Positions 1 through 64,000 of a stretch of 64,000 bases of DNA are shown piece after piece (positions within the stretch are counted from its first letter, which is position 1; each line of letters starts with the position of its first letter). The DNA is from an uncultured Opitutia bacterium. GTDB lineage: Bacteria > Verrucomicrobiota > Verrucomicrobiia > Opitutales > Opitutaceae. The stretch is taken from the NCBI GenBank assembly GCA_903825285.1, contig CAIJZY010000055.1, positions 1 through 64,000 of the forward strand. The letters run 5' to 3'. Both the position numbers and the translations under genes were made by a program. The notes beneath the pieces were generated by a model. That model saw nothing but the letters and a program-made list of their open reading frames with translations, did no database searches and was not told the DNA's origin.

Positions 1-1
1 G

Positions 2-358
2 CCCGGGGGCGCCGCGCCGCCGCAGGTGGTGAGCGACCACGCGCGCGGGCTCCACGCGCGCGTGCGCCTGCACACGCCCGGCGCGGGCCAGCCCGCGGCG
101 TTCCACATCCATCTCGACTACCGCCGGCCGCGCGGCGACCGGCACCGCCCGCTCTCCCCCGGCGCCGTCGCCCTGCTGGCGCGGCTCACCGAGCGCGAGC
201 GCGAGGTCGCCATGCGCGTGCGCGAGGGCCTGCGCACGACGGAGATCGCGGCGGAATTGCGGCGCAGCCCCCTGACCATCAAGACGCAGCTCGCGGCCGT
301 GTTCGGCAAGCTCGGGGTCCGCGGCCGCACCCGCGTCGCCGCCCTGCTCAACCGCTGA
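2..358 (+). CDS. LuxR/GerE-type DNA-binding regulator, 5'-truncated by window edge
   Basis: The frame is open to the left edge, so the true start lies outside the window; the first internal start codon is the GTG at 26. The last ~60 residues form a GerE-type helix-turn-helix: LTEREREV, then a TTEIAAEL turn and the recognition stretch SPLTIKTQLAAVFGKLGV. This is the standard C-terminal DNA-binding domain of LuxR/NarL-family regulators. The N-terminal part is too short to assign a sensory domain. A stand-alone receiver-domain gene follows 100 bp downstream, so a signalling link is possible but unproven. The family call is secure; the regulon is unknown. Confidence 0.8.
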   Translation, partial: PGGAAPPQVVSDHARGLHARVRLHTPGAGQPAAFHIHLDYRRPRGDRHRPLSPGAVALLARLTEREREVAMRVREGLRTTEIAAELRRSPLTIKTQLAAVFGKLGVRGRTRVAALLNR

Positions 359-457
359 ATCCAGCGCTGCTTAACGCGCGCGGCCTGCTGGGCTGCTTTT
401 GGGCATTGCTCAACGAGCTGCCACCGGCGAAGGTGCCGCCTCCCGACCGCTAGCGCC

Positions 458-859
458 ATGGCCCGCATCCTCATCATCGACGACGACGACACGCTCCGCG
501 GCATCATCGTGAAAAGCCTCACCCACGCGGGCCACGAGGTGGTGCACACGAACAACGGCCGGAAGGGCGTGGAGCTGTTCCGCTCGAACCCCACCGACCT
601 GGTCGTGACCGACATGGTCATGCCGGAGCAGGAGGGCATGGAGACGATCAAGATCCTGCACCGCGAGTTCCCCCAGCTGCGGATCATCGCCATGTCCGGC
701 GGCCTCGACGGCTCCGAGCTCTACCTCGACCTCACGCGCCGGCTCGGCGCCGCCTGCACGCTCACCAAGCCCTTCACGCTGCAGCAGCTGAAGGAGGCGA
801 TCGAGATCGTGCTCCAGCTCCCGGACGCCCCGCCGGGCGCAAGCCCGGCGACCAAGTAG
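458..859 (+). CDS. Stand-alone response regulator receiver-domain protein
   Basis: 133 residues made up of essentially one CheY-like receiver domain. The acidic pocket is D8-D10, the expected phosphoacceptor is Asp52 in LVVTDMVMPEQEG, the conserved Ser/Thr is Ser80, and Lys104-Pro105 (TKPF) completes the active site. There is no output domain, only a short Pro/Ala tail. Proteins of this kind act as phosphorelay intermediates or bind a partner when phosphorylated. No kinase is adjacent; the nearest in the window is the hybrid kinase at 22.7 kb. The start at 458 gives the canonical beta-1 strand RILIIDDD immediately after the first residues. Confidence 0.9.
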   Translation: MARILIIDDDDTLRGIIVKSLTHAGHEVVHTNNGRKGVELFRSNPTDLVVTDMVMPEQEGMETIKILHREFPQLRIIAMSGGLDGSELYLDLTRRLGAACTLTKPFTLQQLKEAIEIVLQLPDAPPGASPATK

Positions 860-976
860 GTCGGGCGCCGGTCCCGCCGCCCGGCGCGGCGCACCGGTTA
901 ATTCCTTTAGCGTATGGTGATGGACCGGGACGGCTGCTAGCATGCGCGCCGTCCCTTCGGCGAACCCCGCGCCCCG

Positions 977-1786
977 ATGTCCACCCCGCCCTCCGCGTCC
1001 CGTCCCGCGACCACCACCCCGGACGGCAGCGACCCGCGCTGCATCCCCCACAAGCTGACCGCCCCGCTGCCGGTCGGCGCGGAGTGCGCTTATCCCGCGT
1101 ACACGGCGGACGAGCAGGCCGTGTGGCGCGCGCTCTGCGTGCGGATGGAGGAGCTGCTGCCCGGCCGGGCGGCGGACGAATTCCTGACCGGCCTGCAGGC
1201 GCTGCAGCTCGACCGGGACCGCGTGCCCGTGCTGGCCGACGTCTCGCGCCGCCTGCAGCGGGCCACGGGCTGGCAGATCGCGCGCACGCCGGGCCTGCTC
1301 GATGCCCACGACTTCTTCGGCTACCTCGCGCAGCGGATCTTCCCGTGCACGGACTACATCCGCGGCCGGCACGAGCTCGACTACACGCCGGCGCCCGACT
1401 GCTTCCACGACATCTTCGGCCACACGCCGATGATCATGCACCCGCGCTTCGCGGACTTTTACCAGAAGATCGGGCAGGCTGCGCGGGCGTGCCAGGACCC
1501 GGCGGTCGAGGAGGGCCTCACGCGGATCTACTGGTTCACGGTCGAGTTCGGCCTCGTGCGGAATCCCGGCGGCCTGCGCATCTTCGGCAACGGCATCATC
1601 TCCAGCTCCGGCGAGACGCTGCACTCGCTCTCGGACCAGGTGGAGAAGCGCCCCTTCGTTCCGGAAAAAACCGCCGCCCAGCCCTACGACATCTGGCATT
1701 ATCAGGACGTGCTGTGGGTGGTGGACTCGTTCGACCAACTCGAGGCCGAGTTCGTCCGGTGGGCGCGCTCGCACCGGCTGCTTTGA
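977..1786 (+). CDS. phhA: Phenylalanine 4-hydroxylase
   Basis: 269 residues, the size of the monomeric bacterial enzyme, without the eukaryotic regulatory ACT domain. It converts phenylalanine to tyrosine using O2 and a pterin cofactor in the cytoplasm. The iron-binding facial triad is visible: His144 and His149 in CFHDIFGHTP, and Glu190 in YWFTVEFGL. The preceding RHELDYTPAPD stretch is typical of aromatic amino acid hydroxylases. No pterin-4a-carbinolamine dehydratase gene is adjacent. The next gene starts 56 bp downstream. An O2-dependent enzyme a few kilobases from a nitrite-reduction island fits a facultative lifestyle. Confidence 0.95.
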   Translation: MSTPPSASRPATTTPDGSDPRCIPHKLTAPLPVGAECAYPAYTADEQAVWRALCVRMEELLPGRAADEFLTGLQALQLDRDRVPVLADVSRRLQRATGWQIARTPGLLDAHDFFGYLAQRIFPCTDYIRGRHELDYTPAPDCFHDIFGHTPMIMHPRFADFYQKIGQAARACQDPAVEEGLTRIYWFTVEFGLVRNPGGLRIFGNGIISSSGETLHSLSDQVEKRPFVPEKTAAQPYDIWHYQDVLWVVDSFDQLEAEFVRWARSHRLL

Positions 1787-1841
1787 GCCGGAAAGTCCGG
1801 TCCGGAGTTGTCTCCCGTCGCAACCGGGATCACATGGGGGC

Positions 1842-2846
1842 ATGAACCTGTTTCTCCGGCTGCTCGCCCTTTCGCTGGCGACCGGCCTTGGGCTTTCGGC
1901 CGCACTCCCGCGGGTGCCGCTCCCGGGCAATGGCGGCTGGGATTACCTCACGGCCGATGCCGCGGCCCGGCGGCTTTACGTCACGCACCAGGACCGGGTC
2001 CACGTGCTCGACCTCGACACGCTCGCCCTGCTGGGCGAGATCGGCGCCGGCGCCGGCGTGCACGGCGTCGCCCTCGCCCCCGAGCTCGGCCGCGGGTTTG
2101 TCAGCAACGGCCTGGACGCCACGATCACCGTCTTCGACCTGGCCACCCGCGCGATCCTCGGGCGGTGGCCCACCGGCGGCAGGAAGCCGGACGCCATCCT
2201 CTATGACGCCGCGAGCCGGCGCCTCTTCAGCTTCAACGGCGAGACCGACAACGCCACGGCCTTCGATGCCGCGACGGGCCGCATCGTGGGCACGGTCGCG
2301 CTGGGCGGGGCGCCGGAGTTCGCCGTGACGGACGAGGCGGGCGGGATCTATGTGAACATCGAGGACCGGGGCGAGACGGTGCGGTTCGACGCCCGCACGC
2401 TGGCCGTCACGGCGCGCTGGCCGCTCGCACCGGCGCACACGCCGACCGGCCTCGCCCTGGACCGGGAGCACCACCGCCTGTTTGTCGGCTGCCGCAGTCA
2501 GCAGTTGGTCGTGCTCCAGGCCGACACCGGCGCCGTCATCGCCTCCCTGCCCATCGGCCGCGGCGTGGACGCGGTGTCGTACGACTCTTCCCGAAACCAG
2601 GTGTGGGTCTCCAACGCCGACGGCACGCTGAATGCCTTTCACCAGGCCGGGCCCGACCGGTACGAGCCGCTCCGCACCGTCGCCACGGCGTCCGGTGCGC
2701 GGACCCATGCGCTCGACGCCAAGACCGGGCGGATCTTTCTCGCCACGGCCGAATACCTGCCCACGCCGCCCGCGGCCCCCGGCCAGCCCCGCGTGCGGCC
2801 CGCGATCAAGCCAGGCACGTTTGGCGTGCTGATCGTGCAGCCGTAG
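1842..2846 (+). CDS. Secreted YncE-like beta-propeller protein
   Basis: 334 residues with an N-terminal signal peptide (hydrophobic FLRLLALSLATGLGLSAAL). The rest is a series of ~40-residue blade-like units with 'RRLYVTHQDRVHVLDLDT', 'GFVSNGLDATITVFDL' and 'RLFVGCRSQQLVVLQADTG' motifs, characteristic of seven-bladed YVTN/YncE-type propellers. These proteins are periplasmic; most have no proven activity, although some bind DNA, redox partners or cell-wall ligands. No catalytic residues can be assigned. It lies between phhA and an MFS transporter, all on the same strand. The start at 1842 begins directly with the signal peptide. Confidence 0.82.
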   Translation: MNLFLRLLALSLATGLGLSAALPRVPLPGNGGWDYLTADAAARRLYVTHQDRVHVLDLDTLALLGEIGAGAGVHGVALAPELGRGFVSNGLDATITVFDLATRAILGRWPTGGRKPDAILYDAASRRLFSFNGETDNATAFDAATGRIVGTVALGGAPEFAVTDEAGGIYVNIEDRGETVRFDARTLAVTARWPLAPAHTPTGLALDREHHRLFVGCRSQQLVVLQADTGAVIASLPIGRGVDAVSYDSSRNQVWVSNADGTLNAFHQAGPDRYEPLRTVATASGARTHALDAKTGRIFLATAEYLPTPPAAPGQPRVRPAIKPGTFGVLIVQP

Positions 2847-2913
2847 GCCTGGCCGGCGGGCCGGGCAACGGGCTTGCGCGCCCCGCGCGGCTCTGGCTTG
2901 GTCGGCGCCGCCG

Positions 2914-4173
2914 ATGACGCACCCCTCGTCTGCCAGTTCCCCCGGTCCCGCCCTTCCGCTTCGCCTGACCCTCGCCGCCGCCCTGCTGGGCTGGATGTTC
3001 GACGGCCTGGAGATGGGCCTGTTTCCCCTCGTCGCCCGGCCGGCACTGACGGAGATGCACGCCGGCACGCTGGTGACGGATGCGTTTGTCGGCCACTGGA
3101 TGGGGATCATCACCGCCGCGTTCCTGCTCGGCGCGGCCGTCGGCGGGCTGGCGTTCGGCTGGCTCGGCGACCGCGTCGGCCGCGTGCGGGCACTCAGCCT
3201 GAGCGTGCTCACGTACTCGATTTTCACCGGGATCGCCTACTTTGCCCAGACGCCGTGGCAGCTCGCGGGCACGCGGTTCTGCGCCGCGCTTGGCATGGGC
3301 GGCGAGTGGTCGCTGGGCGTGGCCCTCGTGATGGAGGTCTGGCCCGAGCGCTTCCGGCCCATGCTGTCCGGCATCATCGGCGCGGCGGCCAACGTCGGGT
3401 TCTCGCTCATCGCGATCCTCGGACTGTTTTTCTCGGTGACCGTGAGCTCGTGGCGCTGGGTCGTGCTCGTGGGCGCGCTGCCGGCGCTGCTCACGCTGTT
3501 CATCCGCCAGTTCGTGCCGGAGTCGGAGCGCTGGCAGCACGCCGCGGCGGCGGGGCCGGCCCGGCCCGTGCGGGAAATTTTCGCGCCGGGGCTGCGGCGC
3601 GTGACGCTGCTGGCCACCGGGCTGACGGCGATCGTGCTCATCGGCACGTGGGGCACGGTGCAATGGATTCCGCTGTGGGCCGACCAGCTCACGGGCGGCA
3701 TGGCCCCGCACGCGAAGGCGTGGGCGGGACTGGCCGCGGGGCTCGGCGCGATCGCGGGCTGCCTCGCGGGCGCCTGGGCCGGCGGGCGCTTCGGCCGGCG
3801 CGTGACCTACTTCGGCATGTGCCTCGGCTCGCTCGGCAGCTGCGCGCTGCTGTTCCGCGGCGGGCTCGGCTACGGTCCGGCGTTCCTCGCGCTGTCCTTC
3901 CTCGTCGGCGCCATGACCGCCTCCTTCTTCGGCTGGCTCCCGCTGTATCTGCCCGAGCTGTTCCCCACGCGCGTGCGGGCCACCGCGCAAGGCCTCGCCT
4001 ACAACGCCGGGCGCGTGCTCGCCGCGGTCGGGGCGCTGCAGATGGGGGCGCTCATGCGCCAGTTCAACGGCAGCTACGCGCAGGCCGGCGCGGTCATCAC
4101 GCTCGTCTACGCCATCGGCCTCGGGCTGATCTGGCTCGCGCCCGAAACCAAGGGCCGGCCGCTGCCGGAATGA
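2914..4173 (+). CDS. MFS transporter, AAHS/sugar-porter-like
   Basis: 419 residues with about 12 hydrophobic segments. TM1 reads LTLAAALLGWMFDGLEMGLF, and the loop between TM2 and TM3 carries the MFS motif FGWLGDRVGRVRAL (GxxxDRxGRR-like). The C-terminal tail APETKGRPLPE is the PETKG signature of sugar-porter and aromatic-acid:H+ symporter families. The membrane-embedded Asp in TM1 (WMFDGLE) is shared with the AAHS group and suggests proton-coupled uptake of an organic acid or aromatic compound. The substrate cannot be read from sequence; proximity to phhA makes an aromatic acid a reasonable guess only. Confidence 0.85.
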   Translation: MTHPSSASSPGPALPLRLTLAAALLGWMFDGLEMGLFPLVARPALTEMHAGTLVTDAFVGHWMGIITAAFLLGAAVGGLAFGWLGDRVGRVRALSLSVLTYSIFTGIAYFAQTPWQLAGTRFCAALGMGGEWSLGVALVMEVWPERFRPMLSGIIGAAANVGFSLIAILGLFFSVTVSSWRWVVLVGALPALLTLFIRQFVPESERWQHAAAAGPARPVREIFAPGLRRVTLLATGLTAIVLIGTWGTVQWIPLWADQLTGGMAPHAKAWAGLAAGLGAIAGCLAGAWAGGRFGRRVTYFGMCLGSLGSCALLFRGGLGYGPAFLALSFLVGAMTASFFGWLPLYLPELFPTRVRATAQGLAYNAGRVLAAVGALQMGALMRQFNGSYAQAGAVITLVYAIGLGLIWLAPETKGRPLPE

Positions 4174-4291
4174 GCCTTTCGGAGTTCGTAGTTCGGAGAT
4201 CGTAGATCGCGAATCCAGGATCCATCTGTCCAGGAAAGACGTTCATAAAACCGATCTCCGAGCCACGACTTCCGATCAACCGCGGAAAACC

Positions 4292-4305
4292 ATGATTTCC
4301 GTCAA
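4292..4305. promoter_or_regulatory. Possible FNR/DNR-like site upstream of the ywiC-like gene
   Basis: ATGATTTCCGTCAA resembles the FNR-family dyad TTGAT-N4-ATCAA (8 of 10 defined positions) and shares the GTCAA right half with the two perfect sites at 5142 and 9743. Its centre is about 42 bp before the ATG at 4341, so activation at -41.5 would give an essentially leaderless transcript. This is a weak call from an imperfect palindrome. Confidence 0.3.
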
Positions 4306-4340
4306 GGTCGCCGCGGTCAGGATGTGACATCCTTCGGCCC

Positions 4341-5117
4341 ATGTCCGCCTCTCCTTCCCATCTCGGTTCCGTGCTCGTGCCCAAGGAACGTGGCGGCTGG
4401 TCGCTGGCCCTCGAGCCGGTCGTGCTCGGGCTGATCGCCGCGCCGTCGCCGGCCGGCCTGCCGCTGGCGGGTGCCGTGCTGGCGGGATTCCTCGCGCGGC
4501 GGCCGCTCAAGCTCGCGGTGACCCTGCCGGCCGCCGATCCCCGCCGCGGCCTCGCGTGGATTTGCGCGGGCGGGCTCGCCGCGCTCGCGCTCGCGGGCGT
4601 GGCGGGCGCGGCGCGGCTGGGCTCCTGGCCGCAGCTCTGGCCGCTGCTGCCGGCGGTGCCGTTTGGCGCGGCGTTCCTTTGGTACGACCTGCGCCAGGCC
4701 ATGCGCGAGGCGGAGGCCGAGCTCGCGGGCAGCATCGCGTTCGCGCTGGTGCCGGCGGCGTTCGCGACGCTGGCGGGGCGGCCCGCCGCGATCGCGCTGG
4801 CGCTGGCAGGGCTGATGCTCGCGCGCAGCGTGCCGACCGTGCTGGCCGTCCGCGCGTTTCTGCGGTTGCGCAAGGGCCAGGCGGGCTCCGTCTGGCCGGC
4901 GTTCGGCGCCGCGGTCGCGGCCTGGGTGGTCGCCTTCGCGCTGGCCAGCCGTGGGCTTGTCCCAGGCATCGCGCCGATTCTCGTCACACTGCTGCTGATA
5001 CGCACTTATTTTCTAATAAGTCCCATGGCCCCGGCCTGGAGCGCCACGCGCCTCGGCATCGTGGAAGCCATTGTCGGGGCGGTTTATGTGGTGACGCTCG
5101 GCCTCGCGGCGCACTGA
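4341..5117 (+). CDS. YwiC-like integral membrane protein
   Basis: 258 residues, mostly hydrophobic, with seven to nine likely membrane spans. The N-terminus LVPKERGGWSLALEPVVLGLIAAPS matches the YwiC-like family hallmark (PxERGxW near the start, followed by ALxRRPL). The function is unknown. In Bacillus subtilis ywiC lies in the narK-fnr nitrate-respiration region, and here the gene immediately precedes nirK, so a role linked to nitrogen-oxide respiration or haem/quinone handling is plausible but only inferred. The nirK promoter region begins within 30 bp of its stop codon. Confidence 0.75.
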   Translation: MSASPSHLGSVLVPKERGGWSLALEPVVLGLIAAPSPAGLPLAGAVLAGFLARRPLKLAVTLPAADPRRGLAWICAGGLAALALAGVAGAARLGSWPQLWPLLPAVPFGAAFLWYDLRQAMREAEAELAGSIAFALVPAAFATLAGRPAAIALALAGLMLARSVPTVLAVRAFLRLRKGQAGSVWPAFGAAVAAWVVAFALASRGLVPGIAPILVTLLLIRTYFLISPMAPAWSATRLGIVEAIVGAVYVVTLGLAAH

Positions 5118-5141
5118 GCGCGCGGGAAAACCCTGCGGCCT

Positions 5142-5155
5142 TTGACGCAGGTCAA
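5142..5155 (+). promoter_or_regulatory. FNR/DNR-type operator upstream of nirK
   Basis: TTGACGCAGGTCAA is a perfect TTGAC-N4-GTCAA dyad. The same 14 bases, including the spacer, recur at 9743-9756 beside the Crp/Fnr regulator gene. The centre (5148.5) lies 41.5 bp upstream of a start point predicted from the TATAGT hexamer at 5178-5183, the standard class II activator position. Confidence 0.8.
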
Positions 5156-5177
5156 GGCGCGGCGGCGGCGGGAGACT

Positions 5178-5183
5178 TATAGT
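5178..5183 (+). promoter_or_regulatory. nirK: Predicted -10 element of nirK
   Basis: TATAGT stands out in an otherwise G/C-only stretch. A start point 7 bases downstream (~5190) puts the TTGAC-N4-GTCAA site exactly at -41.5. There is no good -35 box, as expected when an FNR-type activator replaces it. The leader to the ATG would be about 70 nt. Confidence 0.6.
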
Positions 5184-5258
5184 TGGGCCGTCATCGGAGA
5201 TATCCCTGCCGCCAACACCGCAATCAACGCATCCTCCCGCCTTTCCTTCCCCACGACC

Positions 5259-6785
5259 ATGACCTCCCTCATTCACCTCACTCACCGCACGGTCCCGGCC
5301 CTGGCCCTGGCCGTCGCCTTGCTCAGCCCTGCCCTGCTCCGCGCCGACGAAGGCCCGACCGAGGCCAAGGGTCTCGTGGCGCTCCCGCCCGAGGTCGAGG
5401 CCCTGCCGGTCGAGCAGGCCATCCTCACCGCCGCGCCCAATGTGCCGCCGCCGTTCAAGCGGCAGTACTCCGCCCGGGTGATCGTCAACCTCGAGGTCCG
5501 CGAGGTGGTGAAGCGGCTGGCCGACGGCGTCGAGTACACGTTCTGGACCTACGGCGGCAGCGTGCCGGGCTCGTTCATCCGGATCCGCGAGGGCGACGTC
5601 GTCGAGTTCCACCTCAACAACCACCCGTCCTCGAAGCTCCCCCACAACATCGACCTGCACGCGGTGACCGGGCCCGGCGGCGGCGCGGCCTCCTCGTTCA
5701 CCGCGCCGGGCCACAGCTCGCAGTTCACCTTCCAGGCCCTGAACCCCGGCCTCTACGTCTACCACTGCGCCACCGCGCCGGTGCCCATGCACATCGGCAA
5801 CGGCATGTACGGGATGATCCTCGTCGAGCCCAAGGAGGGCCTGCCGCCCGTCGACCGGGAATACTACGTCATGCAGGGCGAGTTCTACACCACCGGCCGC
5901 TACGGCGAGGAGGGCCTGCAGTCGTTCGACATGGCCAAGGCCATCGACGAGCGCCCGCCCTACGTCGTCTTCAATGGCGCCGTCGGCTCCCTCGTCGGCG
6001 ACCGGGCCCTCACCGCCAAGGTCGGCGAGCGGGTCCGCATCTACTTCGGCGTCGGCGGGCCCAACCTCACGTCGTCCTTCCACATCATCGGCGAGATCTT
6101 CGACAAGGTCTACCCCGAGGCCGGCCTGCACCTGCCCAACACCAACGTGCAGACCACGCTGGTGCCGTCCGGCGGCGCGACCGTGGTCGAGTTCAAGGTG
6201 GAGGTGCCGGGCACGTTCATCCTCGTGGACCATTCCCTGACGCGCGCGTTCAACAAGGGCGCGCTCGGCATGCTGAAGGTCTCCGGCCCGGAGAACCGCG
6301 TCATCTACTCCGGCAAGGAGATCGACGCCGTCTACCTCGGCGCGCAGGCCGAGGCCGGCTCGACCTCCGCCAAGCGCGAGGCCGAGCTGAAGAGCCAGAT
6401 CGCCGCCGAGATGAAGTCCAACCCCGCCATCGCCGGGCTCACGAAGGAAATCCAGATCGAGAAGGGCAAGCAGGTCTACATGGGCCTGTGCTTCGCCTGC
6501 CATCAGCCCGACGGCCGCGGCCTGCCCGGCGCGTTCCCGCCGCTCGCCGGCTCCGACTTCCTCCAGGCCGACCGCGACCGCGCCGTGCGCATCGTGCTCA
6601 AGGGCCTCTCCGGCCCGGTCGTCGTCAACGGCCAGACCATCAACAGCCTCATGCCCCCGCAGGAGGCCGTGCTCACCGACGCCCAGATCGCCGACGTGCT
6701 CACCTACGTGAACAATTCCTGGGGCAACAAGGGCGACGCCTTCAGCGCCGACAAGGTCAAGGCCATCCGGAATGAGATTCGGTAG
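5259..6785 (+). CDS. nirK: Copper nitrite reductase with fused C-terminal cytochrome c
   Basis: 508 residues; reduces nitrite to nitric oxide in the periplasm. The ATG at 5259 directly precedes a signal peptide ([17 protein letters not shown]). Two cupredoxin domains follow. Type 1 copper ligands: His129, Cys170, His178, Met183. Type 2 copper ligands: His134, His169, His325. Catalytic Asp132 and His275 are present. The Cys170-to-His178 loop is one residue shorter than in the classical Alcaligenes enzyme. After a linker (~365-400) a class I cytochrome c domain carries CFACH (411-415) with Met465 as likely axial ligand. The fused haem domain would deliver electrons directly to the type 1 copper. 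nirV overlaps its 3' end by 14 nt. A start at 5142 would translate the operator and is rejected. Confidence 0.96.
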
Positions 6786-7686
6786 AGAAAAGCGCGAAGA
6801 TCGAAATTCGAGGGAAATTCCAGACGTGAAGCACCAACAGAGAGCGCAGACCTGGCGGACTGACCCGGAGCATCCAGCTTGGCGGAAATTCCCCCGAATT
6901 TCGGGCTTGGTCCTTGGTGCTTCGATCCTGCCTCTGCTCCTCGCCATTTCCTCCCCCGCCGCTGAGCCGACGGCCCGGATGGTGAAAATCCCCGCCGGCA
7001 CCTACATTCCGCTGCTGCGGACGGAGCAGGATCCGGCTGCGGTGCCGGTCGCGGCCTTCCTGCTCGACGAGCGTCCTGTCACCAACGCCGAGTTCCTCGC
7101 CTTCGTCACCGCCGTGCCCAAGTGGCGGCGCTCGTTGGTGAGCCCGCTGTTCGCCGACGCCTCGTACCTGGGACAATGGTCCGGCGACCTCACGCCCGGC
7201 CCTGCAGCCCCGCCCGACGCGCCGGTGGTCCGCGTCTCGTGGTTCGCCGCGCGGGCCTTCGCCCGCTGGGCGGGCAAGCGCCTGCCAACCACCGCCGAGT
7301 GGGAACTGGCCGCGGGCGCGGGCTACACGCAGCCCGACGGCCGCAACGACCCGGGGCTGCAGCGCGACCTCTACGCCTGGCTGGCGCGGCCGGTGCCCGA
7401 TGTGCTGCCCGCCGCCGGCCATGGCCGGCCGGACTGCCACGGTGTCCGCGAGCTCCAGGGCCTCGTGTGGGAGTGGGTCGAGGACTTCAACAGCGCGATG
7501 GTCACTGGCGAGTCGCGCGCCGACTCCGGCCTCGAGCGCAACCTCTTCTGCGGCGCCGGATCCGTTGGGGCGAAGGACACCACGAACTATGCCGCCTTCA
7601 TGCGCCTGGCTCTGCGCTCCTCCCTCGCCGCCAACAACACCACGACCTCGCTCGGCTTCCGCTGCGCGCAGGACGCCCCGCCCTGA
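6772..7686 (+). CDS. nirV: NirV-like formylglycine-generating-enzyme-fold protein
   Basis: 304 codons from the ATG at 6772, which overlaps the nirK stop. Conserved FGE-fold motifs are visible: [69 protein letters not shown] and a final SLGFRCAQ. By eye, the two catalytic cysteines of true FGE (GGS-x-x-C and S-Y-C) are missing, so it probably does not make formylglycine. nirV genes commonly follow nirK; their exact role is unsettled. A signal-like segment [21 protein letters not shown] sits at residues 46-66, so the real start may be downstream of 6772, for example the in-frame TTG at 6907. The DNA for the first 45 residues contains an imperfect inverted repeat. Confidence 0.85.
6803..6902. 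repeat. Imperfect inverted repeat within the nirV 5' region
   Basis: GAAATTCGAGGGAAATTCC (6803-6821) is matched in inverse orientation at 6884-6902 (17 of 19 positions). A second pair, GAAGCACCAA (6828-6837) and its complement (6914-6923), overlaps it in a crossed order. The stretch is more AT-rich than its surroundings and looks intergenic, which argues that translation of nirV starts after it. Confidence 0.5.
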
Positions 7687-7696
7687 TTTCTCCACC

Positions 7697-8299
7697 ATGA
7701 AAACTCTTCTAATCGCCTGCCTGCTCCTCGTCTCGCGTTTGGCCGCCGCCGATCCGGCGTGCCCGCACTGTGCGCCGGACACGGCCGGTCCCGTGAAGGT
7801 GGAAGCCTATTCCACCCGCTCCCTCTACCAGCTTGACGCGCGGTTCACGGATGATGCCGGCCGGCCCTTCGCGCTGAGCGAGCTGCGCGGCCGCCCGGTG
7901 GTCCTCGACCTGTTCTTCGCCTCCTGCGGCTACGCCTGCCCGCTGACCGTCACGGACATGCAGGCCCTCCGCGGCCAGCTGCCGCCCGCCGTGCGCGACC
8001 GCACCGCCTTCGTGCTGGTGTCGTTCGACGTCGCGCGCGACACGCCGGCCGCGCTCGCGCGCTACCGCGCGCAGCGCCAGCTCGACGGGCAGTGGATCCT
8101 GCTGCACGGCGACGATTCGGCCGTGCGCGAGCTGGCGGCGCTGGTCGGCGTGAAGTACCGGCAGGCGGCGGACGGCTCGTTCTCGCACTCCAACCTCCTC
8201 ACCCTCCTCAACCCCAAGGGCGAGATCGTCCACCAGCGCGTCGGCCTCCAGGGCGGGCTGCCGCAGGCGGCCGCCGCGCTCGCCGCCGCCGCCCGCTGA
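7697..8299 (+). CDS. SCO1/SenC-family copper chaperone
   Basis: 200 residues with a signal peptide (TLLIACLLLVSRLAAA). A thioredoxin-fold domain carries the SCO copper motif Cys77-x-x-x-Cys81-Pro (ASCGYACPLTVTDM) and the distal ligand His164 (GSFSHSNLLTLLNP). An extra CPHC motif (22-25) just after the signal peptide could be a second metal or thiol site. SCO proteins deliver copper to periplasmic or membrane cuproenzymes. Placement right after nirK-nirV suggests service to NirK, rather than the usual cytochrome oxidase. The ATG at 7697 lies 10 bp after the nirV stop, so the genes are probably co-transcribed. Confidence 0.92.
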   Translation: MKTLLIACLLLVSRLAAADPACPHCAPDTAGPVKVEAYSTRSLYQLDARFTDDAGRPFALSELRGRPVVLDLFFASCGYACPLTVTDMQALRGQLPPAVRDRTAFVLVSFDVARDTPAALARYRAQRQLDGQWILLHGDDSAVRELAALVGVKYRQAADGSFSHSNLLTLLNPKGEIVHQRVGLQGGLPQAAAALAAAAR

Positions 8300-8307
8300 G
8301 CCCCTTC

Positions 8308-8544
8308 ACCGTGAGCACGCCCAAGTTCAAGCCCTTCGACGTCCGGCCCAACCTCGCCCGCGGCGAGGAGCCGTTCGACCTCATCCGCGCCCGCGTGGAC
8401 GCGCTCCAGCCCGGGCAGGGCGTGACCATCATCGCGCCGTTCATGCCCGCGCCGCTGATCGAGCTCCTGAAGAGCGAGGGCTTCGAGTCCACCCTGGAGC
8501 GCCGGCCCGACGGCGCCTGGGCGGTCAACTTCTGGCGGACCTGA
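8308..8544 (+). CDS. DUF2249 domain protein
   Basis: 78 residues from a GTG at 8308, 8 bp after the SCO stop. The chain FDVRPNLARGEEPFDLIRARVDALQPGQGVTII and the end GAWAVNFWR match the TusA-like DUF2249 fold (D-x-R, then a GE-x-PF helix, then the PxPLxELL helix). DUF2249 genes recur beside hemerythrin/Ric and nitrogen-oxide respiration genes, but their biochemical role is unproven. There is no TusA-type catalytic cysteine. GTG is preferred because the frame upstream of it is the antisense-like extension of another gene's DNA. Confidence 0.75.
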   Translation, partial: TVSTPKFKPFDVRPNLARGEEPFDLIRARVDALQPGQGVTIIAPFMPAPLIELLKSEGFESTLERRPDGAWAVNFWRT

Positions 8545-8551
8545 TTTTACC

Positions 8552-8896
8552 ATGAAAAAGACCACCCTGCTCTCTCCCACCGACTCCGGCGTCTGCTCGC
8601 TGACGGCGCCTGTCGAGAATGTCGCGCACGGCATCGTCAGCCGCGCCGTGCTGACCACGCCCGGCCTGCGCCTGACGCTGTTTCACTTCGCCGCCGGCCA
8701 GGAGCTCTCCGAGCACACGAGCAAGGCCCGCGCACTCGTCCAGATCCTGAGCGGCGCCTGCGAGTTCACCGTCGGCCCGACGCAGCACGTGCTGAAGCCC
8801 GGCGACCTGCTCCACCTGCCTCCCGGCGCGCCGCACGCGGTGACCGCCCCTGAGGCCTTCTCGATGCTCCTGACCCAGGTGACGGAGGGCAGCTGA
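8552..8896 (+). CDS. Small cupin-domain protein
   Basis: 114 residues forming one cupin barrel. Motif 1 is HFAAGQELSEHTSKARALVQILSG (Glu/His metal-ligand region) and motif 2 is PGDLLHLPPGAPHAV with the conserved terminal His. There is no signal peptide, so it is cytoplasmic. Small cupins of this kind accompany DUF2249 and Ric genes in denitrification neighbourhoods, where a metal- or NO-related role is suspected but unproven. It starts 7 bp after the DUF2249 stop and is the last gene of the nirK transcription unit before a hairpin. Confidence 0.8.
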   Translation: MKKTTLLSPTDSGVCSLTAPVENVAHGIVSRAVLTTPGLRLTLFHFAAGQELSEHTSKARALVQILSGACEFTVGPTQHVLKPGDLLHLPPGAPHAVTAPEAFSMLLTQVTEGS

Positions 8897-8912
8897 CGCT
8901 GCTGGGAAACCC

Positions 8913-8956
8913 CTCATCCACGCCAATCAGGTTCGGACCCGATTGGCGTGCATGAG
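8913..8956. terminator. Bidirectional hairpin between the cupin gene and ric
   Basis: Arms 8913-8928 (core CACGCCAATC) and 8941-8956 (core GATTGGCGTG) pair over 16 bp with one mismatch and a 12-nt loop. It lies between two convergent genes. There is no clear T-run, so it may be a weak or factor-assisted terminator. Confidence 0.55.
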
Positions 8957-8978
8957 TGAAAATTGGCGGTTTCCCCTC

Positions 8979-9695
8979 CTAATTCCGACTGGCCCGCTCA
9001 ATGGTCCGCGGAAACAGGATGTTGTTCTCCTTGTGGACGTGGCGGTGCAGGTCGGACTCGAACTCCAGCAGGCCGGCAAGCAGCGCCCGGTGCGTGTTGC
9101 ACGCCTCGGTATCGGGCAGGAAGCCGTTGGTCAGCTCGCGCAGGCGCGCGGTGGCCTTGCCGGCCGACTCGTGCTCGGCCTCCATCTGCCGGATCGGGTT
9201 CGCGATCGAGCCGCAGTGAAAGCCGTCGCCCGTGCCCGCGTCGATCTGACGGACAAAGGGAAACAAAATGCCCTCCTCCTTCTGCATGTGGCTGAGCATC
9301 TCGTCCGCCAGTGCGCCGACCGTCTGCCAGACCTCCGTGAGGCGGGCGTCGCGCCACGCGTGCTTGCGGGCGACGCGCTCGGCCATCTCGACCAGCCGCG
9401 GCAGCTCGGACTTCACGTAGAGGTGGTGCGTCTGCTCAATGTGGTCGGCCAGCTCGGTCAGGGTCATGCCCGCCGCATCCACCTCGGACGCCACGGCCTC
9501 CCCGGCGGCCGCCAGCGCGGCCAGGAGCGTCTGCGGGTCGAGGCCCGCCCGCGCGCAGGCCTGCGCGAGCGTCTGCCTGCCGCCGCAGCAGTAGTCGAGC
9601 TGCAGCCGCTCGAACACGCGCGCCATCGCGGGACGGGCGGCGACGATTTCGCCGAGGGTGGAATCGGGGGTGAGAGTGGGCGTGGTGGAGATCAT
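8979..9695 (-). CDS. ric: Iron-sulfur cluster repair di-iron protein Ric (YtfE/ScdA/NorA type)
   Basis: 238 residues from the ATG at 9695; an in-frame ATG at 9716 would add 7. The N-terminal ScdA domain carries LDYCCGGRQTLAQAC (35-47), and the hemerythrin-like four-helix domain supplies likely di-iron ligands His91, His136, Glu140, His175, His219 and Glu223 (HVHKENNILFPR). Ric repairs Fe-S and di-iron centres damaged by nitric oxide or peroxide and is often induced by NO through FNR/DNR/NsrR-type regulators. The shared TTGAC-N4-GTCAA site lies 47 bp upstream of the 9695 start. The start at 9695 fits activator geometry better, since -41.5 from the site would place transcription start near 9708. 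Confidence 0.93.
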   Translation of the reverse strand: MISTTPTLTPDSTLGEIVAARPAMARVFERLQLDYCCGGRQTLAQACARAGLDPQTLLAALAAAGEAVASEVDAAGMTLTELADHIEQTHHLYVKSELPRLVEMAERVARKHAWRDARLTEVWQTVGALADEMLSHMQKEEGILFPFVRQIDAGTGDGFHCGSIANPIRQMEAEHESAGKATARLRELTNGFLPDTEACNTHRALLAGLLEFESDLHRHVHKENNILFPRTIERASRN

Positions 9696-9742
9696 GGTGG
9701 ATGGGTTCGCCTCCATCCTGCCGCATCCGCTCCCGCCGCGCC

Positions 9743-9756
9743 TTGACGCAGGTCAA
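9743..9756. promoter_or_regulatory. FNR/DNR-type operator between ric and the Crp/Fnr gene
   Basis: TTGACGCAGGTCAA is identical to the nirK site at 5142-5155. It sits between divergent ric (minus) and the regulator gene (plus), and could activate ric, autoregulate the regulator, or both. Neither side shows a convincing -10 hexamer at the class II distance, so direction is undecided. Confidence 0.75.
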
Positions 9757-9816
9757 GCTCCGGGCGGACGGCCGCCTTCTCCTTGCCGCGGGCGCCTTCG
9801 CGGCAAAGCTTGCGCC

Positions 9817-10536
9817 ATGCCCGCACCGCATCGCCCCGCCGACCTGAAGCTCACCGGCCTCGTCGGCACGCTGCGCTGCTGCCAGCTCTTCTCCGGGCTG
9901 TCAGGCGAGGACCTGGCGGTCATCGCGGGTTTTGTGGTCGTGCAGCCGCTGGCGAAGGACGAGTACCTGTTCCGCGAGGGCGAGCCGTCGCGCGGCTGCT
10001 ACCTCGTGCAGAGCGGCGCGGTGAACGTCCACCGCGTGAGCGCCACGGGCAAGGAGCAGGTCATCCATGTCTTCCGCTCGGGCGAGTCCTTCGCGGAGGC
10101 GGCGCTGGCCGCGCCGACCGGCTACCCCGCCAACGCCCGGGCCGTCGAGCCCAGCACCGTGCTGGTCATCCCCAAGGTGCCGATCCTCGACCTGATCGGC
10201 CGGCGGCCCGACCTGGCGATGCGCATGCTGGGCTCCATGAGCTCGCACCTGCGGGTGCTGGTGGGCATGCTGGACGACCTCACGCTCAAGGACGTCGAGA
10301 CGCGGCTCCTGAACTGGCTCGTGAAGCACGCCGCCAGCCGGCCTGGCGGACGAATCCAGCTGCCCGGGACGAAGCGCGTCCTCGCCGCCGAGCTGGGCAC
10401 GAGCAGCGAGACCCTCTCCCGCACGCTCGGCCGGCTGCGCGACCAGCGCCTGCTCACGGTCTCCGGCAAGGTCATCGTGGTTCACGACCTGCCCGCCCTG
10501 CAGACGATGCTGCGCCGCAACCTCGGCGAGAACTAG
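9817..10536 (+). CDS. Crp/Fnr-family regulator, DNR/NnrR-like
   Basis: 239 residues. An N-terminal cyclic-nucleotide-fold domain (LFSGLSGEDLAVIAGF to about residue 115) is joined by a long dimer helix (~125-160) to a winged helix. The recognition helix is GTSSETLSRTLGRLRDQ, with Glu198, Ser201 and Arg202 in the FNR-type E-x-x-S-R pattern, which reads TTGA-type half sites; this matches the TTGAC dyads at 5142 and 9743. The N-terminal cysteine cluster of FNR is absent (only Cys21-Cys22 pair nearby and Cys61), so it is unlikely to bind a 4Fe-4S cluster. DNR/NnrR relatives sense NO through haem. I infer control of nirK and ric. Confidence 0.88.
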   Translation: MPAPHRPADLKLTGLVGTLRCCQLFSGLSGEDLAVIAGFVVVQPLAKDEYLFREGEPSRGCYLVQSGAVNVHRVSATGKEQVIHVFRSGESFAEAALAAPTGYPANARAVEPSTVLVIPKVPILDLIGRRPDLAMRMLGSMSSHLRVLVGMLDDLTLKDVETRLLNWLVKHAASRPGGRIQLPGTKRVLAAELGTSSETLSRTLGRLRDQRLLTVSGKVIVVHDLPALQTMLRRNLGEN

Positions 10537-10548
10537 ACCGGCTGAACT

Positions 10549-10618
10549 TGTAGGGCGGGGTCGCTGACCCCGCCTGATCCGAGGTGTAAATCGGCGGGGT
10601 CAGCGACCCCGCCCTACA
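10549..10618. repeat. REPIN-like nested palindrome
   Basis: Two 26-base arms (10549-10574 and 10593-10618) are perfect inverse complements separated by 18 bases. Each arm is itself a hairpin, GGCGGGGTC-GCT-GACCCCGCC. Two inverted REP-type hairpins with a short spacer is the layout of a REPIN. It follows the regulator stop by 12 bp and may also act as a transcription barrier. Confidence 0.7.
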
Positions 10619-10696
10619 TCCCGCGGTTGGCTGCGGCGGAGGGCGCGGCTAAAACGCACTCGCCCCGCGCGGCGCGAATGTGCAGCGTGACCCCTT

Positions 10697-11410
10697 ATGT
10701 CAGATGCCGCGACACCTCCCGCCCCCGCCTTGGAAGCCCCCTGGCGCGCCAGCCTGCGGGCGGCGCGGGCCAACGTCGTGCCCGGCCTCGTGCTTTGGTC
10801 GGTCGGCCTCGTGCTCGTGCTGGCGTATTATTTCCATCCGGCCACCCACGCCGCGCTTGAAAGCGTCACCGGCCTGCGCGACCGGATGGGCCTGCTGTTC
10901 CCGATGCTCGGCACGGTGATCTGCGGCGCCCTCCTGCCGGTGCTCTACCTGCGCAGCGATCCCGCCACGCGCGGCGACTACCAGCTGCGGAACTGCGCCT
11001 TCCTCGCCCTCTTCTGGGCGTACAAGGGCGTGGAGGTCGAGCTGTGGTACCGGCTGCTGGCCTACCTCGTCGGCTCCGGGCACAACGTCCAGACGATCGC
11101 GATCAAGTGCGTGCTCGACCAGTTCGTCTATTGCCCGCTCTTCGCCGTGCCCATGACCGTGCTCGGGCTGTCCTTCAACCACGCCGGGCTGCGGTGGGAG
11201 CCGCTGCTGGCCGACTTCCGCGCCGGCCGCTGGTACCGCCGCCAGATCCTGCCGACCCTCATCGCCAACGCCGCCATCTGGATCCCCGTCGTGTGCCTCG
11301 TCTATGCCCTGCCGCTGTCGCTGCAGACCCTGCTCTTCGACCTCGTGCTCTGCTTCTACATCCTGACGGTCGCGCACATCACCCGCCGCGCGCATGCGGC
11401 GAAACCCTGA
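10697..11410 (+). CDS. Multi-pass membrane protein, faintly Mpv17-like
   Basis: 237 residues with five or six hydrophobic segments: near residues 30-46, 68-86, 100-118, 140-160, and a double stretch at 185-230 (LIANAAIWIPVVCLVYALP and TLLFDLVLCFYILTVAH). KCVLDQFVYCPLFAVPMTVLG and the following RRQILPTLIANAAIWIPVV recall the K-x-x-x-DQ...P and W-x-x-WP-x-Q region of Mpv17/PMP22 proteins, but the match is by eye and weak. There are no catalytic motifs. It sits between the NO-type regulator plus palindrome and the dsbD gene. Function unknown. Confidence 0.6.
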   Translation: MSDAATPPAPALEAPWRASLRAARANVVPGLVLWSVGLVLVLAYYFHPATHAALESVTGLRDRMGLLFPMLGTVICGALLPVLYLRSDPATRGDYQLRNCAFLALFWAYKGVEVELWYRLLAYLVGSGHNVQTIAIKCVLDQFVYCPLFAVPMTVLGLSFNHAGLRWEPLLADFRAGRWYRRQILPTLIANAAIWIPVVCLVYALPLSLQTLLFDLVLCFYILTVAHITRRAHAAKP

Positions 11411-11557
11411 GGCCGCGGCCGGGGGTTTGGGCCGAACGACCCATAGGCAGCCCGGGCCGTTTCGCGTAGCATGTTTCTGCCCTGTTACCTACGGCGGCTT
11501 GCCGTGCGGTGCGGGATTCTTTGCCTTCTATCCGGTCTCCCACACTGTTTCTCCCCC

Positions 11558-13675
11558 ATGATGAACCTGCGCCCCCACCTCCTGAAGTGCGTGCTGGCCC
11601 TCGCCGCCCTGGTCCTCGCGGCCGTGCCGTCCGCCCGCGCCGAAACCCACGTCCAGGTGTCGCTCGTCTCCGCCCAGGCCTCGATCCAGCCCGGCCAAAA
11701 GTTCACCGTCGCGCTCCGCCTGGTGCATGACGAGCACTGGCACACCTACTGGATCAACCCCGGCACCGGCCTCGTCACGTCGCTCAACTGGACCCTCCCC
11801 GCGGGCTTCACCGCGGGCGACATCCAGTGGCCCGCACCACACGTGCTCAAGGACCACACCGGCACCGTCGTCGGCAACGGTTACGAGGGGGATGTCCTGC
11901 TGCCTGTCACCCTCACCACCCCCGCCAACCTCAAGCCGGGCTCCTCGGTGACACTCGCCGCGGGCGCCGAGTGGCTGATGTGCGATGAGGTCTGCATGCC
12001 CGGCGACGCCCAGGTCAGCCTCACCCTGCCGGTCACTGCCGAGGCCCCCGCGCCCGACGCCACGTGGGGCGCCAAGGTCACGGCCGCCGTCGCCGCCCTC
12101 CCCCGCGCCGACGCCGCGTGGAGCGTTTCCGCCACCCGCGCCGCCAAGTCCGTCACGCTCACCGTCAAACCGGTTTCAGGCCAGCCGGCCGCGACTCCCT
12201 CGCCCGCCGACCTCCATTTCTTCGCGGACGACAACTACGTCGCCTACGAGCAGCCGCAGGACGTGAAGGCCGACGGCAAGGGCGGCTTCGTGCTGACGCT
12301 GCCCATCTCGCCCGACGGCCCCGCCAATGCCAAGCGGCTGGTCGGCGTGCTGACCGCCGAGCATGGCTGGCTGCCCGACGGCTCGCTGCGCGGGCTGCGG
12401 GTGGACGTGGATTTCAACGGCGCGGCCGCCGCCGCCTCCCCCGCCGCGGCCACGGGCACACCGCCGCCCGCGGCGGGCAGCCTGATCGGCACGCTCGCGC
12501 TGGCGCTCATCGGCGGGCTGATCCTCAACCTCATGCCCTGCGTGTTCCCGGTGCTCGGCATCAAGATCCTCGGCTTCGTGAACCAGTCCGGCAACGAGCG
12601 CGGCAAGGTCGTCGCGCACGGCCTCGTGTTCGCGCTCGGCGTGCTGCTCTCGTTCTGGACGCTGGCCGGCGTGCTGGCGCTGCTGCGCTCGGGCGGCGCC
12701 CAGCTGGGCTGGGGCTTCCAGCTCCAGTCGCCCGGGTTCGTGTTCATGCTCGCGGCACTGATGCTCGTCTTCGCGCTCAACATGAGCGGCCTGTTCGAGT
12801 TCGGCCTCGCGGCGACCGGCGTGGGCTCGGGCCTGCAATCGAAGTCCGGCTACGTGGGCTCGTTCTTCACCGGCGTGCTCGCGACGGTCGTCGCCACGCC
12901 CTGCTCCGCGCCGTTCCTCGCGCCTGCGCTCGGCGCCGCGCTCGCGCTGCCCGTCGCGGAGTCGTTCCTGATCTTCACCGCCATCGCCGTCGGACTCGCG
13001 CTGCCGTACCTGCTGCTCTCGATCTTCCCGCAGGCCGTGAAGGTGCTGCCGCGCCCCGGCGCGTGGATGGAGACCTTCAAGCAGTTCATGGCCTTCCCGC
13101 TCTATGCGACGGTTGGCTACCTGATCTGGGTGCTCGCCGGCCAGGCGTCGGAGTCCGGCCTGCTCATGGCGCTGTTCGGCCTCGTGCTCGTCGCGATGGG
13201 CGTGTGGTTCTACGGCCGCTGGAACGCCCCCGGCGCCTCGGCCGGACGCGCGCGCTTCGGGCTCATCGCCGGCGTCGCCGTGCTCGCGCTCGGCGGCTGG
13301 ACCGGCTGGCCGCAGGCACCCGCGGCCAACGAGGTCACGTGGGAAAAATGGAGCCCCGAGACCGTCGCCAAGCTCCGCGCCGAGGGCCGCATCGTGTACG
13401 TGGACTTCACCGCCCGCTGGTGCGCGACCTGCCAGGCGAACAAGAAGCTGGTGTTCCACTCGCAGGAGGTCCTCGAGTATTTCCGGACCAAGAAGATCGC
13501 GACCCTGCGCGGCGACTGGACCAACAAGGACCCGCAGATCACCGCCGAGCTCGCCGCGTACCACCGCAGCGCTGTCCCCTTCAATTTGATCTGGATGCCC
13601 GGCAAGGCCGACCCGGTGCTACTGCCGGAACTGCTCACACCTGACACCGTGCTCACCGCGCTGAAGGCGCCGTGA
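11558..13675 (+). CDS. dsbD: DsbD-family thiol:disulfide interchange protein
   Basis: 705 residues from the ATG at 11558, which gives a clean signal peptide ending PSARA. Residues 30-290 form a DsbD/ScsB-type periplasmic domain (WHTYWINPGTGL, Cys142 and Cys146 in LMCDEVCMPGD). Residues ~308-600 are the eight-helix transmembrane domain with Cys328 (LMPCVFPVLG) and a second Cys in ATPCSAPFLAPALG. The C-terminal thioredoxin domain has Trp621-Cys622-x-x-Cys625 and a cis-Pro loop (AVPFNL). It passes electrons from cytoplasmic thioredoxin to periplasmic targets, for example cytochrome c maturation or SCO proteins, both relevant to the upstream nirK island. An upstream in-frame ATG at 11471 would spoil the signal peptide. 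Confidence 0.93.
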   Translation: MMNLRPHLLKCVLALAALVLAAVPSARAETHVQVSLVSAQASIQPGQKFTVALRLVHDEHWHTYWINPGTGLVTSLNWTLPAGFTAGDIQWPAPHVLKDHTGTVVGNGYEGDVLLPVTLTTPANLKPGSSVTLAAGAEWLMCDEVCMPGDAQVSLTLPVTAEAPAPDATWGAKVTAAVAALPRADAAWSVSATRAAKSVTLTVKPVSGQPAATPSPADLHFFADDNYVAYEQPQDVKADGKGGFVLTLPISPDGPANAKRLVGVLTAEHGWLPDGSLRGLRVDVDFNGAAAAASPAAATGTPPPAAGSLIGTLALALIGGLILNLMPCVFPVLGIKILGFVNQSGNERGKVVAHGLVFALGVLLSFWTLAGVLALLRSGGAQLGWGFQLQSPGFVFMLAALMLVFALNMSGLFEFGLAATGVGSGLQSKSGYVGSFFTGVLATVVATPCSAPFLAPALGAALALPVAESFLIFTAIAVGLALPYLLLSIFPQAVKVLPRPGAWMETFKQFMAFPLYATVGYLIWVLAGQASESGLLMALFGLVLVAMGVWFYGRWNAPGASAGRARFGLIAGVAVLALGGWTGWPQAPAANEVTWEKWSPETVAKLRAEGRIVYVDFTARWCATCQANKKLVFHSQEVLEYFRTKKIATLRGDWTNKDPQITAELAAYHRSAVPFNLIWMPGKADPVLLPELLTPDTVLTALKAP

Positions 13676-13744
13676 ACCAGGGGAACAAAATTTGGAACGA
13701 TCCCGAGACCGTATGATTCGCGGCCACGCGTGTTGCGATGGTGC

Positions 13745-15583
13745 CTATTGGCCCGAACCCTTCCAAGCGTTGTAAAGCGCCCTCTGCTCCGGAGTCAGAC
13801 TCGCCAAGACCATATCCTGCGACTCAAGCGCCTTCTTGGCGTCCGCCATCTGTTGCTGAACCTGCTCGGGGGAATCGACAAAGTGAATGGCCCGGGCGGG
13901 AGTAAAACCGGCCCGCTGCTCCGGCGTCAGGCTGGCCATGAACCGATCCCTCCGCTCGCGATTGATCGCCTGGAGTTGCTCTGCAAACAGGAAGCCCATG
14001 CTGACCGTGACACCACCATCCTCTGGGGCCCGAAAAATCTGCACAACTTCGGCGCCCTGCAGGTAGCTCATCAGGATCGCGATCTTCCCTTCGCGGTTGA
14101 TCTTCGGCCAAGCCAGCGCGAGTTCGTGCGGAACGGCTTCCCCCCGCATGCTTTCGCGCCGGCGAGCCTGTGCCTGAGGGGTGAGAAACCGGTCCGCCAA
14201 GAGTTGGGGAAACTTCACTGTCTCAGGATTCTTCAGGTTCAGGACGCGGGCGTTGCCGGACCGGGTGAGCAGCGTGACCTGCCGGGTCGCCACGTCGATT
14301 TCCTGGACACCCAACCCCATGATGCCGGACTTCCGGCTCAGGAGCACCGGTTCTCCCTCCACATCCACGATCGCGAGCGGCACGCCGCCCACTTCGTCAA
14401 CCGCGCGCAATTCGAGGTTGCCGTGCTCCTCCCACTCGAGGATGCGCGCCAGCCGGTCCTTCACGCGGGCACGCTGTTCCGCAGTGAGTTCGGGAAGACG
14501 ATGCGGCACCGCCGGGCCGGCCGGCTCGGCGGGTTTTTCCTGAGTGAATCCGATCAAGGCAAAGCCGCTTACCAACGCGATGCTGATAACGGCGCGGGTG
14601 ACGCTCACGGGACGAAAGTTGGATATCATGGCGAATCTCCTGAGCAGTTGGCGTTTGTTTTCGACGATCCCGACCGCAGCGGGCAGGGCCACCGTCGTCT
14701 GTTGGGCACTTAAAACCTTGAGCAGCACATCCCCGTATTCACTTGGTTCAGCACCCACGGCATGCCGCAGGACGAAGTCATCGCAGGCCAGTTCGGTGTC
14801 ATTCACGCCGAGGCGGATGGCCAGCCAGGCCAGCGGATTGAACCACTGGACCGCCGCGGCGAGGTGAAGGAGGCTCAGGACCCACAAGTCCCTCCGGTGG
14901 TAGTGTCCGAGCTCGTGCAACATGACCCAGCGCAATTCCGCCTCGGAGAGTTCGCCGGCCAAGTGACTGGGAAAAAGCAACCGGGCCCGCAACACGCCGC
15001 ACAGCGCGGGTGACGACACCAGATCCGTCATCGCGATTCGGGGCAGGCGCTGGAATCCCAGCTCCTCGCCGGCCGCGCGAAACGCCCGCTCCACGCTCGC
15101 ATCGAGGGCCGTCGTCCCATGCCGCAATTTCCGGTTCAACCGGACAATCGACAGCCCGCGCATGGCCAGCAGGCCGCCCGCGATTCCCAGCCAGGCGGCG
15201 GTGAGCCACTGACTGGACCGCATCATGGACCAGGCCGCGGGCCGTGGTGCGCTCGCGGTGGCGGGCACACGATTGAAATCCGAGAGTCGGACGGGGACCT
15301 GGCTGGCGACGGGGACTGCCGGCAAGAATCCTGCCTCCACTGCCGACTGGGGCGCCGGCTGGCTGGCAGTCAGCCCGGGAGCAAAACTGAAAGGACTCCA
15401 GCGGACGGGAATGGTCAGTGGCACGAGCCAAACCAGGGCGATCACAACCCAGGCTGCCGCCAGCACTCGCGCGGGAACCTGGCGGCGGCCCGCGAACCTG
15501 ACGACCAGGAGCAGGCCCATCAGCACGGCGCCTCGGCAGGATGCCGCGACGAACAACGACAACAGGCCTTCCCCGGTGATCAC
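13745..15583 (-). CDS. BlaR1/MecR1-like M56 membrane metallopeptidase without a penicillin-binding domain
   Basis: 612 residues. Membrane helices near residues 8-28, 38-60, 125-143 and one at ~325-345 flank a cytoplasmic zinc-peptidase domain with His223-Glu224-x-x-His227 (LHELGHYHRRD) and the downstream NDTELACDDF ligand. This is the M56 architecture of BlaR1, which cleaves the partner repressor. The C-terminal ~270 residues, expected outside the membrane, lack transpeptidase SxxK/KTG motifs; they contain repeated LTxEQRA stretches (ELTAEQRARVKDRL, SLTPEQRAGF, SLTPEQRALYNAW) resembling Spy/CpxP-type helices. The signal sensed is therefore probably not a beta-lactam. The ATG overlaps the blaI stop by 4 nt, indicating translational coupling. 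Confidence 0.88.
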   Translation of the reverse strand: MITGEGLLSLFVAASCRGAVLMGLLLVVRFAGRRQVPARVLAAAWVVIALVWLVPLTIPVRWSPFSFAPGLTASQPAPQSAVEAGFLPAVPVASQVPVRLSDFNRVPATASAPRPAAWSMMRSSQWLTAAWLGIAGGLLAMRGLSIVRLNRKLRHGTTALDASVERAFRAAGEELGFQRLPRIAMTDLVSSPALCGVLRARLLFPSHLAGELSEAELRWVMLHELGHYHRRDLWVLSLLHLAAAVQWFNPLAWLAIRLGVNDTELACDDFVLRHAVGAEPSEYGDVLLKVLSAQQTTVALPAAVGIVENKRQLLRRFAMISNFRPVSVTRAVISIALVSGFALIGFTQEKPAEPAGPAVPHRLPELTAEQRARVKDRLARILEWEEHGNLELRAVDEVGGVPLAIVDVEGEPVLLSRKSGIMGLGVQEIDVATRQVTLLTRSGNARVLNLKNPETVKFPQLLADRFLTPQAQARRRESMRGEAVPHELALAWPKINREGKIAILMSYLQGAEVVQIFRAPEDGGVTVSMGFLFAEQLQAINRERRDRFMASLTPEQRAGFTPARAIHFVDSPEQVQQQMADAKKALESQDMVLASLTPEQRALYNAWKGSGQ

Positions 15584-15954
15584 TTGCGGCCTTTCTTCTT
15601 CCGCAGCAGATCCTGCAGCTCCTGGATCTCCTCTTTGCTGAGCGTGGCCTGTTCGCAGAAATGCACGAGCAGCGGCCCGGCGGCACCCTGAAACACCCGC
15701 TGCATAAAATGCCGGCTTTCCTGCGCCACGCCCTGTTCCCGGCGCAGGAGCGGCGAGTAAACGTTAATGTTGCCGTCCTTTGTTACCTTGAGGACGCCCT
15801 TCTCCACCAGGCGTGCGAGAAAAGTGTTCACCGTCTTCTGCGCCCATGCGTGTCCGGCGGGCAGTGCCGCGAAGACCTCGGCCGCCGTCACTGGATGACG
15901 GGCCCACACGGCATTCATCACTTCCCACTCGGCGCTCGAAATTTTCGGCTTCAT
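15580..15954 (-). CDS. BlaI/MecI/CopY-family repressor
   Basis: 124 residues. The N-terminal winged helix reads KISSAEWEVMNAVWARHPVTAAEVFAAL, then KTVNTFLARLVEKGVLKVTKDGNINVYSPLL, the standard BlaI recognition and wing region. The C-terminal dimer helix is EQATLSKEEIQELQDLLRKKK. The family represses its own operon and is inactivated by cleavage by a BlaR1-type peptidase, here the next gene. A TACAAATGTA dyad four bases upstream of the ATG is the expected operator. The gene pair is self-contained; no beta-lactamase gene is adjacent. Confidence 0.93.
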   Translation of the reverse strand: MKPKISSAEWEVMNAVWARHPVTAAEVFAALPAGHAWAQKTVNTFLARLVEKGVLKVTKDGNINVYSPLLRREQGVAQESRHFMQRVFQGAAGPLLVHFCEQATLSKEEIQELQDLLRKKKGRK

Positions 15955-15958
15955 GCGT

Positions 15959-15995
15959 GTTCCTACAAATGTAGGTGTCCTACGTTTGTAGGAAC
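15959..15995. promoter_or_regulatory. BlaI-type operator, paired dyads
   Basis: TACAAATGTA (15964-15973) is a perfect TACA-N2-TGTA dyad, and TACGTTTGTA (15981-15990) is a near copy. Together they form a larger inverted repeat of 17-base arms (15959-15975, 15979-15995) with one mismatch. The element starts 4 bp from the blaI ATG, so bound repressor would block its own transcription. The divergent gene at 16089 begins 94 bp away and could share it. Confidence 0.85.
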
Positions 15996-16088
15996 GTCAA
16001 GCGCCGAAACCCGCGACCGGACTGGGCTCGCCCGCCATTTTGGTTCGTGTCGCGGGCTCAACCCGCATGGGATGGCGGGTCATCGGAC

Positions 16089-17462
16089 ATGATGACGAAC
16101 ACCCTCTATGCCAGCCAGGTCGGGGCCCGGCTGGACAGCAACGTGGCAACGGGCGGCGGGACGAATGACACCGCCGCCCTGCAGCAGGTCCTGGACCGGG
16201 CCGAGAGGGACGGCGGCGTCCGGCTCATCATGGACGGCGCGGCGCTGGTCACCTCGCTCCGCGTCCACTCCCACACCACCATCGAGTGCCTGAACCCCGC
16301 CTGCGGTTTTTATCAGGCCGACCACTCCGACTGCGCGCTGCTGATCAACGCCCACCCGTCAGCCGGGGAGATCATCGACCGCAACATCACGCTGCTCGGC
16401 GGCACCTATAACCAGAACTGCCGGCACCAGGTCCACCACGTGCCGCCCGACGTGCACTACTCCAAGGCCGAGCGCCTGGTCGTCGCCCTCGCCTTCTTCG
16501 GGGTCGAGAACCTGCTCGTGCGCGACGTGACCGTGCGCGACCAGCGGACCTTCGCCTTCCTCATCACCAACTGGCTCAAGGTGACGATGGAGAACATCCG
16601 GCTGGAGTTGCCGAATTTCATCCACAGCGGCAACCAGGACGGCATCCACCTGCAGGGACCCGGCCGGTTCCTCGTGCTGCGCAACATCCAGGGCCGCACC
16701 GGCGACGACTTCATCGCGTTGAACGGCGACGAGGAGACGAACGGCGAGCAGAGCTGGGCCCATCCCTGCGCCACGGTCGGGCCGATCACCGACGTGCTGA
16801 TCGACACGGTGATGGTGGACGACGCCGCGCAGGTCGTCCGCATCCTCTCGCGCGAGAGCCTGCACGACCGCATCACCATCCGCAACGTGAGCGGCCACTA
16901 CCGCAGCTTCGGCTTCTACCTCAGCGCCTGGGACTACAAGCGGAAGGGCCTGCAGGGAAATTTCGGCTCGCTGGTGTTTGAAAACATCGACCTGCGGCAG
17001 ACCAAGGCCGACTACACCTATACCGAGCCTTTCCTCTTCCGGATCTCCGGCCGCCACCGCAGCCTGACACTGCGAAACATCTCGTACCACGATCCGGCCG
17101 ACGACCGCTACCTGGTCCACCTCGAAGGCCGCACCGATATCCCGGAGTTGGGCGACACCCCCGCGGAGGTCGAGTCGCTGGTGATCGACGGCCTGCATGT
17201 CCAGGACGCGGGCCCGACGCCCCAGACCCGTCCCTACATCCGGGCCAGCGGACGTGTCCGGCACCTCGTCGTGAAAAACAGCGAGCTGCTCTGTGCGCCC
17301 GGCAAGCGGACCGTGTTCCTCGCGACCGAAGGGGAGCTGGCCGCCATTGATCGTCTGACCCTCTGCAACCTCTGCACGGAAAATCTCGCCGCGCTGGTGT
17401 CCGACCCGGGCAAAAAGATCCGCCACGTCGAGACCAGCAACGTGCTGCCGCGGCCGGCCTAA
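16089..17462 (+). CDS. GH28-like right-handed beta-helix protein, no signal peptide
   Basis: 457 residues from tandem ATGs at 16089/16092. The opening GARLDSNVATGGGTNDTAALQQVLDRA is the pectin-lyase-fold leader of GH28-type enzymes. Repeating beta-helix coils follow (ENLLVRDVTVRDQRTFAFLI, LVLRNIQGRT, LVIDGLHVQD). NQDGIHL (182-187) and GDDFIAL (205-211) correspond to the NTD and DD catalytic motifs of polygalacturonases. A catalytic role on uronic-acid-containing glycans is likely, but the specificity cannot be read. No signal peptide is visible, suggesting a cytoplasmic enzyme acting on imported oligosaccharides. An upstream in-frame start at 15975 would run through the BlaI operator. Confidence 0.75.
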   Translation: MMTNTLYASQVGARLDSNVATGGGTNDTAALQQVLDRAERDGGVRLIMDGAALVTSLRVHSHTTIECLNPACGFYQADHSDCALLINAHPSAGEIIDRNITLLGGTYNQNCRHQVHHVPPDVHYSKAERLVVALAFFGVENLLVRDVTVRDQRTFAFLITNWLKVTMENIRLELPNFIHSGNQDGIHLQGPGRFLVLRNIQGRTGDDFIALNGDEETNGEQSWAHPCATVGPITDVLIDTVMVDDAAQVVRILSRESLHDRITIRNVSGHYRSFGFYLSAWDYKRKGLQGNFGSLVFENIDLRQTKADYTYTEPFLFRISGRHRSLTLRNISYHDPADDRYLVHLEGRTDIPELGDTPAEVESLVIDGLHVQDAGPTPQTRPYIRASGRVRHLVVKNSELLCAPGKRTVFLATEGELAAIDRLTLCNLCTENLAALVSDPGKKIRHVETSNVLPRPA

Positions 17463-17579
17463 TCCGCGGGTGCCGGAAATTTACTGAGTTCAGGGAATGC
17501 CGTTATCGTCCTCGCGCGGGCGCGCGGGCCGGAATATCGTGCCAGATGGCCGGTCGTTTTTCCACGACTTGGCCGATCT

Positions 17580-19052
17580 ATGAAGGTGCTCCTGGTCAGT
17601 CCGAAAACTCCCGACACGTTCTGGAGCTTCAAGCACGTGCTGCGTTTTGTCGCCAAGCAGGCGGCCTTTCCGCCCCTTGGGCTGCTTACCGTCGCCGCCA
17701 TGCTGCCGCGGGACTGGTCGCTCAAGCTGGTGGACCTCAATGTCACCCGGCTCGACGACGACGACATCCGGGACGCCGATTACGTCCTGCTGAGCGCGAT
17801 GATCGTGCACCAGGAGTCGGTGCGAGAGATCGCCCGCCGCTGCGCGGCCCTCGGCAAGCCCATCCTGGCCGGTGGCCCGCTGTTCACCACCGGGCACGAG
17901 GCTTTCCCGGAGATCCCCCACTTCGTGCTCGGCGAGGCCGAGATCATCATGCCGCAGGTGGTCGCCGATCTCGCGGCCGGCACGCTCCAGCCGTTCTACC
18001 GGGCCGCCGAGTTTCCCCCGATCACCCTCACGCCGGTCCCGCGCTACGACCTGATCAATCCGCGGAACTACGTGACCATGGCCGTGCAGTTCTCGCGCGG
18101 CTGCCCGTTTGACTGCGAGTTCTGCGACATCGTGGTGATCAACGGCCGCGTGCCGCGCACCAAGAGCGCGGACCAGCTCATCGCGGAGCTCGAGGCGCTC
18201 CGCCGGCTCGGCTGGAAGGACATGGTCTTCGTGGTGGACGACAATTTCATCGGCAACAAGCCCCGCACCCGCGCCCTGCTCCACGCGATCATCGCCTGGC
18301 GCGAGCGCACGTCGGCCGCGATGGGTTTCCTGACCGAGGCGTCCATCAATCTCGCCGACGACGCCGAGCTGTGCGCGCTGATGGTCGCGGCGGGCTTCCG
18401 CAAGGTGTTCGTCGGGATCGAGACGCCGTCCGCGGCCGGGCTCGAGGAGTGCCATAAACTCCACAACTCCGACCGCGACCTCGTCGCCGCCGTCCAGGTC
18501 CTGCAGCGCGCCGGCCTCGAGGTGATGGGCGGCTTCATCGTCGGCTTCGACAGCGACACCCGCGACATCTTCAAGGCCCAGTTCGACTTCATCCAGCGCT
18601 CCGGGGTCGTCACCGCGATGGTCGGCCTGCTCACCGCGCTGCCACAGACCAAGCTGTACCAGCGCCTGAAGCGCGAGGACCGGCTGCTCGGGGAGAGCAC
18701 CGGCAACAACACCGCGGCCTCGCTCAATTTCCGCCCGAAGCTCAACCGCGAGTACCTGGAGAACGGCTACCGCGAGCTCATGCGCCGGCTCTACGAACCT
18801 CGCCACTACTACCGGCGCATCCGGGTGCTGCTGAGGAACCACCGGCCCAACCACGAGAAACTGCGCCTGTCGGCGGTGGATCTCCAGGCCTTCCTGAAAT
18901 CGTTCTGGCTGCTCGGCGTCTGGCACCGCGGCCGGTTCGCCTATTGGCGGTTCTTTGTCGGCACGCTGGTCCGCCGGCCGCGCCAGTTCCGCATGGCCAT
19001 CGAGCTCGCCATCATCGGCCACCACTTTCGCCGCGTCGCCGCCGCGCTTTAG
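17580..19052 (+). CDS. B12-binding radical SAM enzyme
   Basis: 490 residues. Residues 1-145 look like a cobalamin-binding Rossmann domain (VLLVSPKTPDTFWSF ... FPPLGLLTVAAML ... GKPILAGGPLFTT). The radical SAM core has Cys175-x-x-x-Cys179-x-x-Cys182 (RGCPFDCEFCDI). The C-terminal ~130 residues are rich in Arg and aromatic residues (LYEPRHYYRRIRVLL), as in the DUF4070 extension of this subgroup. Members methylate or rearrange lipids, natural products or cofactors. No partner biosynthetic genes are adjacent, so the substrate is unknown. The gene stands alone, 117 bp after the beta-helix gene. Confidence 0.88.
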   Translation: MKVLLVSPKTPDTFWSFKHVLRFVAKQAAFPPLGLLTVAAMLPRDWSLKLVDLNVTRLDDDDIRDADYVLLSAMIVHQESVREIARRCAALGKPILAGGPLFTTGHEAFPEIPHFVLGEAEIIMPQVVADLAAGTLQPFYRAAEFPPITLTPVPRYDLINPRNYVTMAVQFSRGCPFDCEFCDIVVINGRVPRTKSADQLIAELEALRRLGWKDMVFVVDDNFIGNKPRTRALLHAIIAWRERTSAAMGFLTEASINLADDAELCALMVAAGFRKVFVGIETPSAAGLEECHKLHNSDRDLVAAVQVLQRAGLEVMGGFIVGFDSDTRDIFKAQFDFIQRSGVVTAMVGLLTALPQTKLYQRLKREDRLLGESTGNNTAASLNFRPKLNREYLENGYRELMRRLYEPRHYYRRIRVLLRNHRPNHEKLRLSAVDLQAFLKSFWLLGVWHRGRFAYWRFFVGTLVRRPRQFRMAIELAIIGHHFRRVAAAL

Positions 19053-19113
19053 GCGGTCGCACCGCCGTCCCTTTCTCCTTTCTCCCGGCGCAGCGGCGTG
19101 ATGCGCTGGCGGG

Positions 19114-19959
19114 GTGAAAGATCCCGCCCACTCCCGCGCCGTCGGCCAGCTGGTCGCCGCCGCCCTGCTGTGGAGTTTCGCCGGCGTGCTGATCAAGGGG
19201 ATCGCCTGGCCGCCGCTCGCCATCGCCGGGGGCCGCGGGCTCATCGCGGCGCTGTTCCTCCTCGCGACGAGCCGCGGGCTGAAGTTCACCTGGTCGCGCC
19301 TGCAGGTCGGCGCCGCCCTCGCCTACGTGGCGTGCACCGTCAGCTTTGTCGTCGCCAACCGGCTCACCACCGCCGCCAACGCGATCCTGCTCCAGTACAC
19401 CGCGCCGGTGTGGGTCGCCCTGCTGGGCGCATGGTTCCTCGGCGAGCGCGCCACCCGGGCCGACTGGTGGGCGATCGTGGTCTCGTTCCTCGGCATGGGG
19501 CTGTTCTTCGCCGATGAGCTCCGCCTCGCCGGCGTGCTGGGCAACCTCGTCGGCATCTTCAGCGGCGTCTGCTTCGCCGGCGTCGCCATCCTGCTCCGGA
19601 AGCAGAAGGACGGCTCCGCCGTCGAGTCGATCATCCTGGGCAACCTCCTCGCCTTCGTGATCGGCCTGCCCTTCATCGCGACCGCCCCCGCCCTGCCCGG
19701 GTCGGGCTGGGTCCTGCTGGTCCTGCTGGGCGTGGTGCAGCTCGGGCTCTCCTACAAGCTCTACAGCCAGGCCATCCGCCATGTCACCGCCCTCGAGGCC
19801 GTCCTCATCCCGGTCGTCGAGCCGGTCTTCAACCCCATCTGGGTGCTGCTCTTCGTCGGCGAGCGGCCCGGCCCGCTGGCGCTCGCCGGCGGCGCCATCG
19901 TGCTGGGCGCGGTCACGCTGCGCGCGGTCGCCTCCATCCGCCGCACCTGGCCCGCATGA
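19114..19959 (+). CDS. EamA/DMT-family transporter
   Basis: 281 residues from a GTG at 19114. It has ten hydrophobic segments arranged as two EamA repeats: residues ~5-135 (LVAAALLWSFAGVLIKG ... TTAANAILLQYTAPVWVALLGAWFLGER) and ~145-275 (SYKLYSQAIRHVTALEAVLIPVVEPVFNPIWVLLFVGERP). The two P-x-x-x-x-L/W...GE motifs are typical of drug/metabolite exporters. The substrate is unknown. It overlaps the following hydrolase gene by 4 nt, so the two are likely translationally coupled. Confidence 0.88.
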   Translation: MKDPAHSRAVGQLVAAALLWSFAGVLIKGIAWPPLAIAGGRGLIAALFLLATSRGLKFTWSRLQVGAALAYVACTVSFVVANRLTTAANAILLQYTAPVWVALLGAWFLGERATRADWWAIVVSFLGMGLFFADELRLAGVLGNLVGIFSGVCFAGVAILLRKQKDGSAVESIILGNLLAFVIGLPFIATAPALPGSGWVLLVLLGVVQLGLSYKLYSQAIRHVTALEAVLIPVVEPVFNPIWVLLFVGERPGPLALAGGAIVLGAVTLRAVASIRRTWPA

Positions 19960-20657
19960 ACGCGCCCGTCCCGGCTTCGGACCACGCCCCGGTCATCCTC
20001 CTCCACGGCCTCGGCCTGGGCGGCTGGGCCATGGCCCTGCTCGCCCGCAACCTGCGCGCGGCGGGACACCGCGTCATCAACCTGACCTACCCGTCGCGGA
20101 CACTGTCCCTTGAGCGCCTCGCGTCCGAGTGGCTGCCGGACCGGTTGCACGCCGCCGGCCTCGCCCCGTCGGACCGCCGGCACTTCGTCACCCACTCCAT
20201 GGGCGGCATCGTGGTGCGGCTCTACCGGCGCGATTTTCCGGACCTCCCTCTCGGCCGCGTCGTCATGCTCGCCCCGCCCAACCAGGGCAGCGAGGTCGCC
20301 GACCGCCTCGCCGGCTTCGCGCCGTTTCACTGGTTCACCGGACTCAATGGCCGCCGGCTCGGCGCCCGCGCCAACTCCCTGCCCCGCGCGCTCGGGCCCT
20401 GGCCCGCCGGCGGCGGCGAGCTCGGGATCATCGCCGGCAACCGCGCGATGAATCCGCTGTTCTCCGCGTGGCTCGGCGGACCCAGCGACGGCAAGGTGGC
20501 CGTCGCCAGCACCCGGCTCGACGGCATGGCTGACTTCATCGAGCTGCCCCACACGCACACCTGGCTGCAGTGGAGCGGCGACACCGCCGCGCAGGTGCGG
20601 GCGTTCCTGCGCACGGGAAAATTCGAAGCCGCGACCGCGCCGCGTCGCGGCAGTTGA
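19956..20657 (+). CDS. Alpha/beta-hydrolase, lipase-like
   Basis: 233 residues. The oxyanion-loop motif is VILLHGLGLGGWAM (residues ~9-22). The nucleophile elbow THSMGG carries the catalytic Ser, and a late His lies in ELPHTHTWLQWS. PPNQGSEVADRL after the elbow is typical of triacylglycerol-lipase/PGAP1-like esterases. There is no signal peptide, so it is cytoplasmic. The start codon overlaps the stop of the EamA gene, hinting at co-expression; the joint purpose is unknown. An inverted repeat follows immediately downstream. Confidence 0.85.
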   Translation: MNAPVPASDHAPVILLHGLGLGGWAMALLARNLRAAGHRVINLTYPSRTLSLERLASEWLPDRLHAAGLAPSDRRHFVTHSMGGIVVRLYRRDFPDLPLGRVVMLAPPNQGSEVADRLAGFAPFHWFTGLNGRRLGARANSLPRALGPWPAGGGELGIIAGNRAMNPLFSAWLGGPSDGKVAVASTRLDGMADFIELPHTHTWLQWSGDTAAQVRAFLRTGKFEAATAPRRGS

Positions 20658-20742
20658 AAGCGACAAGGGAAAGCTGAAGGACTCCAGGATCGGCCCGGGC
20701 GCAGTCGCTTTCAACCTGCCCCTTTCAACCTTCAACTGCCGC
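20645..20742. terminator. Split inverted repeat between convergent genes
   Basis: GCGGCAGTTGAAAGCGAC (20645-20662) recurs in inverse form as GTCGCTTTCAAC (20704-20715) and TTCAACTGCCGC (20731-20742). The dyad overlaps the 3' ends of the lipase-like gene and of the convergent EamA gene. It may fold as alternative hairpins and end transcription in both directions; there is no clean T-run. Confidence 0.4.
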
Positions 20743-21702
20743 ACCGCGGCTCTCCGGCTGCAGCTGAATCAGGGCGTTGGCGGCGAGGATGAGCGCCCCG
20801 CCCGTGACAAGCGCACTGGTGAGCGGCTGGTTGGCGTAGGCAATGCCGGTCCAGCGCGCGAGCGGCGCCGGCGCGACCACCTCGGTGAGCGCCGCGACCA
20901 CCGGGCTGAAGCTGTACAGCAGGCCGGCCTCGGTCGGGGTGACGAATCGCTGCCAGCGGTTCATGAACAGGAACGGCCCCGCCGTGCCAAACACGGTCGC
21001 CGCGACCACCATCGTCAGCCAAGCCGGCGAATGGTACGGCTCCACCAGGTGCCCGGGGTCGCGGCAGGTCGCCACGGCCACCGCGGCGAACAGCGCGGCC
21101 TCGATCAGGAACATCCCCGCCGACGTGCGCTCGGCGCGGTGCTGGGCAAAGGACGGCCAGTTGATCGAGCACAGCAGCAGCGAGAAAAACACCGTCGAGA
21201 GGAGGACCTCCGCCTCGCCCCGGCCGAGGCGCAGCGTGAGCCAGTCCACCCGGGCGACGATCCCCACGCCGGCCAGCACCAGCAGGGAAGCCAGCAGCAC
21301 GAGCCCCGACGGCCGCCGGCGGTGCAGCAGCGCGGCCCAGCAGGGGATGAGAATCGCGTAGAACTGCGTGAGAAACGCCGTGGTCGCCGCGGAGGTGCGC
21401 TGCAGGCCGTCATTCTGCAGCAGGCAGCCCACGAACGAGGCCAGCGCCATGAACGCCGCCTGCCCCCACTCGCCGCGCGTGAGCCGCAGCGCGCTCCCGC
21501 CGTACGCCGCCAGCAGCAGCAGGACGCCGAGGGCGAAGCGCGGCGCCAGGTTATGCGCGGAGATGAACCATGTGCTCTCCCCGAGGGCCAGCGGCGCCTG
21601 GATGAGGACCGAGGCCTTGTAGAGGATGAAGCTGCCGCCGCTCGCCACGGTGCAGGCGGCCAGCACCAGAAACGCGGTCCAATGGCGGGCGCGGGGGTTC
21701 AT
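20725..21702 (-). CDS. EamA/DMT transporter, downstream member of tandem pair
   Basis: 325 residues with ten predicted membrane spans in two EamA halves. Hallmarks include GESTWFISAHNLAPRFALGVLLL, LLQNDGLQRTSAATTAFLTQFYAILIPCWAALL and a second-half TPTEAGLLYSFSPVVAALTEVV. It is a clear paralogue of the upstream gene, which shares the same length and the G-S/T-WFI, QNDGLQ-x-x-A/S-x-T-x-AFLTQ-x-YAILIP and TEAGLLY motifs. The two overlap by 4 nt. A tandem, coupled pair may form a heterodimeric exporter, or reflect recent duplication with divergence. Substrate unknown. Confidence 0.87.
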   Translation of the reverse strand: MNPRARHWTAFLVLAACTVASGGSFILYKASVLIQAPLALGESTWFISAHNLAPRFALGVLLLLAAYGGSALRLTRGEWGQAAFMALASFVGCLLQNDGLQRTSAATTAFLTQFYAILIPCWAALLHRRRPSGLVLLASLLVLAGVGIVARVDWLTLRLGRGEAEVLLSTVFFSLLLCSINWPSFAQHRAERTSAGMFLIEAALFAAVAVATCRDPGHLVEPYHSPAWLTMVVAATVFGTAGPFLFMNRWQRFVTPTEAGLLYSFSPVVAALTEVVAPAPLARWTGIAYANQPLTSALVTGGALILAANALIQLQPESRGAAVEG

Positions 21703-22676
21703 GCCGCCTGCGCCTTGAGCCGCGCCACGCCCAGCTGCACCACCACGTTGGCGGCGAGGATGAGGCCGCCGCCGAGCAGCAGGTTCGCGCCCAGCGTCTC
21801 ATTGGCATAGACCAGCCCGCCCCACGCCGCGAACCACGCCGGCAGGAACAGCACCATGATGGAGGTGAACACCGGCTCGGAGCAGTACAGCAGCCCGGCC
21901 TCCGTCGCCGTGATCCGCGGCTGGAAAAGGTTCATGAGCGTGAACGAGCCGAGCGTGCACAGCCCCGTGAGGATCGCGGTGAGGCCCAGCCACGGCCCGC
22001 TCGCCACCAGCCGGCCGAAGTCCGCGCCGGCCGGCGCCAGCGGCAGCATCGCCGCGGCCCCCGCGGCCTCGATCGCGAACATCACCGCCGTCACCGGCAG
22101 CATGCGGTTGCCGGTGAACTCCGGCCGCTCCAGCCAGAGGATCTGGCCCATGAAGAACACCGAGGCGACCAGCGTCTCCAGCTCGCCGCGGCCCAGCCGC
22201 AGGTCGTGCCAGTTGAGCCGCGCCAGCACCGCCACGCCCGCCAGCACGAGGAGGCAGCCCGCCCAGACGGTCCATGGCGGATGCCGCCGCGCCCGCAGCG
22301 CCAGGTACACCGGGATGAGGATGGCGTAGAGCTGCGTGAGGAACGCCGAGGTCGACGCCGCGACGTACTGCAGGCCGTCGTTCTGGAGCATCATGCCCAC
22401 GAAGGCGAAGACCCCGAGCCCGAGACTCTGCCGCCACTCCGAGCGCGTCAGCGTGCGCAGCGCCCCCGCGCAGCCCGCGCCGAGCAGGACGGCACCCAGC
22501 GTGAAGCGCGGGAGGAGGGTGCAGGCGGTGATGAACCACGTGCTGCTCCCCGGCACGAGCTGCGCCTGCAGCAGCGCAAGCGACTTGATGACCGGGAAGC
22601 TCACGCCCCAGAGCAGGTTCGCGAGCAGCAGCATCCAGATCGCGCGGCGGTGCTGGGCGGGGGTGACGGTTCGCAT
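21699..22676 (-). CDS. EamA/DMT transporter, upstream member of tandem pair
   Basis: 325 residues from the ATG at 22676 (MRTVTPAQHRRAIWMLL); an in-frame ATG at 22763 would add 29 non-hydrophobic residues and is not supported. There are ten spans in two EamA repeats, with GSSTWFITACTLLPRFTLG, MMLQNDGLQYVAASTSAFLTQLYAILIPVYLAL and ITATEAGLLYCSEPVFTSIMVLF. It is paralogous to the overlapping downstream gene. Its start lies 65 bp from the stop of the hybrid kinase gene on the same strand, so readthrough from the kinase is possible. Confidence 0.87.
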   Translation of the reverse strand: MRTVTPAQHRRAIWMLLLANLLWGVSFPVIKSLALLQAQLVPGSSTWFITACTLLPRFTLGAVLLGAGCAGALRTLTRSEWRQSLGLGVFAFVGMMLQNDGLQYVAASTSAFLTQLYAILIPVYLALRARRHPPWTVWAGCLLVLAGVAVLARLNWHDLRLGRGELETLVASVFFMGQILWLERPEFTGNRMLPVTAVMFAIEAAGAAAMLPLAPAGADFGRLVASGPWLGLTAILTGLCTLGSFTLMNLFQPRITATEAGLLYCSEPVFTSIMVLFLPAWFAAWGGLVYANETLGANLLLGGGLILAANVVVQLGVARLKAQAA

Positions 22677-22740
22677 GGGTGGAACCGCGGAGCGTGAGCC
22701 GCCCCGGAGGGGCCGCCAAGCGAATTGCCGCGTCGGCGGG

Positions 22741-25311
22741 TCAGCCGCGCCCGCGGCGCGCAAGGGCGAACTTCTCCAGCGCCACGCGCAGCTCGGGCAT
22801 CGACACCGGCTTGACCAGGTAGTCGTTGGCGCCGATCTCCAGCGTGCGCTCCTTCTGGTCGCTGCGGGCGTCCGCGGTCAGCGCCGCGATCCAGATGTCC
22901 TTCACGTGGTCGCCCGCCCGCCCGGCGCGGATCTGCGCGATCGCCGCCACGCCGTCCATCTCCGGCATGTAAAGGTCCATGAGCACGAGGTCGAAGGGCT
23001 TGCGCGCCAGCTCCTGCAGCGCCACGCGGCCGTTCTCCGCCTTTGTCCAGCGGCAGCCCGCCGCGGTCAGCTGCTTCTGCATCAGCAGGCGGTTCACCGG
23101 GTCGTCCTCCACCAGCAGCACGCTGAGGTCCGTCGCGCCCCGCCGGGACTGCGTCACCACCGGGGTCTCCGCCACCGCGGCCAGCACGGAGTACAGCGGG
23201 TCCTGGTGGAGCGGCTTGCTCAGCAGCAGCCGGAAATGCTTGCGCAGCGCCGCGCGCGTCACGCTGGGCAGCGAGAGCGGCACGAGGCCGAACACGCGCT
23301 CGGGCGGCAGGTCGGGCGAGGGCCGCGCCTCGGCCACGAGCTCGGCCACGCGCTCGGCGTCGAGGTCCATCAGCGCGACATCCCAGCCCGGCGTCGCCGC
23401 GAGCTGCGCCGGCGTGGTGTCGACCAGCGTCGCACCGAAGCGCCGGCCCAGTTCCATCAGCTCGGTGCGCAGCGCGCCCTCCGGCACCGCCACCGCCAGC
23501 TTGAGCAGGGTGAGCGGGCCGAGCGGCTTGCGCTCGACGACCGTGGGGTGCGGGGCCACGGCGATGGTGAAGGCGAACGTGGAGCCCAGCCCGGGCGCGC
23601 TCTTCAGCTGGATGTCGCCGCCCATCAGGGTGACGATGTTCTTGCAGATCGCGAGGCCGAGGCCCGTGCCGCCGTGGCGGCGGGTGAGGGCGTGGTCCAG
23701 CTGCATGAAGGGCTGGAACAGCCGGCCCTGCTGGTCGGCGGGGATGCCGATGCCCGTGTCGCGCACCGCAAAGGTCAGCCGCCAGCCGCCGCGCGGGTCG
23801 GCGGGGGGCCAGCGCTCGGCGCTGACGCGCACCTCGATCTCGCCCTCGTTGGTGAACTTCACGGCGTTGCCCAGCAGGTTGGTCAGCACCTGGCGGAGGC
23901 GGTTGCCGTCGGCGTGGATCACGGCCGGCACGCTGTCGTCCACCCAGTGCAGCAGCTCGATGCCCTTGGCCGCGGCCTTGGTGGCCACGAGGTCGAGCGC
24001 GTCCTCGACGCACTCGCGCGGCGCGCAGGGCTGCGGCTCGAGCAGGAGCTTGCCCGACTCGATGCGGGCGAAGTCGAGGATGTCGCTGGTGAGCTGGATC
24101 AGCGCCTCGCTGCTGAGCTGGATCGTCTGCACGAACTCGCGCTGCTCCGGCGTCAGCGGCGTGTCGAGCAGCAGGCTGGTGAAGCCGAGGATGCCGTTGA
24201 GCGGCGTGCGCACCTCGTGGCTCATGGTGGCGAGGAACTGGCTCTTCGCCGTCTCGCCCGCCTCCGCCCGCTCCTTGGCCTCGCGCAGCACGCCCTCGGT
24301 GCGGCGGACCTCCGTCAGGTCGTCGAAGGACGCGATGAAGCAGGCCAGCCGGCCGCTGCGCCGGCGCACCGGCGTGAACGCCCCGCGCACGGGATAGACG
24401 CTGCCGTCGGGCCGGCGGTGCTGCCACTCGCCGATCCACGGCTGGCCGCTCTGGATCGCGTGCATGAGGTGCGTGCGGTCGACGGACTCCGGCTCCGCCA
24501 TCTGGAAGTCGGTCCAGGGGCGGCCGAGCAGGTCGCGCCGCCGGCAGCCGAGCTGCTCGCAGAGGCCGCGGTTGGCGTACTCGATGTTGCCCCGGAGATC
24601 GATGATCATGACCGCGGCGCGGCTCTGCTCCACCGCCTCGGACAGGTTGCGGATCGCCTCGCCCTGCTCCCGCGCGCGGCGGCGCAGGATGAAGCCCGCC
24701 AGGGGCAGGCCGAGGACGAGCCAGACGAGGACCGCCGGGCCCGCGGCCGCGAGCACGAGGTCGCGGTGCCAGTGCGGCACGGCCACGTCGATGCCGAGGT
24801 AATCGTGGGGCGCGCCCTCCGCGGGCGCCGGTCCGAGGGGCGAGTACGCCGCCAGCGCGGAGTCCACCGGGCCCTCGACGAGGGGCGTGCCGGCGCGGAG
24901 GCTGGCGCTCAGCGCGGGCGAGACCTCCTGGGCCGCCAGCGCGTCGCCAGGCTGGGCGTGGAGCACCGCGTCCGCCGGCACCGACTCCGCCAGCACGACG
25001 ACGCGGTCCGTCGCCGGCAGGTAGCGGAGGATCCGGACGCCCTGCACGCGCGGGTCGGTCTCGCGAAAGCGCTGGAGCCGCGCCACCACCGCCGTGTAGG
25101 CCGCGCCACCGGGGGCGTCGGGCCGGCCGGTCAGGGCGGTCAGGTCGGCGAAGTCGAAGGCGACCGCGCTGTGGCGGGCCTGGTCGCACACCTCGCCCAG
25201 GATGCGCTCCCGGGCCAACCCGTCGCCGAGGTAGCCCGCCGCCGCGCCCGCCGCGACGATGACGACCGTGAGCAGACGGTCCTTGAGCGGGCGGAGGGAG
25301 CGGAGGGACAT
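22741..25311 (-). CDS. Hybrid sensor histidine kinase with PAS and receiver domains
   Basis: 856 residues from the ATG at 25311. TM1 is at ~13-29 and TM2 at ~185-209, enclosing a ~155-residue periplasmic sensor of no obvious family. PAS at ~225-340 (AVMIIDLRGNIEYANRGLCEQLG) is followed by HisKA with phospho-His365 (TMSHEVRTPLNGIL). The ATPase domain has the N-box (NLLGNAVKFT, ~478-487), G1 (DTGIGIP) and G2 (GTGLGLAI). Residues ~598-715 look like a receiver whose active site is degenerate. The true C-terminal receiver (729-850) has Glu735-Asp736-Asp737, phosphoacceptor Asp779 and Lys in VKP. No separate regulator gene is adjacent; an Hpt or stand-alone receiver elsewhere would be needed. Confidence 0.92.
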   Translation of the reverse strand: MSLRSLRPLKDRLLTVVIVAAGAAAGYLGDGLARERILGEVCDQARHSAVAFDFADLTALTGRPDAPGGAAYTAVVARLQRFRETDPRVQGVRILRYLPATDRVVVLAESVPADAVLHAQPGDALAAQEVSPALSASLRAGTPLVEGPVDSALAAYSPLGPAPAEGAPHDYLGIDVAVPHWHRDLVLAAAGPAVLVWLVLGLPLAGFILRRRAREQGEAIRNLSEAVEQSRAAVMIIDLRGNIEYANRGLCEQLGCRRRDLLGRPWTDFQMAEPESVDRTHLMHAIQSGQPWIGEWQHRRPDGSVYPVRGAFTPVRRRSGRLACFIASFDDLTEVRRTEGVLREAKERAEAGETAKSQFLATMSHEVRTPLNGILGFTSLLLDTPLTPEQREFVQTIQLSSEALIQLTSDILDFARIESGKLLLEPQPCAPRECVEDALDLVATKAAAKGIELLHWVDDSVPAVIHADGNRLRQVLTNLLGNAVKFTNEGEIEVRVSAERWPPADPRGGWRLTFAVRDTGIGIPADQQGRLFQPFMQLDHALTRRHGGTGLGLAICKNIVTLMGGDIQLKSAPGLGSTFAFTIAVAPHPTVVERKPLGPLTLLKLAVAVPEGALRTELMELGRRFGATLVDTTPAQLAATPGWDVALMDLDAERVAELVAEARPSPDLPPERVFGLVPLSLPSVTRAALRKHFRLLLSKPLHQDPLYSVLAAVAETPVVTQSRRGATDLSVLLVEDDPVNRLLMQKQLTAAGCRWTKAENGRVALQELARKPFDLVLMDLYMPEMDGVAAIAQIRAGRAGDHVKDIWIAALTADARSDQKERTLEIGANDYLVKPVSMPELRVALEKFALARRGRG

Positions 25312-25396
25312 GGGGAGAGGCGGAAAACCGATTCGACCTAACCGCACCCCCACCCCCCGCGCAACTCCGAAGGGGTGGCGGGACGCCGCCGGGCAC

Positions 25397-25428
25397 AAAA
25401 AAGCCGCCGCGGGCGAACCCACGGCGGC
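25397..25428 (-). terminator. Rho-independent terminator of the SWIB gene
   Basis: On the minus strand a 10-bp GC-rich stem (GCCGCCG-GGG with one internal mismatch, tetraloop TTCG) at 25403-25428 is followed by six T residues (25397-25402). It lies 20 bp past the SWIB stop codon and before the kinase gene. Confidence 0.88.
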
Positions 25429-25447
25429 CGGGATAAAGACGGTGGTC

Positions 25448-25717
25448 TTACGAGACGTGGCCCGAGACGAGCTTGGTCATCTCGAACATGCTGACCTTGC
25501 TCTTGCCGTTGAACACGGGCTTGAGCGCGTCGTCCGCATTGATCTGCGTGCGGACCTTCTTGTCCTGCAGGCCATTCTTCTTGATGTAGGCCCAGAGCTT
25601 CTTGGTGAGCTCCGTGCGCGGAAGCGGGGACGAGCCGACGACGGCAGCGAGTTTGGCGTCGGGCGTGACGGGTTTCATGAACGCAGCGTTCGGTTTACGA
25701 GCGGATTTTTTAGCCAT
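25448..25717 (-). CDS. Single-domain SWIB/MDM2-fold protein
   Basis: 89 residues with a short basic N-terminus (MAKKSARKPNAAF) and one SWIB domain: PDAKLAAVVGSSPLPRTELTKKLWAYIKKNGLQDKKVRTQINADDALKPVF, then MFEMTKLVSGHV. The domain is best known from eukaryotic SWI/SNF complexes and from Chlamydia and related PVC bacteria, where stand-alone copies are thought to bind nucleoid proteins or DNA. The basic tail supports a nucleoid location. It has its own 3' terminator and a ~150-bp upstream gap to the ABC gene, so it is probably monocistronic and well expressed. Confidence 0.92.
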   Translation of the reverse strand: MAKKSARKPNAAFMKPVTPDAKLAAVVGSSPLPRTELTKKLWAYIKKNGLQDKKVRTQINADDALKPVFNGKSKVSMFEMTKLVSGHVS

Positions 25718-25867
25718 AGTGATTGTGGGTTTAGGGTGCTGTGTTACGATAGCAACGCATTTCTAGAGGGAAAACGGGGCGTTTGCCTAGGAGAAACTTG
25801 AAAAATCTGGGCCGCTTTCCCTCGGTGGCGGACCGGCCGCGGCGGCGGCCAACCGCGCGCCGCGCGC

Positions 25868-27700
25868 TCACGCGCCGTCGTCCACCTGCACGAACTGCTG
25901 GTACAGCGCCGCGTAGTGCCCGCGCTGCGCGAGCAGCTCGAGGTGCGTGCCGCGCTCAATGATACGCCCCTGGTCGAGCACGAGCACGAGGTCGGCCTGG
26001 CGGATGGTGCTGAGCCGGTGCGCGACGACGAAGCTGGTGCGGCCGCGCAGGAGCGTGACGAGCGCCTGCTGCAGCCGCGCCTCCGTCAGGGCGTCGATCG
26101 CGCTGGTGGCCTCGTCGAGGACGAGCAGCCGCGGGTTCGCCAGCAGCGCGCGGGTGAAGCAGACGAGCTGGCGCTGGCCGACCGACAGCCCCGCGCCGCG
26201 CTCGCCGATCTCCGTCTGCAGGCCCTGCGGCAGCGCCTCCAGCAGGTCGAGGCAGTCGAGCTGCCGCGCCGCCGCGCGCACCTCGGCCTCGGTCGCCTCG
26301 GGCCGGCTGAGCCGGATGTTCTCCAGCACCGTGCCGGTGAAGAGGAAGTTTTGCTGCTGCACCATGCCCATCTGCCGGTGCAGCGACTCGCCCGTGAGCG
26401 CGCGGATCTCGTGGCCGTCGATCAGGAGCTGGCCGCTCGTCGGCAGGTAGAACTTCGCCACGAGGTTGATGATCGAGCTCTTGCCGCTCCCGGTGTGGCC
26501 GACCAGCGCGATCGTCTGGCCGGGCTCGGCGGTGAAGCTCACGTCGTGCAGCACCGGCCGCGCGGGCTGGTAGCCGAAGGTGATGCCGCGGAACTCCACC
26601 CGCAGGCCGGTCCCGGCCCCGGGCGGCAGCGGGCGCGCCGCGGGGTCGTCCTCCCAGTCGGGCTGCGTGTCGATCAGCCCGAAGACGCGCTCCGCGCCGG
26701 CCATCGCGATCAGCGCCTGGTTGTACTGGTTGCCGATGGTGGCGATGGGCGAGAAGAACAGGTTGGCGAGGAAGAAGAACTGGATGAGGTCGCCGATCGT
26801 CATGGCGCCGTGGAACGTCCGCCAGCCGCCGAGCATGAGCAGCACCGCGATGAAGAACTGGCTGTTCAGCTCCAGCAGCGGCGTGAGGATCGCCGAGGTG
26901 CGCGCCTGCTCGATGTTGTAGCGCGAGTGGTCGGCCAGGAGCATGCGGAACAGGCCGAGGTTCGTCTCCTGCCGCACGAAGCCCTGCGTCACCCGCATGC
27001 CGTTCACCGACTCCGCCAGCGTCGAGGTCACGCGGCTGAAGCTCTCCTGCGCCGCGCGCGACAGCTGGCTGAGCCGCATCCGGAAGTGGTTGTTCACGAA
27101 CCAGAGCACCGGCGCCATCGCGAGCACGACGAGGAAGAGCAGCCAGTCGCACCAGGCCATGACGACCGCGGCGAACACCATCTGGCCAAACTGGATGATG
27201 CTGACGAACAGCACGTCCTGGATGCCGGCGCGCACGGTCTCGACGTCGGTGGTGACGCGGCTGAGGATGCGGCCGAGCTTCGTGCGGTGGAAGAAGCTCA
27301 TCGGCATGCTCTGCACGCGGACGAAGATGGCGGTGCGCAGGGCGCTGACGACCTGCTCGCCCAGCTCGAGCGCGTAGCGCTGGCGGTAGTGGAACATGCC
27401 GTCGGTCACGACCGCGAGGACGCCGTAGCCGAGCACCGCCCACGGCAGCACGTCGAGCTCGTGGCGCGCGATCGGCCCGGCGATGATGCGGCCCATGGCC
27501 CAGGTGATGGCCGGGATCTGCATCGCGCGGATGGCGGTGAGCACGATCAGCGCGTTGCGCTTGGCCGCGAAGGGGCGCGTGTAGGTGAAGAGCCGGCGGA
27601 TCAGGCCCCACTCGAGCGGCTTGAACTGCGGCTCGTCCTCGTCGTCGCGCTCGCGGTGGACGAGCGGCCCGAGGGGGCGGTGGGGCGGGGCGGCGCTCAT
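25868..27700 (-). CDS. ABC exporter half-transporter, subunit with non-canonical signature
   Basis: 610 residues: a type IV exporter membrane domain (~35-335, six helices) and a nucleotide-binding domain. Walker A is GHTGSGKS (401-408), Walker B LLVLDE with intact catalytic Glu530, and the switch His lies in FVVAHRLST. The signature is LSVGQ (505-509) instead of LSGGQ. The start overlaps the upstream half-transporter stop by 4 nt. The altered signature pairs with the Asp-substituted Walker B of the partner, which is the expected layout of a heterodimer with one degenerate ATP site (TM287/288, BmrCD type). The likely cargo is a lipid, drug or peptide; the direction is export. Confidence 0.93.
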   Translation of the reverse strand: MSAAPPHRPLGPLVHRERDDEDEPQFKPLEWGLIRRLFTYTRPFAAKRNALIVLTAIRAMQIPAITWAMGRIIAGPIARHELDVLPWAVLGYGVLAVVTDGMFHYRQRYALELGEQVVSALRTAIFVRVQSMPMSFFHRTKLGRILSRVTTDVETVRAGIQDVLFVSIIQFGQMVFAAVVMAWCDWLLFLVVLAMAPVLWFVNNHFRMRLSQLSRAAQESFSRVTSTLAESVNGMRVTQGFVRQETNLGLFRMLLADHSRYNIEQARTSAILTPLLELNSQFFIAVLLMLGGWRTFHGAMTIGDLIQFFFLANLFFSPIATIGNQYNQALIAMAGAERVFGLIDTQPDWEDDPAARPLPPGAGTGLRVEFRGITFGYQPARPVLHDVSFTAEPGQTIALVGHTGSGKSSIINLVAKFYLPTSGQLLIDGHEIRALTGESLHRQMGMVQQQNFLFTGTVLENIRLSRPEATEAEVRAAARQLDCLDLLEALPQGLQTEIGERGAGLSVGQRQLVCFTRALLANPRLLVLDEATSAIDALTEARLQQALVTLLRGRTSFVVAHRLSTIRQADLVLVLDQGRIIERGTHLELLAQRGHYAALYQQFVQVDDGA

Positions 27701-29598
27701 GCGGCTCCCTCCGGCGCCGGCGGCTCGAGCTCGCGGGCGTCCACCAGCTGCAGGCTGGCCACGTGGCGGTACGGGCCGGGCACGCGCATCAGCTCCGCGT
27801 GCACGCCGCGCTGCACGATGCGGCCGTTCTCCATCACGATGATGAAGTCGGCGCGGCGCAGCGTGCTGAGGCGGTGGGCCACGATGAACGTCGTGCGGCC
27901 CGCGATGGCCCGGTCAAGCGCCTCGAAGATCTCGTGCTCGGTCTCGCTGTCGATGGCCGCGGTCGGGTCGTCGAGCAGCAGGATCGCGGGCTCGAGCAGC
28001 ACGGCGCGGGCGATGGCCAGCCGCTGCCGCTGGCCGCCGGAGAGGGTGTTGCCGCTCTCGCCCAGCACCGTGTCGTAGCCCTGCGGCAGCTGCATGATGA
28101 AGTCGTGGGCCGCGGCGATCCGCGCGGCCTTCTCGATCTGCGCGGGCGTGGCGCCGGGGTGGCCAAACGCGATGTTGGCCGCCACGGTGTTCGAGAAGAG
28201 GAAGCTCTCCTGGAACACGAGGCCGATGTTGCGCCGGAGGTCGTCGAGGTGCAGGTGCCGGACGTCGATGCCGTCCACCAGCAGCCGCCCGCCGGTGACG
28301 TCGTAGAAGCGCGGGATGAGGCTCATCAGCACGCTCTTGCCCGCGCCGGTCGCGCCGAGGATGGCCACGCACTGGCCCGGGGCGACGTCGAGGCTGATGT
28401 CGCGCAGCACGGGGTCGATGCCGCTGTACGAGAACTCCACGCGCTCGAACCGCACCGCGCCCTGCAGCCGCGGGCAGGGCATGGCGTCGGGGGCGCTCCG
28501 CACCTCCACGGGGGCATCGAGGACCTCGAACACGCGGCGCGCGCCGATCAGCGACTGCTGCACGGAGTTCACCACGCCGGCGATGTTGTTCACCTGGCCG
28601 GAGAACTGCTCGAGCAGGCCGGCGAACACGACCAGGCCCGTGCCGAGCGGCAGCCGCCCCTGCACCACCAGCCAGCCGCCGTAGCTGAGCAGCATGACCA
28701 TGTTGACGCGGGTGAGGATGCCGACGGCGGGCGAGAACAGGCTGACGCGCCAGAAGATGCCGAGCTGCTGTTCATACACGGCGCGGTTGGCGGTCTCGAA
28801 CCGCGCGCGGTTCTCCGCCTCGCGGCCAAAGCCCTTGGTCACCGCGATGCCCTGGATGCTCTCGGCCAGGTACTGCACCATCCGCTCGACCAGCGTGCGG
28901 TTCAGCGCGTACGAGGGCTGGATCTTCTTCGAGAACCAGAGCGACATCACGGCCAGCAGCGGGGTCGTCGCCAGGCAGGCCAGCGTCAGGCCGGGGCTCA
29001 GGCTCACCATGTAGATGATGTAGACGGTGAGGGAGACCAGCATGATGACGCTCTGGAAGAGGACCTGGTCGAGGAACATCCGGACGGACTGCACGTCGCC
29101 GGTGACGCGGGTGATGATCGAGCCGGTGGAGTTGGCGTCGAAGAACCGGAAGCTGAGCTGCTGGAGCTTGTCGTAGATGACGGCGCGCAGGTCCACCACC
29201 AGCTGCTGCTGGAGGAGGATGTTGACGGAGATCTGGTAGGCGTAGTTGAGCAGCGCGCGGCAGAGCGCGAGCAGCAGGATGATGCCCGCCAGCAGCGCGA
29301 TCACGTGCATCGGCGGCCAGTCGGTCGGCAGCCACGCGGCGGCGACCGGCCGCACGCCCGCGCTTGCCCCGGCCGCGGCGGAGGCGTGGGGCGCCGCGAG
29401 ATGCAGGCGGATATAGTCGATGCCCAGGCCGGTCAGGCTGAGGCCCGCCAGCCCCATCGTGAGCAGCACGAGCTGGATGCTGAGGACCTTCAGGCAGCCG
29501 AGGCGGTAGCGCCAGGTCAGCCGGAGCAGCCGCCGGACGAGCGCGCCGTTGGACAACGGGGCGGACGGGGGCGGAGCGGCGGCAAACATGCCCGCCAC
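27697..29598 (-). CDS. ABC exporter half-transporter, subunit with degenerate Walker B
   Basis: 633 residues: membrane domain ~25-350 with an insert at ~65-95 between TM1 and TM2 (Ala/His-rich, expected to be periplasmic), then the ATPase. Walker A is GATGAGKS (415-422) and the signature is a canonical LSGGQ (519-523). Walker B is ILLLDD, so the catalytic Glu is replaced by Asp544. In heterodimeric exporters this substitution marks the non-hydrolysing site. Translationally coupled to the partner gene. Start codons at 29598 and 29589 are both possible; neither changes the domain reading. Confidence 0.93.
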   Translation of the reverse strand: MAGMFAAAPPPSAPLSNGALVRRLLRLTWRYRLGCLKVLSIQLVLLTMGLAGLSLTGLGIDYIRLHLAAPHASAAAGASAGVRPVAAAWLPTDWPPMHVIALLAGIILLLALCRALLNYAYQISVNILLQQQLVVDLRAVIYDKLQQLSFRFFDANSTGSIITRVTGDVQSVRMFLDQVLFQSVIMLVSLTVYIIYMVSLSPGLTLACLATTPLLAVMSLWFSKKIQPSYALNRTLVERMVQYLAESIQGIAVTKGFGREAENRARFETANRAVYEQQLGIFWRVSLFSPAVGILTRVNMVMLLSYGGWLVVQGRLPLGTGLVVFAGLLEQFSGQVNNIAGVVNSVQQSLIGARRVFEVLDAPVEVRSAPDAMPCPRLQGAVRFERVEFSYSGIDPVLRDISLDVAPGQCVAILGATGAGKSVLMSLIPRFYDVTGGRLLVDGIDVRHLHLDDLRRNIGLVFQESFLFSNTVAANIAFGHPGATPAQIEKAARIAAAHDFIMQLPQGYDTVLGESGNTLSGGQRQRLAIARAVLLEPAILLLDDPTAAIDSETEHEIFEALDRAIAGRTTFIVAHRLSTLRRADFIIVMENGRIVQRGVHAELMRVPGPYRHVASLQLVDARELEPPAPEGAA

Positions 29599-29650
29599 GG
29601 TAGGGCCGGGGGGCGCAAAGACACGAAATTTTTCCGGCCCGCCGGGCCGG

Positions 29651-30172
29651 TCACCGCTGCAGCGGCGGCGTCGGGCCGTTCGCCTGCTCCCGCCGCGCGC
29701 GGCGGCGGGCGATCTCCTCCTTCACGCGGTTGAAGCGGGCGGCCTCGTCCGCGGCCGTGGGATTGAGCACGACCGTCGGGCCCGCGCCGACCGCCGGGCC
29801 GCCCCCGCCCGGGGCGCCGCCCGCGGCCGCGACCTTGGCGGCATGCAGCGGCAGCGTCAGCACGCGCCCCTGGTAATCCACCGTCACCTCGTCGCGTCCC
29901 GCGTCGTGCGTCCGGACCACGAAGTCATGACCCGCCTCGTTGAGGCGCGACCAGGTGCCGGTGTGCCGAACCGGGTCAAAGATGCTGAACAGGTATCCGC
30001 CCTGGTCCACCAGGATGCCGCGGAGCTCCAGCGGGGTGTTTTCCGCCGGGGCGCCGGCGGCCGCCGGGGGCAGGAACGGGGAGTTCGGCGCCAGCCCTTC
30101 GGCGGCCGCCGCCCGACCGACCCCGAGGGCCAGGGAGGCAAGGAGGCAGGCGCAGCGAAGGGTCCGGATCAT
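29651..30172 (-). CDS. Small secreted protein with PulC-like core
   Basis: 173 residues from the ATG at 30172 (an in-frame ATG at 30187 adds 5). A signal peptide ends around GRAAAA. The central stretch LELRGILVDQGGYLFSIFDPVRHTGTWSRLNEAG, then VTVDYQGRVLTLPLHAAKV, has the rhythm of PulC/GspC-type homology domains (short beta strands ending in a 'G-x-x-LPL' strand). The rest is Ala/Gly/Pro-rich with a basic Arg/Glu C-terminus. Similar proteins in PVC bacteria are uncharacterised; no function can be named. It has no evident partner, lying between the ABC exporter and mgtE. Confidence 0.65.
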   Translation of the reverse strand: MIRTLRCACLLASLALGVGRAAAAEGLAPNSPFLPPAAAGAPAENTPLELRGILVDQGGYLFSIFDPVRHTGTWSRLNEAGHDFVVRTHDAGRDEVTVDYQGRVLTLPLHAAKVAAAGGAPGGGGPAVGAGPTVVLNPTAADEAARFNRVKEEIARRRARREQANGPTPPLQR

Positions 30173-30258
30173 GGAAGGGAGACTCATTAAGACGGCACGG
30201 GGCGGCGTCAAGTGACGCCCGGGCCAGCCGGCTCGGCCCAGGGGTTCGTCCTCGGGGA

Positions 30259-31653
30259 CTACAGCATGGTTCCCCGGAGAATCACGAAGGCCACCGAGAA
30301 ATAGATGATGAGGCCGGTGACGTCCACGAGGGTGGCCACAAACGGCGCGCTGGAGGTCGCGGGGTCGAACCCGAGGCGCTTGAGCACCAGCGGCAGCATC
30401 GAGCCCATCAGCGAGCCCCACAGGACGATGCCGACGAGCGCAATGCCGACCGTCGAGGCCACGAGCAGCCAGTGCGGCCCGTAGATGTTGGAGAACAGGG
30501 ACCAGGCCGCGATGCGCACGAAGCCGATCACGCCCAGGATCATGCCAAGAGCGAAGCCCGCCACGAACTCGCGCCGCATGATCCGCCACCAGTCGCGCAG
30601 CTTGAACTCGCCCAGGGCCAGCGCGCGGATGACCAGCGTGGCCGCCTGCGAGCCGGCGTTGCCGCCGGAGCTGATCACCAGCGGCACGAACAGGGCGAGC
30701 ACCACGGCCTTCGCGATCTCGTCCTCAAAGTAGCTCATCGCCGTCGCGGTCAGCATCTCCCCCAGGAACAGCACGACCAGCCAGCTCGCGCGCTTCTTCA
30801 CCATCCGCGACAGCGCGATGGTGGTGTAGGGCTCGTCCAGCGCCTCGCTGCCGCCCAGCTTCTGGATGTCCTCCGTGGCCTCCTCTTCGGCGACGTCCAG
30901 CATGTCGTCCACCGTCACGATGCCGATGAGCTTCCGGTTCTCGTCCACCACCGGCAGCGCCACGCGGTCGAACTTCTTGAAGAGTTCCAGCGCCTTCTCC
31001 CGGTCGTCCGTCGGCGACAGCATCGTGTAGTTGCCGTCGAGCAGGTCGCGCACCGTTGCGTCGAGCGGGCACAGCAGGAAGCGCCGGACCCGGATGTCGT
31101 CGATCAGGTGGCCCTTGTCATCCACGACGAAGATGACGTTGAGCGTCTCCCGGTCGTAGCCGTGCTCGCGGATGAAATCGAGCGCCTCCCGCACGGTCCA
31201 CTCCGCGCGCACCGCGACGTAGTCGAGGGTCATCATGCGCCCGACGCTGTGGTCCGGGTAGGCCAGCAGGGACTGCGCGACCTGGCGCTCGTCGGGCGTG
31301 AGCATCGAGAGCAGCTGCATGGCCACGTCGAGCGGCAGCTCGTTGAGGAAGGCCGTGCGGTCGTCGGGCGGCAGCGCGTTCAGCAGCGCCGCGACCTGCG
31401 GCTGCGTCAGGGTCTTGAGCACCTTCCGCTGCGTCTCATGCTCGAGGTAGGAGAACGTCGCCGCCGCCAGCTCCTGGGGGCAGGACCGGAAGAGCACCGC
31501 CAGCTGCTCGACCGGCAGCTCCGCCAGGATCGGCGCGAGGTCGGCGGGCAGCCACGGCGCCAGCTTCAGCTTCAAGGCGGGAAAATCCTTGGTGAGCAGC
31601 AGGGCGGAAATCTCCCCCCTCACTTTTGCGGTGTCGGCCGGCATGGGACGCAT
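30259..31653 (-). CDS. mgtE: MgtE-family magnesium channel/transporter
   Basis: 464 residues if started at 31653; ATGs at 31713 and 31644 are alternatives. Order: N-terminal helical MgtE_N domain (LLNALPPDDRTAFLNELPLDVAMQLLSML), two CBS domains (~residues 115-240, SVGRMMTLDYVAVRAEWTVREALDFI and PVVDENRKLIGIVTVDDMLDV), a connecting helix, then five membrane helices with the signature PLVISSGGNAGSQAATLVIRALALGE. The channel admits Mg2+ when cytoplasmic magnesium is low, with the CBS region as gate. It is divergent from the TetR gene, but its start lies ~115 bp from that gene's start. I saw no M-box leader. Confidence 0.94.
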   Translation of the reverse strand: MRPMPADTAKVRGEISALLLTKDFPALKLKLAPWLPADLAPILAELPVEQLAVLFRSCPQELAAATFSYLEHETQRKVLKTLTQPQVAALLNALPPDDRTAFLNELPLDVAMQLLSMLTPDERQVAQSLLAYPDHSVGRMMTLDYVAVRAEWTVREALDFIREHGYDRETLNVIFVVDDKGHLIDDIRVRRFLLCPLDATVRDLLDGNYTMLSPTDDREKALELFKKFDRVALPVVDENRKLIGIVTVDDMLDVAEEEATEDIQKLGGSEALDEPYTTIALSRMVKKRASWLVVLFLGEMLTATAMSYFEDEIAKAVVLALFVPLVISSGGNAGSQAATLVIRALALGEFKLRDWWRIMRREFVAGFALGMILGVIGFVRIAAWSLFSNIYGPHWLLVASTVGIALVGIVLWGSLMGSMLPLVLKRLGFDPATSSAPFVATLVDVTGLIIYFSVAFVILRGTML

Positions 31654-31724
31654 GCTGCCGCGCCACCCCCGCGTGGCAATCCCCGGGATCATTTCCGCGC
31701 CACTGGTCGTCACCGGAAATTAAC

Positions 31725-31758
31725 TTGCCAGGAAACTTAAAGTACGTTTAAAGTTTCC
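31725..31758 (+). promoter_or_regulatory. Promoter and candidate operator of the TetR efflux operon
   Basis: TTGCCA (31725-31730) and TTTAAA (31747-31752) are spaced by 16 bp. The stretch 31731-31758 starts with GGAAACTT and ends with AAGTTTCC, an imperfect 28-bp palindrome spanning the -10 element. The ATG of the TetR gene follows 9 bp later, so autorepression is likely. Confidence 0.6.
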
Positions 31759-31767
31759 ATAGATCCC

Positions 31768-32406
31768 ATGCCCTCCCCTGCCCCCGCCGTCGCCCCCGAA
31801 CCCACCGCCGTGCGCACCCGCATCGTGCAGGCCGCCCGGGCGCAGCTGTTCGCCTACGGCTACACGGCGCTGACGATGGACGGCCTCGCGGCGGAGCTGG
31901 GCATGAGCAAGAAGACGCTGTACGTGCACTTCCCGGGCAAGGACGAGCTCATCGGCGAGATCCTGCGGGCGTTCGTCGCCGAGGTCCGCGCCTCCGCGGA
32001 TGAGCTGCTGGGCGACCCGGCGCTGAGCTTCACCGTCAAGCTGCACCGCTTCAGCGAGGCGATGGTGAAGCGCCTGCGGGTCCATCCGCTGCTGTTCCGC
32101 GACCTGCAGCGCTCCGCCCCCCACATCTACCGCCAGATCGAGGAGCTGCGGCACAAGAACATCCCGTATGTCTTCGGCCGGCTCCTGCGCCAGGGCCAGG
32201 CGGCGCGGATGGTGCGGGCCGACCTCGATCCGGATTTCGCCGTCGAGTTCTGGCGGCCCGCGATCCAGGCCCTGATGCACCCCGACACGCTGGAGCGCCT
32301 GCAGCTCTCGCCCGACGAGATTTTCCGCCGCGCCATCAACCTCTTCTTCGGCGGGATCCTCACCCCCGCCGGCCGCAAAGACTATGAAAAGCACCTCCCC
32401 GTCTGA
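31768..32406 (+). CDS. TetR/AcrR-family repressor of the efflux operon
   Basis: 212 residues. The N-terminal helix-turn-helix is RIVQAARAQLFAYGYTALTMDGLAAELGMSKKTLYVHFPGKDELI (residues ~12-57), standard for TetR. The C-terminal domain (~80-205) resembles a TetR ligand-binding region (AINLFFGGILTPAGR near the end). It is the first gene of a seven-gene unit; the adaptor gene starts inside its last 23 nt. In Enterobacteria the related TetR regulator CecR (YbiH) controls ybhGFSR, the same ABC-2 exporter type, so a shared ancestry of the arrangement is likely. Inducer unknown. Confidence 0.92.
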   Translation: MPSPAPAVAPEPTAVRTRIVQAARAQLFAYGYTALTMDGLAAELGMSKKTLYVHFPGKDELIGEILRAFVAEVRASADELLGDPALSFTVKLHRFSEAMVKRLRVHPLLFRDLQRSAPHIYRQIEELRHKNIPYVFGRLLRQGQAARMVRADLDPDFAVEFWRPAIQALMHPDTLERLQLSPDEIFRRAINLFFGGILTPAGRKDYEKHLPV

Positions 32407-33397
32407 TGTTCTCCGCCCCGTCCGGCCCGGCCTCCTGGCCGCCGCGCTGGCCGTGGCCGCCCTGCTCCCGGCCTGCACGCGCTCCGGCGCGGGCGCCGCG
32501 GGCGAACTCGTCCTCTCGGGCAACCTGGAGGTCGACGACGCCCAGCTCGGCTTCAAGACCGCCGGCCGGGTCGTCGCGCGCCCCGTCTCCGAGGGCGACC
32601 GGGTCCGCGCCGGGCAGCTGATCGCGCAGCTGGACGACGCCGAGCAGCAGTCCCAGCTCGCGCTGCGCCGGGCCGAGCTGGCCGCCGCCGAGGCCGGGCT
32701 CGCCGAGCTCGAGGCCGGCTCGCGGCCGCAGGAGATCGCCGCTTCCGCCGCCACGGTGCGCAGCGCCGAGGCCGAGCGGGACCGCCTGCGCCTCGACTTC
32801 ACGCGCCAGCAGGAGCTGCGCAACAAGGCGGTGATCTCGGACCGCGACTTCGAGTCCACCCAGGCCCAGCTCAAGGTCGCCGAGGCCCGCGCCGCCGAGG
32901 CCAACGAGCGCCTGAAGCTCGTGCAGGAAGGCCCGCGCGTCGAAACCATCCGCCAGGCCCGCGCCCGCGCCGACCAGGCCCGCGCCGCGGTCGCGCTCGC
33001 CACCACCCAGCTGGACAACACCCGCCTGTTTTCCCCGCTCTCGGGCACCGTGCTCTCGCACAACATCGAGCCCGGAGAATTCGTCGCCCCGGGCACGCCG
33101 GTCGTCACCGTCGCCGAGACCGGCCAGATGTGGGTCCGCGCGTACCTGAACCAGACGGACCTCGGCCGCCTGCGCCACGGCCAGCCGGTCGTGGTGCGCA
33201 CGGACAGCTTCCCCGGCCGCGACTTCCCCGGCACCGTGGGCTTCATCTCCTCCGAGGCCGAGTTCACGCCGAAGACCGTCCAGACCCCCAAGGAGCGCGT
33301 GAAGCTCGTCTTCCGGATCAAGGTCGACGTCGCCAATCCCAAGGACGAGCTCAAGCCCGGCATGCCGGCGGACGTGATCATCCCCGCGGCCAACTGA
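32384..33397 (+). CDS. HlyD/YbhG-type membrane fusion protein, probable lipoprotein
   Basis: 337 residues. The signal region ends LLPACTR, a lipobox-like sequence with Cys32 as the likely lipidated residue. The periplasmic adaptor has two half-lipoyl segments (LVLSGNLEVDDAQLGFKTAGRVVARPVSEGDRVRAGQLIAQLDD and TRLFSPLSGTVLSHNIEPGEFVAPGTPVVTV) around a long alpha-hairpin (~85-205, strongly Ala/Glu/Arg-rich). It would link the inner-membrane ABC-2 pump to the TolC-like channel encoded at the operon's end. It overlaps the TetR gene by 23 nt. Confidence 0.92.
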   Translation: MKSTSPSDVLRPVRPGLLAAALAVAALLPACTRSGAGAAGELVLSGNLEVDDAQLGFKTAGRVVARPVSEGDRVRAGQLIAQLDDAEQQSQLALRRAELAAAEAGLAELEAGSRPQEIAASAATVRSAEAERDRLRLDFTRQQELRNKAVISDRDFESTQAQLKVAEARAAEANERLKLVQEGPRVETIRQARARADQARAAVALATTQLDNTRLFSPLSGTVLSHNIEPGEFVAPGTPVVTVAETGQMWVRAYLNQTDLGRLRHGQPVVVRTDSFPGRDFPGTVGFISSEAEFTPKTVQTPKERVKLVFRIKVDVANPKDELKPGMPADVIIPAAN

Positions 33398-33411
33398 CCG
33401 GCCCCGCCGCC

Positions 33412-34347
33412 ATGCCCGCACCCGCCCTCGAGGTCTCCGGCCTGCGCCGGGTCTTCGGCGACCTCGTCGCCGTAGACGGCCTCGACTTGGCCGTCGCCGA
33501 GGGCGAGATCTTCGGGCTGGTCGGCCCGGACGGCGCCGGCAAGACGACGACGATGCGCATGCTGACCGGGGTCCTGCCGGCCACGGCGGGCACCGCGCGG
33601 GTGGCGGGCTGCGACGTGGCGCACGACCGCGAGCGGCTCAAGGAGCACATCGGCTACATGAGCCAGCGCTTCGGCCTCTATCCGGACCTGACGGTGGCGG
33701 AGAACATCGACTTCTACGCCGACATCTACGGCGTGCCCCGCCGGGACCGCGCCGCGCGCACGGAGCGCCTGCTGGCCTTCAGCAACCTCATGCCCTTCCA
33801 GCACCGGCTGGCGGGCAACCTCTCCGGCGGGATGAAGCAGAAGCTCGGGCTCGCCTGCGCGCTGATCCACACGCCGCGCGTGCTGTTCCTCGACGAGCCC
33901 ACGAACGGCGTCGATCCCGTCTCGCGCCGCGACTTCTGGCGCATCCTCTACCAGCTCGTCCGCGAGCGGGTCACGATCTTCGTCTCCACGGCGTACCTCG
34001 ACGAGGCCGAGCGCTGCAACCGCCTCGCCCTCCTCCACCAGGGCCGGCTGCTCGGGCTGGGCACGCCCGACGAGGTCAAGGCGCTGATGCCCGGCGCGCT
34101 GCTTGAGCTGCGTACATCCGCGCCGCGCCGCACCGCCGCGCTGCTCCGCGGGCAGCTGCGCGACGCCACCGTCGGGCTCTTCGGCGACCGCGTGCACCTG
34201 GCGACGCGGACGGTCGCCGCCACCGAGGCGGACGCCCGCCGCCGCCTCGCCGACGCCGGCGTCGAGGTCCTGTCGCTCCGCCCCATCGAGCCCTCGCTGG
34301 AGGACGTGTTTGTCGCCGTGCTCGCCGAGCGCGCGCCGTCCCCCTGA
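33412..34347 (+). CDS. ABC-2 exporter ATP-binding protein, first of two
   Basis: 311 residues. Walker A is GPDGAGKT (38-45; Asp where Asn is usual), Q-loop GYMSQRFGLYPDLTVAENIDFYADIYGVP, signature LSGG (137-140), Walker B LFLDEP (Glu162). The C-terminal ~75 residues form the small DUF4162-like tail common to ABC-2 ATPases. Together with the next gene it corresponds to the two halves of the fused YbhF ATPase of Enterobacteria. The start at 33412 lies 14 bp after the adaptor stop. Confidence 0.93.
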   Translation: MPAPALEVSGLRRVFGDLVAVDGLDLAVAEGEIFGLVGPDGAGKTTTMRMLTGVLPATAGTARVAGCDVAHDRERLKEHIGYMSQRFGLYPDLTVAENIDFYADIYGVPRRDRAARTERLLAFSNLMPFQHRLAGNLSGGMKQKLGLACALIHTPRVLFLDEPTNGVDPVSRRDFWRILYQLVRERVTIFVSTAYLDEAERCNRLALLHQGRLLGLGTPDEVKALMPGALLELRTSAPRRTAALLRGQLRDATVGLFGDRVHLATRTVAATEADARRRLADAGVEVLSLRPIEPSLEDVFVAVLAERAPSP

Positions 34348-34355
34348 TCGCGCCC

Positions 34356-35336
34356 ATGTCCCCGCCCACCGTCACGAACGAGCCGATCGTCGAGGTCCAG
34401 GACCTCGAGAAGCGCTTTGGCGCCTTCCGCGCCGTCGCCGGCGTGAGCTTCGCCGTGCGCCGGGGCGAGATCTTCGGCTTCCTCGGCCCCAACGGCGCGG
34501 GCAAGTCCACCACCATCCGCATGCTCTGCGGCCTGCTCCGGCCCACCGCGGGCACGGGCCGCGTGGCGGGCCTCGACATCGTGCGCGACACCGAGCGGAT
34601 CAAGACCCGCATCGGCTACATGAGCCAGCGGTTCTCGCTCTACGACGAGCTCACGGTCGAGGAGAACATCGACTTCTACAGCGGCATCTACCGGCTGCCG
34701 CGCGACCGCAAGGAGGCCCGCAAGGACTGGGTGCTCGGCATGGCCGGCCTGCGCGGCCACCGCCACGCGCGCACCGCGGAGCTCTCCGGCGGCTGGAAGC
34801 AGCGGCTCGCGCTCGGGTGCGCCATCCTGCACGAGCCGCCGGTCCTGTTCCTCGATGAGCCCACGTCGGGCGTCGACCCCAACAGCCGCCGCCAGTTCTG
34901 GGACCTGATCTACGCGCTCTCCGAGCAGGGCGTCTCGGTGTTCGTGACGACGCACTACATGGAGGAGTCCGAGTACTGCGACCGGCTCGGCATCATCTAC
35001 CGCGGCGAGCTGATCGCGCTCGGCACGCCGCGCGAGCTGAAGACCCAGCACATGCGCTCCGCCGTGCTGGAGCTGGACTGCGACCGGCCGAACGACGCCA
35101 TGCTGGCGCTCGAGCGGCTGCCGGCCGTGCAGGAGGTCGCGCTCTTCGGCAAGGGCCTGCACGCGGTCGCGCCCGACCCCGCGGCGGCCGAGGCGGCCAT
35201 CCGCGCCGCGCTGGCCGCGGGCGGCTTCCGGCTGGCCCGGATCGAGCGCATCGTGCCAACGCTCGAGGATGTCTTCGTGTCGCTGATCGAGGCGCGCGAC
35301 CTGGCGGCCGGCACGCAGGCGGAGGTGCGCCAATGA
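34356..35336 (+). CDS. ABC-2 exporter ATP-binding protein, second of two
   Basis: 326 residues. Walker A is GPNGAGKS (44-51), Q-loop GYMSQRFSLYDELTVEENIDFYSGIY, signature LSGG (143-146), Walker B LFLDEP (Glu168), switch His in VFVTTHYMEESEYCDRLGI. The C-terminal tail (~250-326) mirrors that of the preceding ATPase. The two share roughly half their residues by eye, and both ATP sites look complete, unlike the heterodimer at 25.9-29.6 kb. The stop overlaps the permease start by 4 nt. Confidence 0.93.
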   Translation: MSPPTVTNEPIVEVQDLEKRFGAFRAVAGVSFAVRRGEIFGFLGPNGAGKSTTIRMLCGLLRPTAGTGRVAGLDIVRDTERIKTRIGYMSQRFSLYDELTVEENIDFYSGIYRLPRDRKEARKDWVLGMAGLRGHRHARTAELSGGWKQRLALGCAILHEPPVLFLDEPTSGVDPNSRRQFWDLIYALSEQGVSVFVTTHYMEESEYCDRLGIIYRGELIALGTPRELKTQHMRSAVLELDCDRPNDAMLALERLPAVQEVALFGKGLHAVAPDPAAAEAAIRAALAAGGFRLARIERIVPTLEDVFVSLIEARDLAAGTQAEVRQ

Positions 35337-36466
35337 ACCTCCGCCGCCTCTGGGCCGTCGCCCGCAAGGAAGCCCTCCATATCCGCCGCGACCCGCGCAG
35401 CCTGATCCTGGCGGTCGGCATCCCCATGCTCATGCTGCTGATGTTCGGCTACGCGCTCACGCTCGACGTGGACCGCGTGCCGTTCGTCGTCTGGGACCAG
35501 GAGCACACGGCGGCGAGCCGCGATTTCACCGCGCAGTTCACCGCCACGCGCTACTTCGACTTCCGCGGCGCGGTGGACAGCTACGCCGCGCTGGAGCGGG
35601 CGATCGACCGCCGGGACGCGATGCTGGGGCTGGTGCTGCCGCCGGATTTCTCGGCGACGCTGGCCGCGGGCCGGCCGGCGGGCGTGCAGGCCATCGTGGA
35701 CGGTTCCGATGCCAACACGGCCGGCCTCGTGCTGGGCTACACCCAGGCCATCACGGCGGGCTTCAACCAGCGCCTGGCGCTCACCCAGGTGCGGCGCCTC
35801 ACCGGGGCGTTGCCCGGACCCGGCCTGGACCTGCGGGCGCGGGTCTGGTTCAACCCCGACCTCGAGAGCCGGAACTTCATCGTGCCCGGCATCATGGCGG
35901 TGATCATGGGCCTGATCGCGGCGCTGCTGACCTCGCTCACGATCGCGCGCGAGTGGGAGCGCGGGACGATGGAGCAGCTGATCTCCACGCCGGTGAAGCC
36001 GGCCGAGCTCATCCTGGGCAAGCTGCTGCCCTACTCCGCCATCGGCCTCGCCAACATGGTCATCGCCGTGCTGATGGCGGTGTTCCTCTTCCACGTGCCG
36101 CTGCGCGGCAGCGTGACCCTGCTCTTCACGGTCGGCATGGTCTTCGTGGTCGGCACGCTGGGCCAGGGGATCCTGATCAGCACCGTCGCCCGCCAGCAGC
36201 TGCTCGCGAGCCAGATCGCGATGATCTCGACGTTCCTGCCGGCCTTCCTGCTCTCCGGCTTCGCCTTCGCCATCGCAAACATGCCGCTGCCGGTGCAGGC
36301 GATCACCTACCTGGTGCCCGCGCGCTACTTCGTGGCGCTGGTGAAGGGCATCTTCCTCCGCGGCGTCGGGCTCGAGACCCTCTGGGTCGACGCGGTCCTG
36401 CTGCTGCTCTTTGCGCTTGTCACCGTGGGCGCCGCGATCCGCCGCACCCGCAAGACCCTCGGCTGA
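35333..36466 (+). CDS. ABC-2 type permease, YbhS-like
   Basis: 377 residues. One N-terminal helix (LILAVGIPMLMLLMFGYALTLDV), a large periplasmic domain (~45-180), and five C-terminal helices beginning SRNFIVPGIMAVIMGLIAALLTSLTIAREWERGTMEQLISTPVKPAELILGKLLPY, the ABC-2 membrane signature. It forms the membrane channel with the next gene product. Its start overlaps the ATPase gene; its stop is 2 bp before the next start. Confidence 0.93.
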   Translation: MNLRRLWAVARKEALHIRRDPRSLILAVGIPMLMLLMFGYALTLDVDRVPFVVWDQEHTAASRDFTAQFTATRYFDFRGAVDSYAALERAIDRRDAMLGLVLPPDFSATLAAGRPAGVQAIVDGSDANTAGLVLGYTQAITAGFNQRLALTQVRRLTGALPGPGLDLRARVWFNPDLESRNFIVPGIMAVIMGLIAALLTSLTIAREWERGTMEQLISTPVKPAELILGKLLPYSAIGLANMVIAVLMAVFLFHVPLRGSVTLLFTVGMVFVVGTLGQGILISTVARQQLLASQIAMISTFLPAFLLSGFAFAIANMPLPVQAITYLVPARYFVALVKGIFLRGVGLETLWVDAVLLLLFALVTVGAAIRRTRKTLG

Positions 36467-36468
36467 CC

Positions 36469-37599
36469 ATGTGGGAACGCATCCTCACCATCCTGCGCAA
36501 GGAGTTTCGCTCCGTCCTCCGCGACCCGCGCATGCGCCTCGTCATCATCGGCGTGCCGCTGATCCAGACGCTGATCTTCGGCTACGCGGTCTCCCTCGAC
36601 GTCCGCCACGTGAAGCTCGTGGTGCTCGACCGCGACGGCACGCCGGCCAGCCGCGCGCTCGTGGCGCGGTTCACCGGCTCGGCCTACTTCGACGCCGTGG
36701 CCCGCACCCAGGACGAGGCCGTCGCGCGCCGCTGGATCGACGGGGCCGCCGCGTCGGCGGTCCTCCAGATCAACTCCGGCTACGAGCGCAACCTCCGCGG
36801 CGGCCGCCCCACCCCGGTGCAACTCGTGGTTGACGGCTCCGACTCCAACACCGCGCGCTTCGTGGTGAACTACGCCACGCAGATCGCCGCGGCGGCGAAC
36901 ACGGAGTTCCTGCTGGCCCAGGTGCAGCGCCAGGCCGGCGGCCGCGTGAGCGCCGGCCAGGTCGACCTGCAGCCGCGGGCCTGGTTCAACGCCGACCTCG
37001 AGAGCCGGAACTACTACGTGCCCGGCATCATCGCGATGCTGGTCATGCTCGTGAGCCTCATGCTGACCAGCATGGCGATCGTCCGCGAGAAGGAGGCCGG
37101 CACCATCGAGCAGATCATGGTCACGCCCATCCGGCCGGTGGAGTTCATCCTCGGCAAGTGCGCGCCGTTCGCCGTGATCGGCTTCCTCAACACCGCCATG
37201 GTGTCCGCGATCGCGCTGCTGTGGTTCGGCATCCCCTTCCGCGGCAGCTTCCCGCTGCTGCTGCTGGGCGTCGCCCTGTTCCTGCTCAGCACGCTCGGGA
37301 TCGGGCTGTTCATCTCGACGGTGAGCCAGACGCAGCAGCAGGCGATGATGATGACGTTCTTCTTCTTTTTCCCGGCGATGCTGTTTTCCGGTTTCATCTT
37401 CCCCATCGCGAACATGCCGACCGTGATCCAGTGGCTCAGCCTGCTCGACCCCCTCCGCTACATGCTGGTGGTGATCCGCGGCGTGTTCCTGAAGGGCGTG
37501 GGCTTCGACACCCTCTGGCCGCAATTCGCCGCGCTCACCGGACTCGGCGTGGCCGTGATGGCCTTCGCCGTCGGCCGGTTCCACAAGCACCTCTCCTAG
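36469..37599 (+). CDS. ABC-2 type permease, YbhR-like
   Basis: 376 residues, paralogous to the preceding permease: N-terminal KEFRSVLRDPRMRLVIIGVPLIQTLIFGYAVSLDV, periplasmic domain, then SRNYYVPGIIAMLVMLVSLMLTSMAIVREKEAGTIEQIMVTPIRPVEFILGKCAPF and four further helices. The pair presumably heterodimerises as YbhR/YbhS do. The ATG at 36469 lies 2 bp after the upstream stop; upstream in-frame starts fall inside that gene. Confidence 0.93.
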   Translation: MWERILTILRKEFRSVLRDPRMRLVIIGVPLIQTLIFGYAVSLDVRHVKLVVLDRDGTPASRALVARFTGSAYFDAVARTQDEAVARRWIDGAAASAVLQINSGYERNLRGGRPTPVQLVVDGSDSNTARFVVNYATQIAAAANTEFLLAQVQRQAGGRVSAGQVDLQPRAWFNADLESRNYYVPGIIAMLVMLVSLMLTSMAIVREKEAGTIEQIMVTPIRPVEFILGKCAPFAVIGFLNTAMVSAIALLWFGIPFRGSFPLLLLGVALFLLSTLGIGLFISTVSQTQQQAMMMTFFFFFPAMLFSGFIFPIANMPTVIQWLSLLDPLRYMLVVIRGVFLKGVGFDTLWPQFAALTGLGVAVMAFAVGRFHKHLS

Positions 37600-37624
37600 T
37601 CCGCCACCCTCGACCCGTACCGCC

Positions 37625-38923
37625 ATGAAGCCGCTCCCCCTCGCCGCCCTGCTGGGCCTCGCCGTCCTCCGCCTGCCCGCCGCGCCGGCGCCACTCACCC
37701 TCGAGGAATGCCTCCGGCTCGCCGCCGCCCAGCACCCGGCGGTGGCGGCGGCGCAGGCCGGCGTGACCGTCGCTACCGAGGCCGTGGGCGAGGCCCGCGC
37801 GCCGTATTTTCCCCAGGTGGACCTCAGCGCCGGCTTTCATCGCTGGCAGAAGCGGGCGTTCCTGCCGTCGGGGCTGGTCCTGCCCGGGCATGCCCTGCCC
37901 GAGCTGATCGGGCCGCTGGATGACTGGACGGGCGGGGTGAGCTCGCATGTGACGCTCTACGATTTCGGCGAGCGGAAAGCCGGGCTCGATGCCGCCGTCG
38001 CCCGCCGCGCGGCCGCCACCGCCGATGTCGACACCACGCAGGCCGCGGTCCGCTGGAGCGTCCAGTCGGCCTTCTGCGCGTTCGCCGCGGCGCAGGACCT
38101 GCAGGCGGTCGCCGAGAAGAACCTCGCCCGCACCGAGCAGCACCTGCGCATGGTGGAGGTCCGGCGGCAGGCCGGCGCCGTGCCCCAGGCCGACGTGCTG
38201 CGGCTGCAGGCGGAGGTCGCCGATGCCCGCCTCCAGCTGCTGGGCACGCAAAGCAGCGTGCGCGTCGCGGGCGGGCGGTTGAACACGGCCATGGGCCGCG
38301 CCGCCGACACGCCCCTCGCCATCGCCCTTCCCGAACCCGCCGCGCCGCCCGCCACCGAGGACCTGACCGCGGCCACCGAGCACGCGCTGGCCCACCGGCC
38401 CGAGCTGGTCTCCGCGGAAAAGCATGCGACGGCGGCCCGCGCCGGCGTCAACGCCGCCCGGGCGGCCCGCGCCCCCAAGCTGCGGGCCGACGGCGCGTAC
38501 GGGTGGAACGATGTCACGTGGCTGCCGGAGACGCGCGAATGGCAGGCCGGCGTGTCGATCGACCTGCCCGTGTTCGACGGCGGCAGCCGCAGCCGGCGCG
38601 TTGGGCGATCCCGCGCCGAGCTCGCCCGCGAGGAGGCCAATCTCGACAACCAGCGGCTGCAGGTGCGGCAGGAAGTGTGGGCGGCGGCCACCGAGCTTGG
38701 GCGCGCCTGGTCGGCGATCGCCGCCAACGAGGCCAACGTGCAGGCGAATGCGGAAAGCCTGCGCGTCGTCCAGGAACGCTATCAGAACGGGGCCGCGGTC
38801 GTCAGCGACCTGCTCGACACGCAGACCGCGCTGGCCCACGCGGAGGCCGGGCTGGCCACCGCGCGCTGGGATTACCTCGCGGCCCGGGCGTCCTACGACC
38901 GCGCCACCGGCGCGGTGCCGTGA
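37625..38923 (+). CDS. TolC-type outer-membrane efflux channel
   Basis: 432 residues with a signal peptide (PLAALLGLAVLRLPAAPA). It has two OEP repeats rich in Ala, Gln and Glu coiled-coil stretches (LTLEECLRLAAAQHPAVAAAQAGVTVATEAVGEARAPYFPQVDLSAGF; ~190 residues later the second repeat ELVSAEKHATAARAGVNAARAARAPKLRADGAYGW). The second half ends VQERYQNGAAVVSDLLDTQTALAHAEAGLATARWDYLAARASYDRATG, the typical OEP tail. Trimers span the outer membrane and periplasm. Its inclusion makes the operon a complete tripartite exporter. Confidence 0.92.
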   Translation: MKPLPLAALLGLAVLRLPAAPAPLTLEECLRLAAAQHPAVAAAQAGVTVATEAVGEARAPYFPQVDLSAGFHRWQKRAFLPSGLVLPGHALPELIGPLDDWTGGVSSHVTLYDFGERKAGLDAAVARRAAATADVDTTQAAVRWSVQSAFCAFAAAQDLQAVAEKNLARTEQHLRMVEVRRQAGAVPQADVLRLQAEVADARLQLLGTQSSVRVAGGRLNTAMGRAADTPLAIALPEPAAPPATEDLTAATEHALAHRPELVSAEKHATAARAGVNAARAARAPKLRADGAYGWNDVTWLPETREWQAGVSIDLPVFDGGSRSRRVGRSRAELAREEANLDNQRLQVRQEVWAAATELGRAWSAIAANEANVQANAESLRVVQERYQNGAAVVSDLLDTQTALAHAEAGLATARWDYLAARASYDRATGAVP

Positions 38924-38943
38924 CCGCGGCGGCCCGCGACGTC

Positions 38944-40176
38944 TCAGGCCTTGGGTGCGAGCTTCTCCACCACCGGTGCGGGCAGGTGCACCGTCTGCGT
39001 GGGAAACGCGAAGGCCAGCCCGCGCGCGGCCACGGCCCGCATGATCGCAAGGTTCAGCCGCTCCTTGAGCCGCAGCGAGGCGCCGGCATCCGGGCTGACC
39101 GTCGTATAGATCACGAGGATGTCCAGGGAGGACGGCCCCAGGTTGTTGAAGGTCACCAGGACCGACGCGGGATCAACCTCGGGCTCCTGGCACAGCAGGG
39201 TGCGCAGCTCGGCGAGGAGCTGCTCCATCTGCTCCGGCGTCGTGTCGTAGGTGAGGCCGAGGGTCTGCTCGATCCGGCGCTGGGTGAAGCGCGAGAGGTT
39301 GATGATCGCCTCGCTGGCGACGGACTTGTTGGGGATGATGACGAGCGAGCGGTCCAGCAGGCGGATCTTGGTCGAGCGCAGGCCGATGTCCTCGACCGTG
39401 CCGGTGCTGGCGCCGACCTTGACCGCGTCGCCCACCTTGAAGGGCTGGTCCATCACGACCACGAGCGAGCCGAAGAGGTTGGCAATCGTGTCCTGGGCGG
39501 CGAGGGCGAAGGCCAAGCCGCCGATGCCCAGGCTGGCGAGCAGCGCGCCGACTTTCGCGCCGAGGCTGTCGGCGATGATGATCACGCCGATGATCACCGC
39601 CACGACGAACAGCGTCTTCTTGATCAGCGGCATGAACGTGGCGACCGTCATCTGCCGCTCGTGCGCGATCTCCTCGAGGTGGTCGAGGATGGCGCCGCCG
39701 GCGCGGATGAAGCCCCAGAGGATGACGCTGAGCACCGCGATGATGGCGCCGTTGCCGATCAGGCGGTCCACCTGCGGTGAAAGCTGGAGCACGGTGAGCG
39801 CCGCGAAGATGCCGAGCACCATGACGAGGGTCGCGGCCGGCGCCTCCAGCGCGGGGAACAGCTTGTCGTCCAGGGTCGTCTCGGTCTTTTCCGCCAGCTT
39901 CTTCAGGTAGTGGAAGATGACGTTGGTGATGATGTGGCGGAGCAGGATGGCCGCGATGAAGAGGACGCCGCAGGCGATCCAGTGGAAGAGCCCGTCATCG
40001 ATGCTCGGGTAGAAGTGATGCAGCCAGGACACGAATTTCTCGAGCAGGTCGGTGACTTCGCGGGGCTCGGCCTTCACGGCCGGGGCGGCCGGCGCGACCG
40101 GGGCGGCCGAGTCGGCCGCGGCGCACATCCCGGGAGCGGTGGCGAGGATCAGCAGGAAGGAGAACAGGCGGTTCAT
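38944..40176 (-). CDS. MscS-family mechanosensitive channel
   Basis: 410 residues from the ATG at 40176, which gives a signal peptide (LFSFLLILATAPGMCAA); the further upstream ATG is not supported. About four membrane helices at ~68-225 are followed by the pore helix region VGALLASLGIGGLAFALAAQDTIANLFGSLVVVMDQPFKVGDAVKVG, which matches the MscS TM3 and beta-domain signature. A cytoplasmic alpha/beta vestibule follows (~300-400, RIEQTLGLTYDTTPEQMEQLL). It releases solutes on osmotic downshock. Convergent with the TolC gene, 20 bp apart. Confidence 0.93.
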   Translation of the reverse strand: MNRLFSFLLILATAPGMCAAADSAAPVAPAAPAVKAEPREVTDLLEKFVSWLHHFYPSIDDGLFHWIACGVLFIAAILLRHIITNVIFHYLKKLAEKTETTLDDKLFPALEAPAATLVMVLGIFAALTVLQLSPQVDRLIGNGAIIAVLSVILWGFIRAGGAILDHLEEIAHERQMTVATFMPLIKKTLFVVAVIIGVIIIADSLGAKVGALLASLGIGGLAFALAAQDTIANLFGSLVVVMDQPFKVGDAVKVGASTGTVEDIGLRSTKIRLLDRSLVIIPNKSVASEAIINLSRFTQRRIEQTLGLTYDTTPEQMEQLLAELRTLLCQEPEVDPASVLVTFNNLGPSSLDILVIYTTVSPDAGASLRLKERLNLAIMRAVAARGLAFAFPTQTVHLPAPVVEKLAPKA

Positions 40177-40318
40177 GGATGGCGAAATCCAAGGGCCGGG
40201 ACGGGAGTTGTCAAAACCTGCCTCGGAGTTTCCCGCGAAAGGAAAACGGCCGGAGGGGCCCGGACCTGCAACTCCCCACTTGCCCGCGAAGGCGGCCTCG
40301 CCCCAGACTTCGGGCCTG

Positions 40319-41269
40319 ATGCTGTTTCCCGTCGCCGTCATGGACGCCATGCCGCCTTGGGCCTGGGCCGCCTTTTTCGCCTTCATCATTGCGATGCTGG
40401 CGCTGGACCTGGGCGTGCTGCAGCGCGACTCCCATGTCGTCGGGATGAAGGAGGCGCTGGCGTGGTGCATGGTCTGGGGCGTCCTGGCGTTCGCGTTTGC
40501 CGGGCTGGTGTGGCGGTGGCGCGGCGCCGAGCTCGGCCAGCAGTTCGTGGCGGCCTACCTCATCGAGCTCTGCCTCAGCGTGGACAACGTCTTTGTGTTC
40601 ATCCTGGTGTTCGCCTTCTTCCGCGTCGACCCCCGCTACCAGCACCGCGTGCTGTTCTGGGGCATCATCGGCGCCGTCCTGATGCGCGCCGCGTTCATCC
40701 TCGTCGGCGTGGGCGTGATCCAGCGCTTCCACTGGGTGCTCTACCTGTTCGGGCTCTTCCTGGTGTACACCGGCGTGAAGATGGCCCTGCCGAAGCCGGA
40801 CGAGGAGATCCATCCGGACCGGAACATCGCCGTGCGGATGTTCCGCCGCTTCTTCCCCGTGGCCGCACTGCCGGAGGCGGGCACCTTCTTTGTCCGGGAG
40901 AACGGCCGGCGCATGGCCACGCCGCTGTTCGTGGTGCTGCTGGTGATCGAGACCACGGACCTGGTGTTCGCGCTCGACTCGCTGCCGGCGGTGCTCGCCA
41001 TCACGAAGGACGGCTTCGTGGCCCTGACCTCGAACATCTTCGCGATCCTGGGTCTGCGCTCGCTCTACTTCGCACTGAACGGAGTCATGCAGCTGTTCCG
41101 CTATCTCAAGGTCGGGCTCGCCGTCATCCTCGTCTTCATCGGTGTCAAGATGCTGATCGTCCACTGGGTGGAGATCACGACCGCGACCTCGCTGGGCGTC
41201 ATCGGCGGGGTGCTCTCGATGTCGGTGCTCCTCTCCGTGCTGATCAAGGAGCCGTCCTCGCGCGCCTAG
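40319..41269 (+). CDS. TerC-family membrane protein, Alx-like
   Basis: 316 residues with about nine spans. Signature elements: AYLIELCLSVDNVFVFILVFAFF and VLLVIETTDLVFALDSLPAVLAIT, the paired acidic-residue motifs (E-x-x-L-S-x-D-N and E-x-x-D-x-x-F-A-x-D-S) of the TerC/Alx family, linked to metal (Mn2+, tellurite) homeostasis. ATGs at 40319 and 40340 are both plausible. The region upstream (40177-40318) does not show the conserved yybP-ykoY riboswitch core. Divergent from the MscS gene. Confidence 0.92.
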   Translation: MLFPVAVMDAMPPWAWAAFFAFIIAMLALDLGVLQRDSHVVGMKEALAWCMVWGVLAFAFAGLVWRWRGAELGQQFVAAYLIELCLSVDNVFVFILVFAFFRVDPRYQHRVLFWGIIGAVLMRAAFILVGVGVIQRFHWVLYLFGLFLVYTGVKMALPKPDEEIHPDRNIAVRMFRRFFPVAALPEAGTFFVRENGRRMATPLFVVLLVIETTDLVFALDSLPAVLAITKDGFVALTSNIFAILGLRSLYFALNGVMQLFRYLKVGLAVILVFIGVKMLIVHWVEITTATSLGVIGGVLSMSVLLSVLIKEPSSRA

Positions 41270-41276
41270 GCGCGCG

Positions 41277-41708
41277 TCACGGCAGGAAGCGAGCGGCCCA
41301 TTCCGGCCGGGCCAGCGGCCGCGGAGTCCATTCGCCGAAGATCCGGTGGCGGGAACGCGCGACCCAGCGGTAGCCGGCGTCGCGCCAGCCCGTGGGCCAG
41401 ACGGCCAGGATCGCGGCCAGCTCGGCCCCGATGCCGCCGCACACCTTGAGCGCGCCAATCAGCCCATCCGTGCGCATCTGATACGTGCCGCTCGCGGCGT
41501 GGTCCCAATCGGGCACAAAAACCAGCGAGTCAAAGTCATCCGTGGGCAGGCCCCGCGCCCGCAAAAACGCCTGCCCCGCCGCGCCCTGCAGCGGGGCGAA
41601 CCTCATTCGGGCTTCGCCATCGAGCCGGAGCAATCCCCGGACCACGCGCTGGCAGAGCGCGCACTCGCCGTCGAAGAGAATGACGGGCATGGGCGGGTGG
41701 TGATTCAT
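41277..41708 (-). CDS. DCC-family thiol-disulfide oxidoreductase-like protein
   Basis: 143 residues. The start PVILFDGECALCQRVV carries the family's FDG-x-C-x-x-C motif, followed by FAPLQGAAGQAFL and the late VARSRHRIFG. The DCC (DUF393) family has a thioredoxin-like fold with a CxxC; biochemical roles are poorly known. No signal peptide. Ends 8 bp from the convergent TerC gene. Confidence 0.88.
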   Translation of the reverse strand: MNHHPPMPVILFDGECALCQRVVRGLLRLDGEARMRFAPLQGAAGQAFLRARGLPTDDFDSLVFVPDWDHAASGTYQMRTDGLIGALKVCGGIGAELAAILAVWPTGWRDAGYRWVARSRHRIFGEWTPRPLARPEWAARFLP

Positions 41709-41762
41709 GACGGGGCGGTTGGGCCCGAGGAAGTCGCGGGCATCCGGTTCACGGAGGCAATC

Positions 41763-42398
41763 CTACTTTCGCTCCGCGGCAAACACCTCGGCCACATCAG
41801 CCAGGTCGGCCACGACTTCCGCCGCCTGCCCGATGCGCCCGGCGACCCGGGCGCTGGCGAAAGACCCCTGCTCGGCATAGCGCACGCGGCCGTCTTCCAG
41901 CATCAGCTTCAGCCTGCTGGCGCTGGGTTCCGCAGCCAGCGTGAAAATTTTCGCCCGCAATTCCGGCAACAGCGCGGCGCGGAGGAAGTCAGGCTGGTTG
42001 GTCTGGATGAACCACCGGCGATCAAAATCCGCGTCGCCCACCTGAATCTCGCTGGCGCCGAACATCTCCATCACTTTCGTGCCGAATCCCTGGGGCTGCA
42101 GTGTGAAGCGCAATCCGCCGTCGGCGCGCAGGGCCGCGGCCACCGCACACCATTGCATCCGCGATTTCCCGGAGCCGGTGGTGTAGGTGTAGATTTCCAT
42201 CGCCTTGCCGCGCCACTGGCCCGCGGCCCGCGGATCCGTGTAGAACAGACCCAGTGCCGGCGGCCGGATGTCGGCCTGCAGGCCCAGCATTGCGGCCAGC
42301 TCACGGATATTTTCGGAGGCACGCTTGCTGGCCTGCGCCGCCGCCCAAAACACGATGACGAGCGTGGCGACGATGATCAAAATCATGAGATACGGCAT
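41763..42398 (-). CDS. Unrecognised membrane-anchored protein
   Basis: 211 residues with one N-terminal transmembrane helix (MILIIVATLVIVFWAAA), then a soluble domain of alternating strands (MEIYTYTTGSGKSRMQWCAVAAAL, LRFTLQPQGFGTKVMEMFG, DRRWFIQTNQPDFLRAALLPELRAKIFTL). The pattern resembles conserved 'DUF3137-like' proteins that read like anchored scaffold domains, but I do not recognise a family. The start at 42398 begins directly with the helix. Whether it works with the DCC-family gene, which starts 54 bp downstream on the same strand, is unknown. Confidence 0.6.
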   Translation of the reverse strand: MPYLMILIIVATLVIVFWAAAQASKRASENIRELAAMLGLQADIRPPALGLFYTDPRAAGQWRGKAMEIYTYTTGSGKSRMQWCAVAAALRADGGLRFTLQPQGFGTKVMEMFGASEIQVGDADFDRRWFIQTNQPDFLRAALLPELRAKIFTLAAEPSASRLKLMLEDGRVRYAEQGSFASARVAGRIGQAAEVVADLADVAEVFAAERK

Positions 42399-42480
42399 GA
42401 CGTTCGAGGGGTAATCTCATTTTCCAGATGTGGCGTCGTTCCGCAAAAGAAAACGTCCGGGCTCGATTTCCAGCCGACGC

Positions 42481-42513
42481 AAAAAGGCCGGACACCCTGG
42501 GGTGTCCGGCCTT
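42481..42513 (-). terminator. Rho-independent terminator of the small heat-shock operon
   Basis: GGCCGGACACC and its complement (42486-42511, tight CTGG loop) form an 11-bp stem. On the minus strand the stem is followed by at least five T residues (42481-42485). It lies 28 bp past the stop codon of the downstream Hsp20 gene. Confidence 0.9.
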
Positions 42514-42540
42514 GATCACGCCGCCTGAAGTCTTGCGGCT

Positions 42541-42945
42541 TCAGGTCACGGCAATTTTCCGCGGCTTGATCGTCTCGTGTTTCGGGAGGGTCACGTGGAG
42601 CACGCCATCGCGGAGTTCGGCGGTGGCCTGGTCCGCATCGATGGCGTTGTCGTGCTCCAGCACGAGCTCGTAACTGGCGTCCGTGGTCTCGCGGTGGAGC
42701 GCGGTCCAGCCCGTCGGCTGAATCCACGTCCGACGGCCAACGAGGCGGAGGCCTTCATTTTCGACGGTCAGCTCCAAGCCTTCGCGGGAAACACCGGGCA
42801 GTTGAACCACGAGTTGATAGCTCGCGGACGTTTCCTGCACGTCGTACGTCGGCTTGATCACGGGCGTTGCCGAGGCCGCGCCCGAAGCTTCAGCCGAGGC
42901 CGTTGCCCGCCCGAAGGCGGGAATGATGCTATTGAACAGGTACAT
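42541..42945 (-). CDS. Hsp20/alpha-crystallin small heat-shock protein, downstream copy
   Basis: 134 residues. The alpha-crystallin domain spans ~30-130 (PTYDVQETSASYQLVVQLPGVSREGLELTVENEGLRLVGRR ... AELRDGVLHVTLPKHE), with the A-x-L-x-x-GVL motif and a C-terminal IAV tail where the I-x-I/V oligomerisation motif sits. It is an ATP-independent holdase for unfolding proteins. It is the second gene of a pair; the two copies are divergent in sequence, which may allow mixed oligomers. Confidence 0.94.
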   Translation of the reverse strand: MYLFNSIIPAFGRATASAEASGAASATPVIKPTYDVQETSASYQLVVQLPGVSREGLELTVENEGLRLVGRRTWIQPTGWTALHRETTDASYELVLEHDNAIDADQATAELRDGVLHVTLPKHETIKPRKIAVT

Positions 42946-42988
42946 GGTGAATGAATGTTGGGTGGTGGGTTGAACTTGCCGCGGCGGT

Positions 42989-43435
42989 TCACTTCACCGC
43001 GACGGTGATCTTCTTGGGCTTGGCCTCCTCCCGTTTCGGCAGGGTCACGGTCAGGACGCCGTTTTCGTAAGCGGCAGTGACGCGGTCGGCCGCAATTTCG
43101 GCTGGGATATTCAGCGTGCGGCTGAATGAGGCCGACTGCTCGGGCTGGCCATCGACTGGAGGTGTCTTGCGCACCGCACTGATGGACACGTTGCCATCGG
43201 TCATCTCGACGTGGATGTCGTCACGGTTAACTCCCGGCAACTCGGCACGGACATAGGCGTTGGCCTGGTCTTCGTAGAGATCCACCGGGAACAGCGGATT
43301 GGTTGAGGGAGGGAGCGCGGCCGCAAACAAGCGATCGAACTCGGCCTCCATGCCCGACCACGGCGACCGGGCAAAAACTGAGGATGCCGGGATCAGGCTG
43401 CGGTAGGCGGGATAGCGATATTGGACGATTCTCAT
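42989..43435 (-). CDS. Hsp20/alpha-crystallin small heat-shock protein, upstream copy
   Basis: 148 residues. The alpha-crystallin domain is at ~48-142 (PLFPVDLYEDQANAYVRAELPGVNRDDIHVEMTDGNVSISAVRK ... AAYENGVLTVTLPKREEAKPKKITVAVK) with the GVL motif and the C-terminal KKI-x-V. The ribosome binding site AGGAG lies 9 bases before the ATG, one of the clearest in the window. The first gene of the pair; the AT-rich patch upstream probably holds the promoter. Confidence 0.95.
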   Translation of the reverse strand: MRIVQYRYPAYRSLIPASSVFARSPWSGMEAEFDRLFAAALPPSTNPLFPVDLYEDQANAYVRAELPGVNRDDIHVEMTDGNVSISAVRKTPPVDGQPEQSASFSRTLNIPAEIAADRVTAAYENGVLTVTLPKREEAKPKKITVAVK

Positions 43436-43504
43436 GATGTTTCTCCTGGATTTGGTTGTTGGGCTGTCGCCCTTGGATGCGTCCTGAGTGCATTCACCAT
43501 GCCC

Positions 43505-43569
43505 GTAATAAATATTTTGTTAGTATATTGTATATAATAAGATAAATACTTTAGAATTACTCTAAAAGT
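43505..43569. promoter_or_regulatory. AT-rich promoter region between hsp20 and the PEP-CTERM gene
   Basis: 65 bases consisting almost only of A and T, in a window that is otherwise overwhelmingly G/C, with ACTTTAGA and TCTAAAAGT flanking a short spacer. It lies ~70 bp upstream of hsp20 (minus) and ~150 bp before the giant gene (plus). Several TATA-like hexamers occur on both strands, so exact boxes cannot be assigned. Confidence 0.5.
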
Positions 43570-43716
43570 GCCGGCTTGGCCGTGAATGGCAGTCACATTG
43601 GGGTTAAAATATCCCGCTGTGGGCCGATCCTATTCTCGGGAGAATTACTACGTATCAGTTAGTTGTCGAAATATCCCAAATTATAGATGAGGTTAAGACC
43701 CTAGAACGAAATCGGA

Positions 43717-46700
43717 ATGAACCTAATTAGCCCAAAGATTCTCCTTCACCTGCTGCGCTGCTGCGTCCTCCTCGGCGCTGCGATCGGGCTGCGGGCGCAA
43801 GTGGTGACGGAGACGTTCATGAATGCCACGGCTCCGGGATGGGTTTTCACCGGTTCGGGCTACACTCCGACCCTGACTTCTGGAACCACTGATCCGAACG
43901 GCAACGGCTGGCTGCAGTTGACGAACTCCGGCGGGAATGAAGCCACCAGCGCGTATTACAACACCGCGTTCAATGCCGCGGGCTCCACGGTGTTCGCGAA
44001 GTTCGACTATCAGGCCTACGGTGGAACGGGCGCCGATGGCATCACCTTTTTCCTGTTTGATGGCTCGGTGCCCTTCAGTGTCGGCGCTTACGGCGGCTCG
44101 ATTGGCTATGCCCAGAAAACCGCCGCGGGCGGTGGCGGCGCTGACATCAATGGCATGAACGGCGGCTACCTTGGCGTCGCCTTGGACGAGTACGGCAATT
44201 TTTCTTCCGCCTCGGAAGGCCGCGTGGGTGGATACAACGGCACCACCGGGCTCGTGCCCGACTCGATTGGTGTCCGTGGGCCGGGCCAGGGTTTGAATGG
44301 CTACGCCTACCTCGGCGGCAGCGGCACCCTCTCCCAGTCGATCGACTCGGCCACGCGGCCCACGCAGACGAACACGGTCCAGATTCTGTTGACCGCGACC
44401 AACCAGCTCACGGTCACCCTGCAGCAGGGCGGCTCGAGCCCGCAAACCGTCCTGCAGATGGACCTGTCGGGTTACCTGCGGCCTGACACGCTTAAGTTTG
44501 GTTTCGCCGCGGGCTCAGGCGGCCTCACCAACATCCATGACGTCCGCAACCTGAACGTAACCACGCTGACCTCCAATCTCTGGTCGGGCGGGGCCGGCGA
44601 CGGCCTGTGGGGCTCGAACACAAACTGGGATCCGACCGTCGTGCCGACGGTCGGCGCGGACATTCTCTTCGACAACACCCACGTTTCGTCGGCCCAGACC
44701 ATCAACACGGTCGCCGACCGCAATGTCCGGTCCCTCTCCTTCGACGCCCCCTTCAGCTACACGCTGAACAACAACACGCTCACCTTTGACAACCAGGGCG
44801 TGGCCGGCTTCTCGGGCATTTCGGTGACCCAGACCCACGGCGGCGCCGCCCAGACGATCAATTCGAATCTCGCGCTGAGCAACGCGATCAACATCCGCAA
44901 CAACTCCACCGGCACCCTCAGCATCGGGGGCAACATCGCCACGAACGGCAACGCCCTCACGCTCGATGGCACCGGCACCAGCACCAACCTGTCAGGCGTG
45001 ATCTCCGGTGGCGGCGCCCTGATCAAGAACGACACCGGCACCGACACGCTGTCCGGGGCCAATTCCTACACCGGCGGCACGACCATCAACAACGGCACGC
45101 TCAACGCCAACAACAGCACGGCCCTCGGCACCAACGGCGTCACGCTGACCGGCGGCACCCTGGCCTCCACCAATGGCACCACGATCGGCAACACCGTCGC
45201 CCTGACAGGCAGCGCCGCCATCAACAACCTCACGCTGACCGGCGCGCTGACCCAGACCGGCAGCCAGACACTCAACCTGGGCAATGCGACGCTGGGGGCC
45301 GTCAACCTTTCCAGCACCAGCACCGGCCAGACGCTGACGACCCAGGTCGACAGCGGCACCAGCACGATCAGCGGCGTGATCGCAAACGGCGGCACCGGAG
45401 CGGGCACCCTGACCAAGACCGGCGCAGGCACCCTCGTCCTGTCGGGCAACAACACCTATACCGGCGGCACCAACATCTCCGACGGCACCCTCCAGCTCAG
45501 CGCCAGCAACCGGCTGGCCGACACCGGCGCCGTCAGCATTGGCGCCTCGGGCATCCTGAACCTCAACGGCTTCTCCGAGAAGGTCGGCAACCTCACCGCC
45601 GCCGGCGGCGCCACGATTGACTTCGGCACGACCGGCACGGCCAACACGTTTGTGTTCGACACCTACACGGCCCCCAGCAGTGGCGTGCTCGTCGTGAACA
45701 ACTGGGAAACCGGCACCGACAAGCTGGCCACCACCGTCGCCGGCCAGACCGTGAGCTCGATCTACATCTCCGGTTACGGCGTGGCCCAGGAATCGGCAAC
45801 GATTACCAATAGTCTCTACGGCAGCATCAACGCCTACCTCCTCACCCCGGTCGTGGCCTCCACGGTGGAGTGGGACGGCAGCTCCAGCAGCAGCTGGAAC
45901 ACCGGGTTCAACTGGACCGGCAACGCGAAGCCGACCACCACCCAGATCGCCGTTTTCAACAGCCTCGGCACCGCCCGGCCCAACGTCACCCTGAACGGCA
46001 GCAACACGGTCGCCGGCGTGCAATTCGGCACCGGGGCGACGGTCAGCTACAACATCACCGGGGCCAACACCCTGACGCTGGCCGGCACCGTCCCGTATAT
46101 CCAGCAGCAGAGCGCCTACAACCAGACCCTCAGCCCCAGCACGGTCGCGCTTTCCAACAACACGGTCGTCGACATCACCGGCGCCGGCAACCTGACCATC
46201 GGCGCCGCCATCACCGGCACGGGGCGCAACCTGATCAAGGACGGCACCGGCGCCGGCAAGCTCATCCTCACCGGCAACAACTCGGGCCTGACGGGCAGCG
46301 TCTACATCAACAACGGCATCGTCCAGGCCGGCAACACCAACGCCCTCGGCACCGGCACGACCAACATCACCAACGGCTCCACCCTCGAGCTGTCCGGCGG
46401 CATCAGCCCGACCAACGCGATCGCGGTCGCCGGCAGCGGCCTGGCCGGCGCCGGCGCCATCCACAATGTCAGCGGCGCCAACACCGCCTCCGGCACCATC
46501 ACCCTCGGCAGCGACACGCGCATTGCGGCCGACACCGGCACGACCCTCAACCTGACCGGCAATGTCACCGGCACGACCCAGAATCTCGAGATCACCGGGG
46601 CCGGCACGGTCAACGTCAGCCGGATCAGCACCACCACGGGTGGCGTGACGCTGAATTCGACCGGCACGGTGACCTACAACGGCGGCGCCACCGCGAACAC

Positions 46701-48189
46701 CTACACCGGCACGACCACGGTCAATTCCGGCACCCTCAATCTCGCGAAGAACAGCGGCGTCAATGCCGTCGCCGGCAACCTCGTCGTGAACGGCGGCACC
46801 GTCCAGCTCAGCGCCGCCAACCAGATCGCCGACACCGCCTCCGTCACGCTCAACGGTTCCGGCACCCTCAACCTCAACGGCCAGGCCGAGACCCTCGGCC
46901 AGCTCAGCAGCACCAGCAGCTCTGCGGCCGTGACGCTGGGCGCGGGCAGCCTGACGCTGAGCGGGCCGAACAACACCAATTCCAACTACGCCGGCACACT
47001 CACCGGCTCCGCCGGCAGCAGCCTCAACGTCTCCGGCACCGGCAAGGTTTACCTCTCGGGCAACGACTCCGGTTTCGCCGGCACGACCAACATCTCCAGC
47101 GGCACCCTCAACGTCAGCGGCTCCAACACCGTTCTCGGCACCGGCACGGTGAACGTCACCGGCTCCGGCAACTTCCAGCTGCAGGGCGGCATCAGTCTCG
47201 GCAACACGGTCGCGATCAGCGGCACCGGGACCTCCGGCAACGGCGCGATCGAGAACTTCGCCGGCAACAACACCCTCTCCGGCCCCGTCAGCCTCAGCGG
47301 CGCCAGCCGGATCCAGTCCGACTCCGGCACCCTGACCGTCGCGGGCGGCGTCACCCTCGGGGCCAACCCGCTCAATGTCGGCGGCGCCGGCACCACCAGC
47401 GTCACCGGCGCGATCAGCGGCACCGGCGGCCTGACCAAGGACGGGGCGGGCGACCTGCACCTGGGCAATTCCGCCAACTCCTTCACCGGTGCCACCACGA
47501 TCAACGCCGGCTCGATCATCGCGGACGCCAGCAACGCCTTCAACAACGCGGCCCTGCTCACCGTCGCCAGCGGCGCGGCGCTCAAGCTCAACAGCCTCAG
47601 CGAGACCATCGGCGCCCTGGCCGGCAGCGGCACCGTCGACTTCGGTTCCGGCGGCACGCTCAACCTGACCAGCGGCAGCTCGACCTTCTCCGGCACGCTC
47701 GCCGGCGCCGGCACGCTTTACATCGGCGCGGGCGCGACGCTCACGCTCGGCGCGAACTTCAACAACTCCAACCTCAACATCGTCCTCGCCGGTGGCACGC
47801 TCAACCTCAACGGCACCAACAGCACGTTCGGCAGCATCACCATCACCGGCAACTCGGTCCTCGATTTCGGTTCCTCCACGGCCTCGGTGCTCAACAGCAG
47901 CTCGCTCACGGTCAACTCCGGGATCTCCCTCACGGTGAACAACTGGGTCAACACCACCGACTACTTCTACACCCAGAACTTCACCGGCGCCGTGCCGGAC
48001 ATCCGCGGCGTCACGCCGGAGAACCAGATCACCTTCACGGGCAACTCGAACAATTCCACCGGCTGGCTGGGCTTCGACCACCAGGTCACGCCCGCCCCGG
48101 AGCCCGCCACCTATGGGGCGATCTTCACCGCCCTGATGCTGGGGGTGGTCGGCCTGCGTCGCGCTCGGCGCTCCCGCCAGGCCGCCTGA
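43717..48189 (+). CDS. Giant secreted beta-strand-repeat protein with PEP-CTERM tail
   Basis: 1490 residues. Signal peptide (LLHLLRCCVLLGAAIGLRAQ), then an L-type-lectin-like jelly-roll (~30-285; FDYQAYGGTGADGITFFLFDG ... SIGVRGPGQGLNGYAYLGGSG). Two W-rich modules (LWSGGAGDGLWGSNTNWDP; EWDGSSSSSWNTGFNWTGN, ~710) separate long arrays of autotransporter-associated repeats, e.g. GAGTLVLSGNNTYTGGTNISDGTLQL. The end is a PEP-CTERM tail: PEPATYGAIFTALMLGVVGLRRARRSRQ. It is cell-surface or matrix material: the exosortase system would cut after PEP and anchor or release it. Unlike true autotransporters it has no C-terminal beta-barrel. Asn/Thr/Gly/Ser-rich and almost Cys-free. Confidence 0.92.
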   Translation: MNLISPKILLHLLRCCVLLGAAIGLRAQVVTETFMNATAPGWVFTGSGYTPTLTSGTTDPNGNGWLQLTNSGGNEATSAYYNTAFNAAGSTVFAKFDYQAYGGTGADGITFFLFDGSVPFSVGAYGGSIGYAQKTAAGGGGADINGMNGGYLGVALDEYGNFSSASEGRVGGYNGTTGLVPDSIGVRGPGQGLNGYAYLGGSGTLSQSIDSATRPTQTNTVQILLTATNQLTVTLQQGGSSPQTVLQMDLSGYLRPDTLKFGFAAGSGGLTNIHDVRNLNVTTLTSNLWSGGAGDGLWGSNTNWDPTVVPTVGADILFDNTHVSSAQTINTVADRNVRSLSFDAPFSYTLNNNTLTFDNQGVAGFSGISVTQTHGGAAQTINSNLALSNAINIRNNSTGTLSIGGNIATNGNALTLDGTGTSTNLSGVISGGGALIKNDTGTDTLSGANSYTGGTTINNGTLNANNSTALGTNGVTLTGGTLASTNGTTIGNTVALTGSAAINNLTLTGALTQTGSQTLNLGNATLGAVNLSSTSTGQTLTTQVDSGTSTISGVIANGGTGAGTLTKTGAGTLVLSGNNTYTGGTNISDGTLQLSASNRLADTGAVSIGASGILNLNGFSEKVGNLTAAGGATIDFGTTGTANTFVFDTYTAPSSGVLVVNNWETGTDKLATTVAGQTVSSIYISGYGVAQESATITNSLYGSINAYLLTPVVASTVEWDGSSSSSWNTGFNWTGNAKPTTTQIAVFNSLGTARPNVTLNGSNTVAGVQFGTGATVSYNITGANTLTLAGTVPYIQQQSAYNQTLSPSTVALSNNTVVDITGAGNLTIGAAITGTGRNLIKDGTGAGKLILTGNNSGLTGSVYINNGIVQAGNTNALGTGTTNITNGSTLELSGGISPTNAIAVAGSGLAGAGAIHNVSGANTASGTITLGSDTRIAADTGTTLNLTGNVTGTTQNLEITGAGTVNVSRISTTTGGVTLNSTGTVTYNGGATANTYTGTTTVNSGTLNLAKNSGVNAVAGNLVVNGGTVQLSAANQIADTASVTLNGSGTLNLNGQAETLGQLSSTSSSAAVTLGAGSLTLSGPNNTNSNYAGTLTGSAGSSLNVSGTGKVYLSGNDSGFAGTTNISSGTLNVSGSNTVLGTGTVNVTGSGNFQLQGGISLGNTVAISGTGTSGNGAIENFAGNNTLSGPVSLSGASRIQSDSGTLTVAGGVTLGANPLNVGGAGTTSVTGAISGTGGLTKDGAGDLHLGNSANSFTGATTINAGSIIADASNAFNNAALLTVASGAALKLNSLSETIGALAGSGTVDFGSGGTLNLTSGSSTFSGTLAGAGTLYIGAGATLTLGANFNNSNLNIVLAGGTLNLNGTNSTFGSITITGNSVLDFGSSTASVLNSSSLTVNSGISLTVNNWVNTTDYFYTQNFTGAVPDIRGVTPENQITFTGNSNNSTGWLGFDHQVTPAPEPATYGAIFTALMLGVVGLRRARRSRQAA

Positions 48190-48207
48190 TCCGCCCGGCG
48201 CCGCCCG

Positions 48208-48221
48208 CCGGCATATGCCGG
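48208..48221. repeat. CCGGCATATGCCGG palindrome
   Basis: A perfect 14-bp palindrome followed by AAAAA, 19 bp after the giant gene's stop. A second small hairpin (GCCCC-GCC-GGGGC) lies at 48233-48245. Either may contribute to termination, but no T-run follows on the plus strand. Confidence 0.35.
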
Positions 48222-48273
48222 AAAAAGTCCGTGCCCCGCCGGGGCATCCGTGGTCTACTGCCGGTCTTTCCGC

Positions 48274-49428
48274 ATGACCTTCGACTTTGACCATCCGCCG
48301 GAGCGCCGCGGCACCGACTCGCAAAAGTGGCAGAAATACGCCGGGCGCGACATCCTGCCGCTCTGGGTGGCCGACATGGATTTCGTGTCGCCGCCCGCCA
48401 TCACCGCGGCCCTGCAGCAGCGGGTCGCCCACGGCATCTACGGCTATGCGCGGCCGGTGAAGTCCACCACCGACACCATCGTCGCCGCCCTCGCCCAGCG
48501 CTACGGCTGGCGCATCGATCCGACGTGGATCGTGTGGCTGCCCGGCCTGGTCGTCGGCCTGAACGTCGTGGCCCGGGCCTTTGCCGACGCGGGTGACGAG
48601 GTGCTGACCCTTGCCCCGGTCTATCCGCCATTCATGACCGCCCCCAAGAACGGCGCCCGGCTGTCCGTGCAGGTCCCGTTCGAGCTGCACGACGGCACCT
48701 GGCGCATCAACTGGGAGGCCCTCGAGCGGGCCGTGACGCCGCGCACGCGGCTGTTCTACCTGTGCAACCCGCACAACCCGCTGGCCCGGGTCTGGCGGCG
48801 CGAGGAGCTCACCCGCCTGGCGGCGTTCTGCCAGCAGCACAAGCTGATCCTCTGCTCCGACGAGATCCACTGCGACCTGATCCTCGATCCCGGCCTGCCC
48901 CATGTGCCGACCGCGCTCATCTCGCCCGAGATCGCCAGCCGCTCCATCACGCTCATGGCCCCGAGCAAGACCTACAACGTCCCCGGGCTGGGCACCTCCT
49001 TCGCCATCATTCCCGACGCCCTGCGCCGCACGCGGTTCGTGCACGCCACGGCCGGGATCGTGGCAGAGGTCAACACCCTCGGCTACACCGCCTGCGAGGC
49101 CGCCTACCGCGACTGCGAGCCGTGGCGCCAGGCGCTGCTCGCCTACCTGCGGGACAATCGCGATTACCTGACGGACTATGTCGCCCGCGAGCTGCCCGGC
49201 ATCAAGATCGAGGCGCCGATCGAGGCCACCTACCTTGCCTGGCTCAACGTGTCCACGCTCGGGCTGGCCGATCCGGCCGGGCATTTCGAGAAGCACGGCG
49301 TCGGCCTCAGCGACGGTGTCTTTTTTGGCGCGCCCCCGGGCCGCTACGTCCGGCTCAACTTCGGCTGCCCCCGCGCCACCCTGGCCGAGGCGCTGCGCCG
49401 CCTGAAGGCCGCGCTCACGGTCCTGTGA
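48274..49428 (+). CDS. PatB/MalY-type pyridoxal-phosphate C-S lyase
   Basis: 384 residues from the ATG at 48274. Fold type I aminotransferase family: N-terminal RGTDSQKWQKY ... LPLWVADMDFVSPPAI is the PatB/MalY hallmark, PLP Lys232 is in PSKTYNVPGLG, and the YLCNPHNP loop lies at ~162-169. The family includes cystathionine beta-lyases that make homocysteine, pyruvate and ammonia; some members instead regulate sugar uptake. Acting alone here, with no met or mal genes nearby, its exact role cannot be fixed. The start at 48250 is in frame but sits before the canonical opening. Confidence 0.9.
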   Translation: MTFDFDHPPERRGTDSQKWQKYAGRDILPLWVADMDFVSPPAITAALQQRVAHGIYGYARPVKSTTDTIVAALAQRYGWRIDPTWIVWLPGLVVGLNVVARAFADAGDEVLTLAPVYPPFMTAPKNGARLSVQVPFELHDGTWRINWEALERAVTPRTRLFYLCNPHNPLARVWRREELTRLAAFCQQHKLILCSDEIHCDLILDPGLPHVPTALISPEIASRSITLMAPSKTYNVPGLGTSFAIIPDALRRTRFVHATAGIVAEVNTLGYTACEAAYRDCEPWRQALLAYLRDNRDYLTDYVARELPGIKIEAPIEATYLAWLNVSTLGLADPAGHFEKHGVGLSDGVFFGAPPGRYVRLNFGCPRATLAEALRRLKAALTVL

Positions 49429-49445
49429 CCCACCGCGCCTGAGCC

Positions 49446-50552
49446 ATGCGCATCGGACCCCACGAGCTGTCGTCGAACCTGTTTCTCTCGCCGCTCGCGG
49501 GGTACACCAACCTGCCCATGCGCGAGACCGTCCGCGAGCTGGGCGGCCTGGGCTGGGCCACGACCGACCTCGTCAACGCCCGCTCGCTCCTCGAGCGCAA
49601 CCCCACCGCCCTCAAGCTCACCGCCACCTCCCCCGCCGACCGCCCCCTGGCCATCCAGCTGTTCGGCAGCGTGCCGGAGGAGATGCGCGACGCGGCGCTG
49701 CGCTGCCAGGAACTCGGCGTGCAGGCCGTCGACATCAACATGGGCTGCCCGGTCCGCAAGGTGGTCCAGATCGGCGGCGGGTCCGCCATGATGACCGAGC
49801 TCGGCAAGACCGCCGCCCTCGTGCGCGGCATGGTCGACGCCCTGAAGATTCCCGTCACCGCCAAGATGCGGCTCGGCTGGGACGACGACAACCTCACCGC
49901 GCCCGACCTCGTGCGTGTCCTCGAGGACGTCGGCGTGGCCGCCATCTTCGTCCACGGCCGCACCCGCGCCCAGGGCTTCAGCGGCTCGGTCAACCTCGCC
50001 GGCATCCGCCAGGTCGTCGCAGCCGCGCGGCAGATTCCCGTCATCGGCAACGGCGACGTCACCACCCCCGAGGCCGCGAAGCACATGCTCGACGAGACCG
50101 GCTGCGCCGGCGTCAGCATCGGCCGCGGCGCGTTCTACGACCCGTGGATCTTCCGGCGCACCGCGCACTACCTGGCGACGGGCGAGCTGACGCCCGAGCC
50201 CGACTTCGCCGAGCGCGTGCGCGTGCTGCGGCGGCACTTCGACCGCTATGTCTCCTTCTACGGCGAGGAGCACGGCGCCCGCCTCTTCCGCCGCGTGGCG
50301 CCGTGGTACGCCAAGCGTTTCGGCCCCGCCAAGGGCTTCAAGCGGCGCATCATCACCATCCGCTCGCGGGCCGACTTCGAGGCCGCGCTCGCCGACTACC
50401 TGGCGTGGCGCGCGCCGTTCTGCGACGCGCACGGCGAGCTGCTGCCCAAATTCCAGCCGGCTCGCCTGGTCGCGTCGTTCATGCCCGGGGGCCGCGAGGC
50501 CGCCGAGCGCTCCGCCCTCCCGGTGCCCAAGGGCCCCGTCGAGGTCTGGTAG
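49446..50552 (+). CDS. tRNA-dihydrouridine synthase
   Basis: 368 residues, FMN TIM barrel. Signature: LFLSPLAGYTNLPMR, PLAIQLFGSVPEEM, and DINMGCPVRKVVQIGGGSAMM with catalytic Cys101. VIGNGDVTTPEAAKHMLDETGCAGVSIGRGAFYDPWIF completes the barrel and flavin site. It reduces uridines in the tRNA D-loop. Closest in style to DusB, which in many bacteria sits near fis or housekeeping genes; here it follows the C-S lyase by 17 bp, probably co-transcribed. Confidence 0.94.
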   Translation: MRIGPHELSSNLFLSPLAGYTNLPMRETVRELGGLGWATTDLVNARSLLERNPTALKLTATSPADRPLAIQLFGSVPEEMRDAALRCQELGVQAVDINMGCPVRKVVQIGGGSAMMTELGKTAALVRGMVDALKIPVTAKMRLGWDDDNLTAPDLVRVLEDVGVAAIFVHGRTRAQGFSGSVNLAGIRQVVAAARQIPVIGNGDVTTPEAAKHMLDETGCAGVSIGRGAFYDPWIFRRTAHYLATGELTPEPDFAERVRVLRRHFDRYVSFYGEEHGARLFRRVAPWYAKRFGPAKGFKRRIITIRSRADFEAALADYLAWRAPFCDAHGELLPKFQPARLVASFMPGGREAAERSALPVPKGPVEVW

Positions 50553-50591
50553 CCGGCTTGCGCCCCGCCGCCCGGCCCGCAGCCTGTCCCC

Positions 50592-51269
50592 ATGTCCAAC
50601 GTCAGCCATTTCTGGGCGCTCATCCTCGGCACGGTCGTGGCGCTCATTCCATTGATCAATCCCCTGACGGCCGCGCCGACTTTTCTGGCCATCACGGAGG
50701 GCGATTCCCGTGAGCGCCGCCTGCAGCAGCTCCGCATGGCCTGCCTCTACATGGTCTTCATCCTGGTGAGCTTTCTCATCGGCGGGACCTTCATCATGGG
50801 CTTCTTCGGTCTCTCCATCCCCGGCCTGCGCATCGCGGGCGGACTGCTGGTGGCGGGCATTGGCTTCGGCATGCTGATGGGCCCCGGCCACAGTGCGGAT
50901 GACCCGCAGGCACAGCAGGAGGCCCGCGCCAAGCGCGACGTTTCTTTTTCCCCGCTCGCGATGCCCATGCTCAGTGGTCCCGGCTCCATCGCTGTCACGA
51001 TCGGCTTCACCTCCCTCGCCACCCACTGGCTCGACTACGTCGCCATCATCCTCGGCATCGTCACCGTGGCCATCATCACCTACGTCACTCTCCGCCTCGC
51101 CGAGCGCATCGTGCGCGTAATCGGGGCCAACGGCATGAACGCCCTGTCCAAGGTGATGGGTTTCCTGATTCTCTGCATTGGCATCCAGTTCATCGTGAAT
51201 GGCGTCCTGGGCATCGCGACCGATCCCGCGCTCATTCGCCTGATCCGCGATGCCGTCGTCACCCACTAG
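50592..51269 (+). CDS. MarC-family membrane protein
   Basis: 225 residues, six hydrophobic spans. N-terminal LGTVVALIPLINPLTAAPTFLAITEGDSRERRLQQL and the later FSPLAMPMLSGPGSIAVTIGF are the two MarC/UPF0056 half-motifs (N-P-x-x-x-x-x-F and P-x-x-x-GPG). The family was once linked to multiple antibiotic resistance, but the function is unknown. Follows the Dus gene by 39 bp. Confidence 0.94.
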   Translation: MSNVSHFWALILGTVVALIPLINPLTAAPTFLAITEGDSRERRLQQLRMACLYMVFILVSFLIGGTFIMGFFGLSIPGLRIAGGLLVAGIGFGMLMGPGHSADDPQAQQEARAKRDVSFSPLAMPMLSGPGSIAVTIGFTSLATHWLDYVAIILGIVTVAIITYVTLRLAERIVRVIGANGMNALSKVMGFLILCIGIQFIVNGVLGIATDPALIRLIRDAVVTH

Positions 51270-51280
51270 CCTGCCCGACC

Positions 51281-53650
51281 ATGCCCCGCCCCGCGACCGC
51301 CCAGCTCCTGACCGACCAAGAATACCGGATCTTCGGCCAAGCCGAGTGGATCTGGCCTTATGATCACCGCTGGGACCTGACGAACGCCTACGCCCTGTTT
51401 CGGCACGCGTTCACGCTCGACCGCGTGCCCCGGCGCGCGCCGCTCTTCATCACGGCGGACCAGTCATACCAGCTGTACGTGAACGGCGCGTTTGTCGGCC
51501 GCGGGCCCGCGCGCGGCTTCCAGTCGAACTGGCCATACGACGAGGTCGACATCTCCCCGTGGCTGGTGCCCGGGCAAAACGTCATCGCGGTGCGCGCCCA
51601 CAATCCGGGCTTCAGCAACTTCCAGTACGTCCACCGTGGCTATGCCGGACTGATCGCGGCCGCCCGCTGGGGCAAGGTGACGCTCAACACCGGCAAGGGC
51701 TGGAAATGCCTCGTGCAGCCGGGCGTCCGTCGCGACATGGTGCGCGCCAGCCTGCAGCTGTTCGCCCAGGAAAATTTCGACGCGCGCGTGTGTCCGCCCG
51801 ACTGGATGAACTCCGACTTCGACGACCGCGACTGGTCGGCGCCCAGCACGCAGAAACCGGGCGTGCTGCCGTGGCCCGGTTTCGCGCCCCGGGGCATCCC
51901 GCGGATGTTCGAGGAGGCCTGGCGACCCGGCCGGGTGATCGGCCTCGGCGAGGGCGACTGCGGAGAGGCGTGGCGCGACTCGCGCAATCTCTACGTCCTG
52001 CGCCAGCTCGAGGATCACACCCACCAGTCCGCCGACCTGGACGCAGCGCACCTAGAGGTGCCCGCCGCCGGGCCGAACCGTTTCCGCAGCTACCTGATCG
52101 ATCTTGGCAAGCCCGTGGTCGGAAATTTCTCCCTGATCGTCTCGGGCGCCCAGGGCGGCGAGGTCGTCGACCTCGTGTACACCGAGGTCATCGATCCGGC
52201 CAAGCTGAAGCCCGCGCTGCGTTTTCCCGACGGCAGCAGCGTCTCGTTCAGCAGCCGGCTGGTCTGCCGGACCGGGCGCACCTCGCACCAGTTCTACCAC
52301 CCCTACGGTTTCCGCTACGCCATGCTGGTCGTCCGCGACTCGGCCGGCCCGCTCACCATTACCCCGACGCTGCGGCGCACCGGCTACCCGCTCGATCGGC
52401 TCGGCCGCTTCGAGAGCTCGGACCGCAAGCTCGAGCAGATCTGGGAGACCTGCGCCTGGTCCCAGCAGAACTGCATGCTCGATGCCTACGTGGACACGCC
52501 CTGGCGCGAGCAGGCGCAGTGGTGGGGCGATGCGCGCGTGCAGGCCTGGAACACCTTCCACCTGAGCGGCGACGCGCGCCTGTTCCGGCGCGGCATCTAC
52601 CAAATCGGCGGCCAGACCACCGGCGACGGCATCACCTACGGCCATGCCCCGACGATGGCGCACAACTGCGTGCTGCCTGACTTCACGCTGACCTGGATCA
52701 TCACCCAGTGGGATTATTACTGGCAGACGGGTGACCTGCAGCCGTTCCGCGACCACCACGCCGTGGTCGAGCGCGCCCTGGACTACTTCCGCGCGCACAC
52801 CGGCAAGCACGGGCTCGTACAGTACGATCCGCGCTACTGGCTGTTCCTCGACTGGACCGACCTGCCCCGCGACGGCGCGTCGAGCGTCTACAATTTCTGG
52901 CTGCTGATTGCGCTGGAGCGCCTCGCGGCGCTGCACCGGCTCGACCGCCAGCCGGCGCGCGCGGCCCGTTGCGAGCGCTGGGCGCGCCAGATCCGCACGC
53001 GATTGAAGGCGCTCGTCACGCCGAAGGGATTGATGAGCGATGGCTACGATGCAAACGGCCGCGTGCTCAAAAGCACCTCCGCGCACGCCCAGACGCTCGC
53101 GCTCATGACCGACCTGAAGCCGACTGCGGCAGCGGCGATGGAGCGCTACCTGCTCGATTACCTGAAGGATGAGTCCGGCCACAAGGCCCAGCCCAGCGCC
53201 TACTGGATCACCTATGTCTATGCCGTGCTCACGTCGCTGGGCCACGGAGCCGAGGTGGTGCGCCACCTGCGCCCCCGCTGGGAGCCCATGATCGCCCAGG
53301 GATCGACGTTCGAGCTGTTCAAGGACCACCCGGCCTTCCCCATCAGTCACTCCCACGCCTGGTCCGCGCACCCGCTCTTCCACCTCATGGCGATCATCGG
53401 CGGCATCCGCCAGACAGCGCCGGCGTGGAAGCGGATCCACTTTGCCCCGGTGTTCATCGGCGAGTCGGGCGGCGCGACCGTCCCCACGCCGCAGGGCTCG
53501 ATCACGAGCCGCTGGCGGCGAACAGCTCAAGGCTTCGAGGTCGAGCTGGCCCTGCCGCGCGGCGTCACGGCGGAGATTCACCTGCCGGGTCACAAGCCCG
53601 GCACCGTGAAGGGCCGCGGTCGCTGGACCGTGGCGGCGGCCACCCGCTGA
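51281..53650 (+). CDS. GH78-like alpha-L-rhamnosidase family protein
   Basis: 789 residues without a signal peptide. Residues ~15-240 form a beta-sandwich carbohydrate-binding-like part (AEWIWPYDHRWDLTNAYALFRHAFTLDRV; YQLYVNGAFVGRGPARGFQSNWPYDEVDI). Residues ~245-370 form the second beta domain. The catalytic (alpha/alpha)6 barrel starts ~385 with DRKLEQIWETCAWSQQNCMLDAYVDTPWREQAQWWGDARVQAWN (DTPWREQ at ~405), the GH78 subsite motif. The C-terminal beta domain ends at 789. Predicted to release L-rhamnose from plant or algal glycosides; activity inferred. Convergent with the next gene with only 12 bp between them. Confidence 0.85.
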   Translation: MPRPATAQLLTDQEYRIFGQAEWIWPYDHRWDLTNAYALFRHAFTLDRVPRRAPLFITADQSYQLYVNGAFVGRGPARGFQSNWPYDEVDISPWLVPGQNVIAVRAHNPGFSNFQYVHRGYAGLIAAARWGKVTLNTGKGWKCLVQPGVRRDMVRASLQLFAQENFDARVCPPDWMNSDFDDRDWSAPSTQKPGVLPWPGFAPRGIPRMFEEAWRPGRVIGLGEGDCGEAWRDSRNLYVLRQLEDHTHQSADLDAAHLEVPAAGPNRFRSYLIDLGKPVVGNFSLIVSGAQGGEVVDLVYTEVIDPAKLKPALRFPDGSSVSFSSRLVCRTGRTSHQFYHPYGFRYAMLVVRDSAGPLTITPTLRRTGYPLDRLGRFESSDRKLEQIWETCAWSQQNCMLDAYVDTPWREQAQWWGDARVQAWNTFHLSGDARLFRRGIYQIGGQTTGDGITYGHAPTMAHNCVLPDFTLTWIITQWDYYWQTGDLQPFRDHHAVVERALDYFRAHTGKHGLVQYDPRYWLFLDWTDLPRDGASSVYNFWLLIALERLAALHRLDRQPARAARCERWARQIRTRLKALVTPKGLMSDGYDANGRVLKSTSAHAQTLALMTDLKPTAAAAMERYLLDYLKDESGHKAQPSAYWITYVYAVLTSLGHGAEVVRHLRPRWEPMIAQGSTFELFKDHPAFPISHSHAWSAHPLFHLMAIIGGIRQTAPAWKRIHFAPVFIGESGGATVPTPQGSITSRWRRTAQGFEVELALPRGVTAEIHLPGHKPGTVKGRGRWTVAAATR

Positions 53651-53662
53651 GCGCAGGTCGGG

Positions 53663-54799
53663 CTAGTAGCGGCGGGCGACCTTGGCGCCGGTCGTGTCCT
53701 TGAACACGATCGTCTTGGTCGCGGGATCCACGCTCTCAAACCGGACGCCCAGCGAGGAATCAACCACCTCGCCCACGCGGATCAGCCGGCCGTTGATGAA
53801 GGCGCGCGAAGGCGTGCCCTGAAACACGCCGCTGATCTTGGCATCGGCGACAAAAGTGCGGAAGGCCTGGCTCGCCTCGACCTCCGCCTCGACGGCTTCG
53901 GTCGTCACGGTCACACCCGGTGCCAGGTCGGTCGTCGCGGTCGTCGACAAGGCGGTGGACTTGGGGTGCTGGCGGACTGGTCGCGGCCGGACCGGCACGG
54001 GCTCTTCGGGAGCCGCTGGCTTGGTCGTCGCCGGTTCCGGCTCCGGCGCCAGGGTCCCCTCCTGCACCGGCTTGACAGCCACCGGGGGCGGCAGCGGCTT
54101 TTTCGGGCGGGGCGGAGGCTCCGTCTCTACAAACTTTGAGATCGCCAGGAAGATCATCATTGCGGCGACCGCCACGCCGCCGATGGCGACCAGGAGCAGG
54201 CGAACCAGCCTTTTCCGGCGAGCGGTGGCAATCTCGACCGCCGGGGGCGGACGGCGGACTGGCGGACGCGGGGCCGCCCCGGGCGGGCGGATCACTGTCG
54301 GCTCGGCGGGAGCCCCCGGGGGAAGCACCACCGGGAAAGGCGGAGGCACGGCCACGGCGGGAGCTTCCTCCACGGGCGCATCGGCCGAAGGCAGGGGCGG
54401 CGGGGCGGCCGCGGCCGGCTGGACGCCGGGGATCTTGATCTTGAGCTTGATCTTGCCCTCTTCGGGCGCCGGCGGTGGTGGCGGTGGCGGTTCCGACCCG
54501 GAGGCTGGAACGGGCTCGGCCGGTGCGGCCGCGGCGGCTTGGGCCGGCTCCGTATTCAACTTCGGCTTCAACCGGATGCGCTCGCTGGCCGGAGCCGGCG
54601 GCGGCGGAATGGGCTCGGGGGTAGGCTCTGGTGCAGGCGCCGCGGAAGCGCTTTCGCCCCCCAGTTTGGGCTTGAGTCGAAGCCGGCCGGCATCCGACTC
54701 CGCCGCCGGAGGCGCGGCCGGCGCAGCCGGCGGCGGCTCCGCGTCCGGCCGCTGGCGCGGCTTCAGACGCAATGATGGTGGCGGAGTCTCATCGCTCAT
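53663..54799 (-). CDS. Pro-rich LRLKPK-repeat protein with PulC-like C-terminus
   Basis: 378 residues from the ATG at 54799. N-terminal ~150 residues are Pro/Ala/Glu-rich and carry four degenerate copies of a short basic motif: LRLKPRQR, LRLKPKLG, IRLKPKLN, IKLKIKIP, spaced ~35 residues. One transmembrane helix follows at ~203-224 (VRLLLVAIGGVAVAAMMIFLAIS), so the repeats are cytoplasmic. A Pro/Glu linker leads to a ~95-residue C-terminal domain (FVADAKISGVFQGTPSRAFINGRLIRVGEVVDSSLGVRFESVDPATKTIVFKDTTGAKVARRY) with PulC/GspB-like spacing. Function unknown; a bridge between a cytoplasmic partner and a periplasmic secretion-like domain is conceivable. Confidence 0.7.
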   Translation of the reverse strand: MSDETPPPSLRLKPRQRPDAEPPPAAPAAPPAAESDAGRLRLKPKLGGESASAAPAPEPTPEPIPPPPAPASERIRLKPKLNTEPAQAAAAAPAEPVPASGSEPPPPPPPAPEEGKIKLKIKIPGVQPAAAAPPPLPSADAPVEEAPAVAVPPPFPVVLPPGAPAEPTVIRPPGAAPRPPVRRPPPAVEIATARRKRLVRLLLVAIGGVAVAAMMIFLAISKFVETEPPPRPKKPLPPPVAVKPVQEGTLAPEPEPATTKPAAPEEPVPVRPRPVRQHPKSTALSTTATTDLAPGVTVTTEAVEAEVEASQAFRTFVADAKISGVFQGTPSRAFINGRLIRVGEVVDSSLGVRFESVDPATKTIVFKDTTGAKVARRY

Positions 54800-54905
54800 G
54801 GGATGTAAATGGATAGGAATTTTGCGTTCGGCGCGAAACCAAAAAGATTCTCTCGCGGTCAACTACCCCCATGGTAACTTTTAACCCATCCGAGTTTATT
54901 CATCT

Positions 54906-55181
54906 ATGAAACGCCTGCTTCCCCTTGGCCTGCTCCCTTTTCTCCTGTTGTCCGCCGGTTGCTGGCATGTCTGGCCCCATTGGTTTGGTTCACATGGCGA
55001 CAAAAAGCCAAAGGAAACCACCGCAATCGCCTCCGACGTCGAGGAAAGCTTCCGCCAGCGTTTCGTGGAGAAGCGCACCGCCGAGCTCGTGACCCAGGGC
55101 CTGCGCGCCGATGTCGCCCGGCAGCAGGCGCTTGACGAGTTCCACGCGCGCTACACCTACATCCGCGCGACCGGGAAATGA
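54906..55181 (+). CDS. Small predicted lipoprotein
   Basis: 91 residues. The signal peptide ends LLSAGC, a clean lipobox (Cys19 lipidated). The mature part is charged (ASDVEESFRQRFVEKRTAELVTQGLRADVARQQALDEFHARYTYIRATGK), with helix-favouring Ala/Glu/Arg composition that may form a coiled coil. No family recognised. The stop overlaps the rarD start by 4 nt. Confidence 0.75.
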   Translation: MKRLLPLGLLPFLLLSAGCWHVWPHWFGSHGDKKPKETTAIASDVEESFRQRFVEKRTAELVTQGLRADVARQQALDEFHARYTYIRATGK

Positions 55182-56080
55182 GCGGGGACGCTCACCGCGC
55201 CGCCGGGCGCGGGGCGCTCGCGGCCGCGGCCTGCTACACCGCCTGGGGCCTGTTTCCGATCTACTGGAAGCAGCTCGCTGACGTCGACGCCACCGAGCTC
55301 ATCGCCCACCGGCATCTCTGGTCGCTGCTCTTCGTGCTGGGGCTCATGGCCGCGGGGCCGGGCCTGAAGGAGCTGGGCGCCGCCCTGCGGACCCGCCGCG
55401 CGCTGCAGTGGCATGCGCTCAGCGGGGTGCTGCTCACGCTCAACTGGCTCGTCTATGTCTGGGGCGTGAACCACGGCCGGGTGCTTGAGACCAGCCTGGG
55501 GTATTTCCTGGTTCCGCTGGTCAACGTCGCCCTCGGCCGCCTGGTGCTGCACGAGCACCTGCGGCGCCTGCAATGGCTCGCGATCGCCTTCGCCGTTGTC
55601 GGGGTCTCGCTCCTGCTCCTCGGCGTCGGCCGGCTGCCATGGATCGCCCTCACGCTGGCCGCGACCTTCGGGGCCTACGGCCTGCTGCGGAAGCAGTCAT
55701 CGCTCGGCCCGCTGACCGGCCTCGGGCTGGAAACCCTGCTGCTCTTCCCCTTCGCGCTCGGCTTCATCGCCTGGCAGCAGTTCACCGGCGTGGGCGCACT
55801 CGGCCGGGTCGGCACCCTGGAGCATGTCATGATCGTGGGCGCCGGCGTGGTGACCGCGATCCCGCTGCTGCTGTTTGCCTACGGGGCGCGCCGGATCCGG
55901 CTCTCCACCCTCGGCCTGCTGCAGTACATCGCCCCGACCGTGCAGTTCGCCCTCGGCGTCTGGTGCTACCACGAGCCGTTCTCGCGCGAGCGCGCGGCGG
56001 CCTTCGCCTTCATCTGGTGCGGCCTCGCCCTCTACACGACCGACAACCTGCTGGCCCAGCGGCGGCTCAGTCGTGCCTGA
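55178..56080 (+). CDS. rarD: RarD-type EamA transporter
   Basis: 300 residues, ten spans. The opening CYTAWGLFPIYWKQLADVDATELIAHRHLWSLLFV is the RarD hallmark (GxxPIYWK...HR-x-x-WS). NWLVYVWGVNHGRVLETSLGYFLVPLVNVALG and STLGLLQYIAPTVQFALGVW complete two EamA repeats. RarD was named for chloramphenicol sensitivity; the substrate is unknown. Translationally coupled to the lipoprotein gene; its last 14 nt overlap the convergent FKBP gene. Confidence 0.93.
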   Translation: MSGDAHRAAGRGALAAAACYTAWGLFPIYWKQLADVDATELIAHRHLWSLLFVLGLMAAGPGLKELGAALRTRRALQWHALSGVLLTLNWLVYVWGVNHGRVLETSLGYFLVPLVNVALGRLVLHEHLRRLQWLAIAFAVVGVSLLLLGVGRLPWIALTLAATFGAYGLLRKQSSLGPLTGLGLETLLLFPFALGFIAWQQFTGVGALGRVGTLEHVMIVGAGVVTAIPLLLFAYGARRIRLSTLGLLQYIAPTVQFALGVWCYHEPFSRERAAAFAFIWCGLALYTTDNLLAQRRLSRA

Positions 56081-56537
56081 TCTCCAGCAGCTCGATCACG
56101 AACACCAGGGTGGCGTTGCGCGGGACCCGCGGCGGCGAGCCGCGCGTGCCGTAGGCTAGCTCGGGCGGAATGATGATCAGCCGGCGCTCGCCGCGCTTCA
56201 TCTGCTGGACCGCATAGTCCCAGCCCTGGATCACGAGGTCGCGGCCCACGCGGAAGACAAACGGCCGCGCCGGATCCACGGACTGGTCGAACGTCGTGCC
56301 GTCCAGCAGCCGGCCGGTGTAGATCAGGGCCACGAGCTCGCCCGGGGCCGGCACCGGCCCCCGGCCCTCGCGCAGGATCACGTAGCGGACGCCCATGTCC
56401 GTCTTGGTGGCGTTCGGCCAGTTCTGCTCGACGAACTCGAGGTCCTCGGGCGGAAGTTTTTCCCGCTGCGCCTGGAGAAGCGGAACAGGCAGCAGGACGA
56501 GCAGCAACAGGCCAAGGCGGCGGGCAAATGAGGGCAT
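56067..56537 (-). CDS. FKBP-type peptidyl-prolyl isomerase, secreted
   Basis: 156 residues from the ATG at 56537 (MPSFARRLGLLLLVLLPVPLLQA, signal peptide); an upstream in-frame ATG at 56657 is not supported. The FKBP domain is ~45-153 (GVRYVILREGRGPVPAPGELVALIYTGRLLDGTTFDQSVDPARPFVFRVGRDLVIQGWDYAVQQMKRGERRLIIIPPELAYGTRG), with the aromatic pocket residues (Tyr, Phe, Asp, Trp, Tyr) present. It folds proline-rich periplasmic or outer-membrane proteins. Convergent with rarD, overlapping by 14 nt. Confidence 0.93.
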   Translation of the reverse strand: MPSFARRLGLLLLVLLPVPLLQAQREKLPPEDLEFVEQNWPNATKTDMGVRYVILREGRGPVPAPGELVALIYTGRLLDGTTFDQSVDPARPFVFRVGRDLVIQGWDYAVQQMKRGERRLIIIPPELAYGTRGSPPRVPRNATLVFVIELLEIRHD

Positions 56538-56560
56538 GCAGCAGGCTGATTTAGCGCAGA

Positions 56561-57181
56561 TCAGGCAAATGACACGAATTTTTTCATCGCCGGATGCGCC
56601 GCGGCCAGCCCCAGCGCCCGGCCCAGCAGCGTCTTCCCCGGCTCCATCCGGTGCCACGGCGAGGCGCCCGAGGGATGCGGCAGCGGAATGCAGTCAACCG
56701 CGTGGCCGCGGTAATCAACGCGGAAGGTATGCCCGATGGTCTCGGCCAGCGGGCGCTCGCCCAGGAACTGGGTGATGGCCAGCTTGCCCACCGGCAGCAC
56801 CAGTTCCGGGTGGAGCAGCTCGAACTCGCGCTCAAGCCAGGCGGAGCAGTTCGCGATCTCCTCGGGCGCCGGCACGCGGTCGCCGCCCTCGGGACGCTTG
56901 CCGGGAAAGCAGCGGCACACCGCCGCGAAGTAAATCCGGTCGCGAACCTCGTCCTCGGTCCAGCCGGTTGCCCCGGCGAACCACTTGAAGAGCGTCTTGC
57001 CCGCGGTCCACGCGAAGGGCCGGCCCAGCTTCGGCTCCTTGTCGCCCGGCGCCTGGCCGACGAGCACCACGCGGCTGGCGGCCGGCCGGCCGACGACCAC
57101 GGGCCGGTGCATGCGCGGACAGCGCGTGCAGGCCCGCAGCCGGGTTAGGTGCTTCTCGACGGCGGCAACCGGGACGGTCAT
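56561..57181 (-). CDS. Uracil-DNA glycosylase family protein, Fe-S type
   Basis: 206 residues. Motif A is VGQAPGDKEPKLGRPFAW (41-58), close to the family 4 GEAPG...GRPF pattern with Gln for Glu. Motif C is LPHPSGASPWH (~167-177). Cys18, Cys21, Cys91 and Cys112 occupy the expected 4Fe-4S ligand positions, although the last spacing is longer than in typical family 4 enzymes (insert GKRPEGGDRVPA). It removes uracil from DNA. Family-level call; the exact subfamily (4, 5 or a branch) is open. Its stop lies 23 bp upstream of the FKBP start on the same strand. Confidence 0.88.
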   Translation of the reverse strand: MTVPVAAVEKHLTRLRACTRCPRMHRPVVVGRPAASRVVLVGQAPGDKEPKLGRPFAWTAGKTLFKWFAGATGWTEDEVRDRIYFAAVCRCFPGKRPEGGDRVPAPEEIANCSAWLEREFELLHPELVLPVGKLAITQFLGERPLAETIGHTFRVDYRGHAVDCIPLPHPSGASPWHRMEPGKTLLGRALGLAAAHPAMKKFVSFA

Positions 57182-57250
57182 GGGCGCCGATGCTGGGGCG
57201 GCGCGCCGTGGGTTGAAAGTGGAAAGCGGGCTGAGGCCGGCCGGACCCGC

Positions 57251-58486
<1,236 letters not shown>

Positions 58487-58529
58487 AATACGGGGCCGCG
58501 GTACCGCGGCGGAAGGAAAGTCAGAAAAG

Positions 58530-58563
58530 AAAAAGGGACGAAGCTCCAAAGGAGCTCCGTCCC
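58530..58563 (-). terminator. Rho-independent terminator of the RRM gene
   Basis: A 13-bp stem (58535-58547 with 58551-58563; core GGGACG, AGCTCC) with a 3-base loop and five T residues on the minus strand (58530-58534). It lies 28 bp past the RRM stop and before the helicase gene. Confidence 0.93.
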
Positions 58564-58591
58564 TCGAAATTCAGTTCGCTAGAACCGAGGC

Positions 58592-58969
58592 TTAGTAGCG
58601 GCGCTCGCCACGATCGCGGTCGCCACCACGGCCACCACCACCGAAGCCACGGCCACCGCCGCCGCCACCGCCGCCGCCGAAGCCACGGCCACCGCCGAAG
58701 CCGCCGCCGGGGCGCTCTTCCTTGGGACGGGCCTCATTGACCGTCAGCTGACGGCCGCCGAGATCGGTGCCGTTCATCTTCTCGGTCGCGGCCTTGGCCT
58801 CTTCAGCCGTGCCCATGGTGACGAACGCGAAGCCGCGCGGGCGGCCGGTCATCTTGTCCATGGCGACGTAAAGGTCGGTCACGGTGCCGAACTGGCCGAA
58901 AGCGGCGCGAAGCTCGTCCTCGGTGGTCTTAAACGACAGGTTACCGACGTATAGTTTGGAATTACTCAT
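58592..58969 (-). CDS. Gly-rich RRM RNA-binding protein
   Basis: 125 residues. One RRM (1-80): RNP2 LYVGNLS (6-12) and RNP1 RGFAFVTM (45-52), with intact aromatic RNA contacts. The tail (~90-125) is almost pure Gly/Arg ([22 protein letters not shown]) ending in a charged [10 protein letters not shown]. This is the cyanobacterial/verrucomicrobial cold-responsive Rbp layout, an RNA chaperone. A ~200-bp leader precedes the ATG, unusually long here, as often seen in cold-shock genes. The RhlE-like helicase gene is next on the strand. Confidence 0.95.
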
Positions 58970-59171
58970 GTGATGTCTCGAAGATCCTACCGTCCGCTGC
59001 CAGTTCCGTTCCCACCGTGGGTTTCGAAATCATCACTTAAGCCAAACGCTCAGCCAACGACTCACCAGATGCTGTCATCTAACGTTTTCTCTATCGATCA
59101 GCTGCTTAAGTCACGGATCGTCGGGGGGATTGCAAGGTAATTCGCGACCCTGCCCTTCACCCACCAACGGG
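58970..59171. other. Intergenic region upstream of the RRM gene
   Basis: 202 bases less GC-rich than their surroundings, between the RRM and thioesterase genes (both minus strand). I found no ORF, tRNA or clear promoter hexamers. A long RRM leader or a small RNA is possible. Confidence 0.4.
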
Positions 59172-59585
59172 TTAGATCGAATATTTCGCGCGGATCTCCT
59201 CCGGGAGCGGCGTGGCGCGGCCGGATTGGAGGGTCACCAGGGTGTAGTCGCAGTGGCCGTCGCACACGCGCTTGCCGGTCGGCAGCTTCTCGATTTCAAA
59301 CGCCACGCGGCAGCCCGTCTCGGAAAAACTCTCGATCCAGGTCCGGACCGTCATCCGGTCGCCCCACCCGAGCGGCCGCTTGAAGTGGATGGTGGCGGAG
59401 GTCATGAACCACCCGAGGCCCAGCGCCGCGAAGGCCTGCATCGACATCCCATAGCAGCGGTCCATCTGGTCGAACCGCGCCGCCAGCACGTAGTCGAGGT
59501 AGCGCGTGGAATGCACGTGCTGGTAGAGGTCGATGTCGTCCGGCCGCACCGCGAGCTCGGTCTCGAACTTGGAATAGACGTTCAT
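59172..59585 (-). CDS. Acyl-CoA thioesterase, hot-dog fold (YbgC/4HBT-like)
   Basis: 137 residues. VRPDDIDLYQHVHSTRYLDYVLAARFDQMDRCYGMSMQAF contains the 4HBT Asp/Glu-x-x-x-H pattern, with Asp21 and His25 as candidate catalytic residues. Later strands ATIHFKRPLGWGDRMTVRTWIESF and CRVAFEIEKL are standard for the fold. It hydrolyses acyl-CoA; chain length unknown. Stop at 59172; next gene 19 bp upstream of its start. Confidence 0.9.
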   Translation of the reverse strand: MNVYSKFETELAVRPDDIDLYQHVHSTRYLDYVLAARFDQMDRCYGMSMQAFAALGLGWFMTSATIHFKRPLGWGDRMTVRTWIESFSETGCRVAFEIEKLPTGKRVCDGHCDYTLVTLQSGRATPLPEEIRAKYSI

Positions 59586-59604
59586 GAGTGGAGCCGGCGT
59601 GGAT

Positions 59605-59973
59605 TCAGCCGAAGACCCGGTCGATCTCGCGCCGCTCGCGCTTGGTCGGACGCCCGCTGCCCTGGGCGCGGGCCAGCACGTGCTGCAGCCGCTGCTCCCG
59701 GGCCTTGGCGAACTCCTCCGGCGGCGTCAGGTCGGTGCAGTAGTCGGGCACCAGCTTGGCGCCCACGCGCGACCGGGGCGCCGCCACCACGCGCAGCGTG
59801 CGCCGGATCAGGCCCTGCCGCACCGTGACGATTTCCCCGGGATGGACCTCGCGCGCGGGCTTGGCGGGCCGTTCATTCACCTCGACCGCGCCAGCCTGGA
59901 TTGCTGCCACCGCCTGCGCGCGGGTGGGAAAGAGCCGCACGGCCCACAGCCATTTGTCGAGCCGCGCCGTCAC
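59605..59973 (-). CDS. S4-domain RNA-binding protein, Hsp15-like
   Basis: 122 residues. The S4 domain RLDKWLWAVRLFPTRAQAVAAIQAGAVEVNERPAKPAREVHPGEIVTV (residues ~4-52) matches HslR/Hsp15, which binds stalled 50S subunits carrying nascent chains. A C-terminal charged tail (GSGRPTKRERREIDRVFG) is normal for the family. Located between the DUF4412 and thioesterase genes on the same strand. Confidence 0.92.
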   Translation of the reverse strand: MTARLDKWLWAVRLFPTRAQAVAAIQAGAVEVNERPAKPAREVHPGEIVTVRQGLIRRTLRVVAAPRSRVGAKLVPDYCTDLTPPEEFAKAREQRLQHVLARAQGSGRPTKRERREIDRVFG

Positions 59974-59982
59974 GCGGGTGGG

Positions 59983-60717
59983 TCAGCGCCGCTTGAGGGG
60001 ATTGAACATGTCCCCCAAGTCCGGCATCTTGAACTCAGTGTAGCCGTCGGTGGAGAACAGCGAGTCCGGGAGCGGCCCCTTCTCGATCTTCTTCACCTCG
60101 AGCCGGGTGGTCTCGGCGCCCTTGGCGTCATGGCCGACGACGCGCAGCGGGAAGAAATTGCCGTCGCGCGCGATCTTCTCCCATTCCGGGGACGGCGCGC
60201 CGCGCCCGCCCATCGGGCCCTGCGCCTGGGGAAACATGAACGTGCCCAGGCCCTTCGCGAGCCACAGCTCGTAGCTCTCGCCCTTGGCGCCGGTGTACTT
60301 GTACTCGGTCGCCAGGTAGCCGGCGATCATCTCGGTCCGGCCCGTGGCCACAGGCGCCGCGCCCGCATGCTCGGCCGCGGCCTGGCCGGCCGCCGCTTCC
60401 ATCGGCTGGGCCAGCGGATGACGCATGAAGTTCTTCTGCCCGTTGTGCTCCATGAGCATGATCATCTCCTTGTGCGAAAAATCGATGATCACCGCGGCGG
60501 CGCCACCGCGGTGGGACGAATCCTGGGGCATGTCGTAGCGCATCCGGCCTTCCTTGATGGCGTAATCGATCGTCATCGGCTCCTTCTTCTTCGAGGAGGA
60601 AACCTCCATGTGCACGCGGCCTTCGAAGACCTCGGCGGCGGACAGGGCGGTGAACGTGAGCAGGGAAAACGCGGTCAGCAGGAGACCACGGCAGCGGGGG
60701 AAGGCGGACAGGTTCAT
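59983..60717 (-). CDS. Secreted DUF4412 protein
   Basis: 244 residues from the ATG at 60717 (signal peptide LLLTAFSLLTFTALSA); the longer frame start at 60789 is not supported. The mature part starts EVFEGRVHMEVSSSKKKEPMTIDYAIKEGRMRYDMP, then a Met/His-rich stretch (EMIMLMEHNGQKNFMRHPLAQPM), and ends LFSTDGYTEFKMPDLGDMF, matching DUF4412. Lipoprotein-carrier-like beta fold expected; function unknown. Met/His richness hints at metal or heavy-atom contact but proves nothing. Confidence 0.82.
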   Translation of the reverse strand: MNLSAFPRCRGLLLTAFSLLTFTALSAAEVFEGRVHMEVSSSKKKEPMTIDYAIKEGRMRYDMPQDSSHRGGAAAVIIDFSHKEMIMLMEHNGQKNFMRHPLAQPMEAAAGQAAAEHAGAAPVATGRTEMIAGYLATEYKYTGAKGESYELWLAKGLGTFMFPQAQGPMGGRGAPSPEWEKIARDGNFFPLRVVGHDAKGAETTRLEVKKIEKGPLPDSLFSTDGYTEFKMPDLGDMFNPLKRR

Positions 60718-60811
60718 GGGGAGATAAGTCGAGGTCGGCCACACCGGCCGACGGGCGCAGATCTCAAGGATCCCGACCGGGAACCGCAAGACTCTCCCGC
60801 GGGACGCCCAT

Positions 60812-60839
60812 AAAAAACGCGCGTCCGGCCGGACGCGCG
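60812..60839 (-). terminator. Rho-independent terminator of the DUF3016 gene
   Basis: A perfect 22-base palindrome (60818-60839, CGCGCGTCCGG and its complement) followed on the minus strand by six T residues (60812-60817). It lies 35 bp beyond the DUF3016 stop and ahead of the DUF4412 gene. Confidence 0.85.
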
Positions 60840-60874
60840 CGCGTGGGTTTCAGCCGGCGTGGTGTCGAGCCGGG

Positions 60875-61396
60875 CTATTTCGCCCGCGGGAAGTCGGCCC
60901 GCAGCCAGTCATCGAGCAACGCTTTCTCGAAGCGCAGCGAATCGGAGCGGTCGATGTTGATCTTCGAGAGGAAAGCCAGGTCCCGCAGCTGCCGCTTGCC
61001 CTCCTTCAGCACCTTGCCGTTGGCGCCGGTGAGCTTGAACTCCAGGTCAACCTTCGGCGGGTAGACGTCCTTCACCACGCGGACATCCGTCATCTCCGCC
61101 CCGCGCCAAGGCTCAAAATCGCCGGCAAGGTCCACATCGGTGACCGTGACGGTGAGCTTCTGCCCCTCCGCAACGTAGTACTTGGAGCGCAAGACGAGGT
61201 AATCCTTCAGCTGCTCGAGAATGGCGTCGCGGCCCTTGTCCGTGCCAAAGGAGCTGTCGCGCACGTCGGCGTACGTGTCCGGATGGGCGAAGACGACTTC
61301 CGTGCGTTCCGTGGGCTGGGCGGTCTCGGCGGCCCAACCCGAGAGGCTCGCGACCAGCGTGGCGAGCGAGCAAATCCAGCGGCGGGAGGTGTTCAT
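60875..61396 (-). CDS. Secreted DUF3016 protein
   Basis: 173 residues from the ATG at 61396 (signal peptide ICSLATLVASLSGWAA). The mature region TERTEVVFAHPDTYADVRDSSFGTDKGRDAILEQLKDYLVLRSKYYVAEGQKLTVTVTDVDLAGDFEPWRGAEMTDVRVVKDVYPPKVDLEFKLT, then REGKRQLRDL..., matches DUF3016. Periplasmic, no catalytic signature, function unknown. Downstream of the formate dehydrogenase gene by 73 bp; the terminator at 60812 ends this transcript. Confidence 0.85.
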   Translation of the reverse strand: MNTSRRWICSLATLVASLSGWAAETAQPTERTEVVFAHPDTYADVRDSSFGTDKGRDAILEQLKDYLVLRSKYYVAEGQKLTVTVTDVDLAGDFEPWRGAEMTDVRVVKDVYPPKVDLEFKLTGANGKVLKEGKRQLRDLAFLSKINIDRSDSLRFEKALLDDWLRADFPRAK

Positions 61397-61469
61397 AGAT
61401 AGAGCGTGTGACCCATCATCCTGGCCAATGGTTCCGGGGCGAGCCAACTCGCACCACCCCGGGGTCCGC

Positions 61470-64000
61470 TCAAGGGGCGTCCGGCGCCGGCGCGGGCAGC
61501 TTGTCGATGCGCACCGCCGTGACCTTGTACTCCGGGGTCTTGGTGTAGCGATCCCGTTGGGAGGTCGTGATTTGGTTGAGGAAAACACGGGCGTTGTGAA
61601 ACGTCGTGTAGACCTCGCCGGGTTTGACGTTGCCGCTCATCTTGACCGGGAGATCCGCGTGGCCCTGGCGGCTGCTGAGCCGGACGATTTCCCCTTCGGC
61701 CAGCCCCAGGCGCCCGGCGTCGGCCGGGCAGATCTGCAGGTAGTCGGTCGAGTGGAGCCGGTCGTTGGGCGTCCGCGAGGTCTGCGTGGCCGCGTTGTAC
61801 TGGTAGAGGTTGCGGCCGGTGGTGAGCAGGAACGGGAACTCCGCGTTGACCAGCACCGGCGGGGGCACGAACTCGATCCGGCGCAGCGCCGTGGTCTTCC
61901 CGTGCGTGAAGTGCTCGATGTGCATGATCGGCATGCCCGGGTCGTCCTCGGTGTAGCACGGCCACTGCAGGCCGCCGACCTGGTCGAGCCGCGCGTAGCT
62001 GATGCCGGAGCCCTCGGGCCAGAGCGAGCGGACCTCGTTCCAGATCTCCTCGGCCGTGCGGTAGGCGAAGTGCTCGCCGTGCCCCATCTCCTTCGCGACC
62101 TGGCAGACGATCTCCCAGTCGGAGCGCGCCTGGCCCTGCGGCCGCGCCGCGCCGCGCACGCGCTGGATGCGGCGCTCGCCGTTCATGAACGTGCCGTCCT
62201 TCTCGAAGGAGGAGGCCGCCGGCAGGAACACGTCGCCATACTCGCGGGCCGTCGCGTTGAGGAAGAGATCCTGCACGATCACCAGCTCGACCTGGTCCAA
62301 CGCGCGCCGGGTCTCGTGCGTGTTGGGGTTCGTCATGAGGATGTCGTAGCCGATCGCCCACAGGGCCGAGAGGCGGCCCTTCGCCGCGGCGTCGAGCATG
62401 TCGATCATGTTCATCCCGGGGTGCGTCGGGACAGGGGCATGCCAGGCCTTTTCGAACTGCGGGCGGGCCTCGTCGATCGGCACGTAGCCGGCAAGCAGCT
62501 TCGGCTCGCAGCCCATGTGGGGCGCGCCCTGCACGTTGTTCTGGCCGCGGAGCGGGTTGATGCCGGTGCCGGGCTTGCCGAGGTTGCCGGTGAGCAGCGC
62601 CAGGTTGACGAGCGCGATGATGCCCTCGGTGCCCTGGATGTGCTCGGTCATGCCGAGCCCGTGCACGCTGAGCGACGGCTTGGCGGTGGCGTAGAGCCGG
62701 GCGGCCTCGCGGATCTTCGCCGCGGGCACGCCGCAGATCTTCTCCGCCTTTTCCGGCGCGAATTCCTGGATGAACTTCTGGAACTCGGCGAACTCGGTGA
62801 TCCGCTCGCGCAGGAACGCCTCGTCCACCAGCCCCTCGTCGACAATGGCCGCGGCCATGGCGTTGAAGAGGACGACATTGGTGCCGGGATGCAGCTGCAG
62901 GTGCACGGTGGCAAACTGGGTCAGCTCGATCTCCCGCGGGTCAACGACGATGAGGTTGGCGCCGTGGCGGGCCGCCTGCTTGATGCGGGCGCCCGTGACG
63001 GGGTGGCCCTCGGTCGGGTTCGCGCCGCAGACCAGGATCGTGCGCGCCACCGCGATCTCGTCGAGCGAGTTGGTTGCCGCCCCGGTGCCGAGCGTCATCT
63101 TCATCGCGGCCGCCGTCGGCGAGTGGCAGACGCGCGCGCAGCAATCGATGTTGTTTGTGCCCAGCACGACCCGCGCGAACTTCTGGGCGACATAGTTCTC
63201 CTCGTTGGTGCCGCGGGCGGAGCTCAGCACACCAATGCTGTCGGGGCCGTGCTGCTTCGCGAGGGCCTGCAGGCGGCCGGCGATGTAGGGGATGACCTCG
63301 TCCCAGGTCACGTCCACCCAGACGCCGTTGCGCCGGATCATCGGCGACGTGATGCGCTCCTCGGCGTAGACATAGTCGAAGGCGTAGCGGCCCTTCACGC
63401 AGGTGTGGCCGTGGTTGCTCGGGCCGTCGGACGGCCGGATGGTGGTGATCTTGCCGTCGCGCGTGCCGACGTTCACCTCGCAGCCGGTGCCGCAATAGGA
63501 GCAGATGGTCTTGGTCCACTCGGTCGGCGTGCCGCGGGCGAGCACCGTGAGGTCCTCCAGCGCGCCCGAGGGGCACGTGTCCACGCAGGCGCCGCAGCTG
63601 ACGCAGCCGCCATCGAGCAGCGTCTCGCCGTGAACGGGGAAGATGCGCGTGGCGTCGCCGCGGTTCCACGCCTTCCACACGAACTGGCCCTGGACCTCCT
63701 CGCAGATGCGGACGCAGCGGTAGCAGGTCACGCACTGCGACATGTCCACGTTGATGTACGGATGCGACGCGTCGCGCATGAACGGCTCCGCGGGCGGCGG
63801 GGCCGAGCGCGAGCCGCCGGCCTCCACGCCGTACTGGCGCAGGTAGCGGTGAAACTGCTTGTCGGGAAACTCCGCCACGGCCTCGGCGGGATAATCCGCC
63901 GCGAGCAGGCCCAGCAGCGTGCGGCGCACGCCCTCGACCGCGGGGGAGTGGGTCTGGATGTCCATCCCGTCGCGGAGCGACGTGTTGCACGCGGTGGCGA
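61470..64000 (-). CDS. Formate dehydrogenase alpha subunit, 5'-truncated by window edge
   Basis: The frame is open past the visible ATG at 63965: upstream codons to 63998 read ATACNTSLRDG, the end of an N-terminal [2Fe-2S] domain as in FdsA/FdhA, so the true start is beyond the window. From Met 63965: a ferredoxin-like pair of 4Fe-4S sites (Cys78/81/84/88 and 121/124/127/131), the catalytic 4Fe-4S (Cys155/158/162/189), and the molybdopterin domains. Mo ligand is Cys280 (RVCHSPT), not Sec. The C-terminal MopB tail (FVPPPVLVNAEFPFLLTTGRNLYQYNAATQTSRTPND) is complete. Oxidises formate; the NAD-linked partner subunits would lie right of the window. Confidence 0.93.
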   Translation of the reverse strand, partial: ATACNTSLRDGMDIQTHSPAVEGVRRTLLGLLAADYPAEAVAEFPDKQFHRYLRQYGVEAGGSRSAPPPAEPFMRDASHPYINVDMSQCVTCYRCVRICEEVQGQFVWKAWNRGDATRIFPVHGETLLDGGCVSCGACVDTCPSGALEDLTVLARGTPTEWTKTICSYCGTGCEVNVGTRDGKITTIRPSDGPSNHGHTCVKGRYAFDYVYAEERITSPMIRRNGVWVDVTWDEVIPYIAGRLQALAKQHGPDSIGVLSSARGTNEENYVAQKFARVVLGTNNIDCCARVCHSPTAAAMKMTLGTGAATNSLDEIAVARTILVCGANPTEGHPVTGARIKQAARHGANLIVVDPREIELTQFATVHLQLHPGTNVVLFNAMAAAIVDEGLVDEAFLRERITEFAEFQKFIQEFAPEKAEKICGVPAAKIREAARLYATAKPSLSVHGLGMTEHIQGTEGIIALVNLALLTGNLGKPGTGINPLRGQNNVQGAPHMGCEPKLLAGYVPIDEARPQFEKAWHAPVPTHPGMNMIDMLDAAAKGRLSALWAIGYDILMTNPNTHETRRALDQVELVIVQDLFLNATAREYGDVFLPAASSFEKDGTFMNGERRIQRVRGAARPQGQARSDWEIVCQVAKEMGHGEHFAYRTAEEIWNEVRSLWPEGSGISYARLDQVGGLQWPCYTEDDPGMPIMHIEHFTHGKTTALRRIEFVPPPVLVNAEFPFLLTTGRNLYQYNAATQTSRTPNDRLHSTDYLQICPADAGRLGLAEGEIVRLSSRQGHADLPVKMSGNVKPGEVYTTFHNARVFLNQITTSQRDRYTKTPEYKVTAVRIDKLPAPAPDAP

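Follow-up and report, generated by a model that had tools for sequence, protein, structure and literature searches.

A BlaI/M56 gene pair with a conserved ectodomain of a non-penicillin-binding family in an uncultured Opitutia bacterium

The closest described relatives of the system discussed here are BlaR1/BlaI and MecR1/MecI of Staphylococcus. They combine an M56 protease, with its zinc site and membrane layout, a BlaI-type repressor, a TACA-N2-TGTA operator and coupled genes, and the receptor carries a penicillin-binding sensor domain with an SxxK motif. For S. aureus BlaR1, an excerpt of PMC9834060 names HExxH, ExxxD, Asp210, Tyr261, and Arg294 as important. According to the same excerpt, BlaR1 of Mycobacterium tuberculosis lacks an equivalent sensor domain, and another protein has been suggested as the sensor. 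BlaI/M56 pairs are easily taken for antibiotic-resistance switches. An automatic "BlaR1" label would mislead for the pair described below, as its ectodomain belongs to another family and no resistance target is in sight.

The pair lies in the window, a stretch of 64,000 nucleotides from the genome of an uncultured Opitutia bacterium, and consists of the following parts:

15580-15954, minus strand: blaI-type repressor gene, 124 aa (Pfam Penicillinase_R, E 3.9e-35)
13745-15583, minus strand: M56 membrane metalloprotease gene, GTG start, 612 aa, ectodomain not of the PBP type (Pfam M56, E 1.5e-38)
14903-14917, minus strand: HELGH zinc site, residues 223-227 (H223, E224, and H227 invariant in eight carriers)
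14780-14794, minus strand: second zinc motif ExxxD, E264-D268 (both invariant; matches E242XXXD of S. aureus BlaR1 in the excerpt of PMC9834060)
14537-14611, minus strand: last transmembrane segment, residues 325-349, between protease and ectodomain (hydropathy)

The repressor and the HELGH-bearing peptidase are both intact, as an earlier note on this DNA had stated. The blaI stop and the start of the M56 gene overlap by four bases, GTGA. Searches of the 3.7-Mb assembly, which is 96% complete, found a single BlaI gene and a single M56 gene. The identity of BlaI to its seven relatives in the other carriers is 67-76%, while the M56 proteins share 36-46% among carriers. One of these blaI relatives (L150:4403, genome G021) has ATT in place of the ATG of the seven others; its start codon is either of a rare type or damaged. 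On the other side, the gene of a DsbD-type thiol:disulfide interchange protein (window 11471-13672) converges on the switch.

Hydropathy places the hydrophobic regions of the M56 protein at residues 6-32, 35-65, 129-147, and 325-349, which fits the BlaR1 layout. With the orientation taken over from BlaR1, residues from about 350 onward would lie outside the inner membrane. The important residues of S. aureus BlaR1 were assigned to the window protein by numbering match, with a constant offset of +22. They correspond to H223/E224/H227, E264/D268, D232, Y283, and R316, all of which are invariant in the eight carriers. Every carrier has repressor, M56 gene, and operator, the wide-sense definition of a BlaI-M56 switch. 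Measured against BlaR1/MecR1 proper, HExxH, ExxxD, the BlaI/MecI-type partner, and the operator are present, whereas the SxxK penicillin-binding domain is absent. Since this defining feature is lacking, the protein should not be called BlaR1, despite its BlaR1/BlaI-like working parts.

The absence of transpeptidase motifs from the C-terminal region, also reported in the earlier note, was confirmed. The motif S..K occurs nowhere in the 612 residues, while KSG (418), RSG (441), and SGN (442) are present. At E<=1, a Pfam search of the window protein matched neither a PBP nor a beta-lactamase family, and no PBP family was found among the close ectodomains. The NCBIfam model blaR1_generic scores 109.6 bits, against a cut-off of 400. 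The claim that the switch probably does not sense beta-lactams is thus well supported as far as sensing by acylation is concerned, because SxxK and a PBP profile match are both absent and an ectodomain of another kind is conserved instead.

This ectodomain (residues ~350-612) is a conserved module, in which a six-stranded beta part is followed by helices with two LTxxQ motifs:

14228-14434, minus strand: beta part, residues 384-452, six strands (AlphaFold2; conserved GGVPVA and ID segments)
13979-14131, minus strand: conserved AW..INREGK..IL..YL segment, within residues 485-535 (carrier alignment)
14474-14488, minus strand: first LTAEQ segment, residues 366-370, not conserved apart from Glu369 (carrier alignment)
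13916-13930, minus strand: conserved LTPEQ motif, residues 552-556 (carrier alignment)
13784-13798, minus strand: conserved LTPEQ motif, residues 596-600 (carrier alignment)

Of 252 genomes of the family, profile searches detected the module in 15, and in eight of these it is joined to an M56 protease encoded next to blaI. None of the 11 other genomes listed for the same genus gave the fusion; two of them carry distant relatives of the free-standing type. Above the family level, where genome samples were drawn and not exhaustive, matches to the ectodomain occurred in 3 of 286 genomes of the class, and a search of the phylum with profile A3 gave matches in 7 of 387 genomes, three of them strong. 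Two weak phylum matches, L119 (a primase-like ORF) and L121 (an ORF next to an ABC ATPase), were dropped after inspection by eye; L120 and L122 are two further weak ones. L151 is a partial, weak match to the module, and G743 (L152) gave a weak match across stop codons in one profile search and none in a second. Forty-two plasmid records match the M56 protein, none over 80% of the query, and the five listed reach residue 404 at most.

Free-standing homologues of the ectodomain also exist. In L138 and in L139 one is encoded directly downstream of the M56 gene, and L143 is an orphan. They are probably exported, judging by hydrophobic N-termini read by eye. Loci L144-L148 hold more distant relatives; in hhalign, this set and the 11 close ectodomains align over 212 columns (probability 99.1%). 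One distant relative (L146:5907-6761, genome G702 of the same genus) lies inside a type II secretion gene cluster with Pfam matches to T2SSG and N_methyl, and to T2SSK just below its cut-off. Similar-looking small proteins with a hydrophobic N-terminus and no Pfam family follow the distant relative at L145:1185-1664 and L146:5412-5882.

Among the papers listed in literature searches, none was recognised as describing the ectodomain. Many M56 proteins carry other ectodomains, so that M56 with a varied ectodomain is already known and the novelty lies in the ectodomain family. Among 77 M56 proteins (the loci with a complete ORF, of 80), the ectodomain families include TonB plug (15), TonB_C (12), Poly_export (5), and Metal_resist (2); the 25 families listed, of 52, include no transpeptidase. 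The two proteins with Metal_resist were not among the 10 of 77 that were inspected. Two L[TS]..Q motifs follow the protease part in 3 of the 77, in apparent repeat tails. The listed matches of other M56 proteins to the window protein extend no further than residue 402 and so leave out most of the ectodomain. A Planctomycetaceae M56 protein (L033:4962-7220) has a Secretin match (E 5.3e-9), i.e., a secretion-type domain on an M56 protease.

In silico modelling of the whole ectodomain with AlphaFold2 from a single sequence was unreliable (mean pLDDT 40.5) and was not used. The beta part alone (residues 384-470) was predicted as six strands and a helix; mean pLDDT ranged from 72.1 to 46.4 over five models, and the best had a pTM of 0.60. 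Its best Foldseek match was GspC (3oss_C; E 0.019, probability 0.97, TM 0.35/0.44), which is not significant, and PilP appeared at rank 15. An origin of the beta part from the GspC HR domain or PilP is a possibility suggested by this match and by the location of L146 among type II secretion genes. The structural match is non-significant, however, and profile comparison with E. coli GspC gave 0.6% and 4.5%. With a second structure aligner, neither GspC nor PilP was among the best 50 matches listed for the beta part, and the best Z of 5.0 (IDOL F3ab, DddB) is within the range that common folds give. A viral fold library gave no match at E<=0.001. Against PDB sequences, profile A3 had no match at E<=10, and profiles A4 and A5 had only unrelated-looking ones (best E 0.015 and 0.74, respectively). 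E values as low as 1.6e-10 were obtained with the beta-part profile A9 for WRAP-T and WD-40 repeat proteins; this is read as a strand pattern recurring in repeats, because the same 19 columns matched each time and no single stretch passed.

The earlier note had described three LTxEQRA segments resembling Spy/CpxP-type envelope-stress proteins. All three are present (at 366, 552, and 596), and they exceed chance: L[TS]..Q is expected 0.12 times and LT.EQ[RK] 0.004 times per 263 residues, against three in the ectodomain, and other genes, 64,039 aa from a home-made ORF call, contain LT.EQ[RK] a single time. Conservation holds for the second and third segments, which keep L and Q in all eight carriers at a spacing of 44-46 residues, but not for the first. 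The likeness to Spy/CpxP stands at the level of the motif and does not extend beyond it. Pfam LTXXQ (PF07813, cut-off 24.3) reaches 23.3 bits when the whole protein is searched and 27.2 with the ectodomain by itself; in the window protein the best stretch covers profile positions 65-98 of 100. Matches to PF07813 at E<=1 were found in 11 of 11 close ectodomains, most of them short. Among the six with scores listed, the window protein (27.2), L149 (26.4), and L143 (24.8) are above the cut-off, while L140 (21.3), L150 (18.0), and the downstream copy of L138 (14.4) are below it. When the module was compared with Spy, CpxP, and two LTXXQ proteins of the window genome, hhalign aligned 19 columns (probability 56%, E 1.1e-4). 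On these profile data, LTxxQ is a shared motif that does not imply common descent with Spy/CpxP.

A rival explanation is that the ectodomain is a Spy/CpxP-type sensor of envelope stress or metal fused to M56, whose LTxxQ tail would bind unfolded protein or metal and trigger the protease. The two conserved motifs and the PF07813 matches speak for this, as does L140, whose match covers most of the profile (positions 24-98) although its score is below the cut-off. Nevertheless, this explanation appears rather unlikely, given that the profile alignment is confined to 19 columns, the motifs sit within a larger beta-plus-helical module, and conserved His, Cys or Met residues are lacking. The metal-sensing branch of LTXXQ proteins has conserved metal-ligand residues. 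In the columns occupied in the window protein, no ectodomain position has His, Cys or Met in at least four of the eight carriers, and metal sensing, one of the two signals suggested in the earlier note, is thus not supported. Sensing of envelope damage, the other, is possible.

Upstream of blaI, the window has the following elements:

15963-15974, no strand assigned: operator dyad nearer blaI, CTACAAATGTAG, the sole perfect CTACANNTGTAG found in the genome
15980-15991, no strand assigned: second dyad, CTACGTTTGTAG, with one mismatch (tandem dyads upstream of blaI in 8/8 carriers)
15995-16000, minus strand: TTGACG, probable -35 box (TTGAC at the matching place in seven of eight carriers; TTGCC in L139)

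The textbook TACA-N2-TGTA operator of the earlier note is thereby borne out; the second dyad is an addition to it. The centres of the two dyads are 17 bp apart in the window, compared with 24-26 bp in the seven other carriers, and TTGAC adjoins the distal dyad in seven of eight. A consensus promoter scan reported no site at TTGACG/blaI and none for the divergent gene at 15975-17459. Terminator-like sites were about as frequent as expected (2 found, 2.5 expected).

The divergent gene begins beside the operator; it is pectin-lyase-like by eye and has no Pfam family. The dyads lie between blaI and its likely start, which has raised the idea that the switch also controls it. This is improbable: the seven other carriers retain the operator in other surroundings, and the gene has neither a Pfam family nor a promoter in the scan, the latter being equally true of blaI.

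A search for other BlaI operators in the genome, proposed in the earlier note, gave no perfect dyad elsewhere and six one-mismatch sites outside the promoter. The same scan was applied to all eight carriers (G000, which is the window genome, G021, G037, G616, G761, G764, G767, and G768). Perfect dyads outside the own promoter number zero in seven of them and one in G767. Nine genomes without the fusion (G015, G059, G702, G691, G693, G763, G604, G166, and G203) have none in eight cases and one in G693. The two lone perfect dyads away from switch promoters are at G767:C108:88070 and G693:C132:9499. In the genomes other than G000, G021, G037, G015, and G059, the reversed pattern served as control and matched exactly 1-9 times per genome, which makes the dyad the rarer of the two. 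One-mismatch sites outside the promoter number six in the window genome, seven in G021, and six in G037, and genomes of the same genus without the switch have two (G015) and 11 (G059). BlaI may use such weaker sites. Judged by the dyads, the operon itself appears to be the only convincing BlaI target, as perfect dyads are essentially restricted to its own promoter. A further target could be missing from the assembly, which is 96% complete.

This regulon also bears on the question of beta-lactams. The pair could be a true beta-lactam switch whose penicillin sensor is another protein, as suggested for M. tuberculosis BlaR1 in the excerpt of PMC9834060. That BlaR1 likewise has an M56 protease without a PBP sensor; in contrast to it, the window protein has a large conserved ectodomain, so that the sensor domain is replaced and not missing. 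With no other perfect dyad in the assembly, no beta-lactamase gene stands under one; the single perfect dyad detected belongs to the promoter of the switch itself (in the 96% complete assembly, where weaker sites exist). A separate penicillin sensor is very improbable on these grounds. Least probable of all is a decaying relic without present function, which would suit the patchy occurrence (8 of 252 genomes), the lack of the fusion in the 11 other genomes listed for the genus, and the absence of a clear regulon. Against it, the reading frames are undamaged, and catalytic residues, gene coupling, and operators have persisted among carriers at an M56 identity of 36-46%.

In the preferred reading, the pair is probably a BlaI/M56 switch of a non-penicillin kind that is complete in itself. 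It differs from the Staphylococcus systems in its ectodomain and, in the window genome, in having perfect dyads only at its own promoter. It probably works as a self-amplifying loop, which is the likeliest mode because every perfect dyad is at the switch's own promoter in seven of eight carriers. The switch would be started beyond the inner membrane, most likely when the ectodomain binds or releases a protein or polymer, and the last transmembrane helix would relay the signal. Self-cleavage by the M56 site and cleavage of BlaI would follow, and BlaI would come off the tandem dyads over the promoter and ribosome site. Expression of blaI-M56 would climb until the signal stops, and the output would hence be more receptor, in two relatives probably together with the free ectodomain copy encoded directly downstream.

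A more specific version of this loop is put forward tentatively. Here the repressor would govern only its own receptor, and the ectodomain, also free and exported, would be the product that matters. It might act in the periplasm as an adaptor or chaperone that is protease-gated and self-amplifying, with the free copy as a decoy or reporter, and may have arisen from a component of a secretion system. With one perfect operator and one M56 gene found, the genome offers a small test bed for non-penicillin triggering of M56 proteases.

Neighbouring genes were called by a simple script. In five of the eight carriers (L138, L139, L142, L149, and L150), the pair is beside an ABC exporter permease gene, and in all of these except L142 an exporter ATPase gene was also called. 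For L149, the ATPase and permease assignments were confirmed by Pfam, as was a LytTR regulator for L138; the other genes of the exporter locus were read by eye. No exporter locus was present within the stretches fetched for L140 and L141. The window genome has the exporter at L159, together with a coiled-coil-like gene, an ABM-family gene, and a pyrimidine phosphorylase gene, and contains neither blaI nor M56 there; the pair is therefore at another place in this genome. Its position away from the exporter locus reflects either relocation or loss and regain. The ABM-family gene (L159:5324-5656, on G000:C39) is located between the coiled-coil-like and the pyrimidine phosphorylase genes.
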